Source: an uncultured Alphaproteobacteria bacterium | Lineage (GTDB): Bacteria; Pseudomonadota; Alphaproteobacteria; HIMB59; GCA-002718135 | DNA: 64,000 nucleotides | Direction of reading: 5' to 3' | Assembly (NCBI GenBank): GCA_902621855.1 | Contig: CACNNQ010000001.1 | Span: forward strand, 372,001-436,000 | In this document: positions 1-64,000 of the stretch, in pieces | Position numbering within the stretch: the stretch's first letter is position 1 | Layout: each line of letters starts with the position of its first letter | The notes under the pieces: generated by a model | Seen by the model: the letters and a program-made list of their open reading frames with translations, nothing else | What the model was told of the DNA's origin: nothing | Database searches by the model: none | Program-made: the position numbers and the translations under genes

Positions 1-1579
1 TGAAATATTTCTCTAAAAATATCGATACTATTCTTCCTCTATCATGAGGATTAAAACGTTTTTTATCTAAAATTACATAATCTCTATCTTGTAGAACTTT
101 AATAATAGAAGCATAAGTAGACGGTCTGCCAATACCAAGTTCTTCAAGTTTTTTAACTAAGCTTGCTTCGGTGTAACGAGGAGGAGGGGAGGTAAAATGT
201 TGTGTCTTTTCAAGTTCTCGTAAATTTAAACTCTCGCCTTCACTCATGGCAGGAAGAATTGTTTCTTTTTCTTCATCTTTATCATCATCTTTAGCTTCTT
301 GATAAACTTTGTACATTCCAGGAAACTTAATTGTTGACCCATTTGCTCGTAAAACAATTTTTTTATCTTCGTTTGTAATATCAACAGCTACTTGATCTAA
401 TATGGCACTCGCCATTTGTGAACTTACCGCTCTTTGCCAAACAATTTCATATAGCTTGTATTCTTCTAAAGTAATGTATTGCTTAATATCTTTTGGTGTT
501 AGGTAAATATTTGTTGGTCTAATACATTCATGTGCTTCTTGAGCATTTTTAGCCTTCGATTTATAAACTCTTGGTGCTTCTGGTAAATAGTTTGCACCGT
601 AATTATCAGTAACAAAACCTCGAACTTGATTAATAGCTTCTTTTGACATGACGACACTGTCTGTTCGCATATAAGTTATTAAGCCAGTTGTTTCTCCTTT
701 AATGTCTGTTCCTTCATAAAGGCGTTGAGCTGTACGCATTGTTTGGCTCGCGCTAAGACCGAGTTTACGACTAGACTCAATTTGCATTGTAGATGTAGTA
801 AAAGCAGGATAGGGATTTCTTCTAGCTTCTTTTTTCGTAATATTTCCAACAGTGAAAGTAGAATTTTTAATATCATTAAAAATTTTTGTCGCCTCACTCT
901 CATTTTTAATATCAAGTTTATCTACTTTATTCCCATCATAAACTGTAAGTCTGGAATTAATAATTTTATCTTCTTTATTTCTAAACTCGCCTTGTAAAGA
1001 CCAATATTCCTGTGGAGTAAATTTTTCTATTTCAAGTTCTCTCTCACTAATTATTCTTAAGGCTACAGATTGAACTCTACCAGCTGATTTTGAACCTGGT
1101 AACTTTCTCCATAGTACTGGAGAAAGTGTAAAACCAACAAGAAAATCTAACGCTCTTCTTGCCAGATAAGCATTTACTAAATTTTCATCTATTTCTCTTG
1201 GTTCTTTAAGACTATCAAGAACTGCATTTTTTGTAATTTCATTAAATGTAACTCGGTGAATATTTAATTTTGAAAGTGATGAATTATCTCTAAGTAGTTT
1301 TTCTACATGCCAAGCTATGGCTTCACCTTCACGGTCGGGGTCAGTGGCTAGATATAAATTTTCAGATTTTTTCGCTGCATCTGTTATTTCTTTTATAACT
1401 TTTTTTCCACGATCACTGGTTTCCCATTTCATTTGGAAATCATTTTCAGTATCTATCGCATCATTTTTTGCTGATAAATCTCGGACATGCCCGACGCTTG
1501 CGAGAACTTTGAAGTCAGAGCCTAAATATTTATTAATAGACTTTGCCTTTGATGGTGATTCAACAATTAATACGTTCAT
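1..1579 (-). CDS. topA: DNA topoisomerase I, N-terminal part (runs off the window)
   Basis: Type IA topoisomerase that relaxes negative supercoils in the cytoplasm. About 526 N-terminal residues are visible and the reading frame is still open at base 1, so the C-terminal part is outside. The start MNVLIVESPSKAKSINKYLG is the Toprim domain opening, followed by the acidic motif ATDPDREGEAIAWH and the active-site motif GLITYMRTDS with catalytic Tyr303 (codon 671-673). GIGRPSTYASII near the visible end is also typical. The ATG at 1577-1579 is the only good start, because it places the Toprim motif right at the N-terminus. It is last in the minus-strand series ruvX-pyrB-plsY-topA, an order common in Alphaproteobacteria, although dprA, usually next to topA, is absent here. 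Confidence 0.96.
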   Translation of the reverse strand, partial: MNVLIVESPSKAKSINKYLGSDFKVLASVGHVRDLSAKNDAIDTENDFQMKWETSDRGKKVIKEITDAAKKSENLYLATDPDREGEAIAWHVEKLLRDNSSLSKLNIHRVTFNEITKNAVLDSLKEPREIDENLVNAYLARRALDFLVGFTLSPVLWRKLPGSKSAGRVQSVALRIISERELEIEKFTPQEYWSLQGEFRNKEDKIINSRLTVYDGNKVDKLDIKNESEATKIFNDIKNSTFTVGNITKKEARRNPYPAFTTSTMQIESSRKLGLSASQTMRTAQRLYEGTDIKGETTGLITYMRTDSVVMSKEAINQVRGFVTDNYGANYLPEAPRVYKSKAKNAQEAHECIRPTNIYLTPKDIKQYITLEEYKLYEIVWQRAVSSQMASAILDQVAVDITNEDKKIVLRANGSTIKFPGMYKVYQEAKDDDKDEEKETILPAMSEGESLNLRELEKTQHFTSPPPRYTEASLVKKLEELGIGRPSTYASIIKVLQDRDYVILDKKRFNPHDRGRIVSIFLEKYF

Positions 1580-1644
1580 AAATTTTGGCCCCAAATTTCA
1601 GTTTAAAGATAATTCGTCAAGAAATTTTAAAAAAAAGTATATTT

Positions 1645-2250
1645 TTACTTGGATAATTTAATTTTACTTTCAGTTTTATTTAGCAGTCTTTTAATGTTTT
1701 CTGTGTGTTTAAGATAAATAATTAAACTTAAATAAATAAAGAATATTAGAATATAAAAATTAAAATTAATAAAAATATAAAATGCTGGAGCTACTAAAAT
1801 TCCAATTAAAGATCCAAGAGAAGAGTATTTACTTACAAAAGCAGTAACAAGCCATACTAATAAAAATAAAATTGCAATGTAAGGATTAAAACCAAATAAA
1901 AAACCAATATACGTTGCTACTCCTTTTCCGCCTTTAAATTTTAACCAAACAGGATAGATATGACCTAATATGGCAAAGTGACAGAGAAGTATTTTAATTA
2001 ATAAAGAAATATCTTGAAAATACATTTGTAAAATGAGGAATGGAAGAAAGCCTTTAAGAATATCAAAACAAAGAACAATTAATGCTACAAATTTATTTCC
2101 TGTTCTTAAAACATTTGTTGCACCTACATTTCCAGAACCAACCTTTCTAATATCTCCCAAACCAAATAATTTTGTAAAAATCAATGCAAAGGGTAATGAT
2201 CCTATTACATAAAATAATATGATTAATGATAAACTACTTACTAAAGTCAT
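1645..2250 (-). CDS. plsY: Acyl-phosphate:glycerol-3-phosphate acyltransferase PlsY
   Basis: Inner-membrane enzyme that moves the acyl group from acyl-phosphate to glycerol-3-phosphate, the first committed step of phospholipid synthesis. The 201 residues match the family length. The three family motifs are present: SGNVGATNVLR near residue 40, the GHIYPVWLKFKGGKGVAT stretch near residue 95-112, and a later hydrophobic block. About five membrane segments are visible. The gene overlaps the end of pyrB by 17 bases, so the two are translationally linked. Its acyl-phosphate donor would come from PlsX, encoded at 36.6 kb in the same window. Confidence 0.96.
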   Translation of the reverse strand: MTLVSSLSLIILFYVIGSLPFALIFTKLFGLGDIRKVGSGNVGATNVLRTGNKFVALIVLCFDILKGFLPFLILQMYFQDISLLIKILLCHFAILGHIYPVWLKFKGGKGVATYIGFLFGFNPYIAILFLLVWLVTAFVSKYSSLGSLIGILVAPAFYIFINFNFYILIFFIYLSLIIYLKHTENIKRLLNKTESKIKLSK

Positions 2251-3379
2251 CTCTATTTTTAATAATTAAGTCTAAGCATGCCATTCGTACTGCAACGCCC
2301 ATAGCAACCTGTTCTTGTATTAAGCTTCTAGTGATATCATCGGCAAGTTTTGAGTCTATTTCAACACCACGGTTCATTGGACCTGGATGCATAACGAAAG
2401 CATTTTTTTTTGCATATTTAAGTTTATTGTAATCTAAACCATACTTTTTAAAATAAGTCTTTTGATTTGGCATTATTTTTCCAACTATTCTTTCTTTTTG
2501 TATACGTAGCATCATAACAATATCACAATTTTGTAATCCCTTTTTCATTTCCGTATAAACATTCACAGGTAGTTTATTTAAACTTTTTGGTAACCACTCC
2601 TTAGGTCCAATAACATTTATTTTTGCACCTAACTTTGATAGTATGATTATGTTTGATCGAGCAACACGGCTATGTAAAATATCCCCGCATATAGCAATTT
2701 TTAATTTTGAAAAATTTTCAAATTTATTTTTTATAGTAAGTGCATCTAATAATGCTTGTGTGGGATGCTCATGACTGCCATCACCAGCATTAATTACAGA
2801 CGCATCTACTGTTTCTGAAATTTTTTTACTAATTCCTTCCTCTGGATGTCTTACGATTAAAACATCTGGATTCATTGAATTAATTGTAGTCATAGTATCA
2901 AGTAATGTTTCTCCTTTATTAATAGAGCTATCTTTAACCACTACATTAATGAGATCTGCTCCTAATCTTTTAGCAGCAACTTCAAAACTTGTTCTTGTTC
3001 TTGTTGAATCTTCAAAAAAAAGATTAAATATTGTTCTTCCTTCTAGAATATTAATTTTTTTAATTTTCTTTTTATTGAAAGATATGTATTTTTTGGATTC
3101 ATCTAAGATATGCTCAATTTCTTTTTTAGTTAAATCTGCTGTTTCTACTAAATGAATTTTCTTAAAAATTTTTTTTGTTTGCTTTAATTGTATATTTGTT
3201 TTTGTAGAAAATGAGGAATAATATTTTAACGCTATTTTTTCTGCATCTTTAAGAATTTTTGAACCTGTAGAGGATCTGATCGCTTTTAATTTAGGCAATT
3301 TGACTTTCATTTGCCAATATTTTGAATTTTCTCTTTTATATAATTTTATATGTCCTGATTTAAGTAGTTTTGAATTCAT
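2234..3379 (-). CDS. pyrB: Aspartate carbamoyltransferase with an integrase-like N-terminal extension
   Basis: Condenses carbamoyl phosphate with aspartate in pyrimidine synthesis. The ATCase core is complete, with carbamoyl-phosphate motif STRTRTSF at residues 125-132, then GSHEHPTQALLDALTI and HPGPMNRGVEID. The protein is 381 residues against roughly 310 for the family, and the excess lies before about residue 76. Residues 10-58 read GHIKLYKRENSKYWQMKVKL, then an RSSTGSK turn and an alanine-rich helix ending KYYSSF. That is the pattern of the N-terminal arm-DNA-binding domain of phage-type tyrosine integrases. I see no in-frame ATG, GTG or TTG between about residue 29 and the core, so at least part of the extension must be translated. 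The usual downstream partner pyrC is absent. Confidence 0.93.
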   Translation of the reverse strand: MNSKLLKSGHIKLYKRENSKYWQMKVKLPKLKAIRSSTGSKILKDAEKIALKYYSSFSTKTNIQLKQTKKIFKKIHLVETADLTKKEIEHILDESKKYISFNKKKIKKINILEGRTIFNLFFEDSTRTRTSFEVAAKRLGADLINVVVKDSSINKGETLLDTMTTINSMNPDVLIVRHPEEGISKKISETVDASVINAGDGSHEHPTQALLDALTIKNKFENFSKLKIAICGDILHSRVARSNIIILSKLGAKINVIGPKEWLPKSLNKLPVNVYTEMKKGLQNCDIVMMLRIQKERIVGKIMPNQKTYFKKYGLDYNKLKYAKKNAFVMHPGPMNRGVEIDSKLADDITRSLIQEQVAMGVAVRMACLDLIIKNRDDFSK

Positions 3380-3406
3380 ATGTGTTAATAATGTGTAAGT
3401 ATGTGT
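3380..3406. repeat. Three ATGTGT repeats at helical spacing before pyrB
   Basis: ATGTGT occurs at 3380-3385, 3391-3396 and 3401-3406, with periods of 11 and 10 bases. On the pyrB coding strand these are ACACAT units inside the 35-base gap between ruvX and pyrB, ending at the pyrB start codon. Repeats one turn apart are what a DNA-binding protein recognises on one face of the helix. Arm-type sites of integrases and ordinary regulatory boxes are both possible. Confidence 0.6.
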
Positions 3407-3414
3407 AAACTAAT

Positions 3415-3876
3415 TTATAAATTATTTCTATATCTATCTAAATATCCTTGTAAGATATAAGCAGCTGATTGTTGATCAAGTTTACTTTTTATCTTTGTTT
3501 TACTTAAATCGGCTTTTCTCATTTCTTTAAAGATTACATCTGATGAAAATCTTTCATCCCAAAGAACCGTAGGTTTTTTAAAAAAGGTTTGAAGATTAAT
3601 ATTAAAATCTCGCACTAATTTGCTTTGTTTATTTTCAGTATTATCCAGGCTAATCGGCAGACCAAGAATAAATCCACCAATTTCATACTCATTCAAAATA
3701 TCTTTCATGATGTTCAAATCTTTGTTAGTTCCTTTTCTTTGAATAATTGAAAGCGGTGTGGCTATTATTTTTGATCTATCACTTACAGCAACACCAATCG
3801 TTTTAGTTCCTAAGTCTAGACCTACAAGTATTTGTGATGTATTAAGGCCATCGATTAAATTATTTTGATCATTCAT
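3415..3876 (-). CDS. ruvX: RuvX/YqgF-type Holliday junction resolvase-like / pre-16S rRNA nuclease
   Basis: RNase H-fold nuclease of the YqgF family, which matures the 5' end of 16S rRNA in E. coli and has also been called a Holliday junction resolvase. Motifs include ILVGLDLGTKTIGVAVSD with the first catalytic Asp, GGFILGLPISLD, and WDERFSS. The final acidic motif lies in the LDQQSAAYILQGYLD region. I chose the ATG at 3874-3876 (MNDQNN). A 13-codon longer reading from 3915 would run across the start of gatC and has no family support. The gene is divergent from gatC with only 17 bases between start codons, so the two promoters must overlap each other or the opposite gene. Confidence 0.92.
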   Translation of the reverse strand: MNDQNNLIDGLNTSQILVGLDLGTKTIGVAVSDRSKIIATPLSIIQRKGTNKDLNIMKDILNEYEIGGFILGLPISLDNTENKQSKLVRDFNINLQTFFKKPTVLWDERFSSDVIFKEMRKADLSKTKIKSKLDQQSAAYILQGYLDRYRNNL

Positions 3877-3893
3877 GTAATGGAGCTCATAAA

Positions 3894-4181
3894 TTGAAGA
3901 TTGACAAAAATACAATAAATAAAATTGCCCGTCTATCTAGAATAAAGTTAGATGGTACAGAATCTGAAGATTATATTAAGGATCTTAATTCCATTTTAGA
4001 CTGGGTTGAACAATTAAATGAAGTAAATACTGAAAATATAGAACCGTTAAGTAATATATCATCATCTATTTTACCAAAAAGAGAAGATGTATCTAAAGAT
4101 ACTAATTCGAGTGATGAAATTCTTAAAAATGCCCCTGATAAACTTGAAGGTTTTTTTGCAGTACCAAAGGTGGTAGAATAA
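3894..4181 (+). CDS. gatC: Glu/Asp-tRNA amidotransferase subunit C
   Basis: Small structural subunit of the GatCAB amidotransferase, which converts Glu-tRNA(Gln) (and often Asp-tRNA(Asn)) to the amide form. The 95 residues match the family: opening KIDKNTINKIARLSRIKL, then LNSILDWVEQL and the proline-containing linker near NIEPL. The start is a TTG at 3894, supported by a GGAG at 3882-3885 eight bases upstream; I see no usable ATG. The stop codon overlaps the gatA start as TAATG. This is the first gene of the gatCAB operon. Confidence 0.93.
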   Translation: MKIDKNTINKIARLSRIKLDGTESEDYIKDLNSILDWVEQLNEVNTENIEPLSNISSSILPKREDVSKDTNSSDEILKNAPDKLEGFFAVPKVVE

Positions 4182-5605
4182 TGTCTAAACCATCTTTAAA
4201 ACAAACATTAAAAGATCTAGAGACAAAAAAAATATCAATAAGAGAATTAAGTCAGGATTATTTAAAAAGAATTAAGGAAAAAAAGAACTTAAATGTCTTT
4301 ATTCATTTTAGTGAAGAGAATGTTTTAAAGCAGATAGATAACTTAGAGAAAGATAATTCAGCAAAAAAATTAAAAGGTATTCCGATTGCAATAAAGGATC
4401 TATTTTGTACTAAAAGTATGCCTACAACCGCAGCTTCAAAGATTTTAGAAAATTTTAATCCAACTTATGAATCATATGTTACTCAAAAATTATTAGATGA
4501 AGGATCTATTTTTGTTGGTAAAACAAATCTAGATGAGTTTGCTATGGGCTCAGCTACCAATACAAGTTTTTTTGGAAATACAATTAATCCCTTATCAAAA
4601 GAGAATGAGCCTTTAGCCCCTGGAGGTTCTTCTGGTGGTTCCGCAGCTGCTGTTGCTGCAAATTTATGTTTAGGCGCAACTGGAACAGATACAGGCGGAT
4701 CAATAAGACAACCAGCAAGCTTTTGTGGTGTTGTTGGTATCAAACCAACATATGGTTTATGCTCACGATGGGGTATAGCTGCATTTGCATCTAGTTTGGA
4801 TCAAGCAGGAATTTTTTCTCATAATGTTGAAGATGCATCAATATTATTACAATCAATCGCTGGATTTGATCAAAGAGATAGTACAAGTGCTAAAGTAGAT
4901 ATTCCAAATTATTTTGAAAATTTAGATCATGATCTAAATGGGAAAACTGTTGGTATACCAAAAGAGTATTCTATTGATGGTACACCAATGGAAATAAGTC
5001 AGATATGGGAAGATGCTATCAAAGTTTTAGAAAAAAAAGGTGTAAAAATTAAAAATATTTCGCTTCCGCATACAAAATATGCACTTCCTACTTATTATAT
5101 AATCGCTCCTGCTGAAGCTTCATCCAATTTAGCTCGATATGATGGAGTAAAATATGGTTTTAGATCTGATGAAATTGATTCTCTTGATGAAATGTATGAA
5201 AATACAAGAGCCCAAGGCTTTGGGAGGGAAGTAAAAAGAAGAATTTTAATAGGAACATACGTATTATCTGCGGGCTATTATGATGCATATTATCTTAAAG
5301 CACAAAAAGTAAGAAAATTAATTGCAGATGATTTTAATAAAGCTTTTAAAGAATGTGATTTTATAGTTACTCCTACTGCACCAAGTGCTGCATTTCCTTT
5401 AAATGAAAAACAAAATGATCCTATCAAAATGTATTTAAATGATGTGTTTACCGTACCTGCTTCTTTAGCTGGATTACCAGGTATTTCAATCCCTTTTGGA
5501 AAAGATAAAAATAATTTACCTCTAGGTATTCAAATTTTAGGAAAACACTTTGATGAACAGCAAGTATTTAATGCTGCTGCATCTCTAGAAAGATCATATG
5601 AATAA
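4181..5605 (+). CDS. gatA: Glu/Asp-tRNA amidotransferase subunit A
   Basis: Amidase-signature subunit that releases ammonia from glutamine and channels it to GatB. The Ser-cisSer-Lys triad is readable: Lys72 in [10 protein letters not shown], cis-Ser150 in [13 protein letters not shown], and nucleophile Ser174 in [13 protein letters not shown]. The 24-residue spacing between the two serines is as in characterised family members. Length is 474 residues, typical for the family. It overlaps gatC by one base and gatB by eight bases, so the three subunits are likely translated in a coupled way. Confidence 0.97.
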
Positions 5606-7067
5606 TTTAATAAAAGGTGAAAAGCACGATTGGGAAATGGTAATCGGTCTTGAAATTCATGCTCAAGTAAAATCAAATTCCAAATTATTTTCTTCATCAT
5701 CAACAAAATTTGGCGCTTCACCAAATAGTCAAGTATCTTTAGTTGATGCTGCTATGCCAGGAATGTTGCCAGTAATTAATAAGTACTGTGTAGAACAGGC
5801 AGTAAAAACTGGAGTTGGTTTAAACGCTAAAATTAATAATTATTCCGTCTTTGACAGAAAAAATTACTTTTATGCTGATCTCCCGCAAGGATATCAAATT
5901 AGCCAGTATAAATATCCAATTGTTGGAGAAGGAAAAGTAACAATTGATTTTAAAGATGGAACATCAAAAGATATTAGGATTGTAAGATTACATTTAGAAC
6001 AAGATGCTGGTAAAAGTTTGCACGATCAAAATCCTTCGAAAACATATGTAGATCTTAATAGATCTGGTGTTGCTTTGATGGAAATAGTTAGTGAGCCTGA
6101 CATTAGAACACCTGATGAGGCCGGTATGTACATATCTAAAATCAGATCAATTTTAATGTATTTGGATACATGTGATGGCAATATGCAAGAGGGATCTTTA
6201 AGAGCTGATGTAAATATTTCAGTAAGAAAACCCGGAGATAAATATGGAACTCGTTGTGAAATTAAAAATTTAAACTCTATAAAATTTATTAAACAGGCTA
6301 TTAATTATGAAGCAAAACGACAAATAGAAATATTGGAGTCTGGCGGTTATATTGAGCAAAACACAATGCTCTTTAATACATCTACTGGCAAAACTAGACC
6401 AATGAGAAATAAGGAGGAGGCTCATGATTATAGATACTTCCCTGATCCCGATTTACTTCCACTAAATATTTCTGAAAAAGAAATAGACAAAATTAAATCG
6501 TCAATTCCAGAGCTTCCAGATCAACTTAAGAATAAATTTATGGTGACTTATAAATTATCTAATTATGATGCCTCAGTATTAACTACAGAGAAACAAATAT
6601 CTGATTATTTTAATCAATCAATAAATTCAGATCCAGATTTAAAACATAATGCAAAAATAGTTGTAAATTGGATTACTTCTGAATTATTTTCATTATTAAA
6701 TAAAAATAATATAGAATTGATCAATTCTCCAGTTTCACCTAAGAACTTAGGAGAACTTGTGAAGTTGATTTCTATAAACGAAATTTCTGGAAAAATTGCA
6801 AAAGACGTATTGGAAGATATGTTTTCTTCTGGAAAAACAGCAAGACAAATAGTAGATGAACAAGGCTTGCAACAAGTCACAGATCAGGCAGAAATAGAAA
6901 AAGTAATTGATGAGGTAATTGCAGAAAACCCAAAAATGGTTGAACAGTATCTTGATGGTAAAGATAAATTATTAGGCTTCTTTGTCGGTCAAGCAATGAA
7001 ACTTACTAAAGGAAAAGCTAATCCAAAAATATTAAATGATATTTTAAAGCAAAAATTAAATAAATAA
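5598..7067 (+). CDS. gatB: Glu/Asp-tRNA amidotransferase subunit B
   Basis: tRNA-binding and kinase/transamidase subunit of GatCAB, 489 residues. Diagnostic stretches include [40 protein letters not shown] and [15 protein letters not shown]. The C-terminal helical YqeY-like tail runs from about residue 400 and contains [13 protein letters not shown]. Its last 12 bases overlap the end of a convergent small membrane protein. The presence of gatCAB suggests the indirect route to Gln-tRNA and possibly Asn-tRNA; whether glnS or asnS also exists cannot be seen here. Confidence 0.97.
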
Positions 7068-7400
7068 CATTAAACGTAAAGAATAGCATCTATAGGCGAT
7101 AATGATAAAAGTAATAGTTATCCATATCATATTGCCTTTATAATTTTCTGCTGATCTCCAAATTCCTATTGATATCAAAATTGTCCAAATAAAAATAAAA
7201 ATTTTTGAGATTAAAGCAAGATTTGTAAAATCTAAAAATGGTATTTGAGAGAAGGAGCTATCTGTATTAAAAAAGTAAATTTCAAGATTAAATATTATTA
7301 GTAAAACAATACCATTTAGTAGTTCGCCAACTAGCCAATATGATTTCCAGAGTTTTATTTTTCCTTCAAAGAAATCTTTGATTATATTTGTATTAATCAT
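7056..7400 (-). CDS. Small membrane protein of unknown function
   Basis: I do not recognise a characterised family. The 114 residues contain about three hydrophobic segments: [20 protein letters not shown] near 22-42, [18 protein letters not shown] near 64-82, and a third starting [13 protein letters not shown]. The stretch [12 protein letters not shown] between the second and third segments resembles small uncharacterised membrane proteins of other Alphaproteobacteria. There are no catalytic motifs. It converges on gatB with a 12-base overlap and is separated from the next minus-strand gene by 64 bases, so it may be transcribed alone. Confidence 0.72.
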
Positions 7401-7464
7401 TTTTATTTATGTTTAATATTATAATTGTTCTTAAAATTTTAAATAGCAATTCAATACTCTAAAG

Positions 7465-8274
7465 TCATTTATTGGGAGTTTTTAATGTGTAAGAAGTCCA
7501 CAAAGAATGCCATTTTGCATAATTATCTTTTTTTTTATTGCTTCCCTCAATTATAACAACACTTTCAATTAAATATTTTGTATCGTTTGTTAAGAATAAT
7601 TCAAAATAGCCATTATCATTTGTTCTATAAATTTCTTTTTTAAAATTACCTTTCTTAATACTCATTATTGAAACTTTATGATTAGGAAGTATTTTATTTT
7701 TATATTCCAATAGAATTCTCTTATTATTATTCAAATCTATAATTGGATTATCTAAAAAAATTAATTCAAAATCCATACCTGTATCAAAATCATTACCATC
7801 AAAATTATCAAAACTTATCAGACATTTTGCATATCTTTTGTAACTTTCGAAAAAATTATCTGGATATTTTTTTTCTTTATGTTTTTTTATCAGATCATGA
7901 TATCCTTTTTGTCTAGCAAATATTTCAAACTTGAGTAATTCATTATATTCAACATAATTCATTGCAGATTCAACTTGTATTACATTTAAACCTTTTGACA
8001 TTTTTTTAATTTTTAGAGCTGGAATATCACCCAATCTACCTTTAATTTTATTTTTCTTATCATAAGTATAAAGATTTAAACTTTTAAAATATTCTTTAAC
8101 AAAAGGTATTGGGGAGCCTTCAAAATTTTCTCCAATAACAATATTGGCTTCAGCTATTTCATTATTAGTAAAGTGATATTTATTCGGATTTATCCAATAT
8201 TCATGACTCAATGCGTTCTTAGTTATTGAAGTTAGGATAAAAATAAATATTAACTTTTTTATAGAAAATTTCAT
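7465..8274 (-). CDS. Exported DUF4198-like protein, putative metal-uptake accessory
   Basis: A signal peptide (KKLIFIFILTSITKNALS) is followed by HEYWINPNKYHF, the start typical of DUF4198 periplasmic proteins, which are often found with nickel or cobalt transporters. Two beta-rich halves follow. I chose the second of two consecutive ATG codons (8272-8274) because an AGAGGA lies only one base before the first (8275-8277) and four before the second. The gene is divergent from a HupE/UreJ-type membrane protein and the two start regions interlock. A metal-related role is inferred from the family and neighbour only; the substrate is unknown. Confidence 0.75.
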   Translation of the reverse strand: MKFSIKKLIFIFILTSITKNALSHEYWINPNKYHFTNNEIAEANIVIGENFEGSPIPFVKEYFKSLNLYTYDKKNKIKGRLGDIPALKIKKMSKGLNVIQVESAMNYVEYNELLKFEIFARQKGYHDLIKKHKEKKYPDNFFESYKRYAKCLISFDNFDGNDFDTGMDFELIFLDNPIIDLNNNKRILLEYKNKILPNHKVSIMSIKKGNFKKEIYRTNDNGYFELFLTNDTKYLIESVVIIEGSNKKKDNYAKWHSLWTSYTLKTPNK

Positions 8275-8275
8275 C

Positions 8276-9433
8276 ATGTCCTCTTATATAAAAATTATAA
8301 AGTTATATCTATTTTTAATTCTATTTTGTTTTCTAAATTTATTTTCAACATCTTCTATTAGTCATGAAATCAAGCCATCTATTGCAGATTTTACTTATGA
8401 TGAAAGTTATTTGAATTTTAAATTAAGATTAAACGCTGAATTGATATTATCTAATATTGATGCATCTACTGTTTCTAATACAGACTCTTCATCATTAAGA
8501 AAAAATTATGATAAATTAAGAATTTTAACTAAAAATGAACTTGAACAAATGTTTCAAAATTCTTGGAAAAAAATAAGTTCTAATATTAATATTAAAATTA
8601 ATAATGAAACAAAGAAAATTACTTTAATTAAAATTGAAGTTGAAGAAGTAAAAAATATTGAAATCAGTAGAGATACACATGTTTACTTTAGAGTTTCATT
8701 AGATGAAAATTCTGAACAATTTACATTTAGGTGGGTTAAAAAATACGGCCCAATTATTTTAAGAGAGAATAATAATAACAAATTAGAAGATGAATTAGTT
8801 ACAGAATATTTGCAATCAGGAATTGAATCAAGTCAATTTTCATTTAAGGAAAATAATTTTAGTAAAAAATTTAATAGCTTCGCAAAATTTTTTGCACTTG
8901 GAATTCAACATATAATTCCAAAAGGATTAGATCATATTTTGTTCATATTTGGACTGTTTTTATTTTCATCATCTTTAAAAAAATTAATTTCTCAAATAAC
9001 TATCTTTACTATTGCTCATTCCATTACTCTCATATTTGTTTCTTTATCTTTAATGAGAATTAATCCTCAAATTGTTGAACCTATCATTGCACTTTCTATA
9101 GTTTATATTGGATTAGAAAATATTTTTAAAAAATACTTAAAAGAATATTTAAGATATGTTGTAATCTTATTTTTTGGATTACTTCATGGTTTAGGATTTG
9201 CATTAGTTTTGAGTGATATAGGTTATAAAAGTAGTGATTTATTTATAAATCTCATCTCGTTTAATCTTGGTATTGAAGTTGCTCAAATATCTATTGTATT
9301 GGTTCTATATCTATTAGTTGCTATAAACTTTGGAAAAAATAAAAATTATAGAATTTTTTTTCAAGTTCCATCTTCTATATTAATTTCTAGTATTGGGTTA
9401 TATTGGTTTTTTGATAGAATTAATTTTATTTAA
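8276..9433 (+). CDS. HupE/UreJ-type membrane protein with periplasmic N-terminal domain
   Basis: After a hydrophobic N-terminus and SISHEIKPS come about 160 beta-rich, probably periplasmic residues (30-195). A membrane domain of about six or seven segments follows. It has the HupE/UreJ family histidines in GIQHIIPKGLDHILFIFGLF, FTIAHSITLIF and GLLHGLGFALVL. Family members are proposed Ni2+ or Co2+ permeases, but this longer subfamily has little experimental support. The start ATG (8276-8278) shares the bases CATG with the longer possible start of the divergent gene. No clear Shine-Dalgarno is visible, so a leaderless transcript or a different start is possible. Confidence 0.8.
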   Translation: MSSYIKIIKLYLFLILFCFLNLFSTSSISHEIKPSIADFTYDESYLNFKLRLNAELILSNIDASTVSNTDSSSLRKNYDKLRILTKNELEQMFQNSWKKISSNINIKINNETKKITLIKIEVEEVKNIEISRDTHVYFRVSLDENSEQFTFRWVKKYGPIILRENNNNKLEDELVTEYLQSGIESSQFSFKENNFSKKFNSFAKFFALGIQHIIPKGLDHILFIFGLFLFSSSLKKLISQITIFTIAHSITLIFVSLSLMRINPQIVEPIIALSIVYIGLENIFKKYLKEYLRYVVILFFGLLHGLGFALVLSDIGYKSSDLFINLISFNLGIEVAQISIVLVLYLLVAINFGKNKNYRIFFQVPSSILISSIGLYWFFDRINFI

Positions 9434-9669
9434 TCAAATTTACCAGGATTAAAATTATCAAACCACTAAAGAAAGAAGATTTAAGAACTTCTAATTTTAA
9501 TAAAATTTTAAGTACGCTATGGGGACAATGAATTTGTAATTTATACTTAGAAATGCTTTTTTTGATAATTCCTTAATTGTTAACAATATTATAAATATTA
9601 ATTAAATAATGTTGAGATTCCAGTCTATTTTCGTTATTACATCATTATAAGTACTATGAATAAACAACA
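9434..9669. other. Intergenic region, no gene supported
   Basis: The largest gene-free stretch in the window, about 236 bases between the HupE-like gene and tRNA-Ser. It is AT-rich and I find no convincing reading frame, hairpin terminator or RNA motif. The tRNA-Ser promoter should lie in its last 60 bases; TATAAG at 9646-9651 and TACTAT at 9652-9657 are possible -10 boxes, but neither has a clear -35 partner. Confidence 0.6.
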
Positions 9670-9761
9670 GGAGAGATGGGTGAGTGGCTTAAACCACAGG
9701 TTTGCTAAACCTGCGAAGGAAGTAATTCCTTCCGAGGGTTCGAATCCCTCTCTCTCCGCCA
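9670..9761 (+). tRNA. tRNA-Ser (anticodon GCU)
   Basis: Acceptor arm GGAGAGA (9670-9676) pairs with TCTCTCC (9751-9757), followed by discriminator G and an encoded CCA. The anticodon stem CAGGT/ACCTG encloses loop TTGCTAA with anticodon GCT at 9704-9706. The T arm is GAGGG-TTCGAAT-CCCTC. A long variable arm (GGAAG...CTTCC) marks it as a class II serine tRNA. It reads AGC/AGU codons. dapA begins 13 bases downstream. Confidence 0.98.
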
Positions 9762-9774
9762 TAAATAATTAATT

Positions 9775-10647
9775 ATGTTCTTTGGAAGTATACCAGCTGT
9801 AATAACACCATTTAAAAACAATAAAGTTGATTATGAATCATTAAATAATGTTGTAGAATATCTAATTAGTAATCAATCAAATGGATTAGTTCCTTGTGGT
9901 ACAACTGGAGAGTCGCCTACATTATCTCATGAAGAACATAAAAAAATAATTGAAGAAACCATAAGAATAAATGATAAAAGAGTGCCTGTAATCGCTGGCA
10001 CAGGATCTAATAACACAATAGAAGCAATTGAATTTACACAGCATGCCGAAAAAGTTGGTGCAGATGCTGTTTTAGTTGTAACTCCTTATTATAATAAACC
10101 AACGCAATCAGGTTTATATCAGCATTATAAGTCTATTGCTGATAATTCAAACATTCCTATTATAATATATAATATTCCAGGTAGATCCATTATTGATATG
10201 TCAATTAATACAATGATTAAATTATCAAAATTGAAAAATGTTATAGGGGTTAAGGATGCAACCAATGATTTATTTAGACCAGTTTTAACCAATAAATTAA
10301 TGAACTCTGAATTTTGTTATTTATCAGGTGAAGATGGTACTGCTTTAGCATATCTTGCTCAAGGAGGTCACGGTTGTATATCAGTTACAGCTAATATAGC
10401 GCCAAAACTATGTTCAGATATGCACTTACATTGGAGAAATGGAAATATTTCAAAAGCTCAAGAAATTAATTTAAAATTATCGACACTTCATAATGCACTG
10501 TTTTTAGAATCTAGTCCAGGACCTGTAAAATATGCTGCTTATCTAAAAGGTCTTTGCGAGGCTGAAACAAGATTGCCATTAGTTGAAATAAGTGAAGAAA
10601 CAAAAAAAGAAGTAAAAAAATGTTTATTTGAGAATGAATTACTATAA
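9775..10647 (+). CDS. dapA: 4-hydroxy-tetrahydrodipicolinate synthase
   Basis: Condenses pyruvate with aspartate semialdehyde, the branch point to lysine and diaminopimelate. The Schiff-base lysine is Lys160 in NVIGVKDATND. Tyr132 in IIIYNIPGRS and Thr43-Thr44 in PCGTTGESPTLS complete the catalytic set. The 290 residues match the family length and the barrel is complete. It abuts smpB without a gap (stop 10645-10647, next ATG 10648). It belongs to the same aspartate-family chemistry as hom at 41.4 kb. Confidence 0.97.
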   Translation: MFFGSIPAVITPFKNNKVDYESLNNVVEYLISNQSNGLVPCGTTGESPTLSHEEHKKIIEETIRINDKRVPVIAGTGSNNTIEAIEFTQHAEKVGADAVLVVTPYYNKPTQSGLYQHYKSIADNSNIPIIIYNIPGRSIIDMSINTMIKLSKLKNVIGVKDATNDLFRPVLTNKLMNSEFCYLSGEDGTALAYLAQGGHGCISVTANIAPKLCSDMHLHWRNGNISKAQEINLKLSTLHNALFLESSPGPVKYAAYLKGLCEAETRLPLVEISEETKKEVKKCLFENELL

Positions 10648-11094
10648 ATGAAAGTTATTGCCGCAAATTCGCGAGCTAATTTTGATTTCCATTTTACAGA
10701 TAAATTTGATGCCGGTATAGTCTTATCAGGTTCTGAGGTTAAATCATTAAGGATAAACACTGGATCGTTGAGAGGTTCATATATTATAGAAAAAAATAAA
10801 GAACTATGGCTTTCAAATTGTTTTATAAAAAAATATAATAATACTAATGAAAAAAACTACTTACCAAATAGAGATCGAAAACTACTTCTTAAAAAAAAAC
10901 AAATTGATAAAATTTTAAGTTCCTTAAAAAAAGACGGAATATCTTTAATTCCTATAAACATATATTTTTCTAATAAAGGATTGGCCAAATTATTATTTGG
11001 CCTCGGTAAAGGAAAGAAAAAATACGATAAAAGACAGTCAATAAAGGAAAAAGACTGGAATATGAAAAAAACTAGGATGCTTAAAAATAATTAA
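10648..11094 (+). CDS. smpB: SsrA-binding protein SmpB
   Basis: Binds tmRNA and delivers it to stalled ribosomes for trans-translation. The 148 residues carry the family motifs: [29 protein letters not shown], the RDRKLLLKK segment, and the basic tail [15 protein letters not shown] that folds as a helix on the ribosome. dapA-smpB is a common neighbour pair in Alphaproteobacteria, and rpoZ-rsh follow here. The tmRNA gene itself is not in this window. Confidence 0.97.
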
Positions 11095-11132
11095 TTTGTT
11101 TACTTTTGAAATTTCATATTTATAAGCCCTAT

Positions 11133-11582
11133 ATGGCGAGAATAACAGTAGAAGATTGTATAGATAAATTTCCAAGTAGATTTGAATTAGTGTTGGTTGC
11201 AGCCAATAGAGCACGTAAACTATATGCAGGTGAAACATCAAATATTGAAAAAGATAACGACAAAAATACTGTAATTGCTCTAAGAGAAATTGCTGAAGAA
11301 ACCTTATCAATTGAACAATTAAAAAATGATTTGATAGAGGAATATCAAACAGTTACTTTTAATGATGAAGAAGAAATTGAAGATTTAAGTGATAAAGATA
11401 TTGAAAGTAATGAAAGTGAAAAAAATCCAATAGAAAATTTATCAAATGATGATGCTACAATTGAAGATAATATCTCATCAAATAAAGAAAGTCTCATTCA
11501 AGATGAAGCAAACGCTAATAATTCTCCTGAACTAACTGATGATAATTCTCAAAAAAAATTAGACAATTCAGAAAATATATAA
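11133..11582 (+). CDS. rpoZ: RNA polymerase omega subunit with long acidic tail
   Basis: Assembly subunit of RNA polymerase. The omega core [20 protein letters not shown] ... AANRARKL and [14 protein letters not shown] occupies about 60-65 residues. I chose the ATG at 11133, which gives the universal MARITVEDC start; a TTG nine codons upstream would add a non-conserved leader. After the core, about 85 residues of mostly Asp, Glu, Asn and Ser form a low-complexity acidic tail, longer than in E. coli omega. It lies just upstream of rsh, the usual rpoZ-spoT pairing. Confidence 0.93.
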
Positions 11583-11598
11583 TTTTATTTCCTAGATT

Positions 11599-13722
11599 AT
11601 GGATTTAGATATTTATAAGGAACTCGATAAATTAATCGATTATCTAAAATCTGGTGAAAGAAAAAAAGTAATAAACGCTTTAAAACTCAGCGAGCATGTT
11701 CATAGTAACCAATTAAGAAAATCAGGAGATCCATTTATAATTCATCCTCTTGAAGTAGCTAAAATATTAACTTCCATAAAACTAGATGGAGATTCAATTG
11801 CTGCGGGTTTGTTGCATGATACATTAGAAGACACCAACTTAAATATTATCGAAATAGAAGATAAATTTGGAAAGCAAATTTCCGATTTAGTTGAAGGTTT
11901 AACTAAAATAAATAAATATTCTTTAAAAAATAATAATCAAAAATTTGGTGAAAATTATAAAAAACTTATTTTAGCTACTACTAAAGATTTAAGAGTAATA
12001 TTAGTAAAGTTAGCTGATAGGCTACATAATATGAGAACTATAAAATTTATTTATGATAATAATAAAAAAACTTCTATAGCTCTTGAGACAATTGAGGTTT
12101 TTGCTCCTCTTGCTCAAAGACTTGGAATGAAAGAATGGCAAGACGAGTTAGAAGATCTTGCATTTCAAGTAATAAATCCTGATGCAAGAAAATCTATTAT
12201 CGACAGATTGGAATACCTAAAATCCAAAGATGAAAATATTATCGATGAAATAAGATATGAATTAAAAAAAATTTTTTTAAGAGAAGATATTTTTTGTAAA
12301 GTAGAAGGAAGAATTAAATCACCATTTTCAATATGGAACAAAATTAAAAACAAAAATATTTCCTTTGAACAACTTTCTGATATTATGGCATTTAGAATTA
12401 TTACTAACTCAACAAGAGAATGCTATAGATGCTTAGGGGTTATCCATAAGCTATTTCCTTACATACAAGGTAGATTTAAGGATTTTATATCCACTCCAAA
12501 ATCCAATGGATATAGGGCATTACATACATCAGTTCTCGGTCCAAGAAATAAAAAAATTGAAATTCAATTTAGATCTAATGTTATGGATCAAATCGCAGAT
12601 TTTGGAGTTGCAGCTCATTGGAAATATAAGGATCCAAAAAAAATTAAAGAAAAAGATGCTAAAGAATATATTTGGATACATGATTTAATTGATTCGATGA
12701 ATGCATCGAATTCACAAGATGAATTAATTGAAAATTCAAAACTTAAAGTTTTTCAAAATGATATATATGTTTTTACTCCAAAAGGTGATGTCATAGAATT
12801 ACCAAAAAATGCAACCCCTGTAGATTTTGCCTATGCTATACATAGTCAAATTGGTGACAAATGTGTAGCAGCAAAAATAAATGGTAAGTTACAACCACTA
12901 AAAACTATACTAAAAAATGGGGATCAAATAGAAATTATTACCTCAGAAACTTCTCAGCCTTCTCCACTATGGCAACGATTTGCTGTTTCTACTAAAGTGA
13001 AATTAGAGTTAAGAAGATTTTTAAGATCAAAAAAAAAGGATGAACATATTATTTTTGGAAGAGAGATACTTTATAATTTTTTTCAAAAAGAAAATTATGA
13101 GATTACCCCTTCAATAGAAGAAATTATAAAAAAAGAATTTAATCTTAAATCCATGGATAACTTATATGAAATGCTTGGATCTGGATCTATAACAGCTTTT
13201 ACAGTATTAAAAAAAGTTTATCCTGAGTATAGCTATTCCAAAAAAAAATTATATGATAATGGATCTAGTAATTCTGTGCAATTAAAAGGTTTAACAGCAG
13301 GAATGTCTTATCACCTCGCTGGATGTTGTTCTCCACTACTTGGTGATAATATAGTAGGAATAGTTACTGCTGGAATTGGAGTGGCTGTACATACAATAGA
13401 TTGTAAAACTCTAACTTCTTATCAAGACTCTCCTGATAGATGGTTGGATCTTTCTTGGGAATTTAATAAAAATATAAATACTAATTCAAATTCTAGGATT
13501 GTCGTTGTCTTGTATAACAAACCTGGAAGTTTAGGAAAAATAACAACAGTAATTGCAAAAAATAATGGTAATATATCTAATATTAATTTTTTAGTTAGAA
13601 AAATTGATTTTTTTGAAATTTTAATAGATATTGAAGTCAGAGATGCAAAGCACTTGCAAAATATAATTGCAGCTTTAAGAATGGAGTCTGTTGTTTCATC
13701 TTTAGAAAGGTTAAAGGGTTAA
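11599..13722 (+). CDS. rsh: Bifunctional (p)ppGpp synthetase/hydrolase (Rsh)
   Basis: Makes and degrades the alarmone (p)ppGpp. The 707 residues carry the full domain order. The HD hydrolase domain has His49 in IIHPLEVAKIL and His73-Asp74 in LLHDTLED. The synthetase domain includes DIMAFRIIT and SNGYRALHTSVLGP. A TGS domain begins VFTPKGDVIELPKNATPVDF, and a C-terminal ACT domain contains YNKPGSLGKI. Both catalytic halves look intact, so it is likely the single bifunctional Rsh that Alphaproteobacteria usually carry. It follows rpoZ by 16 bases and precedes acpS by 11. Confidence 0.96.
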   Translation: MDLDIYKELDKLIDYLKSGERKKVINALKLSEHVHSNQLRKSGDPFIIHPLEVAKILTSIKLDGDSIAAGLLHDTLEDTNLNIIEIEDKFGKQISDLVEGLTKINKYSLKNNNQKFGENYKKLILATTKDLRVILVKLADRLHNMRTIKFIYDNNKKTSIALETIEVFAPLAQRLGMKEWQDELEDLAFQVINPDARKSIIDRLEYLKSKDENIIDEIRYELKKIFLREDIFCKVEGRIKSPFSIWNKIKNKNISFEQLSDIMAFRIITNSTRECYRCLGVIHKLFPYIQGRFKDFISTPKSNGYRALHTSVLGPRNKKIEIQFRSNVMDQIADFGVAAHWKYKDPKKIKEKDAKEYIWIHDLIDSMNASNSQDELIENSKLKVFQNDIYVFTPKGDVIELPKNATPVDFAYAIHSQIGDKCVAAKINGKLQPLKTILKNGDQIEIITSETSQPSPLWQRFAVSTKVKLELRRFLRSKKKDEHIIFGREILYNFFQKENYEITPSIEEIIKKEFNLKSMDNLYEMLGSGSITAFTVLKKVYPEYSYSKKKLYDNGSSNSVQLKGLTAGMSYHLAGCCSPLLGDNIVGIVTAGIGVAVHTIDCKTLTSYQDSPDRWLDLSWEFNKNINTNSNSRIVVVLYNKPGSLGKITTVIAKNNGNISNINFLVRKIDFFEILIDIEVRDAKHLQNIIAALRMESVVSSLERLKG

Positions 13723-13733
13723 AAGGTTAAAGA

Positions 13734-14111
13734 ATGATCATAGGTTTAGGTTTAGATATAATTGATATAAGACGAATCAAAAAAACTTTTGAAAAATATG
13801 GTGATAGATTTAAAAAAAAGTGTTTTCATAAAAATGAAATTTTAAAATCAGATACAAGATTTAATTCTATTGAATCCTATGCCAAAAGATATGCTGCAAA
13901 AGAAGCTTGCGCTAAAGCTCTAGGTACCGGTTTAGCAAAAGGAGTTTTTTGGAAAGATATTGAGGTTAGAAATAATAACTTAGGTAAACCTTATATTATT
14001 CTTCACAATAGGGCTAAAAATATTTTAAAAAATAAAAATAATTACAGTATAGAATTATCTCTTTCTGATGAAAAAGACTTTGCTTTAGCAAATGTTATAA
14101 TATTTGAATGA
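13734..14111 (+). CDS. acpS: Holo-[acyl-carrier-protein] synthase
   Basis: Transfers 4'-phosphopantetheine from CoA to acyl carrier protein. The 125 residues match family length. The Mg-binding Asp8 is in IIGLGLDIIDI, and the second motif is YAKRYAAKEACAKALGTG with its metal-binding Glu. The gene overlaps lepB by four bases (ATGA). It opens the conserved acpS-lepB-rnc-era-recO block; pdxJ, which often precedes acpS, is not present here. Confidence 0.96.
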   Translation: MIIGLGLDIIDIRRIKKTFEKYGDRFKKKCFHKNEILKSDTRFNSIESYAKRYAAKEACAKALGTGLAKGVFWKDIEVRNNNLGKPYIILHNRAKNILKNKNNYSIELSLSDEKDFALANVIIFE

Positions 14112-14857
14112 AGACAAAAAATAAATTTTTAAATAATATATTATCTGTTTTTATAGCTGTGATCGCAGCAATATTAATTAGATCTTTCTTATTTGAACCA
14201 TTTAATATTCCATCTGGATCTATGAAACCAAATTTATTAGTTGGTGATTTTATTTTTGTATCAAAGTATTCTTATGGTTATTCCAGACATTCCTTTCCTT
14301 TTTCATTAGGTGATCCTGCAGGAAAATTGATATCAGGAAAATTTTTAGAAAGATTGCCTAAAAGAGGTGATGTAGTTGTTTTTAAAACACCTGAAAATAA
14401 TAGAACTGATTATATTAAAAGAATAATTGGTTTACCCGGAGATAAAATAAAAATAATAAATGGAGAAATTCAAATTAATGAAAAAAGAATTCTTAAACAA
14501 AAGATTGATGAATTTATTGATACAGATAACAGTGAATTGCACATTAATGATGGAAGAAGAAGGCAATATCTAGAATACTTCTATGATCAAGAGATTAAAG
14601 TTCTGGATTTAATTGATGGAACTTTTGCAGATAATACTAATGAATTTAGAGTTCCAGAAAACAAATATTTTGTAATGGGGGACAATAGAGATAACTCCCA
14701 AGATAGTAGATTCCAGTCCGTAGGTTATATTCCAGCAGACAATATTATTGGTAAAGCTGAATTTATTTTTTTCTCACTTGAGAACGCTAGATTTTTAGAA
14801 ATTTGGAAATGGCCAACATCAATTAGATACAATAGATTATTTAAAAAAATTAAATGA
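14108..14857 (+). CDS. lepB: Signal peptidase I
   Basis: Inner-membrane protease that cleaves Sec signal peptides. One N-terminal membrane segment (about 10-28) is followed by catalytic Ser38 in NIPSGSMKPNLLVGD and catalytic Lys104 in DYIKRIIGLPGD. The conserved MGDNRDNSQDSR box lies near the C-terminus. At 249 residues it has a typical alphaproteobacterial length. It overlaps acpS and rnc by four bases each, so translation of the three is probably coupled. Confidence 0.97.
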   Translation: MKTKNKFLNNILSVFIAVIAAILIRSFLFEPFNIPSGSMKPNLLVGDFIFVSKYSYGYSRHSFPFSLGDPAGKLISGKFLERLPKRGDVVVFKTPENNRTDYIKRIIGLPGDKIKIINGEIQINEKRILKQKIDEFIDTDNSELHINDGRRRQYLEYFYDQEIKVLDLIDGTFADNTNEFRVPENKYFVMGDNRDNSQDSRFQSVGYIPADNIIGKAEFIFFSLENARFLEIWKWPTSIRYNRLFKKIK

Positions 14858-15558
14858 TTTTAAAAAGAAAATTAAATTTATTTGAAAAAAATATTAAATA
14901 TAAATTTAAAGACTTAAATTTTTTAAAACAATCATTAACACATCCAAGTTTTTACATTGACTCAAAATCTTTAGAAAAAAAATTTAATCAATTTGAAAGA
15001 TTAGAATTTTTAGGTGATAGAGTTCTAGGTTTAGTCGTAGCTTCATTATTGTTTAATAAAAATATAAATCTAAAAGAAGGCGATTTATCTAAAAAATATT
15101 CATATTTAGTACAAAAGGATTTTTTATATAAAATTTCCCAACAATTATCTATCCAAAAATATCTTCTTTACGATTTTAATAAAAAAAATAAAAAAATGCT
15201 TATTTCAATTTTATCAGATGCGGTAGAGTCTTTAATAGGTGCCATATTTATTGATGGAGGTTACAGAGCTGCTTTTAATTTTATCAATATACATTGGAAA
15301 GCCTATTTAGATATTGAGATTTCAAATATACTAGATCCAAAAACAGCACTTCAAGAGCTTTCTCAGCAAATATCTAAAAAATTACCAGATTATAAACTTG
15401 TGAATAAAAAAGGACCATCACATTCTCCAGTATTTACAATAAATCTTAAAGTTCTAAATTTAAATAAAATTGTTGCAGATGGCACTTCTATAAGAGAAGC
15501 AGAACGTAAAGCAGCTAATGAAGCCTTAAAAATAATTAATGCAAAAAAAACTACTTAA
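14854..15558 (+). CDS. rnc: Ribonuclease III
   Basis: Double-strand RNA endonuclease that processes rRNA precursors and regulatory duplexes. The signature FERLEFLGDRVLGLVVASLL and the second catalytic motif SDAVESLIGAIFIDGG are intact, with their acidic metal ligands. A C-terminal dsRNA-binding domain follows (DPKTALQELSQ to EAERKAANEALK). It is 234 residues long, and its last 20 bases overlap the start of era. Confidence 0.97.
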   Translation: MILKRKLNLFEKNIKYKFKDLNFLKQSLTHPSFYIDSKSLEKKFNQFERLEFLGDRVLGLVVASLLFNKNINLKEGDLSKKYSYLVQKDFLYKISQQLSIQKYLLYDFNKKNKKMLISILSDAVESLIGAIFIDGGYRAAFNFINIHWKAYLDIEISNILDPKTALQELSQQISKKLPDYKLVNKKGPSHSPVFTINLKVLNLNKIVADGTSIREAERKAANEALKIINAKKTT

Positions 15559-16387
15559 AATTTGCATTGTTGGCAAAACAAATGCTGGAAAATCAACTTT
15601 ATTGAATTCTTTAGTTGGAGAAACTGTATCTATCTCAAATAAAAAAATTAATACCACTGAAGATTTAATAATTGGTTTAGTCAATTTAAAGAATAATCAA
15701 CTTATTTTTTATGATACTCCAGGTATTAATAACTTGAAAAAGAATACAAATTTCAAAATTAACTTCAAAAGAAATTTATGGCAGGGACTTAATGAATCAG
15801 ACTTAATTATTTATTTGATTGACATAAAAAACTATTACAAAGATGAAATAAAAAATCATATTTTAAAATTAAATGAAACAAAAAAAGATATAATAATAAT
15901 TTTTAACAAAAATGATTTAATTGATAAAAAAACTATTTTACCAAAAATTAAAGAATTAGATTGTGAATTAAAAGTAGATTCATATTTTTCTATTTCAGCA
16001 AAAAAAAAATTGGGAATTGATAATTTAAAAACTTATTTAATTAAAAAGACTTATTTTTCTGAGTGGATATTTAATAATAATGAAATTACAAATAAAGATG
16101 ATATTTTTATATCTAACGAGTGTACAAGAAGCATGATGCTTTCTCTATTGAATAAAGAAGTTCCTTATAATATTGAAATAATTAATAAGACTTTTAAATA
16201 TTTAAGGAACAGTGAACTTAAAATAAAACAAGAAATAAAAATAAGTAATAATAGATATAAAAAAATAATTCTTGGTAAAAAGGGTGAAAAAATAAAAGAA
16301 ATTAGAACTAAAAGTCAAAAATTTATATCTAAAATTTTAAAGACTAAAGTACATTTATACATCAATTTAGTTTTAGATGCAGATTAA
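15539..16387 (+). CDS. era: GTPase Era
   Basis: Ribosome-assembly GTPase that binds the 3' end of 16S rRNA. The P loop is GKTNAGKST at residues 12-20; the usual Pro-Asn-Val is changed to Thr-Asn-Ala, but the Lys and Ser/Thr are kept. DTPGI (G3) and NKND (G4) follow. The KH RNA-binding domain at the C-terminus shows KKIILGKKGEKIKEIR. The 282 residues are close to the family length. It overlaps rnc by 20 bases and recO by 11 in the classic rnc-era-recO order. Confidence 0.94.
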   Translation: MQKKLLKICIVGKTNAGKSTLLNSLVGETVSISNKKINTTEDLIIGLVNLKNNQLIFYDTPGINNLKKNTNFKINFKRNLWQGLNESDLIIYLIDIKNYYKDEIKNHILKLNETKKDIIIIFNKNDLIDKKTILPKIKELDCELKVDSYFSISAKKKLGIDNLKTYLIKKTYFSEWIFNNNEITNKDDIFISNECTRSMMLSLLNKEVPYNIEIINKTFKYLRNSELKIKQEIKISNNRYKKIILGKKGEKIKEIRTKSQKFISKILKTKVHLYINLVLDAD

Positions 16388-17072
16388 GCATAGAGGTTTA
16401 TTAGTCTATTCTAAGATCTATAAAGAGAATGACTTATTTATAAAATTTTTATCTCATAGAGATGAGCTATTTTCAGGTATAGTTTATGGTGGAACTGCTA
16501 AAAAAAATAAAAATGTTTATCAAGTCGGTTATTTTTTAGATTTTGAAATTTTTTATAAACCAAATAAACCTCTATCTTTAAAAGGTGAAATATCAAAACC
16601 ATACGTCTCAAACATCGTAAACGATAAATATAAACTAAATTGTCTTCTTTGTATTACAGCACTAGTAAATCTCTCAATATTAGAGGGTCAAAAAATAAAT
16701 AATATATTTAATATTGTTGACACTTTTCTAATCAAAATGTTTAATGAAAAAAAATGGTTTATAGATTTTTGTATTTTTTTATATCAGTTGTTAAAAATTA
16801 TCGGATATGAAATAAATATTTATGATAGCAAAAAATATAAGTATTTTGACTTAGAAGAATTAAATTTTGATAGTAATATTAGGAACAACTCTATTGAGTT
16901 TCCATATAAATTTTTTGAAAAAAAAACAAAAATAGAAAAAAAAACAGTTAATCAAATACTTAATATTTTTGAGACTGTATTTATTAAAAATCATTTATCC
17001 AATCTTAATCTACAATTGCCAAATCAGTATCATTTATTTAAAAAATTAATTATTGAAACAATTAAAGAATAA
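16377..17072 (+). CDS. recO: DNA repair protein RecO
   Basis: Recombination mediator that helps RecR load RecA at gaps. The N-terminal OB-fold reads HRGLLVYSKIYKENDLFIKF, then FSGIVYGGTAKKNK and a YFLDFEIFYK strand. The helical C-terminal domain is diverged. At 231 residues it fits the family. Identity rests on the N-terminal fold plus the position right after era. It shares one base with the parC start. Confidence 0.9.
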   Translation: MQIKHRGLLVYSKIYKENDLFIKFLSHRDELFSGIVYGGTAKKNKNVYQVGYFLDFEIFYKPNKPLSLKGEISKPYVSNIVNDKYKLNCLLCITALVNLSILEGQKINNIFNIVDTFLIKMFNEKKWFIDFCIFLYQLLKIIGYEINIYDSKKYKYFDLEELNFDSNIRNNSIEFPYKFFEKKTKIEKKTVNQILNIFETVFIKNHLSNLNLQLPNQYHLFKKLIIETIKE

Positions 17073-19264
17073 TGAATAAAATTTATAACCAACAGATAGA
17101 TAATATTTTAAGTCAAAAATATCTATCATATGCAATATCAACTATTGTATCACGATCACTTCCTGATGTTAGAGATGGTTTAAAGCCAGTCCATAGAAGA
17201 ATTATTTATTCAATGTATCAACTAAAACTATTTAATAACTCAAATTATAAAAAATCTGCAAGAATAGTAGGAGATGTTATGGGAAAATTTCATCCACATG
17301 GCGATCAAGCTATATATGATAGTTTAGTAAGATTGGCTCAAAATTTCTCTACTAGAATTCCAATAATTGATGGACAAGGTAATTTCGGTAATATTGATGG
17401 CGATAATCCTGCTGCTATGCGATATACTGAAGCAAAACTTGAAAAATATGCAAATTATTTTTTTGATGGAATTGAAGAAGACTCGGTAAATTTTAAAGAA
17501 AATTATGATGGTCAAAATTTAGAACCAGAAGTTCTACCTTCTCAACTTCCAAATCTATTAGTAAATGGTGCAATGGGTATTGCTGTAGGGATGGCAACAA
17601 ATATACCACCACACAATATTGAAGAATTAATTAATGCTCTAAAACTTATAATAAAAAAAGATAAAGTGTCTTTGTCAGAAGTTTTAAAAATTATTAATGG
17701 TCCTGACCTTCCTACTGGTGGAGAAATAATATTAGATAGTAATGAAAAGAAGCATATTTACAAGAATGGAAAGGGATCATTTAATATAAATGCTAAATAT
17801 AAAATAGAAGAATTAAAGAATGGGTTGTATCAGATTGTAGTAACTGAAATTCCATATCAAGTTAATAAAGTTAAAATAATCGAACAACTTGCAAATTATA
17901 TAAATAATAAAAAATTACCTTTGGACGATGTAATCGATGAGTCTGATGAAAATATCAGAATTGTACTAAAACCAAAAACTAGAAATATTAACTCAGTAAA
18001 ATTGATAAGTTTATGTTTTAAATTAACAGATTTATCCATTAAGTATTCTTGTAATTTTAATGTTTTAATTAATGGAATAGAGCCAAAACAAATTGGGATT
18101 ATTGAAATACTTTCTAATTTTTTAGAATATAGAAAAGTTACAATTAAAAGAAAATCAAAATTTAATATTGAAAAAATAAAAAAAAGATTAGAAATTCTTC
18201 AAGGATATCAAATTGTCTTTAAAAATTTAAATTCAATAGTAAAAATAATAAGAACAAAAGATAATCCAAAAAAAGAATTAATAAAAAAATATAAATTATC
18301 CGATTTACAATGTGAGTCTATTTTAAGTATGCGTTTAGGATCTTTAAGGAAAATTGATGAAAAAAATATAAAAGATGAAATCCAAAAATTAAATGATGAA
18401 TTAAAATATCTTAATAAATTAATAAAAGATAAAAAAACATTAGATAAATTTATAGTAAATGAATTAGATCAAATAAAAAATGATCTAGATAGTGACATAA
18501 AGAATAGAAAATCAATAATTACATCAGAACATAATAATAATTTTGATATTAGTATTGATGAATTTAAAGAAATTGAAAAATTTACCATTATCATTAATAA
18601 AGATTTTCAACTCAAGAGAATTAAGGAAATAACTGATGAAAATGAAATTAACAAAATAAAAAAAGAAAATTTATTTTCTATTAATTTAAATTCAAATCAA
18701 AAAATACTTTTGTTTGTTTCTTCTGGTAAAGTATACACAATAGATCCAAATACTTTACCAGCTGGAAATAGTAATCCAAAATCATTTATTTATTTTGTCG
18801 ATAGTATGCCTAATGATAAAGTTGCCGGGTTATTGTCATCTATCGACGATGAGCTGTTAATTGTATCCAAAAATGGCAAAGGATTTGTTAGTAATACTCA
18901 ATCGCTAGTTACAAATCAAAAAAAAGGTAAGCAATTATTTAATTTAAAAAATAATGATGTAGTAATTAAGGTATTAAATCTCACAAAAAAATACATTTCT
19001 TGTGTTACAAAGTTACAAAAAATGCTAATTTTTGAAACAGATGCTTTGCCAATATTACAAAAGGGTGGAGGAGTTCAATTAATTAAAATTAAGAAAGATG
19101 ATTTTTTATCGGATGTAACTCAATTAACTATCGAAGATGGTTTAGAATGGAGCACTGGTTCTAAATATAGAAAGTTAGAAGATATCGATTTTTGGATTGG
19201 GAAAAGAGCTCAAACAGGAAAAAAAGTTCCTAAAAATTTTAATAAAAATCTTAAATTTGATTAA
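17072..19264 (+). CDS. parC: DNA topoisomerase IV subunit A
   Basis: Catalytic A subunit that decatenates daughter chromosomes with ParE. The winged-helix region has SRSLPDVRDGLKPVHRRIIY and the HPHGDQAIYDSLVRLAQNF box. The active-site tyrosine is Tyr118 in NPAAMRYTEAKL. The coiled-coil and a C-terminal beta-pinwheel follow, for 730 residues. The position after recO and the ParC-like length favour ParC over GyrA. The residue at the usual quinolone-determining serine position is Gln79. The parE partner is not in the window. Confidence 0.92.
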   Translation: MNKIYNQQIDNILSQKYLSYAISTIVSRSLPDVRDGLKPVHRRIIYSMYQLKLFNNSNYKKSARIVGDVMGKFHPHGDQAIYDSLVRLAQNFSTRIPIIDGQGNFGNIDGDNPAAMRYTEAKLEKYANYFFDGIEEDSVNFKENYDGQNLEPEVLPSQLPNLLVNGAMGIAVGMATNIPPHNIEELINALKLIIKKDKVSLSEVLKIINGPDLPTGGEIILDSNEKKHIYKNGKGSFNINAKYKIEELKNGLYQIVVTEIPYQVNKVKIIEQLANYINNKKLPLDDVIDESDENIRIVLKPKTRNINSVKLISLCFKLTDLSIKYSCNFNVLINGIEPKQIGIIEILSNFLEYRKVTIKRKSKFNIEKIKKRLEILQGYQIVFKNLNSIVKIIRTKDNPKKELIKKYKLSDLQCESILSMRLGSLRKIDEKNIKDEIQKLNDELKYLNKLIKDKKTLDKFIVNELDQIKNDLDSDIKNRKSIITSEHNNNFDISIDEFKEIEKFTIIINKDFQLKRIKEITDENEINKIKKENLFSINLNSNQKILLFVSSGKVYTIDPNTLPAGNSNPKSFIYFVDSMPNDKVAGLLSSIDDELLIVSKNGKGFVSNTQSLVTNQKKGKQLFNLKNNDVVIKVLNLTKKYISCVTKLQKMLIFETDALPILQKGGGVQLIKIKKDDFLSDVTQLTIEDGLEWSTGSKYRKLEDIDFWIGKRAQTGKKVPKNFNKNLKFD

Positions 19265-19305
19265 TAAATACTTTTATTATTATTCAATAGGTTTAAAATT
19301 ATTTC

Positions 19306-20424
19306 ATGAACAAATCTAATCTAAATACACAATCTGTTTTATCAATGAAAGGTGAAGGTTATTACTCTCAAAAAACTGTTGGAGCAAAAAATGCTATAGA
19401 TAAAATGGAAGTATTAATTAAAGAAGCCTTAAAAAATATCCCTAAAGCTGAAATACTTAGAATTGCTGATTTTGGCAGTGCTGACGGTGGTACAAGTCAA
19501 GAAATGTGGTTTAATATTATTGAAAACATAAAACAATCTGGAGATAATAGAGAAATTGAGATGTTGTATACTGATTTAGCATCTAATGACTTTTCAGTTT
19601 TATTTAGAATGATGCAAGGAATGCAAGGTAATGATAATTTTGCTTACCAGAATAAATTTGAAAATGTTTTTGTACATGGGTGTGGTACAGGTTTTCATAA
19701 ACAATTGATGGCTAATAATAGTTTATCCTTAGGATTTTCTGCGACTGCTATGCACTATGTTTCAGAAAGACCATGTTTGATAAATAATCATGTACATATG
19801 GTAGGTTCAAATGAAGAAGAAAAAAAACAGTTTAAAAACCAAGCTCTAAAAGATTGGGAAACAATTTTATTAAATAGATCAAATGAATTAGTTCCAGGAG
19901 GAAGGTTTATTTGTATAAATTTTGGAATAGATGAAAAAGGTCAATATTTAGGCAATACTGGTGGTCATAATATGTTTAATAATTTTACTAAACATTGGAA
20001 AAATTTAGAGCAAAAAGGGATTATTACAAATGAAGAATTTGTTAATGCTACTTTTACTCAACATTATAGAACTGTTGAAGAATTTAGAAAACCTTTTGAT
20101 GACCCTAATTCAGAAATATCAAAATCTGGATTGATTCTTAAAAGATGCGAAACTATGTTTACCGATTGCCCTTTTAAAGTTCATTATAATAAAAATAAAT
20201 CTACTATGTCATCAAGAGAATATGCTGAAACATTAATACCAACAATGAGAAGTTGGTCAGAAACTGTATTTAAAACATCATTAGAAAAAAGAAATCCTAA
20301 TGAGATAAATCAAATTATCGATCAATTTTATAATGCTTATCTTGAGGAAGTAACAGAAAATCCATCAGGTCATGCAATGGATTATATTCATATAGTAATG
20401 GATATAGAAAAAAAAATTAACTAA
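19306..20424 (+). CDS. SABATH-family SAM-dependent carboxyl methyltransferase
   Basis: Resembles the plant-type salicylate/jasmonate carboxyl methyltransferase family, which methyl-esterifies small carboxylic acids. The opening MKGEGYYSQKTVGAKNAI matches the family's MxGGxGxxSYxxNSxxQ pattern. IADFGSADGGTSQ is the SAM-binding loop, and TDLASNDFSVLFR matches NDLxxNDFNxLF. SLGFSATAMHYVSERP matches the SLHFxxSSYSLHWLSxxP box, and ELVPGGRFICINFG the GGRMV strand. Length 372 also fits. The substrate cannot be told from sequence. The gene stands alone on the plus strand and overlaps the end of the convergent TRAP operon by four bases. Confidence 0.85.
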   Translation: MNKSNLNTQSVLSMKGEGYYSQKTVGAKNAIDKMEVLIKEALKNIPKAEILRIADFGSADGGTSQEMWFNIIENIKQSGDNREIEMLYTDLASNDFSVLFRMMQGMQGNDNFAYQNKFENVFVHGCGTGFHKQLMANNSLSLGFSATAMHYVSERPCLINNHVHMVGSNEEEKKQFKNQALKDWETILLNRSNELVPGGRFICINFGIDEKGQYLGNTGGHNMFNNFTKHWKNLEQKGIITNEEFVNATFTQHYRTVEEFRKPFDDPNSEISKSGLILKRCETMFTDCPFKVHYNKNKSTMSSREYAETLIPTMRSWSETVFKTSLEKRNPNEINQIIDQFYNAYLEEVTENPSGHAMDYIHIVMDIEKKIN

Positions 20425-23063
20425 AAATATAAAGAAATATCTTCATGTACAGATTTACATGAAGCTAAATAAATAGCTTGCTCTTTATTAAGTTTCTCTT
20501 GTTTTCTTAATCCAAAAGTCTCTTTACCAGTTTCAGATAATTTAATTAAATCACTTAAGATAATTTTATTACCATCCAATCTCCAATTTTTTTCCAAACT
20601 GTATATTTTTTTTGCTTCATTAATTAAAGCTAATGCTTCTGTTTTCTTATTGTAATTTTTTTTCAACAATTTTCTTGCTTTTTTGATTGGCTTTGTAATG
20701 CTTGAAGTGTCAGTGAAAGAATTAAATAATCTCTCAAAATTTTTAATTATTTCTTCAATTCCATCTCTCTCTTCATTAACATTATTTAATAACTCATTAA
20801 AATTAATTTCTAATTTTGAAAATTCTTCAGCATTTTGAAAAATTTTGATAAATTTTTGTAAATCATTAAATGAGTTATCTACTGATTTATTATAACTAAG
20901 TTTCTTTTTCTTAAAATTATCTAATATTGTTTTGAAATTATTATTTTCCTCATTCCAATTTGGAGGAATTGTCATTTTTATACTCTGAATTTCATTTTCT
21001 AATTCAAAAATTTCCTCTTCAAACTTCTGAATTTCATTAAGTTTAGTTTCAAGTCTAATTTCTTTTTTAATTTTTTCTATCTTTGATAATTTTTTATAAA
21101 TATTTTTTTCAATATTCCTTACTTTTGTATGAAGTGGCTTATAATTAATAGAGTAATCATTAAAATTTTTACGTGATAATTTTACTTCTTCTATCAAATT
21201 CTTTGAATCATTGATGTTATTAATCATATTAGTAAAATTTTTATTTTGTTTCTCTGGTAAAAAATCAATATTAGAAGACATTAGGTCATTTGTAATTAAT
21301 ATTGATTCAGAAAAATTTTCTTCATATTTATTATAAGAATAATCTATTAAACATTCTTGAAGTTTAGGATTAATTGGAGGAGGAGAAACTTCTGATGAAT
21401 AATAAGATCTAAGAGGTAAATAATTTACTAATTGTGGAAAATATCCAACTACACCTAAACCAACTAATTGAAGTAAAATAAACACACTTGCACCTTTCCA
21501 AATTTCAGTCGTTTTTATTGATTTTGGTGCTACCCCTCTTAGATAAAATAGTGAAAATCCAAATGGTGGAGTTAAAAATGAAGTTTGCATATTTACACCA
21601 ATCATTACACCCAGCCAGACTGCAGTAACATTTGCTGATGTTTCAGCTAATAGTATCGGTGCAACTATAGGAACAACAACAATCGCAATTTCTATGAAAT
21701 CTAAAAAAAAACCTAGTACAAATATAACTGCCATTACAACTATAAATTGTGTCCAAAAACCTCCAGGAAGACTAGTGAGAAAATCCTTAACGATTTCTTC
21801 ACCTCCAAAACCTCTAAACGCTGCTGTTAACATTGCAGCCCCAATCAGAATTATAAAAACCATTGAAGTAGTTAAACTTGTTTCAATCATTACGTTTTTT
21901 AAAACATTATTTATTTTAAATGTTCTCCAAAAACTCCATACAACACCAACAAGTAAAAATATAACTGCAAATATTGCAATTACTAAAGCCACCACTTCTG
22001 ATGTTGATGAAATATTTTTAACATTAAGTTGAAAATTTATTACAATAAAGGTTATTACTATTAATGAAATTATAGTTATTAAAGCTGGTGTATATTTGTT
22101 TTTTTTATCATACAATCTATAACCACCCATCACACCTGCACCCACAGCACCAATAGCACCTGCTTGATTTACTGTTGCTATACCAAGTAATATTGAACCT
22201 AAAACTACAAAAATTAATGCTAATGGCGGGACAAGCGATAGAAAAACTCTTCTAAAGAAATCTCTGTCATAATCTCCTTCATATTCTACTGGAGGTACTG
22301 CTTCTTTTTTAAATATTCCAATCAGTAAAACATATAACATGTATAGACCAACAAGAACTAAACCAGGTAAGAAAGCTCCTAAAAACATATTTCCAGCACT
22401 GACTGAATCTACACTAAATTGACTTGGTATATTCGTAGAACCAGTTACGTTTTTATAATTTTCTATTCTCATATTATCTGCTGCATCTGAAGCAGATGCT
22501 AATTGGTCTGACAAAATAATAAGGACAATTGAAGGTGGAATTATTTGACCAAGTGTACCAGAAGAACAAACAATTCCAGACGCAAGTGATTTATTATAAT
22601 TATTTTTCATCATTGCTGGTAAAGAAATTAAACCCATCGCAACTACCGTAGCCCCTACAATGCCTGTCGTAGCAGCTAATAATGCGCCAACAAAAATTAC
22701 AGAAATTCCTAATCCCCCTGGAATAGGTCCAAATAATTGCCCCATACTTATTAATAGGTCTTCTGCAATTTTTGATTTTTCAAGCATTATTCCCATAAAA
22801 ATAAACAGAGGTATTGCAATCAATGTATCTCTTTCTACCTCCCAATATACTCCCCGGAAATTTGTTATTCCTGCATTAAGCCATTGAAAAGGACCATCAG
22901 ATATAAAATATTCGTTTGGATTACCTTCAAATAAATATCCTGCTAAACCAGCTAAAAATATTGATATAATAGCTGAACCAGGAAGAGCAAAAGCTAATGG
23001 ATATCCAGAAGCAAGTGCAAATGCCATTAAAAATATTAATAAAAAAAGAAAAAATAATTCCAT
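20421..23063 (-). CDS. dctM: TRAP transporter large permease (DctM) with C-terminal coiled-coil tail
   Basis: Membrane subunit that drives solute import with an ion gradient. Residues 1-553 are a DctM core of the long type (mannitol/chloroaromatic TRAP group) with a hydrophobic insertion near 320-385. Core motifs include PLFIFMGIMLEKSKIAEDLL, SSGTLGQIIPPSIVLIIL and VNMQTSFLTPPFGFSLFYL. Residues 554-880 are hydrophilic, rich in Lys, Glu, Asn and Ile with heptad-like repeats, and contain no membrane segment; this looks like a coiled coil. Ordinary DctM proteins lack it. There is no frame break, so the fusion is real in this sequence. It lies two bases after dctQ. Confidence 0.92.
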   Translation of the reverse strand: MELFFLFLLIFLMAFALASGYPLAFALPGSAIISIFLAGLAGYLFEGNPNEYFISDGPFQWLNAGITNFRGVYWEVERDTLIAIPLFIFMGIMLEKSKIAEDLLISMGQLFGPIPGGLGISVIFVGALLAATTGIVGATVVAMGLISLPAMMKNNYNKSLASGIVCSSGTLGQIIPPSIVLIILSDQLASASDAADNMRIENYKNVTGSTNIPSQFSVDSVSAGNMFLGAFLPGLVLVGLYMLYVLLIGIFKKEAVPPVEYEGDYDRDFFRRVFLSLVPPLALIFVVLGSILLGIATVNQAGAIGAVGAGVMGGYRLYDKKNKYTPALITIISLIVITFIVINFQLNVKNISSTSEVVALVIAIFAVIFLLVGVVWSFWRTFKINNVLKNVMIETSLTTSMVFIILIGAAMLTAAFRGFGGEEIVKDFLTSLPGGFWTQFIVVMAVIFVLGFFLDFIEIAIVVVPIVAPILLAETSANVTAVWLGVMIGVNMQTSFLTPPFGFSLFYLRGVAPKSIKTTEIWKGASVFILLQLVGLGVVGYFPQLVNYLPLRSYYSSEVSPPPINPKLQECLIDYSYNKYEENFSESILITNDLMSSNIDFLPEKQNKNFTNMINNINDSKNLIEEVKLSRKNFNDYSINYKPLHTKVRNIEKNIYKKLSKIEKIKKEIRLETKLNEIQKFEEEIFELENEIQSIKMTIPPNWNEENNNFKTILDNFKKKKLSYNKSVDNSFNDLQKFIKIFQNAEEFSKLEINFNELLNNVNEERDGIEEIIKNFERLFNSFTDTSSITKPIKKARKLLKKNYNKKTEALALINEAKKIYSLEKNWRLDGNKIILSDLIKLSETGKETFGLRKQEKLNKEQAIYLASCKSVHEDISLYF

Positions 23064-23065
23064 TA

Positions 23066-23986
23066 TTAATTCTTTCTAATTACTTCTAAACTTCTTAATG
23101 AATAAATTATAAATTGTATCAGCATTGTAAGAGCAAATATTATTAAAAAACCCGCCATTAAATATTTGATATTCATTCCTTGAGTACTTTGAGATGTTTC
23201 AAAATTCATTATTGGTTGATTTAAAACACATTGTTTACAGTACATCCCAAGAAAGAATACAGTTAAGCAAAGTGGAATACCCAGTAATAAACTTCCAAAA
23301 AGATTTACTCTCGCTTTATTTTTTTCACTAAAATTAGTATACAAAACATCAACTCTTACATGGCCATCTTTAATTAAAGTATAATAACTTCCAAATAAAA
23401 ATAAGCTTCCATACCAAAATCTAACAAGATCGCTCATTAAAGTTTGTTCATATGAAAAAACAAATCTTAAAATGACAATTTGAAATTCTGCTATTACAAC
23501 AAGAAATGCTAACCAGTAGAAATTGAGAGCTCTGAAGTAATATGCAAAAATTAATGATACAAATAATAGAGGAAAATGAACATATGGGGCTCGAAAAGAA
23601 TTATTTGAAAATTTTATGTTCCAACTTTTTCCAATCATTTGTTCAAGGAAACCTTCAATTATTAGAAAAGAAATTATGGCGTCAATTATTCCTATTATTA
23701 ATACTGACCAAAAACCAAATCTAATTATAAAATCATTAACTCTTTCAAGGTTATTGGCAAGAGTCAAATTATCCAGTTTTTTATTATAATAAATAAATAT
23801 TAATGGAAAAATAATTGCTGATACATATAGAAAAAATTGAAACGATGAATATATATTTGCTGAATTATATATTGTAAACGCTCCAGGCCAATCACCTGCG
23901 AAAGTTAAATAGTTATTAACTATAAATGCAAATACTATTAAGATTAAACAAATTGAAAAAAATTTAGAAATATTTGAGATATTCAT
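23066..23986 (-). CDS. dctQ: TRAP transporter small permease (DctQ), long form
   Basis: Small membrane partner of DctM. About eight hydrophobic segments are visible, against four in common DctQ proteins, so there is an extra N-terminal half. The DctQ-type motif DGHVRVDVLYTNFSEKNKAR lies near residue 220. I chose the ATG at 23984-23986 (MNISNISK). A longer start at 24016 would begin inside a terminator hairpin. The ATG follows directly on that terminator's U-tract, so dctQM expression probably depends on read-through from dctP. Confidence 0.88.
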   Translation of the reverse strand: MNISNISKFFSICLILIVFAFIVNNYLTFAGDWPGAFTIYNSANIYSSFQFFLYVSAIIFPLIFIYYNKKLDNLTLANNLERVNDFIIRFGFWSVLIIGIIDAIISFLIIEGFLEQMIGKSWNIKFSNNSFRAPYVHFPLLFVSLIFAYYFRALNFYWLAFLVVIAEFQIVILRFVFSYEQTLMSDLVRFWYGSLFLFGSYYTLIKDGHVRVDVLYTNFSEKNKARVNLFGSLLLGIPLCLTVFFLGMYCKQCVLNQPIMNFETSQSTQGMNIKYLMAGFLIIFALTMLIQFIIYSLRSLEVIRKN

Positions 23987-24014
23987 AAAAAAAAGTGGGG
24001 AGTAAACTCCCCAC
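23987..24014 (-). terminator. Intrinsic terminator between dctP and dctQ
   Basis: On the minus strand GTGGGGAG and CTCCCCAC form an 8-bp GC-rich stem (23995-24014) with a four-base loop, followed by eight U (23987-23994). It lies 12 bases after the dctP stop. The U-tract ends exactly at the dctQ ATG. The expected effect is much more binding protein than permease. Confidence 0.9.
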
Positions 24015-24026
24015 ATGATTTAAAAT

Positions 24027-25133
24027 TTAACCTTCAAGTACTCTATTTCTTTGAGTAAAGAAAGCTGAGTCAGCTTTTTCTAGCCAACCACTTATTTCAC
24101 TTCTTGATTTTCTAAAGCTTGCAAGAATTCTTCCAGTTAGTTCATTACCTTCAGCAAGTTCTTCATACAGTTGTTCTGCTGCTTCACCCATTGCGTCGAT
24201 AACATCTTCGTTGAATTCTCTTAGCTCTACACCATGATCATTAACAAGTCTCTGCAATGCAGCTCCATTATTTGCATTATATTCAGTCAACATTCTTTCA
24301 TTTTGAACTGTTGAAGCATGCTCAATAATCATTTGATCTGTTTTGCTTAAACTTGTTAACCAAGATTTATTACAACCTAGTGTTATTAATGTTCCTGGTT
24401 CATGACATCCAGGCCAGTAATAATACTTTGCGGCTTCATAGAATCTTGATCTTTCATCATTCCATGGTCCCACCCATTCTGTTGCATCGATGGTTCCATT
24501 GATTAAGTTTTCATATATTTGTCCACCTGGCACACCTACAACAGATAAACCAAGTTTAGACATCATCATTCCACCTAATCCAGGAATTCTCATTTTAAGA
24601 CCCTTGAAATCATCTGGAGAATTAATTTCTTTATTAAACCATCCACCCATTTGAACACCAGAGTTTCCAGCCATAAAGTTTTTCAAACCAAATTCATCAC
24701 CAAGTTCATCCCAAAGTTCTTGTCCGCCACCATGTCGTATCCATCCGTTGATTTCAGTTGCTATCATTCCAAAAGGAACTGCAGCAAAGAAACCCCAACC
24801 TGGATGTTGTCCAATCCAATAGTAGTCAGCACTATTATACATTTGGGCATTTCCAGATGTAACTTCTGTGAATACATCTAATGGTCCTACTCTTTCTCCA
24901 CCAGCAAAGTGATTTACAACAATACGACCATCACTTAAGTCTGATATTCTTTGAGAAACAGCTTCAGCTCCTGTACCTAGTCCAGGATAGCCTCTACCCC
25001 AAGTAGCAACACAGTTGACTTCTATTCTATCAGCTGCAATAGCTGGAGCTGGGAAAGATGAAACGGCTGTTGCAGCAGCTGCACCAATTCCTGCCTTTTT
25101 AAGGAAGTCACGTCTTTTAAAGTTTTTTTTCAT
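24027..25133 (-). CDS. dctP: TRAP transporter periplasmic binding protein (DctP-type, Tat-exported)
   Basis: Solute receptor of the TRAP system. A twin-arginine signal (NFKRRDFLKKAGIG, then AAAATAVSSFPAPAIAAD) means it is folded before export. The mature domain has the family features MRIPGLGG with the ligand-binding Arg, ATEWVGPWNDE, and YYYWPGCHEPG. It resembles the group containing 2-oxoacid and lactate binders (TakP-like), so a small carboxylate is the likely ligand; this is inference. I chose the ATG at 25131-25133, with GGAGG at 25138-25142 just upstream. A TTG farther upstream would include the ribosome binding site itself. Confidence 0.94.
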   Translation of the reverse strand: MKKNFKRRDFLKKAGIGAAAATAVSSFPAPAIAADRIEVNCVATWGRGYPGLGTGAEAVSQRISDLSDGRIVVNHFAGGERVGPLDVFTEVTSGNAQMYNSADYYWIGQHPGWGFFAAVPFGMIATEINGWIRHGGGQELWDELGDEFGLKNFMAGNSGVQMGGWFNKEINSPDDFKGLKMRIPGLGGMMMSKLGLSVVGVPGGQIYENLINGTIDATEWVGPWNDERSRFYEAAKYYYWPGCHEPGTLITLGCNKSWLTSLSKTDQMIIEHASTVQNERMLTEYNANNGAALQRLVNDHGVELREFNEDVIDAMGEAAEQLYEELAEGNELTGRILASFRKSRSEISGWLEKADSAFFTQRNRVLEG

Positions 25134-25171
25134 ATGTCCTCCCAAGATTATATGAATAAATTAATTAATTT

Positions 25172-25208
25172 ATTGATAGAATTATACAAAAATAGAAAAT
25201 CTATCAAT
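25172..25208 (-). promoter_or_regulatory. dctP promoter with flanking inverted repeat
   Basis: On the minus strand a perfect -10 TATAAT lies at 25181-25186. ATTGATAGA (25172-25180) and TCTATCAAT (25200-25208) form a perfect 9-bp inverted repeat with 19 bases between, so the -10 box sits inside it. TTGATA at 25202-25207 could serve as -35 but at only 15 bases. This arrangement suggests an operator for the TRAP operon. Confidence 0.5.
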
Positions 25209-25237
25209 TTCAAATAGTATAAATAATAAGAAAATTA

Positions 25238-26413
25238 TTAAAAACTAGAAATTCCTGTCTGATTTTTGCCTAAAATAAGTGAATGAATATCCTCCGCACC
25301 CTCGTAAGTTTTAACAGTTTCTAAATTAACCAAATGTCTCATGATATGATATTCCTCTAATAGGCCATTTGCACCAAGCATATCACGGGCATTTCTAATT
25401 ATATCTAGAGATTTTTTACAGTTATTTTTTTTTAAAATACTAATTGCATTAATGATATCTTTTCCTTCATCTAGAGCTTTAGAACTTAAAAGACATGATG
25501 CTAGTCCTAGATTTATTTCTATTTGCATCTCAGATAATTTTTTTTGAATTAATTGATTTGATGCTAAAGTTTTTTTAAACATTATTCTATTTTCTACGTA
25601 GTTTTTTGCAATTAACCAACATTCGGATGCTGAACCTAATACACCCCAGCTAATTCCAAATCTTGCTTTATTGAAACAACTAAAAACTGATTTCCATCCT
25701 TCGGTATTTTCCAAACACAAATTATTTGGAACAAAAACATTATTTAAAATTATTTGACCAGTTGGACTAATTTTTAAGCTTGTCTTATTTTCTATTGTTG
25801 AAGTATTTAATCCTTCAGTATTTTTTTCAATTATAAAACCTTTTATACTTTTATGATCTTTGTTTTCTTCAATAGCCCAAATAATAAATATGTCAGCAAT
25901 TGGAGCATTCGTAATCCAGTTTTTAGATCCATTTATAATGTATCCATCTTTAGTTTTTTTAAATGAAGTTTTCATTGAAGTAGGATCAGAGCCAGCTTCG
26001 CTTTCTGTCAAACCAAAGCAACCAATTTTTTCTCCTTTAATTAATGAAGGAAGGTATTTATCTTTTTGTTCCTGAGATCCAAATTCATTAATTGGATGTA
26101 TCACAAGAGAAGATTGAACAGATATTGAAGATCTATAGCTGCTATCTATTTTTTCAAATTCATATGCTACAAGTCCATACGCTAAATTTGATGTACCAGA
26201 CCCACCATGTGTTTTAACTGTTTGTCCTAAAACTCCAAGTGATCCAAATTTTGGATAGAGGCTTTGATCAAATTCATTTTTTCTGTTTCTTTCAACTACT
26301 GTAGGTTTAAGTTCATTATTACAAAAATCTCTTACATTTTTCTGAATATTACTTTCTTCTTCATTTAAATGACTTTGAATATAAAATGGATCGAACCAAT
26401 TATTTTCTTTCAT
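25238..26413 (-). CDS. gcdH: Acyl-CoA dehydrogenase, glutaryl-CoA dehydrogenase type
   Basis: FAD enzyme that oxidises and decarboxylates glutaryl-CoA to crotonyl-CoA in lysine and tryptophan breakdown. The 391 residues match GCDH. Signature parts are GCFGLTESEAGSDPTSMKT, NGSKNWITNAPIADIFIIWA, and TYEGAEDIHSLILGKNQTGI, where Glu in the YEG motif is the expected catalytic base. The NAPIADIF stretch and the ILG-TGI ending separate GCDH from other acyl-CoA dehydrogenases. It is upstream of, and on the same strand as, the TRAP operon, 104 bases away, and divergent from rpiB. Confidence 0.88.
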   Translation of the reverse strand: MKENNWFDPFYIQSHLNEEESNIQKNVRDFCNNELKPTVVERNRKNEFDQSLYPKFGSLGVLGQTVKTHGGSGTSNLAYGLVAYEFEKIDSSYRSSISVQSSLVIHPINEFGSQEQKDKYLPSLIKGEKIGCFGLTESEAGSDPTSMKTSFKKTKDGYIINGSKNWITNAPIADIFIIWAIEENKDHKSIKGFIIEKNTEGLNTSTIENKTSLKISPTGQIILNNVFVPNNLCLENTEGWKSVFSCFNKARFGISWGVLGSASECWLIAKNYVENRIMFKKTLASNQLIQKKLSEMQIEINLGLASCLLSSKALDEGKDIINAISILKKNNCKKSLDIIRNARDMLGANGLLEEYHIMRHLVNLETVKTYEGAEDIHSLILGKNQTGISSF

Positions 26414-26464
26414 ACAATATTAGGCAATATCATTATTTTGATGTAAATAACCATAAAAATTATT

Positions 26465-26884
26465 ATGCAAAATAAGAATATTTATATAGCCTCAGATCAT
26501 GCTGGATTTGACCTCAAAACCAAATTGTTAAAGAATTTTCCAAAAATTAAAGATTTAGGAACAAAGACAGATGAAAGTGTTGACTATCCTGATTTTGCAC
26601 ACAAATTAACTAAAGAAGTTCTTAAGAATAAGAAAAACGTTGGTATTCTAATTTGTGGGACTGGTGTTGGAATGAGTATTGCAGCTAATAGAAAAAAAGG
26701 AATTAGAGCTGGTCTTGCTAATAATTCAAAAATAGCAAGATTGATAAGAAAACACAATGATGCTAATGTACTTGTTTTACCAGGTAGGTTTATAAATACT
26801 AGCGAGGCAAAAAAAAGTGTTCAGGCTTTTCTTTCTACAAAGTTTGAGTCAGGACGACATAAAAGAAGGGTTAAAAAACTATGA
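26465..26884 (+). CDS. rpiB: Ribose-5-phosphate isomerase B
   Basis: Interconverts ribose-5-phosphate and ribulose-5-phosphate. The 139 residues carry [14 protein letters not shown] with Asp and His at the phosphate site, [11 protein letters not shown], and the catalytic-Cys loop [32 protein letters not shown] closes the core. It is the first gene of a long run and overlaps glyA by four bases (ATGA). rpiB-glyA-nrdR-rib is a frequent alphaproteobacterial order. Confidence 0.96.
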
Positions 26885-28170
26885 TATCAGATTTATTTAC
26901 TAAAGGAATTAAAGAAGCAGACCCAGAGGTTTATGGAACATTAAGCCGTGAACTTGAAAGACAACAAAACCAAATAGAGTTGATAGCATCTGAAAATATT
27001 GCTTCAAGATCAATTTTAAATGCTCAAGGTTCTGTTATGACCAATAAATATGCAGAAGGGTATCCTGGTAAACGATATTATGGAGGATGTGAATTCGTAG
27101 ATCAAGCTGAAGAGATTGCTTTAGAAAGAGTTAAAAAACTTTTTAATTGTAAATTTGCAAATCTGCAACCGCATAGTGGAGCACAGGCAAACCAAGCAGT
27201 TTTTCTAGCTTTACTTCAACCACATGATACTATTTTAGGTATGTCTCTTGCATCAGGTGGTCACCTAACTCATGGAGCAAAACCTAATCTATCTGGTAAA
27301 TGGTTTAATGCTGTTCAATACGGTGTAAAAAAAGATGGTAATGATAAAGATTTAATTGATTATGATGAAGTTGAAGCTTTAGCTTTAGAGCATAAACCAA
27401 AAATGATAATAGCGGGAGCTTCCGCTTATCCTAGATCAATAGATTGGAAAAAATTTAGAGAAATAGCTGATAAAGTAGGAGCATATTTTTTAGTTGATAT
27501 GGCTCACTATTCAGGCTTGGTGGCTGGTAAACAATATCCAAATCCGATTGAGCATGCACATGTAGTAACTTCAACAACTCACAAAACTTTAAGAGGTGCA
27601 AGAAGTGCAATGATTTTAACTAATAATGAAGATTTATACAAAAAAATTAATTCTGCTGTTTTCCCTGGATTACAAGGTGGTCCATTAATGCATGTAATTG
27701 CGGCTAGAGCCGTTTGCTTTGGTGAAGCGCTTAAACCTGAATTCGAAGAATATATTAAAAATGTAATTGCTAGTGCTAAAGTTATGGCAAAAACTTTAGT
27801 TGATAGAGGATTTAGAATTGTTACAGGAGGCACAGATACTCATATAGTTTGGTTAGACTTGACACCAAAAGGTTTAACTGGCGATAAAGCTGAAAAAATT
27901 TTAGAAGAAGTTGGATTGGCATGTAATAAAAATGCAATTCCTTATGACCCTAATCCACCAAAAATAACTAGTGGACTTAGATTTGGAACTGCTGCTGCTA
28001 CGACCAGAGGTTTTAATCAGAAAGACTTTGAACAGGTTGGAAATATGATTGCTGATATTTTGGACAGTCTTTTACTTGAAGAAAATGAAAGAAGTGAAGT
28101 TTTTAATAAAACAAGAAAAGATGTAATTGAACTTTGCAAAAAATATCCAATTTATACTGAGGCATTTTAA
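26881..28170 (+). CDS. glyA: Serine hydroxymethyltransferase
   Basis: PLP enzyme that interconverts serine and glycine and supplies methylene-tetrahydrofolate. The 429 residues include [29 protein letters not shown], and the PLP-lysine motif [30 protein letters not shown] and [16 protein letters not shown] are also present. It is complete and highly conserved. No glycine riboswitch is visible upstream. It abuts nrdR directly (stop 28168-28170, ATG 28171). Confidence 0.98.
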
Positions 28171-28623
28171 ATGAGATGCCCCTTCTGTAGTAATGAAGAT
28201 ACACAAGTAAAAGACTCAAGACCTACAGAAGATAATACAGCTATAAGAAGAAGAAGAGTTTGCGATGCATGTGGCTCTAGATTTACAACTTTTGAAAGAA
28301 TTCAACTTAGAGATTTGGTCGTAATGAAAAGTAACGGTCAAAAAGAAAATTTTGATAGAGATAAAATGTACAGATCTCTTTCTTTAGCTTTAAGAAAAAG
28401 AAATGTTGATAATGAAAAAATTGAAAAAATTGTAAATGCTATTGTAAGAAAATTAGAAAACTCAGGTGAAACTGATATAAAATCTAATATTATCGGTCAG
28501 TACATCATGGAAGCTTTAATGCATTTAGATCAGGTAGCATATGTCAGATTTGCTTCTGTTTACAAAAATTTTAGAGAAGCAAAAGATTTTGAAGATTTCT
28601 TAGGTAATTTAGAAGATAAATAA
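28171..28623 (+). CDS. nrdR: Transcriptional repressor NrdR
   Basis: Repressor of ribonucleotide reductase genes that senses ATP/dATP. The zinc ribbon has Cys3, Cys6, Cys31 and Cys34 in MRCPFCSN and [11 protein letters not shown]. The ATP-cone follows from about residue 48 ([20 protein letters not shown]). The 150 residues match the family. It lies between glyA and ribD without gaps of more than a few bases, the standard alphaproteobacterial position. No NrdR-box-bearing nrd gene is in the window. Confidence 0.97.
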
Positions 28624-28629
28624 TTTTAA

Positions 28630-29712
28630 GTGTCTCAACAAAATGTAAAAATGATTAATTTAGCTCATGATATTGCTAAAAAAAAATTTGGAAAAACTTT
28701 CCCCAATCCTACAGTGGGCTGTGTAATTGCAAAAAATTCAAAAATTATTTCTAAAGCTGTAACGAATAAATCTGGAAGGCCTCATGCCGAAGAAATAGCT
28801 CTAGCTAAAGCTGGTCATAAAGCTAAAGGAGCTTCAATGTATGTTACTTTAGAGCCATGTTTTCATAGTTCAAAGGATGGATCATGCACCGATCAAATAT
28901 TAAGATCAGGAATTAAAGAAATATTTATATCTGCGGCAGATCCAGATGTTAGAACTAATTACAAAAGTATTAAAAAGTTAAAAAAAAATAATGTAATTGT
29001 AAATGTAGGTTTAGAAAAGAATAGAACATACAACTTAAATAAATTTTTTTTTAAAAGTGTTTTGAAGAAAAAACCATTTACAAAAGTAAAAATCGCAACC
29101 TCTGCAGATGAAAAAATTGCATGGCATGATTATACAAGTAAATGGATATCTAATAAATTAAGCAGAGAATATGCTCATAATTTGAGGTCAATGAGTCAAG
29201 CTATTTTAACTACTTCAAAAACTGTAATTAAAGATGATCCGAGATTAACTATAAGATTAAAAAAAAATTTAGAGCAACATATTCCAATTATAATAATTGA
29301 TAATAAACTTAAAATTCCAATTAAATCAAAAATCTTAAAAGATATATCAAAAAAAAGAGTAATTATCTTTACTTCTAAAAAGAATAAAAAATCTGAAAAT
29401 TTAATTAAATTAGGATGTGAAATTATTTTTTGTAAATTAAATAAAAATGGAAAACCAAACTTAAAAAATATTTTTAGCAAGATGTACTCACTAAAAATAT
29501 CTGATATATTAGTTGAAGCAGGAGGTATTTTATTTACAGAACTGTTAAATAATAATTTAGTCGATGAGATTCATTTGTTTAAATCCAAAATAATTATAGG
29601 AAAACATGGAAAACCAGCAATTATTGGAAAAAAATTTAATCAGTTAAATTTAAATTTAAATGAAATAAAAAAATTCAAAGATGACGTGTACACAAAATAT
29701 GAGGTGAATTAA
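28630..29712 (+). CDS. ribD: Bifunctional riboflavin biosynthesis deaminase/reductase RibD
   Basis: Deaminates and then reduces the pyrimidine intermediate of riboflavin synthesis. The deaminase half has zinc ligands His52 and catalytic Glu54 in RPHAEEIALAK and Cys77 and Cys86 in LEPCFHSSKDGSCTDQ. The reductase half begins near residue 145 (FTKVKIATSADEKIAW) and contains ILVEAGGILFTELL. The spacing between the two cysteines is one residue longer than in many homologues. The start is a GTG at 28630. It overlaps the next gene by one base. Confidence 0.94.
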   Translation: MSQQNVKMINLAHDIAKKKFGKTFPNPTVGCVIAKNSKIISKAVTNKSGRPHAEEIALAKAGHKAKGASMYVTLEPCFHSSKDGSCTDQILRSGIKEIFISAADPDVRTNYKSIKKLKKNNVIVNVGLEKNRTYNLNKFFFKSVLKKKPFTKVKIATSADEKIAWHDYTSKWISNKLSREYAHNLRSMSQAILTTSKTVIKDDPRLTIRLKKNLEQHIPIIIIDNKLKIPIKSKILKDISKKRVIIFTSKKNKKSENLIKLGCEIIFCKLNKNGKPNLKNIFSKMYSLKISDILVEAGGILFTELLNNNLVDEIHLFKSKIIIGKHGKPAIIGKKFNQLNLNLNEIKKFKDDVYTKYEVN

Positions 29713-30302
29713 TGTTTACAGGTATTATTCAAGATTTAGGAACAATTAAAAACAAAGAAGAGGGACTATATCAAATATCTACAAATCTTGATTTGAGTCA
29801 GTGTAAGGAAGGTTCTTCAATTTCTTGTAATGGAGTCTGTTTAACTGCAAAAAATATAACTCAAAAAGATAACAAATCATTCATCTTTGAAGTGAATATA
29901 GGAGAAGAAACTTTGGAAAGAACGAATCTTGCTAATTATATAGCAAATAATGAAAAAATTAATTTGGAAAAATCACTTCAAATTGGTGATGAAATTAGTG
30001 GTCACTTTGTGTACGGACATGTTGATATTACAACTAAAGTTAATAAAATAATAGAGCTTGAAAATAGTTGGGAATATCATTTTGAAAAAAATTTTAACAA
30101 AAATAATAAATTTATTGTAGAAAAAGGATCGATTTCAATAAATGGTATTTCGTTAACAGTAGCAAGAGTAGAAGATAACACTTTTAAGATATCAGTAATA
30201 GATCACACATTTAATCATACTAATTTAAAATTTTTAAATAAAAGTGATCAAGTAAATGTGGAATTTGACTATCTTGCCCGATTTATTTTTAACAATGAAT
30301 AA
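29712..30302 (+). CDS. ribE: Riboflavin synthase alpha chain
   Basis: Dismutates 6,7-dimethyl-8-ribityllumazine to riboflavin. Two lumazine-binding repeats are visible: MFTGIIQDLGTI with SCNGVCLTAKNI, and the second with GHFVYGHVDITTKV and SINGISLTVARVEDN. The 196 residues are typical. The gene is called ribE in many Gram-negatives and ribC in others. Its end overlaps the ribB start by eight bases. Confidence 0.96.
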   Translation: MFTGIIQDLGTIKNKEEGLYQISTNLDLSQCKEGSSISCNGVCLTAKNITQKDNKSFIFEVNIGEETLERTNLANYIANNEKINLEKSLQIGDEISGHFVYGHVDITTKVNKIIELENSWEYHFEKNFNKNNKFIVEKGSISINGISLTVARVEDNTFKISVIDHTFNHTNLKFLNKSDQVNVEFDYLARFIFNNE

Positions 30303-31398
30303 AGATAATATTGAAGAAAATTTATCTTCTATTGAAGAAATCATAGAAGACGCAAGAAATGGAAAAATGTATATTCTTGTTGATGATCCCGATAGAGAAA
30401 ACGAGGGAGATCTAATTATTCCTGCTCAATTTGCTAACTCTCAAGCTATTAATTTTATGGCAAAACATGGAAGAGGATTAATCTGTTTGGCTTTGACTAA
30501 GGAAAGAATTGAAGAATTGGAACTTCCCTTAATGAATCCAAATAATTTAAAAAATGATCTAACTGCATTTACCGTTTCTATTGAGGCTAAAGAAGGAGTA
30601 ACTACTGGAATATCTGCAGCTGATAGAGCTCATACCATTTCAGTAGCTGTTAACAATAATAGAAATAAGAACGATCTTGTATATCCTGGACACGTTTTTC
30701 CTCTTATGGCTTGGGATGGAGGAGTATTAGTGCGAGCTGGTCATACAGAAGCAGCAGTTGATATTTCAAAACTAGCAGATCTAAATCCTTCTGGCGTTAT
30801 TTGTGAAATAATGAGTGAAGATGGATCTATGGCGAGATTGCCAGAAATTATTAAGTTTGCAAAAATACATAATATAAAAGTTGGAACAGTAAGTGAGTTA
30901 ATCAAATTTCGACTTAAAAAAACTAAAATTGTCGAGCAAATTTCTGAAAGACCATTCGAAAGTGAGATGGGTTCTCAGTTTACCTTAAAAGTTTTTCAAA
31001 ATACAATTTCAGGTGAAAAACATTACGCTCTTGTAAAAAATCTTAATATTAATAAGCAAGCTGTTTGTGTTAGGATGCATAGATTAAATGTAACTAAGGA
31101 TATATTTGAAGAAAAAAATATTTTTGGAAGCGAAATAAAATCTGCCTTTCAACTAATTGAAGAGAATGGATCTGGTGCTATAGTATTGATAAATAGTGAT
31201 ATGTCTCCTAATATTCTGAAAACATTTAATAAAAGAAAAAGGTCTAAAAATAAATTAGAACTTAGAGAATATGGCGTAGGAGCTCAAATTTTATCATTAC
31301 TTCAAATAAATAAAATTATATTATTAACAAATACCAAGAAAAGAATTATTGCCTTGGACGGATTTAATATTGAAATTGTCGATCAAAAAAAAATATGA
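30295..31398 (+). CDS. ribB: 3,4-dihydroxy-2-butanone-4-phosphate synthase fused to a degenerate GTP cyclohydrolase II domain
   Basis: The N-terminal ~200 residues make the four-carbon riboflavin precursor from ribulose-5-phosphate: LVDDPDRENEGDLIIPAQF, TGISAADRAHT, RAGHTEAAVDI and CEIMSEDGSMAR. The C-terminal ~165 residues look like RibA (EYGVGAQIL is recognisable). The zinc-cysteine cluster expected near DIFGSxRCDC is replaced by DIFEEKNIFGSEIKSAF with no cysteines, so this half is probably not a cyclohydrolase. I chose the ATG at 30295; a frame extension to 30256 lies inside ribE. Confidence 0.94.
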   Translation: MNKDNIEENLSSIEEIIEDARNGKMYILVDDPDRENEGDLIIPAQFANSQAINFMAKHGRGLICLALTKERIEELELPLMNPNNLKNDLTAFTVSIEAKEGVTTGISAADRAHTISVAVNNNRNKNDLVYPGHVFPLMAWDGGVLVRAGHTEAAVDISKLADLNPSGVICEIMSEDGSMARLPEIIKFAKIHNIKVGTVSELIKFRLKKTKIVEQISERPFESEMGSQFTLKVFQNTISGEKHYALVKNLNINKQAVCVRMHRLNVTKDIFEEKNIFGSEIKSAFQLIEENGSGAIVLINSDMSPNILKTFNKRKRSKNKLELREYGVGAQILSLLQINKIILLTNTKKRIIALDGFNIEIVDQKKI

Positions 31399-31796
31399 AA
31401 AAGAAAATTCTAATTGTTTCAGCAAATTATTATAAAGAAATTTCAGATAATTTAGAGTTAGGAGCTACTACTACTCTTAAGGAACATGATTATCAGTATG
31501 ATGTTATTAATGCACCAGGATGTTTTGAAATTCCGTATTTCATAAAAAAAAATATTGATAACTACAAAGGATTTATTACTTTAGGATGTATTATTAAAGG
31601 TGACACTTATCATTTTGAATTAATTGCAAATGAAACTTCTAGAAAAATTATGGATCTTTCAATTGAATATAATGTTCCTATTGGGTTTGGCATCCTAACT
31701 TGTTACGATTTAGAGCAAGCATTTATAAGAAGTGATATTAGTCAAAAAAACAAAGGTAAAGAAGCAGCATTAGCCTGTGTTGAGTTAATGAAATAA
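31395..31796 (+). CDS. ribH: 6,7-dimethyl-8-ribityllumazine synthase
   Basis: Forms the lumazine precursor from the RibB and RibD products. The 133 residues include NAPGCFEIPYFIKK, the active-site stretch TLGCIIKGDTYHFELIANET, and VPIGFGILTCYDLEQA. It is slightly shorter than many homologues because the N-terminus and C-terminus are trimmed. It overlaps ribB by four bases and is followed one base later by nusB. Confidence 0.95.
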   Translation: MKKKILIVSANYYKEISDNLELGATTTLKEHDYQYDVINAPGCFEIPYFIKKNIDNYKGFITLGCIIKGDTYHFELIANETSRKIMDLSIEYNVPIGFGILTCYDLEQAFIRSDISQKNKGKEAALACVELMK

Positions 31797-31797
31797 A

Positions 31798-32268
31798 ATG
31801 CAAAATTATACCAAGTCACAAACAAGACTTGCATTTGTTCAATATATTTTTCAGAGTGAATTTTTTAGTTCTGATAATTCAGAACATATTGAAGATTTTC
31901 AAAAACATTTTTATGATACCAATATTGCTATTATTGATGAGAAAAGAGAGATTAAGCTAAAATTTAATAAAAATTTTTTAAATAAACTTTTTTATAGTTT
32001 TCAAGAAAACATTGATAAAAAAAATATTGTTGAAGATTTAAATAAATTTATTGAAATCAACAGAAAATTTGAAAAATGGGATAATATTTTAAAATCATTA
32101 ATATTTGCAATTATAACAGAATTAACAATTACTGATAAAAATAAAATTAAAATTGTTCTTAATGATTACTTAAATATTAGTAAAAGTCTTGTTTCACAAA
32201 AAGAAACTAAGTTAATTAATGCTATAATACAAAAATATATAGATAAATATGAAGTTAACAAAAAATAA
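31798..32268 (+). CDS. nusB: Transcription antitermination protein NusB
   Basis: Binds boxA RNA with S10 in rRNA antitermination. The 156 residues are diverged, but the opening KSQTRLAFVQYIFQSEF matches the NusB helix. The C-terminal part, ISKSLVSQKETKLINAIIQK, corresponds to the usual ELAKxFxxxxxxxFVNxVLD segment. The ribH-nusB-thiL order strongly supports the call. It overlaps thiL by 20 bases. Confidence 0.85.
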   Translation: MQNYTKSQTRLAFVQYIFQSEFFSSDNSEHIEDFQKHFYDTNIAIIDEKREIKLKFNKNFLNKLFYSFQENIDKKNIVEDLNKFIEINRKFEKWDNILKSLIFAIITELTITDKNKIKIVLNDYLNISKSLVSQKETKLINAIIQKYIDKYEVNKK

Positions 32269-33229
32269 TTTATCTGAAAAATTAATAATTAATAAATATT
32301 TTAAAAAATTAAATTTTAATAAAAAAGGTACTTTTAATTTTGAAAATGATGGAGCATATCTTGAATTAAATAATATTAATTATAAACTTTCAGTAACAAC
32401 TGATAATATTTCTGAAGATATTGATTTTTTTTCAAATGACGATCCTAAATCAATAGCTCAAAAAATTACCACAGTAAATCTATCAGATATTTTTGCTATG
32501 GGTTCCTCACCTCATTCATATATTTTGAATTTACTTATGCCAAATTATATTAATGAAAATTGGTTAAGTTCATTTTCAAATCAATTAAAAAAAATACAAC
32601 GTAAATACGGATTTTATCTTATGGGTGGGGATTTATCCAAATCAAATAAGCTAATAATTTCCTCAACTTTCTTTGGACACATAAATAAGAATTTAGATAT
32701 TTTTCAAAATAAATTTAATTTAAATGATGACATTTGGATAACTGGGAATATTGGTGACTCAAAAATTGGTTTGGAAGTTTTAAAAGGAAATATTTTACTT
32801 GAACCGCAAACTAGACAATATTTTATTAAAAAATATTTATACCCAAAGCCTTGCAAACTTGGACCGTTAATTGCAACTCATATCAATTCAATGAAAGATA
32901 TTTCTGATGGCCTAATTGGAGATTTATACGATATGCTAAGCAGTAAATTTGGTGCATTAATTAATGTAAAGAATATTCCATTAAGTGTGAATACAAAAAA
33001 AATACTTAATACTAGAAATGATTTTAAAATAGAAGACCTCTTAAATGCAGGTGACGATTATGGATTGATAATTATCTCTAATCAAAAAAATAGAAAGAAA
33101 ATTTTAAGTACAGCATATAAAAATAACATCAAAATTTCTCATATTGGAAAAATTATTAGTGAAAAAGGAATTCATTTCGATTCACATTTAGATATGAAGA
33201 ACATAAAGAAATTTGATCATTTCTCCTAA
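32249..33229 (+). CDS. thiL: Thiamine-monophosphate kinase
   Basis: Phosphorylates thiamine monophosphate to the coenzyme TPP. The 326 residues contain the metal/ATP-binding segments: DGAYLELNNINYKLSVTTDN, TVNLSDIFAMGSSPHSYIL, YLMGGDLSKSNKLIIS and MKDISDGLIGDLYDML, then NAGDDYGLII. It follows nusB, the common position. The window also has TPP-regulated thiamine import genes at 50-52.6 kb, so both uptake and a late biosynthetic step are encoded. Confidence 0.94.
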   Translation: MKLTKNNLSEKLIINKYFKKLNFNKKGTFNFENDGAYLELNNINYKLSVTTDNISEDIDFFSNDDPKSIAQKITTVNLSDIFAMGSSPHSYILNLLMPNYINENWLSSFSNQLKKIQRKYGFYLMGGDLSKSNKLIISSTFFGHINKNLDIFQNKFNLNDDIWITGNIGDSKIGLEVLKGNILLEPQTRQYFIKKYLYPKPCKLGPLIATHINSMKDISDGLIGDLYDMLSSKFGALINVKNIPLSVNTKKILNTRNDFKIEDLLNAGDDYGLIIISNQKNRKKILSTAYKNNIKISHIGKIISEKGIHFDSHLDMKNIKKFDHFS

Positions 33230-33233
33230 AAAC

Positions 33234-33262
33234 TTGATTTTTACTATAGTTTCTGACATATC
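33234..33262 (+). promoter_or_regulatory. Possible hppA promoter
   Basis: TTGATT at 33234-33239, a 17-base spacer, and CATATC at 33257-33262 preceded by TGA (an extended -10 pattern) would start RNA about 17 bases before the hppA ATG. An AAGGAG ribosome binding site follows. The -10 match is poor, so this is tentative. Confidence 0.4.
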
Positions 33263-33285
33263 ACCAAAATTTTAAGGAGTTTTGA

Positions 33286-35391
33286 ATGACAACACTGCAA
33301 ATATTAATTGTTTTATGCGGTCTAGCAGCCGTACTTTATGGTCTAGTAACATCTAGACAAATTTTATCACTCGGCTCTGGAAACGATAAAATGCAAGAAA
33401 TTGCTGGGGCAATTCAAGAAGGTGCTAGAGCTTATTTAAATAGACAGTATATGACTATTGCTATTGTAGGTGTTGTTATTTTTGCACTCATATGGTTTAT
33501 TTTCGATTTAGCATCAGGTATCGGTTTTTTAATAGGTGCATTTTTTTCAGGTGCTGCTGGTTATGTAGGCATGAATATATCAGTTAGATCAAATGTAAGA
33601 ACAACACATGCTGCTAGCAACAGTTTAGCAGATGGCCTTTCAGTTTCTTTCAAAGCGGGTGCAGTAACTGGAATGCTTGTTGCTGGATTCGCACTTCTTT
33701 CAATTGCAGTTTTTTATTTTCTTTTGCATAACTCTGGTTCATTTCCAGGAAGAGAAATAGTAGCACCTTTAGTATCTTTAGGATTTGGCGCATCACTAAT
33801 TTCTATATTTGCAAGACTTGGCGGAGGTATATTTACAAAGGGTGCTGATGTAGGAGCTGATCTAGTTGGTAAAGTAGAAGCTGGTATTCCTGAGGATGAT
33901 CCTAGAAATCCTGCGGTTATTGCGGATAATGTTGGAGATAATGTTGGAGATTGCGCAGGTATGGCTGCAGATCTTTTTGAAACATATGTTGTTACAGTGG
34001 TAGCAACAATGGTTTTAGCCTCAATCTTTTTTTTAGACAATTCTTATACAATGATGATATTTCCTCTAGCTATCGCTGGAGTTTGTGCACTTACAAGTAT
34101 TATTGGAACTTATTTTGTAAGGTTAGGTAAAAATAATAATATTATGGCTGCGTTATATAAAGGTTTCGCAGTCTCAGCAATTTTATCTGCGATTTTACTT
34201 TATTTTGTAACTGATTATATCGTTGGACTGAATAATGTCTTAGTTGTTGAAGGAACTTCAACTCAATTTACAGGAATGTCATTATTTATCTGCGGTTTAC
34301 TAGGACTAATTATCACTGGTTTGATAATTTGGGTAACTGAGTATTATACTGGAACAAATTATAGACCTGTTCAGAGTATTGCACAATCATCAACAACTGG
34401 CCATGGAACAAATGTGATACAAGGTCTTGCTATTAGTTTAGAAGCAACAGCACTACCAGCATTAATTATCGTTGCCGGTATAATATCGACTTATTCTTTA
34501 GCTGGTTTATTTGGTATAGCTATTGCCGTTACCACCATGTTAGCATTAGCAGGAATGGTAGTTGCATTAGATGCTTACGGACCTGTAACTGATAATGCTG
34601 GTGGTATTGCAGAAATGTCTAATTTGGATGAAAACGTAAGAAAAACTACTGATGCTCTTGATGCGGTAGGCAATACAACAAAAGCTGTAACCAAAGGTTA
34701 TGCTATAGGTTCTGCCGGACTTGGTGCATTAGTTTTATTTGCAGCCTATACAGAAGATTTAGAACATTTTGCAAAAGACTCAGAAAGTCCATTATATGGG
34801 ATTGAAGTTTCTTTTGATTTATCTAACCCGTATGTAGTTGTAGGCTTACTCCTTGGAGGCTTACTCCCCTTTTTATTTGGAGCATTGAGTATGACAGCAG
34901 TTGGTAGAGCGGCAGGTTCTGTTGTTTTAGAGGTTAGAAGACAATTTAAAGAAATACCAGGTATTATGGAAGGAAAAGGCAAACCAGAATATGGAACTTG
35001 TGTAGACATTCTAACAAAATCTGCAATTAAAGAAATGATTATTCCTTCGATGTTACCAGTTTTATCGCCTATAGTTGTTTACTTTGTGATTTTATTTATC
35101 GCTGGTCAATCAGCAGCTTTATCTTGTTTAGGAGCACTGTTACTTGGAGTTATCATAACTGGATTATTTGTTGCCATAAGCATGACAGCTGGAGGTGGTG
35201 CATGGGATAATGCAAAAAAATTTATAGAAGATGGCAATCATGGTGGAAAAGGAAGTGAAGCTCATAAAGCTGCTGTTACAGGTGATACTGTTGGTGATCC
35301 ATATAAAGATACGGCTGGACCAGCTGTAAATCCAATGATTAAAATTACAAATATTGTTGCATTACTTCTGCTTGCAGCAATCTCTCTTTAG
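33286..35391 (+). CDS. hppA: Proton-pumping membrane pyrophosphatase, K+-independent type
   Basis: Integral membrane enzyme that hydrolyses pyrophosphate and exports protons. The 701 residues have about 16 membrane segments. The substrate site is readable in [20 protein letters not shown] and [20 protein letters not shown], with a second acidic site in [18 protein letters not shown]. Lys466 in [20 protein letters not shown] sits where K+-dependent enzymes have Ala, which predicts K+ independence. It has its own Shine-Dalgarno (AAGGAG) after a 56-base gap from thiL and probably its own promoter. bamE converges on it. Confidence 0.97.
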
Positions 35392-35396
35392 ATTTT

Positions 35397-35825
35397 TTAA
35401 GGGGAGCTTGGAATTTCTTGTTGTGTTCCAACTCCCCCAAAAACTTTTTCAATTAAACCTCTGTTTATAACTTCATGGCCAGTTACTTCATCAATCATAT
35501 TTATTTCATTTAAATTGTCTAAATTATAAACTTTTGAGTTAATAATTTTATCCTGATTATCAAATTCAAAAACAAATATGTAATTATAATCATTTACTTT
35601 ATTAAATATTGAAGTTTTTTTTTCTTTTTTTGAATAGTATATAAATTTTTGATTAATAGGATCTATGTAACTTGGATTTCCAAGTGATTTGATTAAATTT
35701 TCTTTATTTTGATAATTTAGATTTTCTAAACTATCTTGACTTATTATTTTTCCAGAATATGTAGTTTTATTATTACAGCTATAAATTAAAAAAAATAATA
35801 ATACTAATATAATAATTCTATTCAC
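35397..35825 (-). CDS. bamE: Outer-membrane assembly lipoprotein BamE (SmpA/OmlA)
   Basis: Lipoprotein of the BAM complex that inserts beta-barrel proteins into the outer membrane. A lipoprotein signal ends LIYSCNN with Cys17. The SmpA/OmlA pattern follows: NKENLIKSLGNPSYIDPINQ with a following KFIYYSKK strand and FVFEFDNQDKIINSKVYNL. A tail with GGVGTQQEIPSSP ends the 142 residues, as in alphaproteobacterial BamE. The start is GTG at 35823-35825, only three bases from the divergent cytochrome chaperone gene. That head-to-head pair is typical of Alphaproteobacteria. Confidence 0.88.
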   Translation of the reverse strand: MNRIIILVLLFFLIYSCNNKTTYSGKIISQDSLENLNYQNKENLIKSLGNPSYIDPINQKFIYYSKKEKKTSIFNKVNDYNYIFVFEFDNQDKIINSKVYNLDNLNEINMIDEVTGHEVINRGLIEKVFGGVGTQQEIPSSP

Positions 35826-35828
35826 TAT

Positions 35829-36317
35829 ATGATATTACATTATTTCAAACAAAAAGAAAATACTGAGAAAAAATTAGCTTATAATTTATACAATAAAATT
35901 CTTTCTGATAGCAATTTGCTATTAAATCAAAATAATTTTTTTAAAGAAAAAAATTATAAAACTTCCTTTGAAATCGTTTCAATATTTATTATAGTAAATA
36001 TTAAGAGAAATATTCAATTTAAGAAATATAATTACAAACTAATAAATGAAGAGTTAATTAATATATTTACTCTAGATCTAGATGAATCTCTAAGAATTAA
36101 GGGAATAGGAGATATGTCCATTGGAAAATATGTTAAATCTTACATAAAAAAATTCTATTTCAGACTATCTCATTTCCCGAAGAATATAGATAACTTAAAT
36201 AAGGATGATTTTTGTCAATATCTAAATTATTTTGATTTTATAAAAGATAATAAAGAAATTGAGGCCTCAGAAAAATTTTTAAATATTTTTAACAATAATA
36301 TAGAAGCTGATAATTGA
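35829..36317 (+). CDS. Ubiquinol-cytochrome c chaperone family protein
   Basis: Homologue of the CBP3/UQCC1-type assembly factor for cytochrome bc1 complex. The clearest family segment is LDLDESLRIKGIGDMSIGKY near residue 80-100, followed by VKSYIKKFYFRL. The rest is diverged and rich in Lys and Asn. Identity is also supported by its place, divergent from bamE and upstream of rpmF-plsX. The YceD/DUF177 gene that often lies between this gene and rpmF is missing. The 162 residues are a little short for the family. Confidence 0.8.
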   Translation: MILHYFKQKENTEKKLAYNLYNKILSDSNLLLNQNNFFKEKNYKTSFEIVSIFIIVNIKRNIQFKKYNYKLINEELINIFTLDLDESLRIKGIGDMSIGKYVKSYIKKFYFRLSHFPKNIDNLNKDDFCQYLNYFDFIKDNKEIEASEKFLNIFNNNIEADN

Positions 36318-36384
36318 CGTTATTTATTGCTTTAAAGAATTAAATTTATCTTGCAAAAATTTTAAATTCTAATATGTGATCAAT

Positions 36385-36576
36385 ATGGCAGTACCAAAAA
36401 GAAAAACAAGCCCATCAAAAAGAAATATGAGAAGATCTCATAACTCTATAAAAGATATCAATATTATTATTGATAAAGAATCTGGAGAACCAAGAATTTC
36501 TCATAGGCTAGACAAATCCACAGGTGTTTACAAGGGTAGGCAAGTATTAAAAACAAAGTCTAAAGAAACAAATTAA
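36385..36576 (+). CDS. rpmF: 50S ribosomal protein L32
   Basis: Small ribosomal protein of 63 residues. [20 protein letters not shown] is the family N-terminus, followed by [19 protein letters not shown] chose the ATG at 36385, which gives the conserved MAVPKRK; a GTG three codons upstream is not needed. It is six bases upstream of plsX, the usual rpmF-plsX pairing. Confidence 0.97.
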
Positions 36577-36582
36577 TTATAG

Positions 36583-37602
36583 ATGTCTAAAAGACAAATA
36601 AACATTGCAGTTGATGCAATGGGTGGAGAAAATAGTCCTTTTAAAGTTTTAAAAGGGGCTGAAATTTTTCAAAAAGAAAATACAGATACATTGATAACTT
36701 TATTTGGCGATGAAAAAATTATTAAATCTCAATTAAAAATAAATAGTATTAATTTGAGAAACTATAAAATTGAAAATACATCTGATAATGTAATGGATGA
36801 TGATAATGCAAATACAATATTAAGATCTAGAAAAAATAGTAGCATCTTTAAAGGTCTTGAATTTGTTAAAAATACCTCACATTCAGGTTTCGTATCTGCT
36901 GGAAATACTGCCGCTATAATGATCTTATCTAGACTTTTAATTGGTATGATTGAAGGCATAGATAGACCTGCAATTTGTTCACTAGTTCCAAATAGAAAGA
37001 ATTACTCAATAATGTTAGACCTAGGTGCTAATGTATCTGTCACACCTTCGAATTTACTTCAATTTGCTATAATGGGATATTGTTATTTTCAATCTATTAA
37101 TAAAAATTCTAAACCTAAAATTGGAATTTTAAATATTGGAACTGAAAATAATAAAGGTTTAGAGTTTTTACAAGATGCATCAGATTTAATTTCAAAAAGT
37201 TTTTTAAGTAAATATTTTATAGGATTTATTGAACCAAATAAAATTACTTCAGGTGATTGTGATATTATTATTTCTGATGGTTATACAGGAAATATAATGT
37301 TAAAGTCAGCTGAAGGTATATCTCAGTTCATTACTTCAAATTTAAAGTCTATATTTAGTAAATCGTTACAAAATAAATTAGCATATAAAATTATAGAAAA
37401 AGATTTAATTAATTTAAAAAATTTAGTAAATCCTGAAATTTATAATGGAGCAACATTGATTGGTTTAAATGGAATTTCTATCAAAAGTCATGGGAGTGCA
37501 TCACCTTTGGCATTTAGTTATGCATTAAATCAATGTAGTAATTTTATTTCCAATAACTTGAATAAACAAATCAATAATTACATCAAAAAATATGATCAAT
37601 AA
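36583..37602 (+). CDS. plsX: Phosphate acyltransferase PlsX
   Basis: Makes acyl-phosphate from acyl-ACP for PlsY. The 339 residues include NIAVDAMGGENSPFKVLKGA, SGFVSAGNTAAIMILS, the LGANVSVTPSNLLQFA stretch and IISDGYTGNIMLKSAEG. The end overlaps ihfA by 11 bases. In most Alphaproteobacteria fabH lies between plsX and ihfA; here it is absent without any leftover space. PlsX and PlsY are 34 kb apart in the window. Confidence 0.96.
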   Translation: MSKRQINIAVDAMGGENSPFKVLKGAEIFQKENTDTLITLFGDEKIIKSQLKINSINLRNYKIENTSDNVMDDDNANTILRSRKNSSIFKGLEFVKNTSHSGFVSAGNTAAIMILSRLLIGMIEGIDRPAICSLVPNRKNYSIMLDLGANVSVTPSNLLQFAIMGYCYFQSINKNSKPKIGILNIGTENNKGLEFLQDASDLISKSFLSKYFIGFIEPNKITSGDCDIIISDGYTGNIMLKSAEGISQFITSNLKSIFSKSLQNKLAYKIIEKDLINLKNLVNPEIYNGATLIGLNGISIKSHGSASPLAFSYALNQCSNFISNNLNKQINNYIKKYDQ

Positions 37603-37897
37603 AAAAAATATCTCTAGAGATGACATTGCTAATAGTATTAATAGGGAATTTGGTTTTTCAAGAAAAGAATGTCTTGATATAGTTAATGATATTATAGAAT
37701 TAATTATTGAAGGTTTAGAACTCAATAAATTAGTTAAAATTCACAATTTTGGAACATTTAAACTCAAAAGAAAAACAAAACGCATTGGTAGAAATCCCAA
37801 AACTAAGGAGGAATTTATTATATCAGATAGAAATGTAATTACCTTTAAAGCAAGCAAACATATAATTAGTTATATTAATCAAAATTTAGATAAGTGA
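37592..37897 (+). CDS. ihfA: Integration host factor subunit alpha
   Basis: DNA-bending protein of the HU/IHF family, 101 residues. The beta-arm motif is HNFGTFKLKRKTKRIGRNPK followed by TKEEFIISDRNVITFKAS, and helix 1 has SRDDIANSINREFGFSRKEC. Position between plsX and a MerR-type gene identifies it as the alpha subunit and not HU. It overlaps plsX by 11 bases and the merR gene by four (GTGA). Confidence 0.94.
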   Translation: MINKKNISRDDIANSINREFGFSRKECLDIVNDIIELIIEGLELNKLVKIHNFGTFKLKRKTKRIGRNPKTKEEFIISDRNVITFKASKHIISYINQNLDK

Positions 37898-38247
37898 AGA
37901 AATATTTAAATATTAAAGAAGCATCAAAATTAATAGGCCTAAAAGAACACGTAATTCGTTATTGGGATTCCATAGACCCTAAGACAAATAAAGTTAGAAT
38001 GGAAGGTATTTCAACGAAAAGTAAAGCAGGTACAAGATATTTTAATAAAGATAATTTAAAAAAACTGCAGAATTTGAAAAATATAATCTATAAAGATGGA
38101 TATCAGAGTAGTGCTCTTAAATTAGCTGAAAAAATCATTTCAAAGAATCATGATGATAAAAGTAATTTTTATACAGACTCTAAAAAACTTGAAAACAATC
38201 AAAAAATTGATCAGATTCTAAAAAAAATGCGAATTTTGGTAGAATAA
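37894..38247 (+). CDS. MerR-family transcriptional regulator
   Basis: Small DNA-binding protein of 117 residues. The helix-turn-helix is YLNIKEASKLIGLKEHVIRY, with W-D at the usual position, then a wing ending GTRYFNKDNLKKLQNLKNII. The C-terminal half is a short helix, with no cysteine-rich metal site. It starts with GTG at 37894. This is the MerR-like gene always seen after ihfA in Alphaproteobacteria; its target is not established. It is the last gene before the proteorhodopsin leader. Confidence 0.9.
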   Translation: MKKYLNIKEASKLIGLKEHVIRYWDSIDPKTNKVRMEGISTKSKAGTRYFNKDNLKKLQNLKNIIYKDGYQSSALKLAEKIISKNHDDKSNFYTDSKKLENNQKIDQILKKMRILVE

Positions 38248-38303
38248 TATTAATAAAAAATAACAAAATAAAAAAAAATGCTATATATCAGTAATTTAAT
38301 TCT

Positions 38304-38338
38304 ATTATTTTGTTCCAAAATAATTAAAAAAATATACT
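38304..38338 (+). promoter_or_regulatory. Proteorhodopsin promoter overlapped by a perfect inverted repeat
   Basis: TTGTTC (38310-38315), a 17-base spacer and TATACT (38333-38338) make a good sigma70-type promoter about 80 bases before the proteorhodopsin ATG. A perfect 9-bp inverted repeat, ATTATTTTG (38304-38312) and CAAAATAAT (38316-38324) with a three-base centre, covers the -35 box. It could be an operator, or a weak hairpin ending the merR transcript, but there is no U-tract. Confidence 0.6.
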
Positions 38339-38418
38339 TTTTAGTGTTTAACTTATTCAACAATTCAAATATATGAAGCTCATCTTATTAGTAAGGAAAC
38401 AAACTATAAGGAGTTTTT

Positions 38419-39186
38419 ATGTTAAATAAGACTAGTCTATTCGGTATTATTGCTGCAACAATTGCATTTATTGCTGTTCCAGCATTTGCTGCCGATACTT
38501 TTTTAGGTGGTGAAGATTTTGTTGGTATCACATTCTGGATTGTATCAATCGCAATGTGGGCGTCTACTATTTTCTTTTTTTATGAAGGAATGAGAGTTTC
38601 TGCTAAGTGGAGAACTTCAATGGTAGTTGCAGGTCTAATTACATTCATCGCTGCAGTACATTATATGTACATGAGAGACTTTTGGGTTGCTACAGGTGAG
38701 TCACCAACAGTATATAGATATATTGATTGGGTACTAACTGTTCCACTTCAAATGGTCGAATTCTTTTTAATTTTGGTTGCTGCTGGTGCTGCTGTATCAG
38801 GTGGAGCCTTCTGGAGACTTCTAGTAGGTACGCTTGTTATGATAGTTGGTGGATACCTAGGTGAAGCTGGTTATATTTCAGTATTACTTGGCTTTATTAT
38901 CGGTATGATCGGTTGGGCTGTAATCATCTGGGAGATTTTCCGAGGTGAAGCTAGTCAAGCTGCAACTACTAAAGAGTCTGTTACATCAGCATTTAATGCA
39001 ATGAGATTAATTGTATTAGTAGGTTGGGCAATATATCCACTAGGATATGTTTTTGGTCTAATGATGGGTTCAGTTGATGCAGATACACTAAACTGGATCT
39101 ATAACTTAGCAGACTTTATTAATAAAATTCTATTTGGTTTAGTTATATGGGCTGCAGCTACTAAAGACTCAGCTGCTGAAGCTTAA
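38419..39186 (+). CDS. Proteorhodopsin, blue-absorbing proton pump
   Basis: Light-driven proton pump of the inner membrane. A signal-like N-terminus ending PAFAAD precedes seven helices. The retinal lysine is Lys236 in DFINKILFGLVIW. In RYIDWVLTVPLQMVEF the proton acceptor is Asp103, Thr107 is kept, and the donor is Glu114, the D-T-E pump pattern. Gln111 is at the spectral-tuning site (105 in the reference protein), which predicts blue absorption. His81 and Arg100 are also present. AAGGAG at 38408-38413 is a strong ribosome binding site. A promoter and a terminator bracket the gene, so it is a single-gene unit. No retinal synthesis gene is nearby. Confidence 0.98.
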   Translation: MLNKTSLFGIIAATIAFIAVPAFAADTFLGGEDFVGITFWIVSIAMWASTIFFFYEGMRVSAKWRTSMVVAGLITFIAAVHYMYMRDFWVATGESPTVYRYIDWVLTVPLQMVEFFLILVAAGAAVSGGAFWRLLVGTLVMIVGGYLGEAGYISVLLGFIIGMIGWAVIIWEIFRGEASQAATTKESVTSAFNAMRLIVLVGWAIYPLGYVFGLMMGSVDADTLNWIYNLADFINKILFGLVIWAAATKDSAAEA

Positions 39187-39206
39187 TCAATTATTTATAC
39201 TTTATC

Positions 39207-39236
39207 AAAAACCCTCTTTTTAGAGGGTTTTTTTTA
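39207..39236 (+). terminator. Intrinsic terminator after proteorhodopsin
   Basis: AACCCTCT (39210-39217) and AGAGGGTT (39222-39229) pair around a four-base loop. Flanking A and T bases extend the stem, and a run of T continues to 39235. It lies 20 bases after the stop codon and isolates proteorhodopsin from rplM. Confidence 0.92.
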
Positions 39237-39280
39237 TTAATTTATTGACTTAATTTTTCATAATATGTATTTGGCACGGC

Positions 39281-39739
39281 ATGAAAACCTATTCAATTAG
39301 AAAAGAAGACATAAAAAAGAATTGGGTATTAATAGATGCTAAAAATGCTGTACTAGGACGTTTAGCAGTAATATCTGCAAATATCCTTAGAGGTAAAAAT
39401 AAACCTGAATATACCCCTAACCAGGACTGTGGAGACAATTTAATAATTATTAATTCTGATCAAATTCAATTGAAAGGCAAAAAAGCATATAATAAAATAT
39501 ATTATAGACACACTGGTTTCCCAGGGGGAATAAAAGAAACAACTCCAAATAAGATGAAAGAAAAGAATAAATCTGATGAAATTATTAAACTTGCAATTAA
39601 GAGGATGATTCCTTCAGGACCACTGGGTAGAAAACAATTATCGAACTGCAAAATTTATAGAGATTCTAACCATAAACATGAAGCTCAAAACCCTCAACTT
39701 CTTGATATAGCTTCTTTGAACAAAAAAAATATAATATAG
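39281..39739 (+). CDS. rplM: 50S ribosomal protein L13
   Basis: Ribosomal protein of the large subunit, 152 residues. [47 protein letters not shown] and [20 protein letters not shown] are clear family segments. It pairs with rpsI two bases downstream, the universal L13-S9 operon. A TTGACT at 39245-39250 may be part of its promoter, but a convincing -10 at the right distance is missing. Confidence 0.98.
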
Positions 39740-39741
39740 CT

Positions 39742-40170
39742 ATGGTTGAACAAGAATTAAATATTAAAAGTAATCTTGATAATAAAGACAGGGCTTATGC
39801 AACTGGCAGAAGAAAAAATTCTATAGCAAGAGTTTGGTTGAAAAGAGGTAATGGAGAAATAAAAATTAACGGGAAATTAATTGATAAGTATTTTACAAGA
39901 CCAGTTTTACAAATGATAGTGAATCAACCATTGAATGTAATTCAAGCTGAAGAAGGTTTTGAAATTATGGCTACAGTTAAAGGTGGGGGATTATCTGGAC
40001 AAGCAGGAGCAATTAGACATGGTATTAGTAAAGCTTTAAGCTTGTATGATCAAACTAATAGATCCGCTCTTAAAAAGGTGGGTTTTTTAACAAGAGACCC
40101 AAGAGTTGTAGAAAGAAAAAAATCTGGCTTAGCTAAAGCAAGAAGAAGTTACCAATTCTCTAAGAGATAA
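39742..40170 (+). CDS. rpsI: 30S ribosomal protein S9
   Basis: Small-subunit protein whose C-terminal tail reaches the decoding site. [40 protein letters not shown] and [17 protein letters not shown] are diagnostic, and the protein ends QFSKR as expected. The 142 residues include a short non-conserved leader (about 15 residues). argC starts six bases after the stop, as often in Alphaproteobacteria. Confidence 0.98.
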
Positions 40171-40176
40171 ACTTTA

Positions 40177-41205
40177 ATGAAAAATAAACTTAATGTAGCC
40201 GTTTTAGGCTCCACAGGCTATGTTGGTATGGAATTAGTAAAGATTTTATCCAAACATTCATATGTTGATATTAATTTTTTAGGATCTGAAACTAATCCTG
40301 GTAGTTTTTTAAAAAATATTGATAATACAATAGAATTTAATAGCCTTCCTTTATTAAATCAAAATGAAAAATTTAATATTGAAAATAGTGATTATGTTTT
40401 CTTGGCATTACCTCATTCTGTCTCAAATAAATATGTAAAAAAATATTTTGATAAAATTAAAATTATTGATTTATCAGCTGATTTTAGGTTAGATAGTTTT
40501 GATGACTATGAAAAAAATTATGGTGACACACATGAATGTCAGGAGCATTTAAATAGTTTTATTTATGGTCTTGCAGAAATAAATAGAAAAAAAATAATTA
40601 ATGCAAAAAATATTGCTGTTCCAGGATGCTATCCAACTTCGATTCTTTTGCCGTTAATACCGTTAATAAAAAATAAATTTATTCAAAATGATAATATAAT
40701 TATCGATTCAAAATCTGGATATAGTGGTGCAGGAAAGAAATTTAATTTTAATACAATGAAATCAAAAAATGATTATAATTTTTATAATTACAATACTAAT
40801 AATCATAGACATATTGCTGAAATTAAACAAGAGCTCAAAAAACATAATTCTTATAATGAGGTAATGTTTTCTTTTAATCCACATATTCTACCCAACTTTA
40901 GAGGTATGATTTCTACAATTTACTGCAATCTAAATCATAATATAAAAAAATCTGATGTTATTAATCTTTTCCAAGAATTACAAAATACCAATCCTTTTAT
41001 AAAATTTGTTACTAATAATGAAGTTCTTGATTTTTTTTCTATTCAAAATTCTAATTATTGCAAAATTAAGCTATTTGATCATTATAGTGAAAATAAAATC
41101 ATTTTAGTAAGCGCAATAGATAATTTAATTAAAGGAGCTGCTGGTCAAGCAGTTCAATGTCTTAACATTGCAGAAAATATTGAAGAAACTGAGTCTTTAT
41201 TGTGA
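40177..41205 (+). CDS. argC: N-acetyl-gamma-glutamyl-phosphate reductase
   Basis: NADPH enzyme of arginine synthesis that reduces N-acetylglutamyl-phosphate. The nucleotide motif VAVLGSTGYVGMELVKIL opens the protein. The catalytic cysteine is in IAVPGCYPTSILLPL, followed by SKSGYSGAGK and the histidine motif NHRHIAEI. The 342 residues match the type I family. It overlaps the next small lipoprotein gene by four bases. Confidence 0.95.
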   Translation: MKNKLNVAVLGSTGYVGMELVKILSKHSYVDINFLGSETNPGSFLKNIDNTIEFNSLPLLNQNEKFNIENSDYVFLALPHSVSNKYVKKYFDKIKIIDLSADFRLDSFDDYEKNYGDTHECQEHLNSFIYGLAEINRKKIINAKNIAVPGCYPTSILLPLIPLIKNKFIQNDNIIIDSKSGYSGAGKKFNFNTMKSKNDYNFYNYNTNNHRHIAEIKQELKKHNSYNEVMFSFNPHILPNFRGMISTIYCNLNHNIKKSDVINLFQELQNTNPFIKFVTNNEVLDFFSIQNSNYCKIKLFDHYSENKIILVSAIDNLIKGAAGQAVQCLNIAENIEETESLL

Positions 41206-41387
41206 TTAAATTTTTAACAATAATTTATATATTTTTTTTTATTTTTTCTTGTGGATATCCAGATTTAGATGATGTTCCAGATTTTAAAGATACTAAATTA
41301 TCTGATGACGAATTATTAGAATATTGTAGTATTTCTAAAACAGTTAAAAAAGATATAGAAAAATGTATTAATGATTATAAAGGCTGA
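41202..41387 (+). CDS. Tiny predicted lipoprotein, function unknown
   Basis: A 61-residue protein with a GTG start overlapping the argC stop (GTGA). The hydrophobic segment ends FIFSCGYP, a lipobox with the acylated Cys near residue 17. The mature part is about 44 residues, acidic, with two more cysteines (EYCSISK and EKCINDYKG) that could form a disulfide. I do not recognise the family. Overlap with argC and a gap of eight bases to hom support a translated gene and not chance. Confidence 0.72.
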   Translation: MIKFLTIIYIFFFIFSCGYPDLDDVPDFKDTKLSDDELLEYCSISKTVKKDIEKCINDYKG

Positions 41388-41395
41388 ATATATTT

Positions 41396-42694
41396 ATGGA
41401 TAAATTAAATATTGGTATAGCAGGTTTAGGAAATGTTGGATCAGCCTTAATTGAAACAATTGAGGAAAATAAAATTTATTTTTTAGATAAAGCTGGTGTA
41501 GAATTTAATATTGTTGGAATATCTGCTAAAACAAAAAATAAAAAAAGAAATTTCAACATATCAAACTATAATTGGTATGATGATCCAATTGAGATGTCTA
41601 AAAATGATGATTTTAATGTTATTGTTGAATTAATTGGTGAAGAAAGAGGAATTAGTTATGAAATAATCCAAACTGCACTGAAAAATAATAAACATGTTGT
41701 TACTGGTAATAAAGCATTAATTGCTAATCATGGAAAAGAATTATTTAAATTAGCTAGTTTTCATTCACTCGCCTTATCATATGAAGCTGCTGTTGCAGGC
41801 GGTATTCCAATAATAAAAACAATAAAAAATTCTATTAAATTGGATAAAATAAAAAAAATATCTGGAATTTTAAATGGAACTACAAATTATATTTTAACAA
41901 AAATGCAACAAGATAATATGACATTTGATGATGTTCTAAAAATAGCAAAAGACAAAGGTTTTACTTCTGATCAGGAATCAAAACTAGATATTGGTGGATA
42001 TGATGCAGCTCACAAATTAACAATCTTATCAACTCTATGTTTCGGATCTAATTTAACGTTTACTAATAATCATGTTGAGGGCATATCTAATATTAAAATT
42101 GAAGATATTAATTTTGTAAAAAAATTGGGATATAAGATAAAATTAATTTCTGAGTCTTGTTTAATTGGTAATAAAATTTCTAATTTTACTTCTCCTAAAT
42201 TAGTTTCAATTGATAATCCATTAGCAAGTGTTGATAACGCTCTCAATGCTATCAATATTGAAACTCATCATTTAGAAAATTTATTTTTAGAAGGTGAAGG
42301 AGCAGGCGGTAAACCTACTGCCAGTTCCGTCTTATCTGATTTATACGATATATCTCAGAATGAAAAGTTTGATAATTTAGGTTTTAAAATTGATAATTTA
42401 CAAAACTTTGAAAAATATTCTGCAGAAAATGCAATTAATTCTTATTACTTAAGAATAATGACAGTAGATAAACCTGGAGTACTTTCCTCAATTACAAATA
42501 ATTTTAGTGATTTTGAAATTTCAGTTAAGAACATACTTCAACTTCCTGAAAATTATGAATCTATAAAACCAATACCCATAATTATAACCACTCATAATGT
42601 TCAAAAAGAAAAATTAAGCAATGTTATAAATAAAATTGAAAGTTTAGAATTTGTAAAAGAAAAAATTACTGTGCTTCCTATTCATGATAATTAA
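41396..42694 (+). CDS. hom: Homoserine dehydrogenase
   Basis: Reduces aspartate semialdehyde to homoserine for threonine and methionine. GIAGLGNVGSALIETI is the NAD(P) motif. VVTGNKALIANHGKELFKLA and SYEAAVAGGIPIIKTIK hold catalytic-domain residues, and ILNGTTNYILTKM follows. A C-terminal ACT domain starts near TVDKPGVLSSIT, implying amino acid feedback. The 432 residues match the monofunctional family. Confidence 0.96.
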   Translation: MDKLNIGIAGLGNVGSALIETIEENKIYFLDKAGVEFNIVGISAKTKNKKRNFNISNYNWYDDPIEMSKNDDFNVIVELIGEERGISYEIIQTALKNNKHVVTGNKALIANHGKELFKLASFHSLALSYEAAVAGGIPIIKTIKNSIKLDKIKKISGILNGTTNYILTKMQQDNMTFDDVLKIAKDKGFTSDQESKLDIGGYDAAHKLTILSTLCFGSNLTFTNNHVEGISNIKIEDINFVKKLGYKIKLISESCLIGNKISNFTSPKLVSIDNPLASVDNALNAINIETHHLENLFLEGEGAGGKPTASSVLSDLYDISQNEKFDNLGFKIDNLQNFEKYSAENAINSYYLRIMTVDKPGVLSSITNNFSDFEISVKNILQLPENYESIKPIPIIITTHNVQKEKLSNVINKIESLEFVKEKITVLPIHDN

Positions 42695-42699
42695 TTAAT

Positions 42700-44445
42700 G
42701 TGAATATTGAAAAATCACTATCTGATAATTACTGGGAGGAAAAACAAATAGACTCTAGAAATATTCAAAGCCTTTCTCAAAAAAAATCAATTTCTGAAAT
42801 TTTTTCTAAACTTCTTGTATCTAGAGGTATCTTTGAGGAAAATTATGATGATTATATAAATCCTAATCTTTTAAATAATCTGCCTGATCCCTTTGAGTTA
42901 AAAGATATGAAAAAAGGAGTTGAAAGATGTGTTAAAGCTTTAAAAAATAATGAAAAGATTGGAATAATTGCGGATTATGATGTTGATGGATCAACATCAA
43001 TTTCAATTCTTTATAAATTTTTAAGTAATTTTACTAATAATCTTGTTTACAAGGTCCCTAATAGATTATCAGAGGGCTATGGTCCAAATATTAGGATTAT
43101 GAATGAAATGCTTAATGAAAAAATAAAACTTTTATTTACTCTTGATTGTGGGACATCTGCATTCAATACTATTGATTTACCTATTTACAATAGTATTGAT
43201 GTTATAGTTATTGATCATCATTTAAGTGAATTTAAGCTTCCAAAAGTTCATTCTGTAATTAATCCAAATAGATTTGATGAAAAAAATGACTATAAAGATT
43301 TTGCAGCAGTAGCAGTAACTTTTCTGTTTTTAATGGCTTTAAGAAAGCAAATTAGGGAATTAAAAATATTTCCATATATAAAAGAACCAAATCTAATGTC
43401 ATATTTAGATTTAGTTGCCGTTGGCACAATATGCGATATTGTTAATATTAATAAATATAATAGATCAATTGTTAGTAAAGGTTTAGAACTGATTAGAAGT
43501 CGAAAAAATAAATCTATTACCAAGATATTAGATAACTCTAATATAAATCATGTGCCTACAGCTAAAGATATTGGCTTTATTTTAGGCCCACAAATTAATG
43601 CAGCAAGTAGAATTGATAATTCATCACTATCTTCAAAACTTCTAATATCAAATGATGACTCTGAGATAGAAATTATTTCAAGAAAATTATTCTTAATTAA
43701 TGAGAAAAGAAAATTAATTGAACAAAATATATTTAATGAAGCAATTGAACAAATAAAAAAACAAGAATCAAAGAAATTTATTATTGTCTATAAAGAGAAT
43801 TGGCATCAAGGTGTATTAGGTATAGTGGCGAGTAAAATAGTCGCTATTTATAACAAACCTACATTTGTAATTTCTTTCATTAATAATGTTGGAATTGGCT
43901 CGGGCAGATCCATAGATCAAATTGATATTGGAAGTACGGTTCTTGATCTTAAGTCTAATGATTTAATTATAGAAGGTGGTGGCCATAAAATGGCAGTAGG
44001 ATTAAAGATTGATAAAAATAAATTAGAAAAAATAAATCAATTTTTAATACAAAAATTTGATTTATTTGATGAAAATTTTTTTGAGAAAAAAATATATTAT
44101 GACAGTGAGATTTCTGTAAATCAAATAAATAAAAATTTTTTAGATAATTTAGAATTATTAGAACCTCATGGTAAAGGTAATGAAGAACCTCAATTTCTAA
44201 TAAAAGATATAGTAATTGATCAGGTTAAAAATTTAAAAAATAAACATATCCTAATCTTCTTTAAAAATGATTTAGGTGAAAATTTAAAAGGAATATCATT
44301 TAATACAGTAAATACTCAGATTGGTGAATATCTTATGAAATTTAATAAATTCAAATTTCATATTTTGTGTTCAATTAAAAAAGACCACTTCTCAAATAGT
44401 CAGATACCTCAAATTCTGATTCATGATGTAAAACTAATCAATTAA
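42700..44445 (+). CDS. recJ: Single-stranded-DNA exonuclease RecJ
   Basis: 5'-3' ssDNA exonuclease of the DHH superfamily. IGIIADYDVDGSTSISILYK holds the first metal ligands, LLFTLDCGTSAF the next, and VIVIDHHLSEFKLP is the DHH motif. The DHHA1 part shows IIEGGGHKMAVGLKI, and the OB-fold begins LLEPHGKGNEEPQFLIKD. The start is GTG at 42700; the overlapping ATG at 42698 runs straight into a stop. The 581 residues are normal. hom-recJ adjacency is common in Alphaproteobacteria; glpX, often between them, is absent. Confidence 0.95.
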   Translation: MNIEKSLSDNYWEEKQIDSRNIQSLSQKKSISEIFSKLLVSRGIFEENYDDYINPNLLNNLPDPFELKDMKKGVERCVKALKNNEKIGIIADYDVDGSTSISILYKFLSNFTNNLVYKVPNRLSEGYGPNIRIMNEMLNEKIKLLFTLDCGTSAFNTIDLPIYNSIDVIVIDHHLSEFKLPKVHSVINPNRFDEKNDYKDFAAVAVTFLFLMALRKQIRELKIFPYIKEPNLMSYLDLVAVGTICDIVNINKYNRSIVSKGLELIRSRKNKSITKILDNSNINHVPTAKDIGFILGPQINAASRIDNSSLSSKLLISNDDSEIEIISRKLFLINEKRKLIEQNIFNEAIEQIKKQESKKFIIVYKENWHQGVLGIVASKIVAIYNKPTFVISFINNVGIGSGRSIDQIDIGSTVLDLKSNDLIIEGGGHKMAVGLKIDKNKLEKINQFLIQKFDLFDENFFEKKIYYDSEISVNQINKNFLDNLELLEPHGKGNEEPQFLIKDIVIDQVKNLKNKHILIFFKNDLGENLKGISFNTVNTQIGEYLMKFNKFKFHILCSIKKDHFSNSQIPQILIHDVKLIN

Positions 44446-44450
44446 ATAAT

Positions 44451-44479
44451 TTGAAAAAAATCAAAATATCTACTATATA
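44451..44479 (+). promoter_or_regulatory. Promoter of tRNA-Glu
   Basis: TTGAAA (44451-44456), a 17-base spacer and TATATA (44474-44479) lie so that RNA would begin only a few bases before the tRNA at 44490. Spacing and both boxes are close to the sigma70 consensus. Confidence 0.75.
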
Positions 44480-44489
44480 CCAACAATCT

Positions 44490-44564
44490 GACCCCTTCGT
44501 CTATCGGTTAGGACATCAGGTTTTCATCCTGAAAAGAGGAGTTCGATTCTCCTAGGGGTCGCCA
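44490..44564 (+). tRNA. tRNA-Glu (anticodon UUC)
   Basis: Acceptor GACCCCT (44490-44496) pairs with AGGGGTC (44554-44560), then G and an encoded CCA. The anticodon stem TCAGG/CCTGA encloses TTTTCAT with anticodon TTC. The T arm is GAGGA-GTTCGAT-TCTCC like. The CCA end touches the stop codon of the convergent qor gene, with no bases between. Confidence 0.98.
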
Positions 44565-45551
44565 TTAGGGTTTTAATATAATTGATCCAGATGATTTTCT
44601 TGATTGTATTAGCTCATGTGCATCTGATGCCTCTGAAAGTTTGAAAGATTTGAAAATATTCGGTTTTATCTCTTTATTTCTAATTTTCTCAAATAATTTA
44701 TTACTTGAATCATCAAGTTCATCTCTGTCTCTAATATAATGCATTAATGTTGGTCTAGTAAAATATAAACTTTTTGGATTAAAGGTACTGTGTAAATTAA
44801 CCTCTTTAACCATTCCAGAAGATTGTCCAAATGAAACTAATAAGCCTCTATATGTTAAGCACTTTATTGATGTATCAAAGGTATCTTTACCAACTGCATC
44901 ATAAACAACATTAACTAATTTTTTATTAGTAATATTTGATACTTTTTCAAAAACATTTTCATTTTTATAATTAATTGTGTATTCACAACCGTTTTTTTTA
45001 GCTAATTGTGATTTCTCCTCATTACTAACAGTTCCAATCATTTTAGCACCTAAAGAATTGGCCCATTGACATGCAATTAATCCTACTCCACCGGCTGCTG
45101 CGTGAAATAAAAATATTTCGTCTTTTTTTAATTTGTAAAGTCTTTCAAATAAATATTCGACAGTCATACCTTGTAATAAGATAGATGCTGCTTCATCATT
45201 TGAAATGTAATCAGGTAATTTAACGATTTTATCTGCTTCAAAATCACGTATTTCACAATATGCTCCTAGAGGTGGGCTAAAAGAATATGCTACTCTATCA
45301 CCAACTTTAAAATTTTTTACTTCACTGCCAATCTCAATTATATCACCAGCAGCTTCTAAACCAGGGCAAAATGGAAAATCTAAAGGTAATGGATAAACTC
45401 CAGTTCTATGATATGTATCAATATAATTTAAGCCAATAGAAGTTTGACGTATTCGCACCATTGAGTTTGACAAATTTGATGGTAATTCATAGTCTATATG
45501 TTTTAAAACTTCAGGACCGCCAAGTTTAGTTATTACTATTTTTTTAGGCAT
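44565..45551 (-). CDS. qor: NADPH:quinone reductase, zinc-free MDR family
   Basis: Medium-chain reductase that reduces quinones or other enones with NADPH. LGGPEVLKHIDYELP and GLNYIDTYHRTGVYPLPLDF are typical of quinone oxidoreductase-1. FCPGLEAAGDI and the nucleotide motif AAAGGVGLIACQWANSLGA follow. The zinc-binding cysteines of alcohol dehydrogenases are missing, as expected. The 328 residues are complete. It overlaps aacS by eight bases and ends against tRNA-Glu. Confidence 0.92.
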   Translation of the reverse strand: MPKKIVITKLGGPEVLKHIDYELPSNLSNSMVRIRQTSIGLNYIDTYHRTGVYPLPLDFPFCPGLEAAGDIIEIGSEVKNFKVGDRVAYSFSPPLGAYCEIRDFEADKIVKLPDYISNDEAASILLQGMTVEYLFERLYKLKKDEIFLFHAAAGGVGLIACQWANSLGAKMIGTVSNEEKSQLAKKNGCEYTINYKNENVFEKVSNITNKKLVNVVYDAVGKDTFDTSIKCLTYRGLLVSFGQSSGMVKEVNLHSTFNPKSLYFTRPTLMHYIRDRDELDDSSNKLFEKIRNKEIKPNIFKSFKLSEASDAHELIQSRKSSGSIILKP

Positions 45552-47487
45552 TTTTTTCTAAGCTCCTATATATATCTAGATATTCTTCTAAACAATCTGG
45601 ATTAGTTAAAACTTCTTTATTTTCAATTTTTTGACCATTAATGATCTTTTTTACTAGAAGTTCAACTACTTTACCACTTTTGGTTTTGGGAATTTCTAAA
45701 ACAGAAAATATTTTTTTTGGAACATGTTTTGGAGATAGCAAATTTTTTATATTTAATTTAATTTTATCTTTTAATATGTTACTCAATTTTATATTATTGT
45801 TAAGTACAATAAATAGTATTACCTCTGTATCATTAATTAATTGATGCTCAACTGCTAAACTTTCTAAAATTTCGTCCATATTTTCTATTACTCTGTATAA
45901 TTCTGCTGTTCCAATTCTTACTCCCCCAGCATTTAGTGTAGCATCTGATCTTCCATATATAATGAAACCATTATTAATTGTTTTTTTTGAATAATCACCA
46001 TGACACCATATGTTGTGAAATTTTTTAAAATATGTCTCTTTGTATTTACTAAAATTTTTATCATTCCAAAAATACAATGGTTTTGAAGGAAAGCTTGATT
46101 TGCAAACCAATTCTCCTTTTTTATTTATTATGCTTTTTCCCTTTTCATTAAAAATATCTACTTCCATACCAAGACCAGCACATTGTATTTCTCCACTAAA
46201 TACATCTAAGGAAGGATTGCCCAGAACAAAACATGATACAATATCAGTTCCGCCACTAATAGATGCTAAATGAACATTACTTTTTATATTATTGTATACA
46301 TATTCAAATGATTCATTTACTAAAGGTGATCCCGTTGAAGCAATCATCTCTAATTGGGAAAGTTTAAATTTTTCTTTTATATTTATTTTATTATTTTTAA
46401 GAGTGTCTATATATTTTGCACCTGTACCAAAAAATGTAATTTTTTCTTTTTCAGCAATTTTGAATAAATATTCATAACTTGGAGTAAACGGTGATCCATC
46501 ATACAATACTATAGAGGCACTAGAGGCAAGTGATGAAATCAACCAATTCCACATCATCCAACCACATGTTGTAAAATAAAATACCTTGTCACCTTTCTTA
46601 ATATTACAATGTAATTGGTGTTCTTTTTTATGCTGGATTAATGATCCACCAGCTCCATGTACTATACATTTTGGAATTCCAGTAGTGCCACTTGAATAAA
46701 GAATATAGAGGGGGTGGTTAAATTCAAATTTTTCAAATTTATCGTTCTTATTTGTTGATTTCTGAATATCATTCCATTCAATATATTTAAATTTAACATC
46801 TAAATTTGCTTTCTCTTTATCATAAGGAATAACAATTATTTTTTCTATACTAGGTATGTTTTCTAAAATTGAAGGGACTGCATTAGTTGTTATGATTTTT
46901 TTTTGATTATAAAAATAATAATCAGTAACTATCAATACTTTAGGTTCAATTTGTTTAAATCTATCAATAATAGCCTTTTCACCAAAGTCAGAAGAGCATG
47001 ATGACCAAATTGCACCTATTTGTGATGTAGAAAGAAATGATACAACTGTTTCTGGTATATTAGGTAAAACTGCTGCAATTCTATCAAATTTACTAATATT
47101 ATTTGATTTTAAAAAATATGAAAATTTAAATACCTTTTCGCGTAATTGTTTCCATGAAAATGATTTTCTTAAATTTTTTTCAGAATAAAAAATAATAGCG
47201 TCTGAATCATCATCTTTGGATAAGCAATTTTCAGTAAAATTGATTTTACAATCTTCAAAAAATTTACATTTTATAAATTCTTTATTAGGTAGATAAATTT
47301 CTCCTTTTAAATCTCCCTTTATTTTAGTAAATTTCCATACTTTTCGCCAAAAATCACTTTTATTTTCAATACTCCATTTATGTAAATCAAGATAAGTATT
47401 AAGTTTTAAATTATTTTTAATTTCATCAGTAAACCTACTAAGATTATTTTTTTTATTAGATGCATTCCACAACTTTAAGTTGTGCAT
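45544..47487 (-). CDS. aacS: Acetoacetyl-CoA synthetase
   Basis: Activates acetoacetate with ATP and CoA, allowing use of ketone bodies or PHB breakdown products. The adenylate-forming core shows ILYSSGTTGIPKCIVHGAGG, SGGTDIVSCFVLGNPSLDVF and GRSDATLNAGGVRIG, and ends near TKSGKVVELLVKKI with the catalytic lysine. The N-terminal HKWSIENKSDFWRKVWKF block and the GTDIVSCF segment point to acetoacetyl-CoA synthetase and not acetyl-CoA synthetase. The 647 residues match. It lies six bases after irr. A thiolase that could use the product begins at 63.3 kb. Confidence 0.92.
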   Translation of the reverse strand: MHNLKLWNASNKKNNLSRFTDEIKNNLKLNTYLDLHKWSIENKSDFWRKVWKFTKIKGDLKGEIYLPNKEFIKCKFFEDCKINFTENCLSKDDDSDAIIFYSEKNLRKSFSWKQLREKVFKFSYFLKSNNISKFDRIAAVLPNIPETVVSFLSTSQIGAIWSSCSSDFGEKAIIDRFKQIEPKVLIVTDYYFYNQKKIITTNAVPSILENIPSIEKIIVIPYDKEKANLDVKFKYIEWNDIQKSTNKNDKFEKFEFNHPLYILYSSGTTGIPKCIVHGAGGSLIQHKKEHQLHCNIKKGDKVFYFTTCGWMMWNWLISSLASSASIVLYDGSPFTPSYEYLFKIAEKEKITFFGTGAKYIDTLKNNKINIKEKFKLSQLEMIASTGSPLVNESFEYVYNNIKSNVHLASISGGTDIVSCFVLGNPSLDVFSGEIQCAGLGMEVDIFNEKGKSIINKKGELVCKSSFPSKPLYFWNDKNFSKYKETYFKKFHNIWCHGDYSKKTINNGFIIYGRSDATLNAGGVRIGTAELYRVIENMDEILESLAVEHQLINDTEVILFIVLNNNIKLSNILKDKIKLNIKNLLSPKHVPKKIFSVLEIPKTKSGKVVELLVKKIINGQKIENKEVLTNPDCLEEYLDIYRSLEKNA

Positions 47488-47493
47488 TTTGAT

Positions 47494-47949
47494 CTAACTC
47501 TTTTTATTATCTTTTAGTGATCTAACTCTTACGATTACATCAATATTATGTAAATTTAGGCAGGCTGGTATGGATGGTAAATCAAGATTTATATTATTTG
47601 TAGGAATATCATGAACTTTACCTTCATCTTCAATGTAAAGATGGTAATGAGGCTTATTATTAGTATCGTATAGAGATTTATTTTTATCAACAACAATCTC
47701 ACGAATTAATCCTAAATTTGTGAATTGTTTTAAAGTATTGTAGATGGTAGCCATTGAAATTTTTCGATCTTCTCTTTTAACTTCATCAAATAAATCTTCT
47801 GCAGAAATATGACGGTTGCCTTTTTGAAACAAAAGTTGGGCAAGAATTCTTCTTTGTTTAGTGGGAATAATTCCACTTTCTTCTATTTTTTTTAATGCTA
47901 TGCTATATCCATCGAATGGATCATACACTTTATTTGAAGATTTAATCAT
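47494..47949 (-). CDS. irr: Fur-family regulator, Irr-like
   Basis: DNA-binding iron/heme-status regulator. The winged helix includes IPTKQRRILAQLLFQKGNRH and ISMATIYNTLKQFTNLGLI. The dimerisation half has YDTNNKPHYHLYIEDEGKVH and a NIDVIVRVR ending. The paired C-terminal CxxC motifs of Fur and Zur are missing and the His-rich strand is like Irr of Rhizobiales, which answers to heme. The 151 residues match. It is the first gene before aacS and qor in a probable operon and is divergent from a hydrolase gene 12 bases away. Confidence 0.82.
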   Translation of the reverse strand: MIKSSNKVYDPFDGYSIALKKIEESGIIPTKQRRILAQLLFQKGNRHISAEDLFDEVKREDRKISMATIYNTLKQFTNLGLIREIVVDKNKSLYDTNNKPHYHLYIEDEGKVHDIPTNNINLDLPSIPACLNLHNIDVIVRVRSLKDNKKS

Positions 47950-47961
47950 AATTATAATATT

Positions 47962-48759
47962 ATGATTTACATTTTTTCAGCAATTTTTCTATATATTTTT
48001 TTTGGATTAATACTGTATATTCTTCAAAGACGTATACTTTTTAACACATCTGGTTATCCTGGAAAACCTAGTGATTACGGCTTAAATTTAACCAAAGAGA
48101 TACAAATTCTTACTGAAGATAAAATTAATCTTTTATCCTGGTATCACAAGTCAAATGAAAAACTACCATTATTGATTTATTTACACGGAAATTCATTTAA
48201 TATTGGAGATAGGGCATATAGAATTAAAAAATATATAGATAAAAACTGGAATGTCCTTATTCTTTCTTGGAGGGGATTTGGAGGCAATAGTGGAAAACCT
48301 ACTGAAAAAAACTTTTATAAAGATGGTGAAGCTGTACTAAAATGGGTCTCAAAAAATACAAATTTTTCTAAAAATCAAATAGTTATTTATGGAGAGTCCT
48401 TAGGCTCTGGAGTAGCAGTGGAACTAGGAACTAAATATAAATTCTTAAGTGTGGTACTAGAGGCTCCATTTATGTCTATTTCTGAAATTGCAAAAAAAAG
48501 ATACATGATATATCCAGCAAAATATCTTGTTAAAGATAAGTTCGATAATTTTAGTAAAATTGATAAGCTTAAATCACCACTACTAATACTAAGTGGAAAA
48601 AAAGATGAAATTGTTCCTCATAATCATAGTTTAATGCTTTTAAACAAGGCAAAAGGAATTAAAAAAGGTGTTTTTATTGACGAAGCAATACATAATAATC
48701 TATACGATTTTAGCATTGAAAAAGATGTAATCAGTTTTAATTTAACATTATGGAAATAG
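47962..48759 (+). CDS. Membrane-anchored alpha/beta hydrolase (Bem46/ABHD13-like)
   Basis: Serine hydrolase of unknown substrate. One N-terminal membrane segment (about 3-21) is followed by an alpha/beta fold. The oxyanion region is LIYLHGNSFNIGDRAYR, nucleophile Ser146 is in IYGESLGSGVAVE, Asp215 in SGKKDEIVP and His244 in DEAIHNNLYDF. The 265 residues fit the Bem46-like group. It overlaps nhaD by ten bases, so the two are probably one operon. Confidence 0.88.
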   Translation: MIYIFSAIFLYIFFGLILYILQRRILFNTSGYPGKPSDYGLNLTKEIQILTEDKINLLSWYHKSNEKLPLLIYLHGNSFNIGDRAYRIKKYIDKNWNVLILSWRGFGGNSGKPTEKNFYKDGEAVLKWVSKNTNFSKNQIVIYGESLGSGVAVELGTKYKFLSVVLEAPFMSISEIAKKRYMIYPAKYLVKDKFDNFSKIDKLKSPLLILSGKKDEIVPHNHSLMLLNKAKGIKKGVFIDEAIHNNLYDFSIEKDVISFNLTLWK

Positions 48760-50051
48760 ATCTAACAACTTCATACGTAGGAATTCTAAGTCTTGTGGTA
48801 TTTGTCCTTGCTTATGCTGTAGTTATGGCAGAGGAATTTAGCCATCTTCGTAAATCAAAACCAGTTATAATTTCAGCAGCGGTAATTTGGGCTATCATTG
48901 CTTTTCATTATGCTTCTGACAAAGAATATGCACATAAAATTGAATATGCTTTAGAACATAATATTTTAGAATTTGCTGAATTATTTCTATTTCTTTTGGT
49001 CGCCATGACTTACATCAATGCTCTTGAAGAAAGAAAAGTATTTGATAACGTTAGATACCAATTAACATCTAGAGGTTTTAGTTTTAGACAACTTTTTATT
49101 TTTACTGGAATTATTACTTTTTTTCTCTCTCCCATAGCTGATAATTTAACAACAGCTTTAGTAATGTGCTCCGTTGTGATGGCATGTGGTAAAGGTAATT
49201 CAAAATTCATTTCTATTGGTTGTATAAATATAGTTGTCGCTGCTAATGCAGGTGGAGCATTCAGTCCATTTGGTGATATTACTACATTAATGGTTTGGCA
49301 AGCTGGGATAGTTGAATTCTTTACATTCTTTAAAATATTTTTTCCTTCAGTTGTTAATTATATAATACCTGCAATTGTTATGTATTTCTTTATTCCCAAT
49401 GAAAAACCAGAAGTGAGTACAGATAAAGTTGTAATAAAACGAGGAGGTAAAATTATTATCTTTTTAGGTTTATTTACGATTTTTAGCGCTGTTAATTTCC
49501 ATAATATTCTTCATTTACCTCCAATGCTAGGTATGATGTTTGGACTAGGTTTATTAGGAATATATTCATACTATTTAAAAATTACGTATAATTCTTCGAT
49601 TGAAGATGAAAAGTTTGATTTTTTTAGAAAAGTCTCAAGAGCTGAATGGGATACATTATTATTTTTCTTTGGAGTTATTTTAAGTGTAGGTGGACTAGGA
49701 TTTATTGGATATTTAACTTTAGTTTCAGAATTTTTATATATTGGATTAGGTCCAACAATGGCCAATTCTATCGTTGGTGTTCTATCAGCAATAGTCGATA
49801 ACATTCCTGTAATGTTTGCTGTTATAACAATGAGACCTGAAATGTCGATAGATCAATGGTTGTTAGTAACTTTGACTACTGGTGTTGGTGGAAGTTTATT
49901 ATCAATTGGTTCTGCAGCTGGTGTTGCGTTAATGGGACAAGCAAGAGGCTATTATACATTCTTTGGACACTTAAAATGGACTCCTGTTATTTTCATAGGT
50001 TATGTAGCAAGTATTTACCTTCACGTTTTGATGGCTGATCTACCTTGGTAA
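48750..50051 (+). CDS. nhaD: Na+/H+ antiporter NhaD
   Basis: Membrane antiporter of the ion-transporter superfamily, common in marine bacteria. The 433 residues have about 12 membrane segments. SPIADNLTTALVMCSVVMAC, NAGGAFSPFGDITTLMVWQA and SAIVDNIPVMFAVITM carry the conserved acidic and polar residues, and GVGGSLLSIGSAAGVALMGQ closes the core. It uses the proton gradient to expel sodium. Its last 31 bases overlap the end of the convergent thiP gene. Confidence 0.95.
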   Translation: MEIDLTTSYVGILSLVVFVLAYAVVMAEEFSHLRKSKPVIISAAVIWAIIAFHYASDKEYAHKIEYALEHNILEFAELFLFLLVAMTYINALEERKVFDNVRYQLTSRGFSFRQLFIFTGIITFFLSPIADNLTTALVMCSVVMACGKGNSKFISIGCINIVVAANAGGAFSPFGDITTLMVWQAGIVEFFTFFKIFFPSVVNYIIPAIVMYFFIPNEKPEVSTDKVVIKRGGKIIIFLGLFTIFSAVNFHNILHLPPMLGMMFGLGLLGIYSYYLKITYNSSIEDEKFDFFRKVSRAEWDTLLFFFGVILSVGGLGFIGYLTLVSEFLYIGLGPTMANSIVGVLSAIVDNIPVMFAVITMRPEMSIDQWLLVTLTTGVGGSLLSIGSAAGVALMGQARGYYTFFGHLKWTPVIFIGYVASIYLHVLMADLPW

Positions 50052-51610
50052 TTTAAATTATCTATTAACAAAAAAATAATCATACTTAACATTAGAATGG
50101 TACCAGCAACAAAAGAAGCTTCATCAAATCTATAAATACTAATTAATTTATAAAGATATGATGGCAAGGTATCAAAATCTTGACCTTTAAAAAATGAAAT
50201 TATTGTAAAATCACCAAAAGTTAATACCGATGAAAATGCAAAAACAAAAATAATATTTTTCTTTATTAATGGGAGTAAAATTATTAAATAATTCTTTATA
50301 CTCAAGCGAAAAGTTTGCTGAAAATTCTCAAAATTTAAAAAAATATTTTTCAGACTATTGAAAAGAATCAATATTGAAAATGGCAATAAGAAAAGACAAT
50401 TTATTAAAATTACAACTAAATATTTAATGAATTGTAGATATCTTAATTCGCCCAGTACAATAAAATAGCCAAGACTAAATATAATTGGTGAAATTATAAT
50501 TATTGAAGAACTGATTAAAAAAATGGACTGCTGGAAAATTATATTTTTATAATTTATTACAAGTATTGATGAAATAATAAAACCAATTACACTTACAATT
50601 ATTCCAGTAGTAATAGAAATAATTAATGAATTATAAAAAGCTTCTAAAAATTTTTCTTTAATCAAAAATATATAAAATTCACTATTTATAAAATTATAAA
50701 GTATTGAAAGAATTGGAGAAAAAAGAAAGATTGAAAATAAAATAATTACAAAACAATCTATTATTTTTATAAAACTATAATTTTTATAAGGATGAATAAA
50801 AATAATTTGATCTACTTCAAAAAAATTTGAACCTTTTAATTTGTAAAAACCAATCATTAAAAAAAATAAGCAAATAAATATTTGTAAAAAACTAAGTAAA
50901 ATTGCTTTATCAAAATTTAGTTCAAAAAGTGCATGCTGATAAATTGCTACCTCAATCGTTGAATACTTTGGTCCACCACCTAAAGCCATAACTATCGCAA
51001 AACTTAAAAAACATAGTGAGAATATTATCGAGAAAACAGTTAAAAAATTTTGTCTAATATATGGCAGTTCCAATTTAATAAGATTGCCTATAAACATAAT
51101 ATTTAACGAGCTAGATATTTCATAATATTTTCTTGGAATACTATTTAGGGATTGAAAAAATAATCGAGTAGCAAAGGGTGTGTTTAGAAGTACATGAGCA
51201 ATCAAAATTCCCTTCATTCCAAAAATTGTCTCAATAGAAAACATTTCATATAGATTAAAATATGAATTATAAAATCCGTTATTTCCAAACAGTTTAATCA
51301 CAGCAAAGACTATTAAGATTGTTGGTATTACAAAGCAAAATCCACATAGAGAAATTATAAATTTTATTATTTTTAAATCCTTATGACGATTTAGAGATAA
51401 TGCGAATGGAATAGCTAAAAAACAACTCAATATTGCAGAGAGAAAAGCTTGATATATAGAAAAATATATTAAACGATGAGTATATGAATTTTGAATAAAA
51501 TCATAAATTGAATTTAATTCATAATTAACTTTTGAAAAAATTCCTATGAAAGGCAATAAGATTATAATTCCAAAGAAAAATAATACTGCAAAGTTATATT
51601 TTAAATACAA
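50021..51610 (-). CDS. thiP: Thiamine ABC transporter permease
   Basis: Two-domain permease of the ThiBPQ importer, 529 residues with about 12 membrane segments. Each half has an EAA-like loop; in the first this is PRKYYEISSSLNIMFIGNLI followed by KLELPYIRQN. The identity follows from the adjacent ThiB and TPP riboswitch. The gene follows thiB by five bases. No thiQ ATPase gene follows: thiP instead runs into the end of nhaD on the other strand. Confidence 0.9.
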   Translation of the reverse strand: MYLKYNFAVLFFFGIIILLPFIGIFSKVNYELNSIYDFIQNSYTHRLIYFSIYQAFLSAILSCFLAIPFALSLNRHKDLKIIKFIISLCGFCFVIPTILIVFAVIKLFGNNGFYNSYFNLYEMFSIETIFGMKGILIAHVLLNTPFATRLFFQSLNSIPRKYYEISSSLNIMFIGNLIKLELPYIRQNFLTVFSIIFSLCFLSFAIVMALGGGPKYSTIEVAIYQHALFELNFDKAILLSFLQIFICLFFLMIGFYKLKGSNFFEVDQIIFIHPYKNYSFIKIIDCFVIILFSIFLFSPILSILYNFINSEFYIFLIKEKFLEAFYNSLIISITTGIIVSVIGFIISSILVINYKNIIFQQSIFLISSSIIIISPIIFSLGYFIVLGELRYLQFIKYLVVILINCLFLLPFSILILFNSLKNIFLNFENFQQTFRLSIKNYLIILLPLIKKNIIFVFAFSSVLTFGDFTIISFFKGQDFDTLPSYLYKLISIYRFDEASFVAGTILMLSMIIFLLIDNLNYQGRSAIKT

Positions 51611-51615
51611 TTTAT

Positions 51616-52599
51616 TTACGATGCATTAAGCCATTCATCAATCCATTTTTCTTTATTTTTATTAATCTCTTTCGGATTTATTTGAATGAAATTAGGTATT
51701 TCTAGTTTGTCAAATGCATCTGGTAAATTTTTAATTTTTGTAACAGGGTACATGATATTTGTTGATGGAATTACTGATTGAAATTCTTCTGACAACATAA
51801 AATTAAGAAATTTATTTGCTAAATCTTTATTTTTTGAATTATTTAAGATTCCAGCAAACTCAATTGTTATATAATTTCCTTCTTCAAAAGTTGTTGCAAG
51901 AATATCATATCTTTCTTCAAACATAATATGTGCTGCAGGTGATGTGGTATAACTTAAGACCATGTCGGCCTCTCCCGCAATAAAAAAATTATAATAGGCA
52001 TCAGTCCATCCTTTTGTAACAGATATAATTTTTTTATTTAATTTTTTCCATTCATCACCAGCTTTATCTCCATACAAAGCTTTCATCCAAGTTAATAATC
52101 CTAATCCGGGAGTAGATGTTCTAGGGTCTTGAATTACAATTCTTGCATTAGTAGAATTAATTAACTCATCCATAGATTTTGGAGGAGAATCTATACTTTC
52201 TTCATTATATACGAAAGAAAAGTAGCCATAATTATATGGAACAAATTTATTACTTTCCCAATTTAATGGTAAATTCATAATGTTATTTATATTTTTAATA
52301 TTATGAGTTGTAAAAAGGTCTGATTTTTCTGCTAGATCAAATAAATTCATATCAAGACCTAATACTATGTCCGCTTTAGAAGTATTTCCTTCTAAAATAA
52401 CTTTATTTAATAATGTTGCTGCACTGTCTACAGCGACAAACTCGATATCTGTTTTATATTTTTCTTCAAATATTTTTTCAATAATAGGTCCAGGACCCCA
52501 ATCTGAGACAAAAGAGTCATAAGTATAAATAGTAAGCCTCTCAGCATTGATTGATAAAGAAATTGATAAAGTAATTAAAAAAATTAGTAGTGATTTCAT
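51616..52599 (-). CDS. thiB: Thiamine-binding periplasmic protein
   Basis: Receptor of the thiamine/TMP/TPP importer. A signal peptide ending SLSINAE leads to RLTIYTYDSFVSDWGPGPII, the ThiB opening. ADIVLGLDMNLFDLAEKSDL and VIQDPRTSTPGLGLLTWMKA are also typical. The 327 residues match the family. A TPP riboswitch covers the whole 5' leader and includes the ribosome binding site, so thiamine pyrophosphate is expected to block translation. Confidence 0.95.
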   Translation of the reverse strand: MKSLLIFLITLSISLSINAERLTIYTYDSFVSDWGPGPIIEKIFEEKYKTDIEFVAVDSAATLLNKVILEGNTSKADIVLGLDMNLFDLAEKSDLFTTHNIKNINNIMNLPLNWESNKFVPYNYGYFSFVYNEESIDSPPKSMDELINSTNARIVIQDPRTSTPGLGLLTWMKALYGDKAGDEWKKLNKKIISVTKGWTDAYYNFFIAGEADMVLSYTTSPAAHIMFEERYDILATTFEEGNYITIEFAGILNNSKNKDLANKFLNFMLSEEFQSVIPSTNIMYPVTKIKNLPDAFDKLEIPNFIQINPKEINKNKEKWIDEWLNAS

Positions 52600-52603
52600 T
52601 TTT

Positions 52604-52676
52604 CCTCCGCTGGCATTATCCAGATCAGGTTAAAAGGGTATAAATCTCAGCATTTAAGCACCCCTAATTTCATTAT
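52604..52676 (-). promoter_or_regulatory. TPP riboswitch upstream of thiBP
   Basis: Read on the minus strand, the segment has the conserved core in order: GGGGTGC, then GCTGAGA, ATACCC, AACCTGATCTGGATAATGCC and AGCGGAGGA. The terminal GGAGG (52604-52608) is also the thiB ribosome binding site, four bases from the ATG. Ligand binding should therefore hide the Shine-Dalgarno directly; no separate terminator hairpin is seen. Confidence 0.96.
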
Positions 52677-52711
52677 AATTAATTTTATTTTAGAAAACAA
52701 ACATAAAAGAA

Positions 52712-52739
52712 TTGTTTTTAGCTTATTAATGAATATAAC
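52712..52739 (+). promoter_or_regulatory. Promoter of tRNA-Pro
   Basis: TTGTTT (52712-52717), a 16-base spacer and TATAAC (52734-52739) precede the tRNA at 52749 by nine bases. Confidence 0.65.
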
Positions 52740-52748
52740 AATTTTTTT

Positions 52749-52825
52749 CGGGGAGTAGCGCAGCCTGGTAGCGCACCTGGTTTGGGACCAGGGGGTCGAA
52801 GGTTCGAATCCTTTCTCCCCGACCA
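52749..52825 (+). tRNA. tRNA-Pro (anticodon UGG)
   Basis: Acceptor CGGGGAG (52749-52755) pairs with CTCCCCG (52815-52821), followed by A and an encoded CCA. The anticodon stem CCTGG/CCAGG encloses TTTGGGA with anticodon TGG. The D arm GCGCAGCCTGGTAGCGC is standard. It has its own promoter just upstream and no gene overlaps it. Confidence 0.98.
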
Positions 52826-52891
52826 TTAAAATTTTATTATTGTTAAAATTTAATTATATTAAAATAAATAAATAGAAATACAATTTGATAA

Positions 52892-53830
52892 ATGAGTAAA
52901 ATATTAATGTGTCCTAAAGAGAACCTTGATAAGAATTTATCTAATAAAACTTACATAGTTACTGGAACTACTTCTGGAATAGGATTAGAACTTATCACAC
53001 AACTTGCAAGACAATCTGCGACTGTTATATGTGCTTCACGAAATTTAGAAAAACTAAAAATTACCACTCAAGAAGTATCTAATCAAACTTCAAACAATAA
53101 AATATATTATATGCACCTTGATTTGGCATCACTCGAGTCAGTTAGAATTTTTGTTAAAAATTATTTTAAAAAATTTTCAAAACTAGATGGCCTAGTAAAC
53201 AATGCAGCAGTTATGTTTCCTTCAGAAGAGAGAACTGTAGATGGAAATGAATTGCAATTTAGTACTAATTTTTTGGGCCATTTTTTACTTACAGAGTTAT
53301 TATTACCTTTACTAAAAAAAACTCATAATTCTAGAATAGTTCACACATCAAGTGTTATGCATGAAAAAGGGCATATTGATCTTCAAGATCTGAATTTTGA
53401 AAAAAGAAAATACAACCGATTTGAAGCATATTATCAATCAAAACTAGCTCAAATTCTTTATAGTAGACACCAGGCCAAACTTCTTAAAGATGATAATGTT
53501 ATTGTAGTAAGTCTTCATCCTGGCTGGGTTCAAACTCCACTTATTAAAAATACTTTACCTGTTTTTTTTCAAGATGTTTTATTATATCCATTTTTAAAAA
53601 TGTCAGGAATGGTAAAGACTTGGTTAGGCGTACAAACAACTTTATTTTGCTTGCTTGATGAAAGTATTAAAAATAATTCAGGTAAATTTTATAGTCAAAC
53701 AGGAATATACAAAGACAAAGAATCTAGAAAAGGTGGCTGGCCAATGAAATGTCCAAACAATGAGGTTTATAATGAGAAACTTTGTGAAGATTTGTATAAT
53801 CAAGCTAAACTACTTGTTAGTTCAATGTAA
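52892..53830 (+). CDS. Short-chain dehydrogenase, retinol-dehydrogenase-like group
   Basis: NAD(P)-dependent oxidoreductase. The nucleotide motif is YIVTGTTSGIGLELITQLAR, followed by NNAAVMFPSEE. The active site is SSV with Tyr-Lys in FEAYYQSKLAQILYSR. The overall pattern (FSTNFLGHFLLTELLLPLL, VVSLHPGWVQTPL) is that of the WWOX/RDH11-14-like SDR group, many of which act on retinoids or other lipophilic carbonyls. Substrate cannot be told. Proteorhodopsin lies 14 kb away, so a retinoid role is only a thought. The 312 residues are complete. Confidence 0.85.
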   Translation: MSKILMCPKENLDKNLSNKTYIVTGTTSGIGLELITQLARQSATVICASRNLEKLKITTQEVSNQTSNNKIYYMHLDLASLESVRIFVKNYFKKFSKLDGLVNNAAVMFPSEERTVDGNELQFSTNFLGHFLLTELLLPLLKKTHNSRIVHTSSVMHEKGHIDLQDLNFEKRKYNRFEAYYQSKLAQILYSRHQAKLLKDDNVIVVSLHPGWVQTPLIKNTLPVFFQDVLLYPFLKMSGMVKTWLGVQTTLFCLLDESIKNNSGKFYSQTGIYKDKESRKGGWPMKCPNNEVYNEKLCEDLYNQAKLLVSSM

Positions 53831-53946
53831 AATATTTATTTTATCTCTACAAAAGAGGTACAATTTAAATAATATATAAATTTTCTTTTTTTGATAATTA
53901 ATTACCTATCATTTAAAAATAAATCACATATATAACTATTAATTTT

Positions 53947-55557
53947 ATGATTAAAACTACGATAGGGCAATTTGCTAATTCACTAGGATTAAATAAAGAC
54001 GAATATATTCCAAAAGGCAAAGCCTCCTTTTCACTTTTTAAAATTGAAATTTTATCAGGATTGACTGTTGCAATTGCACTCGTCCCAGAAGCAATTGCTT
54101 TTGCATTTGTAGCAGGTGTAACTCCACTATCAGGTTTATATGCAGCTTTTATTGTAGGATTAGTAACTGCAATTTTTGGAGGAAGACCAGGTATGATTTC
54201 GGGTGCTACAGGAGCATTAGCTGTAGTTATGGTATCATTAGTATCGGAACATGGAGTTCAATATTTATTTGCAACGGTAATATTAATGGGAATTTTACAA
54301 TTCCTTGCAGGAATTTTTAAATTAGGAAAATTTATGCGGATGGTTCCTCAACCCGTAATGTTAGGTTTTGTCAATGGTTTGGCTATCGTAATTGGATTAT
54401 CTCAATTACATCAATTTCAAATATATAATTTTGATGGAACATTTACATGGATGTCTGGGGAGGTGCTTACATATTCTTTAGTATTAGTTTTCTTAACCAT
54501 GTTAATCATATGGTACTTACCAAGGGTTACTAAATTTATACCATCTACATTAGCTGCAATACTTCTGGTTACTTTTCTAGTTTTACTTTTAGATTTACCT
54601 GTTCCAAGAGTAGGGGATTTAGCAAGTGTAGCGGGAGGACTTCCAAATTTTTCCATTCCAACAGTTCCACTTAATTTAGATACTTTTTTCATTATCTTTC
54701 CCTATGCAATTATTTTGGCTGCTATTGGATTAATTGAAAGCTTGTTAACTCTTAATCTAGTAGGAGAAATAACAAACAAAAAGGGTGGGACAAGACAAGA
54801 ATGTTTAGCTCAAGGTGTCGCTAATGGTATCACAGGCTTTTTTGGCGGTATGGGTGGTTGTGCTATGATTGGACAATCAATGATAAATGTTAAATCTGGT
54901 GGCAGAACAAGAATTGCTGGCATATCAGCAGCAATTTTTTTACTAATTTTTATTCTTTATACTTCAAATTTAATTGAACTTATTCCTATAGCATCATTAG
55001 TAGGGGTTATGTTTATGGTCGTAATTGGAACATTTGCTTGGAATTCACTAAAATTATTATTTGTTGTTCCTCGTTCGGATGCATTGGTAATTGTGTTAGT
55101 TACTTTAATAACTGTATTAGAAGATTTAGCTGTTGCTGTAGTTGCTGGTGTTATTATTAATGCACTAGTATTTGCATGGAAATCTGCCTCAAGAATTAGA
55201 GCAATTGAGAGAAAGTCAAGAACAGAAAAGGGTGCTAAGGTATATGAAATTGAAGGACCTCTTTTTTTTAGTTCAACTAATAGTTTTTTAGAAATTTTTA
55301 AACCAGCCAAAGATCCTAATTTGGTAATAATAGATTTTGCAAATTCAAAAGTTATTGATCAATCTGCTTTAAAAGCAATTGAGGATATTGCAGAAAGATA
55401 TTCCAAAATAGGTAAACAAGTAAAGTTAAGACATCTTACAAAGGACTGCCACAGCCTTTTAAGAAAAACAGGTCAATTGATAGTTGATAGTGATGATGAT
55501 CCTGATTATGGAATAGCTGTTGACTACGGAGTTAAATTAGGAATTTTTGGTAAATAA
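53947..55557 (+). CDS. SulP-family anion transporter with STAS domain
   Basis: Inner-membrane anion permease of the SLC26/SulP family; bacterial members carry sulfate, bicarbonate, nitrate or dicarboxylates with H+ or Na+. The membrane domain shows LTVAIALVPEAIAFAFVAGV, GLYAAFIVGLVTAIFGGRPG and GGMGGCAMIGQSMINVKSGG. A C-terminal STAS domain begins near YEIEGPLFFSS and contains DFANSKVIDQSALKAIEDIA. The 536 residues are typical. The substrate is not evident, and no sulfur or carbon-fixation genes are adjacent. A 116-base leader precedes it. Confidence 0.93.
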   Translation: MIKTTIGQFANSLGLNKDEYIPKGKASFSLFKIEILSGLTVAIALVPEAIAFAFVAGVTPLSGLYAAFIVGLVTAIFGGRPGMISGATGALAVVMVSLVSEHGVQYLFATVILMGILQFLAGIFKLGKFMRMVPQPVMLGFVNGLAIVIGLSQLHQFQIYNFDGTFTWMSGEVLTYSLVLVFLTMLIIWYLPRVTKFIPSTLAAILLVTFLVLLLDLPVPRVGDLASVAGGLPNFSIPTVPLNLDTFFIIFPYAIILAAIGLIESLLTLNLVGEITNKKGGTRQECLAQGVANGITGFFGGMGGCAMIGQSMINVKSGGRTRIAGISAAIFLLIFILYTSNLIELIPIASLVGVMFMVVIGTFAWNSLKLLFVVPRSDALVIVLVTLITVLEDLAVAVVAGVIINALVFAWKSASRIRAIERKSRTEKGAKVYEIEGPLFFSSTNSFLEIFKPAKDPNLVIIDFANSKVIDQSALKAIEDIAERYSKIGKQVKLRHLTKDCHSLLRKTGQLIVDSDDDPDYGIAVDYGVKLGIFGK

Positions 55558-56013
55558 TTAAAACTCTAATGATCCTTTTATAGAATACTGTAAAATATTT
55601 ACTATCTCGTCAACGTTTTTTGTAACAGCAAGTGCTGCTGCATCAACTTCTTTTAAAGCATGTTGATGTTCATCACTATGCATTATTATGAGAGATTTAT
55701 TCAATGCTGATGCATATCCTGCATCAAAAGCAGCATTCCATTGTTTATATTTCTCACCAAAACGTACTACAACTATATCTGCTTTTTCAATCGAATTTCT
55801 AGTTCGTATAGCATTTATTTTGGCTCCTTTATTATCGTGCCAAAATTTTTTTTCTTCTTTACCGAGTATTTTTACACCCACATCATCTGATAATTCATGA
55901 TTGGTAGTTGGGCTTGAAAATTCTATTTCTAAATTCTTAGATTTACATTTATTTATTATCTCATCTCGCCAATTAGTATGAATTTCACCGGATAAATAAA
56001 CTTTTAATTTCAT
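55558..56013 (-). CDS. ytoQ: YtoQ-family protein
   Basis: Small protein related to nucleoside 2-deoxyribosyltransferases; no reaction is established for this subfamily. The 151 residues carry KVYLSGEIHTNWRDEIINKC near the start, SSPTTNHELSDDVGVKILG, KADIVVVRFGEKYKQWNAAF and DAGYASALNKSLIIMH, as in YtoQ. It ends immediately against the convergent SulP gene (stop codons touch) and follows the methyltransferase by eight bases, so those two minus-strand genes are one transcript. Confidence 0.9.
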   Translation of the reverse strand: MKLKVYLSGEIHTNWRDEIINKCKSKNLEIEFSSPTTNHELSDDVGVKILGKEEKKFWHDNKGAKINAIRTRNSIEKADIVVVRFGEKYKQWNAAFDAGYASALNKSLIIMHSDEHQHALKEVDAAALAVTKNVDEIVNILQYSIKGSLEF

Positions 56014-56021
56014 TTTTTAAA

Positions 56022-56792
56022 TTAACCTAAATATGCTGCAGTTAATACTGGAAAACTTGTAAATCCGAAATTACCTACTTTTTCAGATTTATTTAATTGT
56101 TTTTTCCAATCATCTACTTTGTCTTCTGAAACACCTTGGCTTAAAGCAAACTTACCTAACATAGTTTCATAAAAAATTGCTGGTGAATTATTATCTCTAT
56201 TTGTAATTAAATACGATAAATTTTGAGAACTTATATTTTTATATCCAAGTTTTTTTAATTTACCATTTAAATCAAGTGGAAGCATTTGGTGAAAACAATG
56301 GGCTCTAAACGCCTCATGAATGAGATCATTAATTTCTTTTTCTGGTCCATAAAATTTAAAATAGTCCCAGAGAATTGAGACATTAACAAATTTAGAATTA
56401 TTTTTAGAAATTCTTTTTATTTCTTTTAAAGATGTATCTATATCTTCAATATATTCTAATGTTTGTGTAGCTGTAATTTTATCACATGATGCATCTTCTA
56501 TACTAATATCGTCGGCTGTAGTACATATAAGTTCTACATTATTTTGATCTTTACATTTATCGCTTGCAACATCTAATTGATCTTGACTGGGATCAATTCC
56601 TATTACTTTGCCTTGCTCTCCAACAGATAATGAAATTTCTTCAACTAAATGACCACCACCACATCCAATATCAATAACAGTTTCATCAGTCTCTAAATTT
56701 AATGCATTTACAATAGCTAATCTTCGTGAAACTCCAGCATAACCATTCGCTATTTTTTGTTGAATAATACTAGTTTCATTATCAAATTTCAT
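56022..56792 (-). CDS. Class I SAM-dependent methyltransferase, UbiE-like
   Basis: Methyltransferase of unknown substrate, 256 residues. Motif I is VIDIGCGGGHLVEEISLSVG, followed by an acidic strand end in VIGIDPSQDQLDVASDKC. LICTTADDISIEDASCDKI and TATQTLEYIEDIDTSLKEI form the UbiE-type core. The C-terminal half is not conserved enough to name the substrate. It is divergent from a small membrane protein gene 49 bases away. Confidence 0.88.
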   Translation of the reverse strand: MKFDNETSIIQQKIANGYAGVSRRLAIVNALNLETDETVIDIGCGGGHLVEEISLSVGEQGKVIGIDPSQDQLDVASDKCKDQNNVELICTTADDISIEDASCDKITATQTLEYIEDIDTSLKEIKRISKNNSKFVNVSILWDYFKFYGPEKEINDLIHEAFRAHCFHQMLPLDLNGKLKKLGYKNISSQNLSYLITNRDNNSPAIFYETMLGKFALSQGVSEDKVDDWKKQLNKSEKVGNFGFTSFPVLTAAYLG

Positions 56793-56841
56793 TTTCTTAT
56801 TTTTCTTATATATTTTTTAGTTATATAAAAAATACATATAA

Positions 56842-57252
56842 ATGGAATATCAAATAACAAAAATATTAATTATTTCTTTATTTAGCTCGATATTAATTTC
56901 GTTATTTTTAAACACAAGATACATTATTTTTTTCAAAAAATTTTCAAAAAATAAAAAAATTTTATTAAATTTATTTATTTATTTTTTTTCTTCTTTGACG
57001 TTATTTTTTATTAATTATGTGTTGAGTCTAAATGGATTGACTTCTCTAATAATCTTCAATGCTGCAATCATTACACTTATATACTTTGAATTAGCTCTAT
57101 ATTTAGAAAAAGTTTTTTGGGATGATTTTTTAGGAAATTCACTTCCAAAATCAATCAATATGCTAATTAGTTTCGTTGTAATGATTAATTTTGGTTATTT
57201 TACTCTAATGTTTTACATAAAGATCTTAGATATTGATTATTTTGTCACATAA
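56842..57252 (+). CDS. Small four-helix membrane protein, unknown
   Basis: A 136-residue protein made almost wholly of hydrophobic segments: about 5-25, 40-63, 66-89 and 106-130. Short basic loops (FFKKFSKNKK) separate the first two. I see no catalytic or binding motif and do not recognise a family. It is a stand-alone plus-strand gene between a divergent methyltransferase and the amidotransferase, with an AT-rich 90-base gap after it. Confidence 0.65.
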   Translation: MEYQITKILIISLFSSILISLFLNTRYIIFFKKFSKNKKILLNLFIYFFSSLTLFFINYVLSLNGLTSLIIFNAAIITLIYFELALYLEKVFWDDFLGNSLPKSINMLISFVVMINFGYFTLMFYIKILDIDYFVT

Positions 57253-57342
57253 GTATCAACCTAGAATAATATATAAAATAGTTACAATTTTTATGAAATA
57301 ATATTTTCATATTAATAAAATATTTATTATTAATAAATTTGT

Positions 57343-58041
57343 ATGAATAAGGTTTTGTTTGTATTACATCAAAAAACTTCCGTTCCAGGAGATGTAGGAA
57401 ATAAATTTAGAGATAGGGGATATGTTGCTGAAATATGTAGACCACCTTTAGGCGAAGAACTTCCTTCAAATATCAAACAATATTCAGCTATAGTTGTATT
57501 TGGTGCACCAGGAAGTATAAACGATGAAGATGAATATATAAATAAAGAATTAGAATGGATAAACAAAGTTATAACAACCGACATTCCTTATCTTGGAATT
57601 TGTTTTGGTGCACAGTTACTAGCTAAATGTTTAGGTTCAGAAATAACAACAAATAAAGATGGGCTTTCAGAAATTGGTTTTTATAAAATTGAACCAACTG
57701 AAAATGCAAAAAATCTTTTTAATTCTCAAAAGATTTTTTTTCAATTCCATTCTGAAGGATTTTCTCTTCCTATAGGCTGTGAGTTATTAGCAAGGGGTGA
57801 TATTTTTAATAATCAAGCTTTTAAATATCAAAATTGTTATGCGCTCCAATTTCATCCAGAAGTAAATTTTAAACTTCATATGAGATGGCTGTATTTAGTG
57901 TTATTAAAAAATCCTAAAAAATTATTCGTCAAAGGTGCTCAAAATATATTTGTTCAACTTTATTATCGTTACAAATATAATAAAAATATATCAAATTGGT
58001 TAGATTCATTTTTAGATCAGTATTTTTTAAAAAAAACTTAA
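57343..58041 (+). CDS. Class I glutamine amidotransferase domain protein
   Basis: Stand-alone glutaminase-like protein of the GMP-synthase amidotransferase group. The nucleophile is Cys87 in IPYLGICFGAQLLAKCLGSE, and the His-Glu pair is His170 and Glu172 in ALQFHPEVN. VVFGAPGSINDEDEYINKEL is the usual upstream segment. The 232 residues contain no second domain, so the acceptor is another protein or a gamma-glutamyl compound. A MOSC-domain gene follows 12 bases later. Confidence 0.9.
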   Translation: MNKVLFVLHQKTSVPGDVGNKFRDRGYVAEICRPPLGEELPSNIKQYSAIVVFGAPGSINDEDEYINKELEWINKVITTDIPYLGICFGAQLLAKCLGSEITTNKDGLSEIGFYKIEPTENAKNLFNSQKIFFQFHSEGFSLPIGCELLARGDIFNNQAFKYQNCYALQFHPEVNFKLHMRWLYLVLLKNPKKLFVKGAQNIFVQLYYRYKYNKNISNWLDSFLDQYFLKKT

Positions 58042-58053
58042 ATGTTAATATAA

Positions 58054-58812
58054 GTGAAAATTAAAAACCTATATTTTTCACCTGTAAAATCTCTTTCTTT
58101 CAATAATGTAGTTAACTTAGAGATAATTAAAAATATTGGTATAAAAAATGATCGAATATTTGCTTTCACTAATAATCTTAATCTTAAAGATATAGAATCA
58201 ATAAAAAATAATCCATTAAAACGAGAAATATACAAATTTTTATCATTAAAAAAATATCCTGAATTAAATCAATATAATTTTTTATTAGAAGATAATTTTT
58301 TAATACTAGAATTTGAAAATAAAATCATTTTAAAAACAGATATTGATAATCAACATGAAGTAAAAATCTTATGTAACAAACTTGAGGATATTTTACCAAA
58401 TATAAATAAAATTAATTTATTAAAAGATATTGTGAATCCTTTTTTTGATACAATGCCAAATAAATCAATATCATTAATAAATTTAAACAGTATTAAAGAC
58501 TTTGAAAACCTATCTAATCATCAAGTTGAACATGAACGTTTTAGAGGAAATATATATGTTGAAGATTTAGATAAATGGGAAGAAAGGAAGTTGGTAGGTA
58601 AAGTTTTATCAATCAATGATATAAAATTTAAAGTTATTAAAGAAATTCCCAGATGTTCAGCAACTAATATTAAACCTAAAACTTCTAAAATAAATCTAAA
58701 TATTCCTTTAAACCTAAAAAAAATATACAACCATATAAATTTAGGAATATATTTAGATCCTTTACATGATGGTCAAATAAATAAAGGTGATCTTATAAAA
58801 ATTAATGAATAA
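58054..58812 (+). CDS. MOSC-domain protein
   Basis: Beta-strand protein of the MOSC family, which binds sulfur or molybdenum cofactor through a conserved cysteine. The N-terminal barrel starts IKNLYFSPVKSLSFNNV. FRGNIYVEDLDKWEERKLVG and KEIPRCSATNIKPKT, with the key Cys, are the MOSC core, and LDPLHDGQINKGDLIKI ends it. The start is GTG at 58054. The 252 residues are normal. It overlaps the first ABC permease by eight bases, which ties it to the importer operon. Confidence 0.88.
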   Translation: MKIKNLYFSPVKSLSFNNVVNLEIIKNIGIKNDRIFAFTNNLNLKDIESIKNNPLKREIYKFLSLKKYPELNQYNFLLEDNFLILEFENKIILKTDIDNQHEVKILCNKLEDILPNINKINLLKDIVNPFFDTMPNKSISLINLNSIKDFENLSNHQVEHERFRGNIYVEDLDKWEERKLVGKVLSINDIKFKVIKEIPRCSATNIKPKTSKINLNIPLNLKKIYNHINLGIYLDPLHDGQINKGDLIKINE

Positions 58813-59929
58813 ATTCTTATTAAGTCATTCAGAAAAACTTACAGGCTATCTATTAATTCTTCCTGCTGTTTTAATAATCAGTCTATTTGGAATTTTTCCT
58901 GTTTTTTTTGGAATGTACATGAGTGTGCACAAGTGGAAAGTTTTTAAAGGGAGATTTTTAGGATTTGAGAATTACCAAAGAATACTTGGAGACATACCAG
59001 CTTTTTGGTTATTTGTTTTAGGATTATTATTATTGATATTGAGTTATGGACTGTGGAGTGAATTTAAAAATAAAGTAAAAAATAAAATCTATTTAGCATT
59101 TTTATCCATAGCAATATTAATTATTGGAATGATATTAATTAATATCAACTGGGAAAAAATGCTTTTAACAGGTGATGAAGACTATCTTTACTCTCTTATT
59201 TATACTTTTTATTATTCGTTTTTCACTATAATTTTTGAGGTTGGATTAGGATTAATAATAGCATTTGCTTTGTATCAAAAATTAGCTGGTAAACAATTCT
59301 TTCAAATGATTTTACTATTTCCTTACATTACTCCAGCAGTAATGGGTGCTGCAGTATTTTTTTTAATATTTGGTAAAGCTGAAAATTCTTTTTTAAATCA
59401 ACTAATAGGAATATTTGGTTTTGAGCCTAAAATGTGGTTATTTGATAAAAGACCTATCACCGAAGTTTTATTTGGTATCAAAATAGAAGGTCTACTAGCA
59501 GGACCAAGTTTAGCTCTAATCTCATCAATCATATATGGAATATGGTCTTATACTGGCTACTATGCAATAATTTTACTCGCGGGTTTATCAATTATACCCT
59601 CTGATTTATATGAGGCTGCGAAAGCAGAGGGAGCTAGTAGATGGCAAACATTTATTAAGATTACCATACCACTATTAATGCCTATTATTTTTTTTCTAAT
59701 GTTGACTGGATTTATAAATACCTTTCAAGCTTTCAATAGTATTTTTGTTATGCAAACTTCTTCTGCTGGAGATACAATGGATGTTGTGACAATAGAAATT
59801 TTTGACCATTTTTGGGGCAGGGTGAAATATGGTTATGCTGCTGCTGAAGGAGTAATTTTATTTATACTGCTAAATATTTTAGCAATATCTCAATATGTAA
59901 TTTTTAGAAAAAGGTTAAGTTATGACTAG
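58805..59929 (+). CDS. Sugar-type ABC transporter permease (MalF-like) with an extra N-terminal hairpin
   Basis: Inner-membrane permease of a carbohydrate-type importer. The EAA loop is LYEAAKAEGASRWQTFIKIT followed by IPLLMP. LLFPYITPAVMGAAVFFLIF is also typical. The protein is 374 residues, longer than the usual ~300. The extra part is two hydrophobic segments inserted at about 65-115 between the first helix and the rest of the core. It starts inside the end of the MOSC gene and overlaps its partner permease by eight bases. Confidence 0.9.
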   Translation: MNKFLLSHSEKLTGYLLILPAVLIISLFGIFPVFFGMYMSVHKWKVFKGRFLGFENYQRILGDIPAFWLFVLGLLLLILSYGLWSEFKNKVKNKIYLAFLSIAILIIGMILININWEKMLLTGDEDYLYSLIYTFYYSFFTIIFEVGLGLIIAFALYQKLAGKQFFQMILLFPYITPAVMGAAVFFLIFGKAENSFLNQLIGIFGFEPKMWLFDKRPITEVLFGIKIEGLLAGPSLALISSIIYGIWSYTGYYAIILLAGLSIIPSDLYEAAKAEGASRWQTFIKITIPLLMPIIFFLMLTGFINTFQAFNSIFVMQTSSAGDTMDVVTIEIFDHFWGRVKYGYAAAEGVILFILLNILAISQYVIFRKRLSYD

Positions 59930-60767
59930 AATTATTAATGCAGAAACAAGGATACCTTATTTAATTTTATTAATAGTTTTTATTATTTCAATTTACCCAT
60001 TTTTTTACATGATATCAACATCATTGATGACAGCTGGAGAAGCATCAAATCAATATTTATTTCCAAAAAAATTGATGTTTGAAAATTATTATGAAGTTTG
60101 GACATCTAATAGATTTCAACGTTATACGTTTAATAGTTTAATAATAAGTTCAATAATTGTAATTGGTGTTTTATTAACCAGTATTCCAGCAGCATACTCT
60201 TTTGCTAAAATAGAATTCCCATTTAAAAATATCATATTCTACATGTTGTTAATTTCATTGATGATTCCAGAAATCATTACATTATTACCTCATTTATTAA
60301 TTATTAGAGGGGAAATTATTCCATTGCCATTTGGACCTTCTTGGATGAATAGTCTTCAAGGTTTAACAGTTCCATTTATGGGAAATATTTTTGTAATTTT
60401 CTTATTAAGACAATATTTTAAAAAGATACCAAATGAATTATGGGATGCTGCAAGACTAGATGGATCTTCCCATTTAAATTTCTTACTCAAGGTAGTAATC
60501 CCAATGAGTAAACCTATTATTGTGACAGTCTCTTTATTTACTTTTATTATAGCGTGGAATAGTTTTGCTTGGCCTTTACTTATATTAACTAGAGATGATT
60601 GGTATCCTGTAACAGTTTCTATCTATAGTTTTGTTAGAGAAGTTGGACCTAATTTTAATTTATTGATGGCTGCTTGCTTAATTGCAATTTTCCCAATTTT
60701 AGTATTATACTTTTTTACTCAGAAGTTATTCATAGAAAGTATATCAAACTTTGGATTAAAAGAATAA
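59922..60767 (+). CDS. Sugar-type ABC transporter permease (MalG-like)
   Basis: Second permease of the importer, 281 residues with about six membrane segments. The EAA loop is LWDAARLDGSSHLNFLLKVV followed by IPMSKP. The opening RIPYLILLIVFIISIYPFFY and the stretch FIIAWNSFAWPLLILTRDDW are MalG-like. It directly follows the MalF-like gene. The binding protein comes 69 bases later with its own ribosome binding site. Confidence 0.93.
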   Translation: MTRIINAETRIPYLILLIVFIISIYPFFYMISTSLMTAGEASNQYLFPKKLMFENYYEVWTSNRFQRYTFNSLIISSIIVIGVLLTSIPAAYSFAKIEFPFKNIIFYMLLISLMIPEIITLLPHLLIIRGEIIPLPFGPSWMNSLQGLTVPFMGNIFVIFLLRQYFKKIPNELWDAARLDGSSHLNFLLKVVIPMSKPIIVTVSLFTFIIAWNSFAWPLLILTRDDWYPVTVSIYSFVREVGPNFNLLMAACLIAIFPILVLYFFTQKLFIESISNFGLKE

Positions 60768-60836
60768 ATCAGTAAATTTTTTGTAACAAAACTTTAATTT
60801 TACCTCTATATTGATTAAGTTTTTTACGGGGTGATT

Positions 60837-62171
60837 ATGAAATTTTATAAATATATTTTAGATTTCTTCTTAGCTTCTTTATTTTTTATTTCCTCGCAAT
60901 CATTCGCAATTACTGCACAAGATATTGAAAATGCAGATCCTTCAGGTCAAACTGTTGAATTCTGGGTTCAATATTCAGATGAAAGATTAGATGCAATGAT
61001 GGCAAGAGCTGAAAGATTCGAAGCTGAAACAGGAATAAAAGTTAATATTGTTCACAAAGGACATTATGGGAAAGTTCAATCCGCTATGATGTCTGCTGCT
61101 GGAACAAAAGATATAGCAGATGTTGCAAGAGGTTATGGTAACGCTGCTGCAGATATGTACTTAATTGGCGCTTCAATTGATCAAAATATTTTAGCAAATA
61201 GTAAAAAATGGGGTGTTTCACAAAATGATATAGCAGATTGGGGTGCAAACTGGACTGTTGGCTTTTCACCATATTTTGATGGAAATCCAAAACTTTTACA
61301 TGAAGTTGGAAAATCAATAGAGATCCTTTACTACAATGCAGATTGGTTAAAGGAATTAGGTTTAGACGCTCCTAAAAGTCCTGCTGATTTTGCGGAAGCA
61401 GCATGTGCTGCGACCAATCAAGATTACAGTGGTAAGATGGGTGAAGACGTTCCAAGTTATGGATATGAAATAGATACTGATGCAAGTAACTTTGCAGCAT
61501 GGGTATTTGCTCATGGAGGAGATGTATTTGACTATGATAATGGTCAGTATATTTACAATGGCCCAAAAGCTATTGAAGCTATGGAATTCATTCAAGGTAT
61601 GGCTAATAAAGGATGTGCAATAGTTGCAAGAGGTAAATACACTGATCAGCAATACTTAGGACAAGGTTCTGTTTTATTTGCTGCAGGATCTACTTCTGGT
61701 ATCACTTATTTCCAGAAAGCCATTGAAGAGGGTTACAATGGTAATTGGGATGTAGCTCCATTATCATACACCACTAGTGAACCAGTGCTTAACTTATATG
61801 GCGGTGGTTTAATTATGGGAAACTCAGGCGATGCTGATAGAATGGTAGCGGCATATCAGTGGATGAAATATATTTCTAATACTGAGAACTCAGCAGTTTG
61901 GTCAACTGAAAGTGGATATGGTTTTGTTAGAGCTTCTTCTGCAGATCATCCATTAATTGCTAAAAAAAGAGCTGAATTACCTCAATATGATAAATCATTA
62001 ACAATGGTTCAATACGGAAAAGGTGAGCCATCTGTGCCTGGCTATTATTCAGTTAGAGGTGAGGTTGAAAAAGCTTATGCAGCAATCATTAATGGTGATG
62101 ATATCATTTCAACATTAAATCAATTAAATGAAGATGCTAATGCAATATTAGCTGATGCAACTGAAGAGTAG
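60837..62171 (+). CDS. ABC transporter periplasmic binding protein (carbohydrate type)
   Basis: Solute receptor of the adjacent permeases. A Sec signal (LDFFLASLFFISSQSFA) precedes VEFWVQYSDERLDAMMARAE and FEAETGIKVNIVHKGHYGKV, the opening of COG1653-type sugar-binding proteins. The cluster YGGGLIMGNSGDADRMVAAY near the C-terminus is typical. I chose the ATG at 60837, five bases after GGGGTG; a GTG two codons earlier is part of that ribosome binding site. The substrate is unknown. A strong terminator follows. No ATPase (malK/ugpC type) gene is adjacent. Confidence 0.92.
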   Translation: MKFYKYILDFFLASLFFISSQSFAITAQDIENADPSGQTVEFWVQYSDERLDAMMARAERFEAETGIKVNIVHKGHYGKVQSAMMSAAGTKDIADVARGYGNAAADMYLIGASIDQNILANSKKWGVSQNDIADWGANWTVGFSPYFDGNPKLLHEVGKSIEILYYNADWLKELGLDAPKSPADFAEAACAATNQDYSGKMGEDVPSYGYEIDTDASNFAAWVFAHGGDVFDYDNGQYIYNGPKAIEAMEFIQGMANKGCAIVARGKYTDQQYLGQGSVLFAAGSTSGITYFQKAIEEGYNGNWDVAPLSYTTSEPVLNLYGGGLIMGNSGDADRMVAAYQWMKYISNTENSAVWSTESGYGFVRASSADHPLIAKKRAELPQYDKSLTMVQYGKGEPSVPGYYSVRGEVEKAYAAIINGDDIISTLNQLNEDANAILADATEE

Positions 62172-62192
62172 TTTAATTATTTTACTTTTATT

Positions 62193-62219
62193 AAGGGTGG
62201 TTTATACCACCCTTTTTTT
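62193..62219 (+). terminator. Intrinsic terminator after the binding-protein gene
   Basis: AAGGGTGG (62193-62200) and CCACCCTT (62207-62214) form a perfect 8-bp stem with a six-base loop, followed by a T-tract up to 62219. It ends exactly before the ATG of the next gene at 62220. Confidence 0.93.
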
Positions 62220-62780
62220 ATGATAATTGTTTGTTCTCTTAATGATTTATCTAATGTGTGTGAAAGCATACAGCCCAAATATCTTGTATCAGTAATTGAT
62301 CCAGGATACGCACCAGAAACACCCAAGGGTGTAAAAAATCATTTAAAGTTAGGATTTGACGATATTATTGAAATTAGTAGCAATAATAAAATATTTCGAT
62401 TGAATACTGATGAAATACCACAAATTTTACCTGGCGAAGACCATGTAAATTCAATAGCTAATTTTACTTCCACATATACTTATGATGAAGATATTGTTAT
62501 TCATTGTTGGTGTGGTGTATCGAGATCAATGGCAACAGCTACTTATTTACTATGTAGAGAAAACAAAACTAATATTGAAAATACAATTCAATATATTCGT
62601 AATCTTGCACCACATGCAAACCCAAATAAATTATTGATAAATCACTTTGAAAAGAAATTAAATGTTAACAATCAAATCTCAAACTCATTTTTAAAATTCC
62701 CTTATACTAAAACATACGATTGTTCTTCAAATTTTGCACCAGTTACTTTATTTGATATAAATGACATTCAGAAAAACTAA
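62220..62780 (+). CDS. Protein tyrosine phosphatase-like protein
   Basis: The C-X5-R phosphatase loop is VIHCWCGVSRSMATA, with Cys96 and Arg102. The opening MIIVCSLNDLSNVCESIQPK and the segment DDIIEISS match an alphaproteobacterial family of small dual-specificity-like phosphatases whose substrate is not known. The 186 residues are typical. The ATG directly follows the U-tract of the preceding terminator and there is no Shine-Dalgarno outside that hairpin. Expression would need read-through or a leaderless start. The next gene, apt, starts on the last base of its stop codon. Confidence 0.83.
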   Translation: MIIVCSLNDLSNVCESIQPKYLVSVIDPGYAPETPKGVKNHLKLGFDDIIEISSNNKIFRLNTDEIPQILPGEDHVNSIANFTSTYTYDEDIVIHCWCGVSRSMATATYLLCRENKTNIENTIQYIRNLAPHANPNKLLINHFEKKLNVNNQISNSFLKFPYTKTYDCSSNFAPVTLFDINDIQKN

Positions 62781-63295
62781 TGAAAGAATACGTTCGAACA
62801 ATTGCTAATTATCCTGTTGAAGGAATACAATTCAGAGATATTACAACATTGTTGCAAAATGCAGGACACTTTAAACATGTCATTGATGATATGGTAAAAC
62901 CATGGCAAAATAAAAAAATAGATGCAGTTTTAAGTATAGAATCACGTGGATTTATTATGGCAGGCGCTATAGCTTATTTTTTAAATGCAGCATTTGTTCC
63001 TTTGAGAAAGCCTCATAAACTTCCTTTTGATACTTTCAAAGTCTCATACGACTTAGAATATGGATCAACTGAAATGCATATTCATACGGATGCCTTAGAT
63101 GGTCACAAAGATTTACTAATTATTGATGATCTTTTAGCAACAGGTGGAACCGCACTCGCGGCAGTAGAGTTAATTAAAAATTTTAAAGACAAAAATATTG
63201 TTGGTGCAGGTTTTATAATAAATTTACCAGATTTAAGTGGTGATAAAAAACTAATTGAAAAAGGAATCGAGATACATTCTTTAATGGAGTTTTAA
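62780..63295 (+). CDS. apt: Adenine phosphoribosyltransferase
   Basis: Salvages adenine to AMP with PRPP. The 171 residues include YPVEGIQFRDITTLLQNAGH, SIESRGFIMAGAIAYFL, and the PRPP loop LLIIDDLLATGGTALAAVEL. PLRKPHKLPFDTFKVSYDLE is also a family segment. The ATG overlaps the stop of the preceding phosphatase-like gene by one base, so the two are translationally coupled. A thiolase gene starts directly after the stop. Confidence 0.96.
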   Translation: MKEYVRTIANYPVEGIQFRDITTLLQNAGHFKHVIDDMVKPWQNKKIDAVLSIESRGFIMAGAIAYFLNAAFVPLRKPHKLPFDTFKVSYDLEYGSTEMHIHTDALDGHKDLLIIDDLLATGGTALAAVELIKNFKDKNIVGAGFIINLPDLSGDKKLIEKGIEIHSLMEF

Positions 63296-64000
63296 ATGAG
63301 AAATGCAGTTATTGTGGGTTACAAAAGATCACCCTTCACTTTTGCTCGTAAAGGTGAAATGGCTAATATAAGACCGGAAGACATTCTATCACAAACAATA
63401 AATCAATTACTTAATGAAATACAAATTAATAAAAATGACATAGAGGACATTATTACTGGTTGTGCATATCCTGAAGGAGCGCAAGGTAATAATATTGCTA
63501 AAATTGTTTCTTTCATGACTGATATGCCAGAACATGTAGCAGGTATGACAGTTAACAGATGGTGCGGCTCTTCAATGCAAGCTATTCACGATGCAACTGG
63601 AGCGATTGCAATTAACTCTGGGGACGTTTTTTTATGTTGTGGTGTAGAAAGTATGACATTTATACCCATTAATGGACTAACATACGATCCTCATCCTCAA
63701 TTAATTAAAGACAATCCAAATGTATATATGTCTATGGGGATTACAGCTGAAAATGTTGCAAAAAAATTTGATATTTCTCGAAAAGAGCAACAAGATTTTG
63801 CTATTAGCAGTCATTCTAAAGCTAATTCAGCTAGAGAAACAAACATGTTTGATAGCGAAATTGTTTCTATTAAGAATAATGATGAAATAATTAATAAAGA
63901 TGGCGGAATTAGACCTAACACCTCACATGAAATTTTAGATGGATTAAAACTTGCTTTTGATGAGAATGGAACAGTTACAGCTGGTACAGCCTCACCATTA
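63296..64000 (+). CDS. Thiolase (acetyl-CoA acyltransferase), N-terminal part
   Basis: The reading frame is open to the window end; 235 residues are visible. MRNAVIVGYKRSPFTFARKG and GCAYPEGAQGNNIAKIV are thiolase N-terminal segments. The acyl-accepting cysteine is in MTVNRWCGSSMQAIHDATGA. GVESMTFIPINGL, SMGITAENVAKKFDISRKEQ and the later DENGTVTAGTASPL are also typical. FadA-like 3-ketoacyl-CoA thiolase is likelier than biosynthetic PhaA, but the C-terminal half is needed to decide. It starts right after the apt stop. Confidence 0.93.
   Translation, partial: MRNAVIVGYKRSPFTFARKGEMANIRPEDILSQTINQLLNEIQINKNDIEDIITGCAYPEGAQGNNIAKIVSFMTDMPEHVAGMTVNRWCGSSMQAIHDATGAIAINSGDVFLCCGVESMTFIPINGLTYDPHPQLIKDNPNVYMSMGITAENVAKKFDISRKEQQDFAISSHSKANSARETNMFDSEIVSIKNNDEIINKDGGIRPNTSHEILDGLKLAFDENGTVTAGTASPL

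Follow-up and report, generated by a model that had tools for sequence, protein, structure and literature searches.

The pyrB locus and its extended product

Within the window (the whole 64-kb stretch of DNA analysed here, carried by a 1.48-Mb assembly), pyrB occupies positions 2234–3379 on the minus strand and encodes 381 amino acids from its ATG. This length, and the placement of the STRTRTSF motif at residues 125–132, agree with the initial annotation, to which we add the strand; the stop-to-stop frame has ten residues before the ATG, so the same motif falls at 135 when counted from there. By its domain matches the product is identified as an aspartate carbamoyltransferase (ATCase), with both domains scoring well over their curated cut-offs (OTCace_N, PF02729, 146.4 versus 29.9 bits, E 8.5e-43; OTCace, PF00185, 77.2 versus 29.4 bits, E 1.9e-21). 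The sequence carries STRTRTSF, the carbamoyl-phosphate motif of PyrB, together with HPTQ, both of which we take to be typical of ATCases. The ATCase match begins at residue 76, and Pfam recognized only these two domains in PyrB, with nothing ahead of them and neither the core-binding nor the catalytic domain of an integrase.

The protein can be divided into three parts. Residues 1–58 (3206–3379, minus strand) form a putative integrase-type arm-DNA-binding domain, recognized by profile searches, a structure model, its pN/pS and its charge (15 K/R against 3 D/E). They are followed by a linker of residues 59–71 (3167–3205, minus strand), whose length varies among aligned relatives, and by the ATCase catalytic chain of residues 72–381 plus the stop codon (2234–3166, minus strand). 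The stretches GHIKLYKRENSKYWQMKVKL, RSSTGSK and KDAEKIALKYY, on which the reading of an integrase-like layout had been based, are all present in the extension. In-frame starts lie at ATG1, ATG24 and TTG28, and the next is GTG147. The earlier statement that no in-frame start separates the extension from the enzyme therefore needs amending for the extension itself, which contains ATG24 and TTG28, and stands for residues 29–146, where the pyrB frame has no ATG, GTG, TTG or CTG and the ATCase part (from about residue 72) is left without an ordinary start of its own.

Upstream of pyrB, across a gap of 35 bp, lies an open reading frame (3415–3915, minus strand) that we take, with the initial annotation, to be ruvX. 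At the other end, a frame that is presumably plsY (1645–2250, minus strand) starts inside pyrB and shares its last 17 bp (2234–2250), with no other gene such as pyrC in between; it is followed by a frame that runs off the window (2–1594), presumably topA. These three genes, pyrB, plsY and topA, are possibly carried on one transcript. The tRNA gene nearest to pyrB within the window is at 9670, and none adjoins pyrB.

On the coding strand, the end of the ruvX-pyrB gap reads ACACAT ACTT ACACAT TATTA ACACAT, followed directly by the ATG. The three minus-strand repeats lie at 3401–3406 (−27 to −22 from the ATG), 3391–3396 (−17 to −12, 10 bp after the first) and 3380–3385 (−6 to −1, 11 bp after the second and abutting the start codon).

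Distribution of the extension among relatives

We compared two families, called f1 and f2 below. PMC10734472 compares family GCA002718135 with family HIMB59 and gives AG-891-K05 as the reference of genomospecies GCA002718135-1.A. AG-891-K05 (locus L037) is a near relative whose locus was among those fetched; f1 is taken to be family GCA002718135, and f2, which includes the single-contig 1.41-Mb genome G061, would be the HIMB59 family. Among the matches listed (80 of 102 candidates), the extension was intact in 73 of 79 loci on relatives' contigs, and also in the genome of the window; the remaining six loci comprised four cut by contig ends, one with a frame break and one Rhodospirillales outgroup without the extension. 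The extension is neither a chance occurrence nor the product of one faulty assembly. The set of 74 genomes used below, mostly close relatives, leaves out L091 (frame break), L095, L099, L102 and L106 (contig ends) and L108 (outgroup). The frame break in L091 (G028:C7) falls near PyrB residue 60, between the extension and the ATCase part, and may be a sequencing error or real.

Order-wide, the extension was found in 82 of 162 genomes belonging to five of seven genera, all within f1. In f2, pyrB directly follows the preceding gene and has a normal N-terminus at all 18 loci read, and the gene ahead of it was a RuvX relative at each of the eight loci tested, the others reading alike. An initial proposal that the 5′ end of an integrase gene had been inserted between ruvX and pyrB is supported by this arrangement. 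Thirteen f1 genomes read individually gave a mixed picture, as six have an extended PyrB (G482, G523, G524, G526, G527 and G529), one has a PyrB without the extension (G528, genus g280), and six (G019, G054, G060, G483, G507 and G525) returned either no match or a weak one to a related carbamoyltransferase (26–32% identity), presumably of the ornithine type, as would be expected of incomplete assemblies.

Homology to the N-termini of tyrosine integrases

A profile built from 10 diverse PyrB extensions (A1) was searched against 385 genomes sampled evenly across the class, and matched two pyrB genes and 17 other places. At sixteen of these 17 the match is the N-terminus of a tyrosine integrase, or a fragment of one, in frames of 67 to 551 amino acids; the seventeenth, L128, is a weak partial match (E 0.0099). 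All four such integrases scanned with Pfam matched SAM-like or catalytic integrase models, two of them above the curated cut-off, which indicates that this integrase family is poorly covered by Pfam; the integrase identity of the other places rests on reading of the sequences and on similarity. Conversely, a profile of 14 integrase N-termini that contained no PyrB (A2) was searched against 61 genomes (the genome of the window and relatives). In 28 of them it picked out the PyrB extension, as the sole match in each and with E values of 4e-15 to 1e-8. Nine other f1 genomes of this set have assemblies that contain no PyrB N-terminus, and the 24 f2 genomes gave one match, with E 0.07 and a stop inside it. 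In both genome searches the matches could have fallen anywhere. Direct comparison of A1 with A2 by hhalign gave a probability of 99.1 and E 5e-19 over 56 columns, which counts for less than the genome searches because the members of A2 were chosen among the matches of A1 and the comparison is not independent.

An alignment of 21 PyrB extensions with two viral integrases (A4) showed Y14, R16, N18, S19, W22, Q23, R35 and L43 to be invariant. The domain begins a few residues past the start codon in both kinds of protein (MIKHSILGNKVHVYKREN in integrase L116, MNSKLLKSGHIKLYKREN in the PyrB studied here). These two-way matches bear out the integrase-like N-terminal domain of the initial annotation and, on the evidence of the sequences, strongly support both the homology of the PyrB extension to tyrosine integrase N-terminal domains and its capture. 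They come from the custom profiles A1 and A2; when the extension by itself was compared with existing libraries (Pfam, NCBIfam, PHROGs, PDB sequences and phage records), no integrase was matched, which is formally the negative profile search that the initial annotation had named among its refuting outcomes.

Several weaker hits of these searches were set aside. Nine phage matches were weak (E 0.6) and came from Prevotella phage records that carry no annotation, two PHROGs without a known function (E 0.15 and 0.2) matched one relative and are not integrases, and five Pfam families (E 0.04–0.16), none of them an integrase, each matched one of ten members. Among viral contigs, A1 found no relative, a search with one integrase found three loci, two of which cover the N-terminal domain, and a search with another integrase found no match. 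A possible second arm domain in the genome of the window (E 0.06) has a stop inside and was not convincing. That genome has one gene with a PF00589 match (L152), which was considered as a donor and rejected, A2 finding just PyrB there.

AlphaFold2 modelling of the extension gave a fold with a pLDDT of 87, with strands at residues 2–6, 11–15, 22–26 and 34–37 and a helix at 43–61. A three-stranded sheet followed by one helix, the layout of an arm-type domain that had been anticipated from the letters, is present in this model. Comparison with the arm-type domain of the HPI integrase (PDB 3jtz and 3rmp) and with an AP2 domain (PDB 6sy0) gave 7–12% identity, and unrelated chains score equally. A model of full-length PyrB was set aside as unreliable.

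Tandem repeats before pyrB and before integrases

Exact ACACAT copies at −27, −17 and −6 were found in 48 of the 74 genomes, and all 74 have at least one exact copy at these positions. Distant genera of f1 keep the 11-bp spacing, with three copies in L262 and L263 and two in L260 and L261. ACACAT-N4-6-ACACAT occurs nowhere in the genome of the window except at pyrB. Of 101 genomes, 33 carry a triple CACAT pattern, each of them once and always directly before the start of pyrB, as judged against pyrB coordinates from the genome searches; its reversed control occurs once. A wider regulon was looked for and rejected, the exact patterns being found at pyrB only, both in the genome of the window and in the 101 genomes. 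Allowing two mismatches in the genome of the window added one further place (G000:C10:5651), and the reversed control also gave one match. A promoter scan found no promoter-like site at the pyrB repeats.

Similar repeats precede integrases. Pairs of ACACA had been noticed there by eye before any count, and many of the loci that rank best in the count are among those noticed; the count itself did not presuppose them and scored, for each of the 1024 5-mers, the upstream 300-base stretches in which it recurs at a period of 10–12. It used the 59 places that A2 matched outside pyrB in the 385 genomes, the two pyrB places being left out. We found that ACACA was the top 5-mer, at 16 of 59 places (which include near-identical loci and several integrases per genome, and so are not 59 independent cases), followed by five of its own overlapping neighbours. 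Shuffled sequences gave a mean of 0.055 and a maximum of 1, and the opposite strand gave 0. The spacing of ACACA peaked sharply at 11, and the recurrence was concentrated at the best-scoring domains (13 of 30, versus 3 of the 29 weakest). The two viral relatives have an ACACA-N6-GCACA pair, with one base changed. Together, these patterns suggest that ACACA at an 11-bp period is likely an arm-type site for much of this integrase family.

A tRNA gene was called in 15 of the 28 integrase loci scanned (two of these being duplicates of other places in the count). In L115, L116, L117, L118, L119, L121, L124 and L129, the integrase start is preceded at a short distance by tandem ACACA with an 11-bp period, and a tRNA gene often lies immediately ahead; in L116 the tRNA gene ends about 60 bases before the repeats. 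One further locus (L120 / L179, G478:C1:425377) has a 67-amino-acid orphan frame consisting of the integrase domain only, with an ACACA pair upstream. It is an integrase remnant, in a state that might precede such a capture.

Selection on the domain and the repeats

The leader was compared across 73 genomes, L092 being left out for an extra in-frame ATG ahead of its start. Mean pairwise difference was 0.018 at the twelve CACA core positions, 0.228 in the spacers and 0.370 at 4-fold sites of pyrB, and core variation was confined to repeat 1 of the distant genomes L100 and L101. Conservation extends somewhat beyond the repeats, taking in the flank at −33 to −28 and the spacer positions −21, −9 and −8. 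Within the protein, pN/pS was 0.229 for the domain (residues 8–58), 0.614 for the linker and 0.110 for the enzyme. The low pN/pS and the near-invariant cores indicate that domain and sites are both held, with the linker much freer.

Domain and repeats are also absent together. No CACA pair was found upstream of pyrB at the 18 f2 loci or in G528, and one is present at each of the four remaining divergent f1 loci that were read along with G528. At the G528 locus (L264; the one genome of genus g280), repeats, domain and linker are all absent, and a new ATG allows pyrB to begin 6 bases downstream of the ruvX stop. A tree of RuvX, PyrB and PlsY rooted on f2 placed G528 in a clade with four extended relatives at 100/100, which makes loss of domain and repeats the simpler history; an alternative tree with G528 outside all other f1 was 11.8 log units worse and was not formally rejected (AU p 0.055). 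Domain and repeats were thus probably lost together in genus g280. In a tree from PyrB only, the Rhodospirillales row, a long branch, had fallen within the family; this was taken as an artefact, and the row was left out of later trees. Low pN/pS, near-invariant CACA cores and joint absence point to retention of domain and sites by selection.

Probable capture of an integrase 5′ end and possible autoregulation of pyrB

The above analyses show, at the level of sequence, the homology of the extension, the matching order of its parts and the insertion site, and from these we infer that the capture was one event and that the repeats are arm-type sites. In the ancestor of the marine family f1, a tyrosine integrase gene associated with a tRNA would have contributed its 5′ end to the stretch between ruvX and pyrB. 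The inserted piece would have included the start codon, the part encoding the N-terminal DNA-binding domain and, just upstream, the tandem arm-type sites; it would have been fused in frame to pyrB, and selection would have maintained domain and sites ever since. ATCase is a trimeric enzyme. PyrB would then most likely bind its own leader, the three arm domains of a trimer reaching, on their flexible linkers, three sites spaced by about one helical turn, although the match in number between domains per trimer and sites is suggestive only. Abundant PyrB would stop transcription of pyrB, or its early elongation, and might act likewise on plsY and topA, since plsY overlaps pyrB and topA follows, so that all three genes could be affected. 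More speculatively, binding of substrate or nucleotide might tune this repression.

According to PMC2951348, the promoter of the integrase IntS of prophage KplE1 overlaps the attachment region with its arm-type sites and is repressed by IntS itself; autorepression was predicted for the majority of tRNA-associated integrases and confirmed for three further genes. A captured 5′ end would bring such a negative feedback loop along. The initial annotation had left the extension as a linker or perhaps a DNA binder, and the integrase-type repeats upstream shift the balance towards a retained DNA-binding function. We are reasonably confident in the account as a whole, from the capture of an integrase 5′ end along with its sites to the binding of PyrB at its own leader as a means of autoregulation. 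With slightly less assurance, we favour the stronger form, that one capture gave the enzyme both a DNA-binding domain and a ready operator, producing an autoregulated ATCase trimer with three leader sites and one-gene feedback in a streamlined marine bacterium.

Alternatively, the fusion could be a fossil, in which the domain is kept because it supplies the start codon of pyrB, the repeats act in promoter function or ribosome entry, and no specific DNA binding is left. The stretch without an ATCase start between residues 29 and 146 would force the extension to remain in frame, the domain is evolving more quickly than the enzyme, and the flank outside the repeats is conserved too. However, pyrB of genus g280 manages without domain and repeats from its new ATG beside ruvX, the residues kept include Y14, R16, W22 and R35, which are common to the viral integrases, and conserved cores with several freely varying bases in the spacers of fixed length between them suit binding sites better than a ribosome site. 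We therefore regard a fossil as unlikely, while giving it real weight. That the extension is not translated at all and the enzyme starts at a rare codon near residue 72 is scarcely credible: the ATCase match from residue 76 would suit it, but no ATG, GTG, TTG or CTG lies between residues 29 and 146, and the frame is open in 74 genomes with a constrained domain.

Extensions at the N-terminus of class A ATCases contribute to assembly and to the binding of effectors, and by this parallel the domain could serve the enzyme in oligomer assembly, stability or allostery, with the repeats being the site of another regulator; we consider this improbable, as it leaves unexplained why the pyrB repeat is of the integrase kind and why domain and repeats are absent together. 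Less probable again is a role in host defence, in which the arm domains of PyrB act as decoys that occupy the arm sites of incoming elements and hinder their integration. The domain does match an integrase family with like repeats, but the A2 search found no integrase of that family in 37 f1 genomes, PyrB being the only match, and the conserved repeats at pyrB itself would go unexplained.

Significance and comparison with known systems

The open literature, which mostly excludes subscription journals, yielded no report of an ATCase fused to an integrase domain, and no mention of pyrB was found in open literature on HIMB59/AEGEAN-169; in PMC10308909 the terms 'carbamoyl' and 'integrase' are absent. 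On the account of capture and autoregulation, a bacterium would have turned a fragment of a mobile-element recombinase and its apparent cognate sites into part of a core metabolic gene. How new regulatory circuits might arise without co-evolution of factor and site becomes testable here, as both seemingly arrived together. The locus also offers a candidate route of pyrimidine control in small-genome bacteria, and ACACA at an 11-bp period is a site prediction for an integrase family whose N-terminal domain matched none of the library models searched.

The closest likeness is to the tyrosine integrases themselves (e.g. L116, L117 and L121), many of which lie beside tRNA genes. Like PyrB, they have the domain near the start codon, and like pyrB, they have sense-strand tandem ACACA with a period of about 11 bp shortly upstream, whereas PyrB lacks the core-binding and catalytic parts, has its domain fused to an ATCase and has no adjoining tRNA gene. 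IntS of KplE1 shares with the proposed PyrB system a DNA-binding protein with sites at the start of its own gene, and for IntS PMC2951348 reports that autorepression was shown. IntS is a recombinase, whereas PyrB is a metabolic enzyme whose regulation we infer. Trigger enzymes such as PutA, NadR and BirA, together with PepA and PyrH in pyrimidine control, are enzymes that also bind DNA to regulate genes. PyrB would differ from them in that its putative DNA-binding part, and probably its operator, derive from an integrase.
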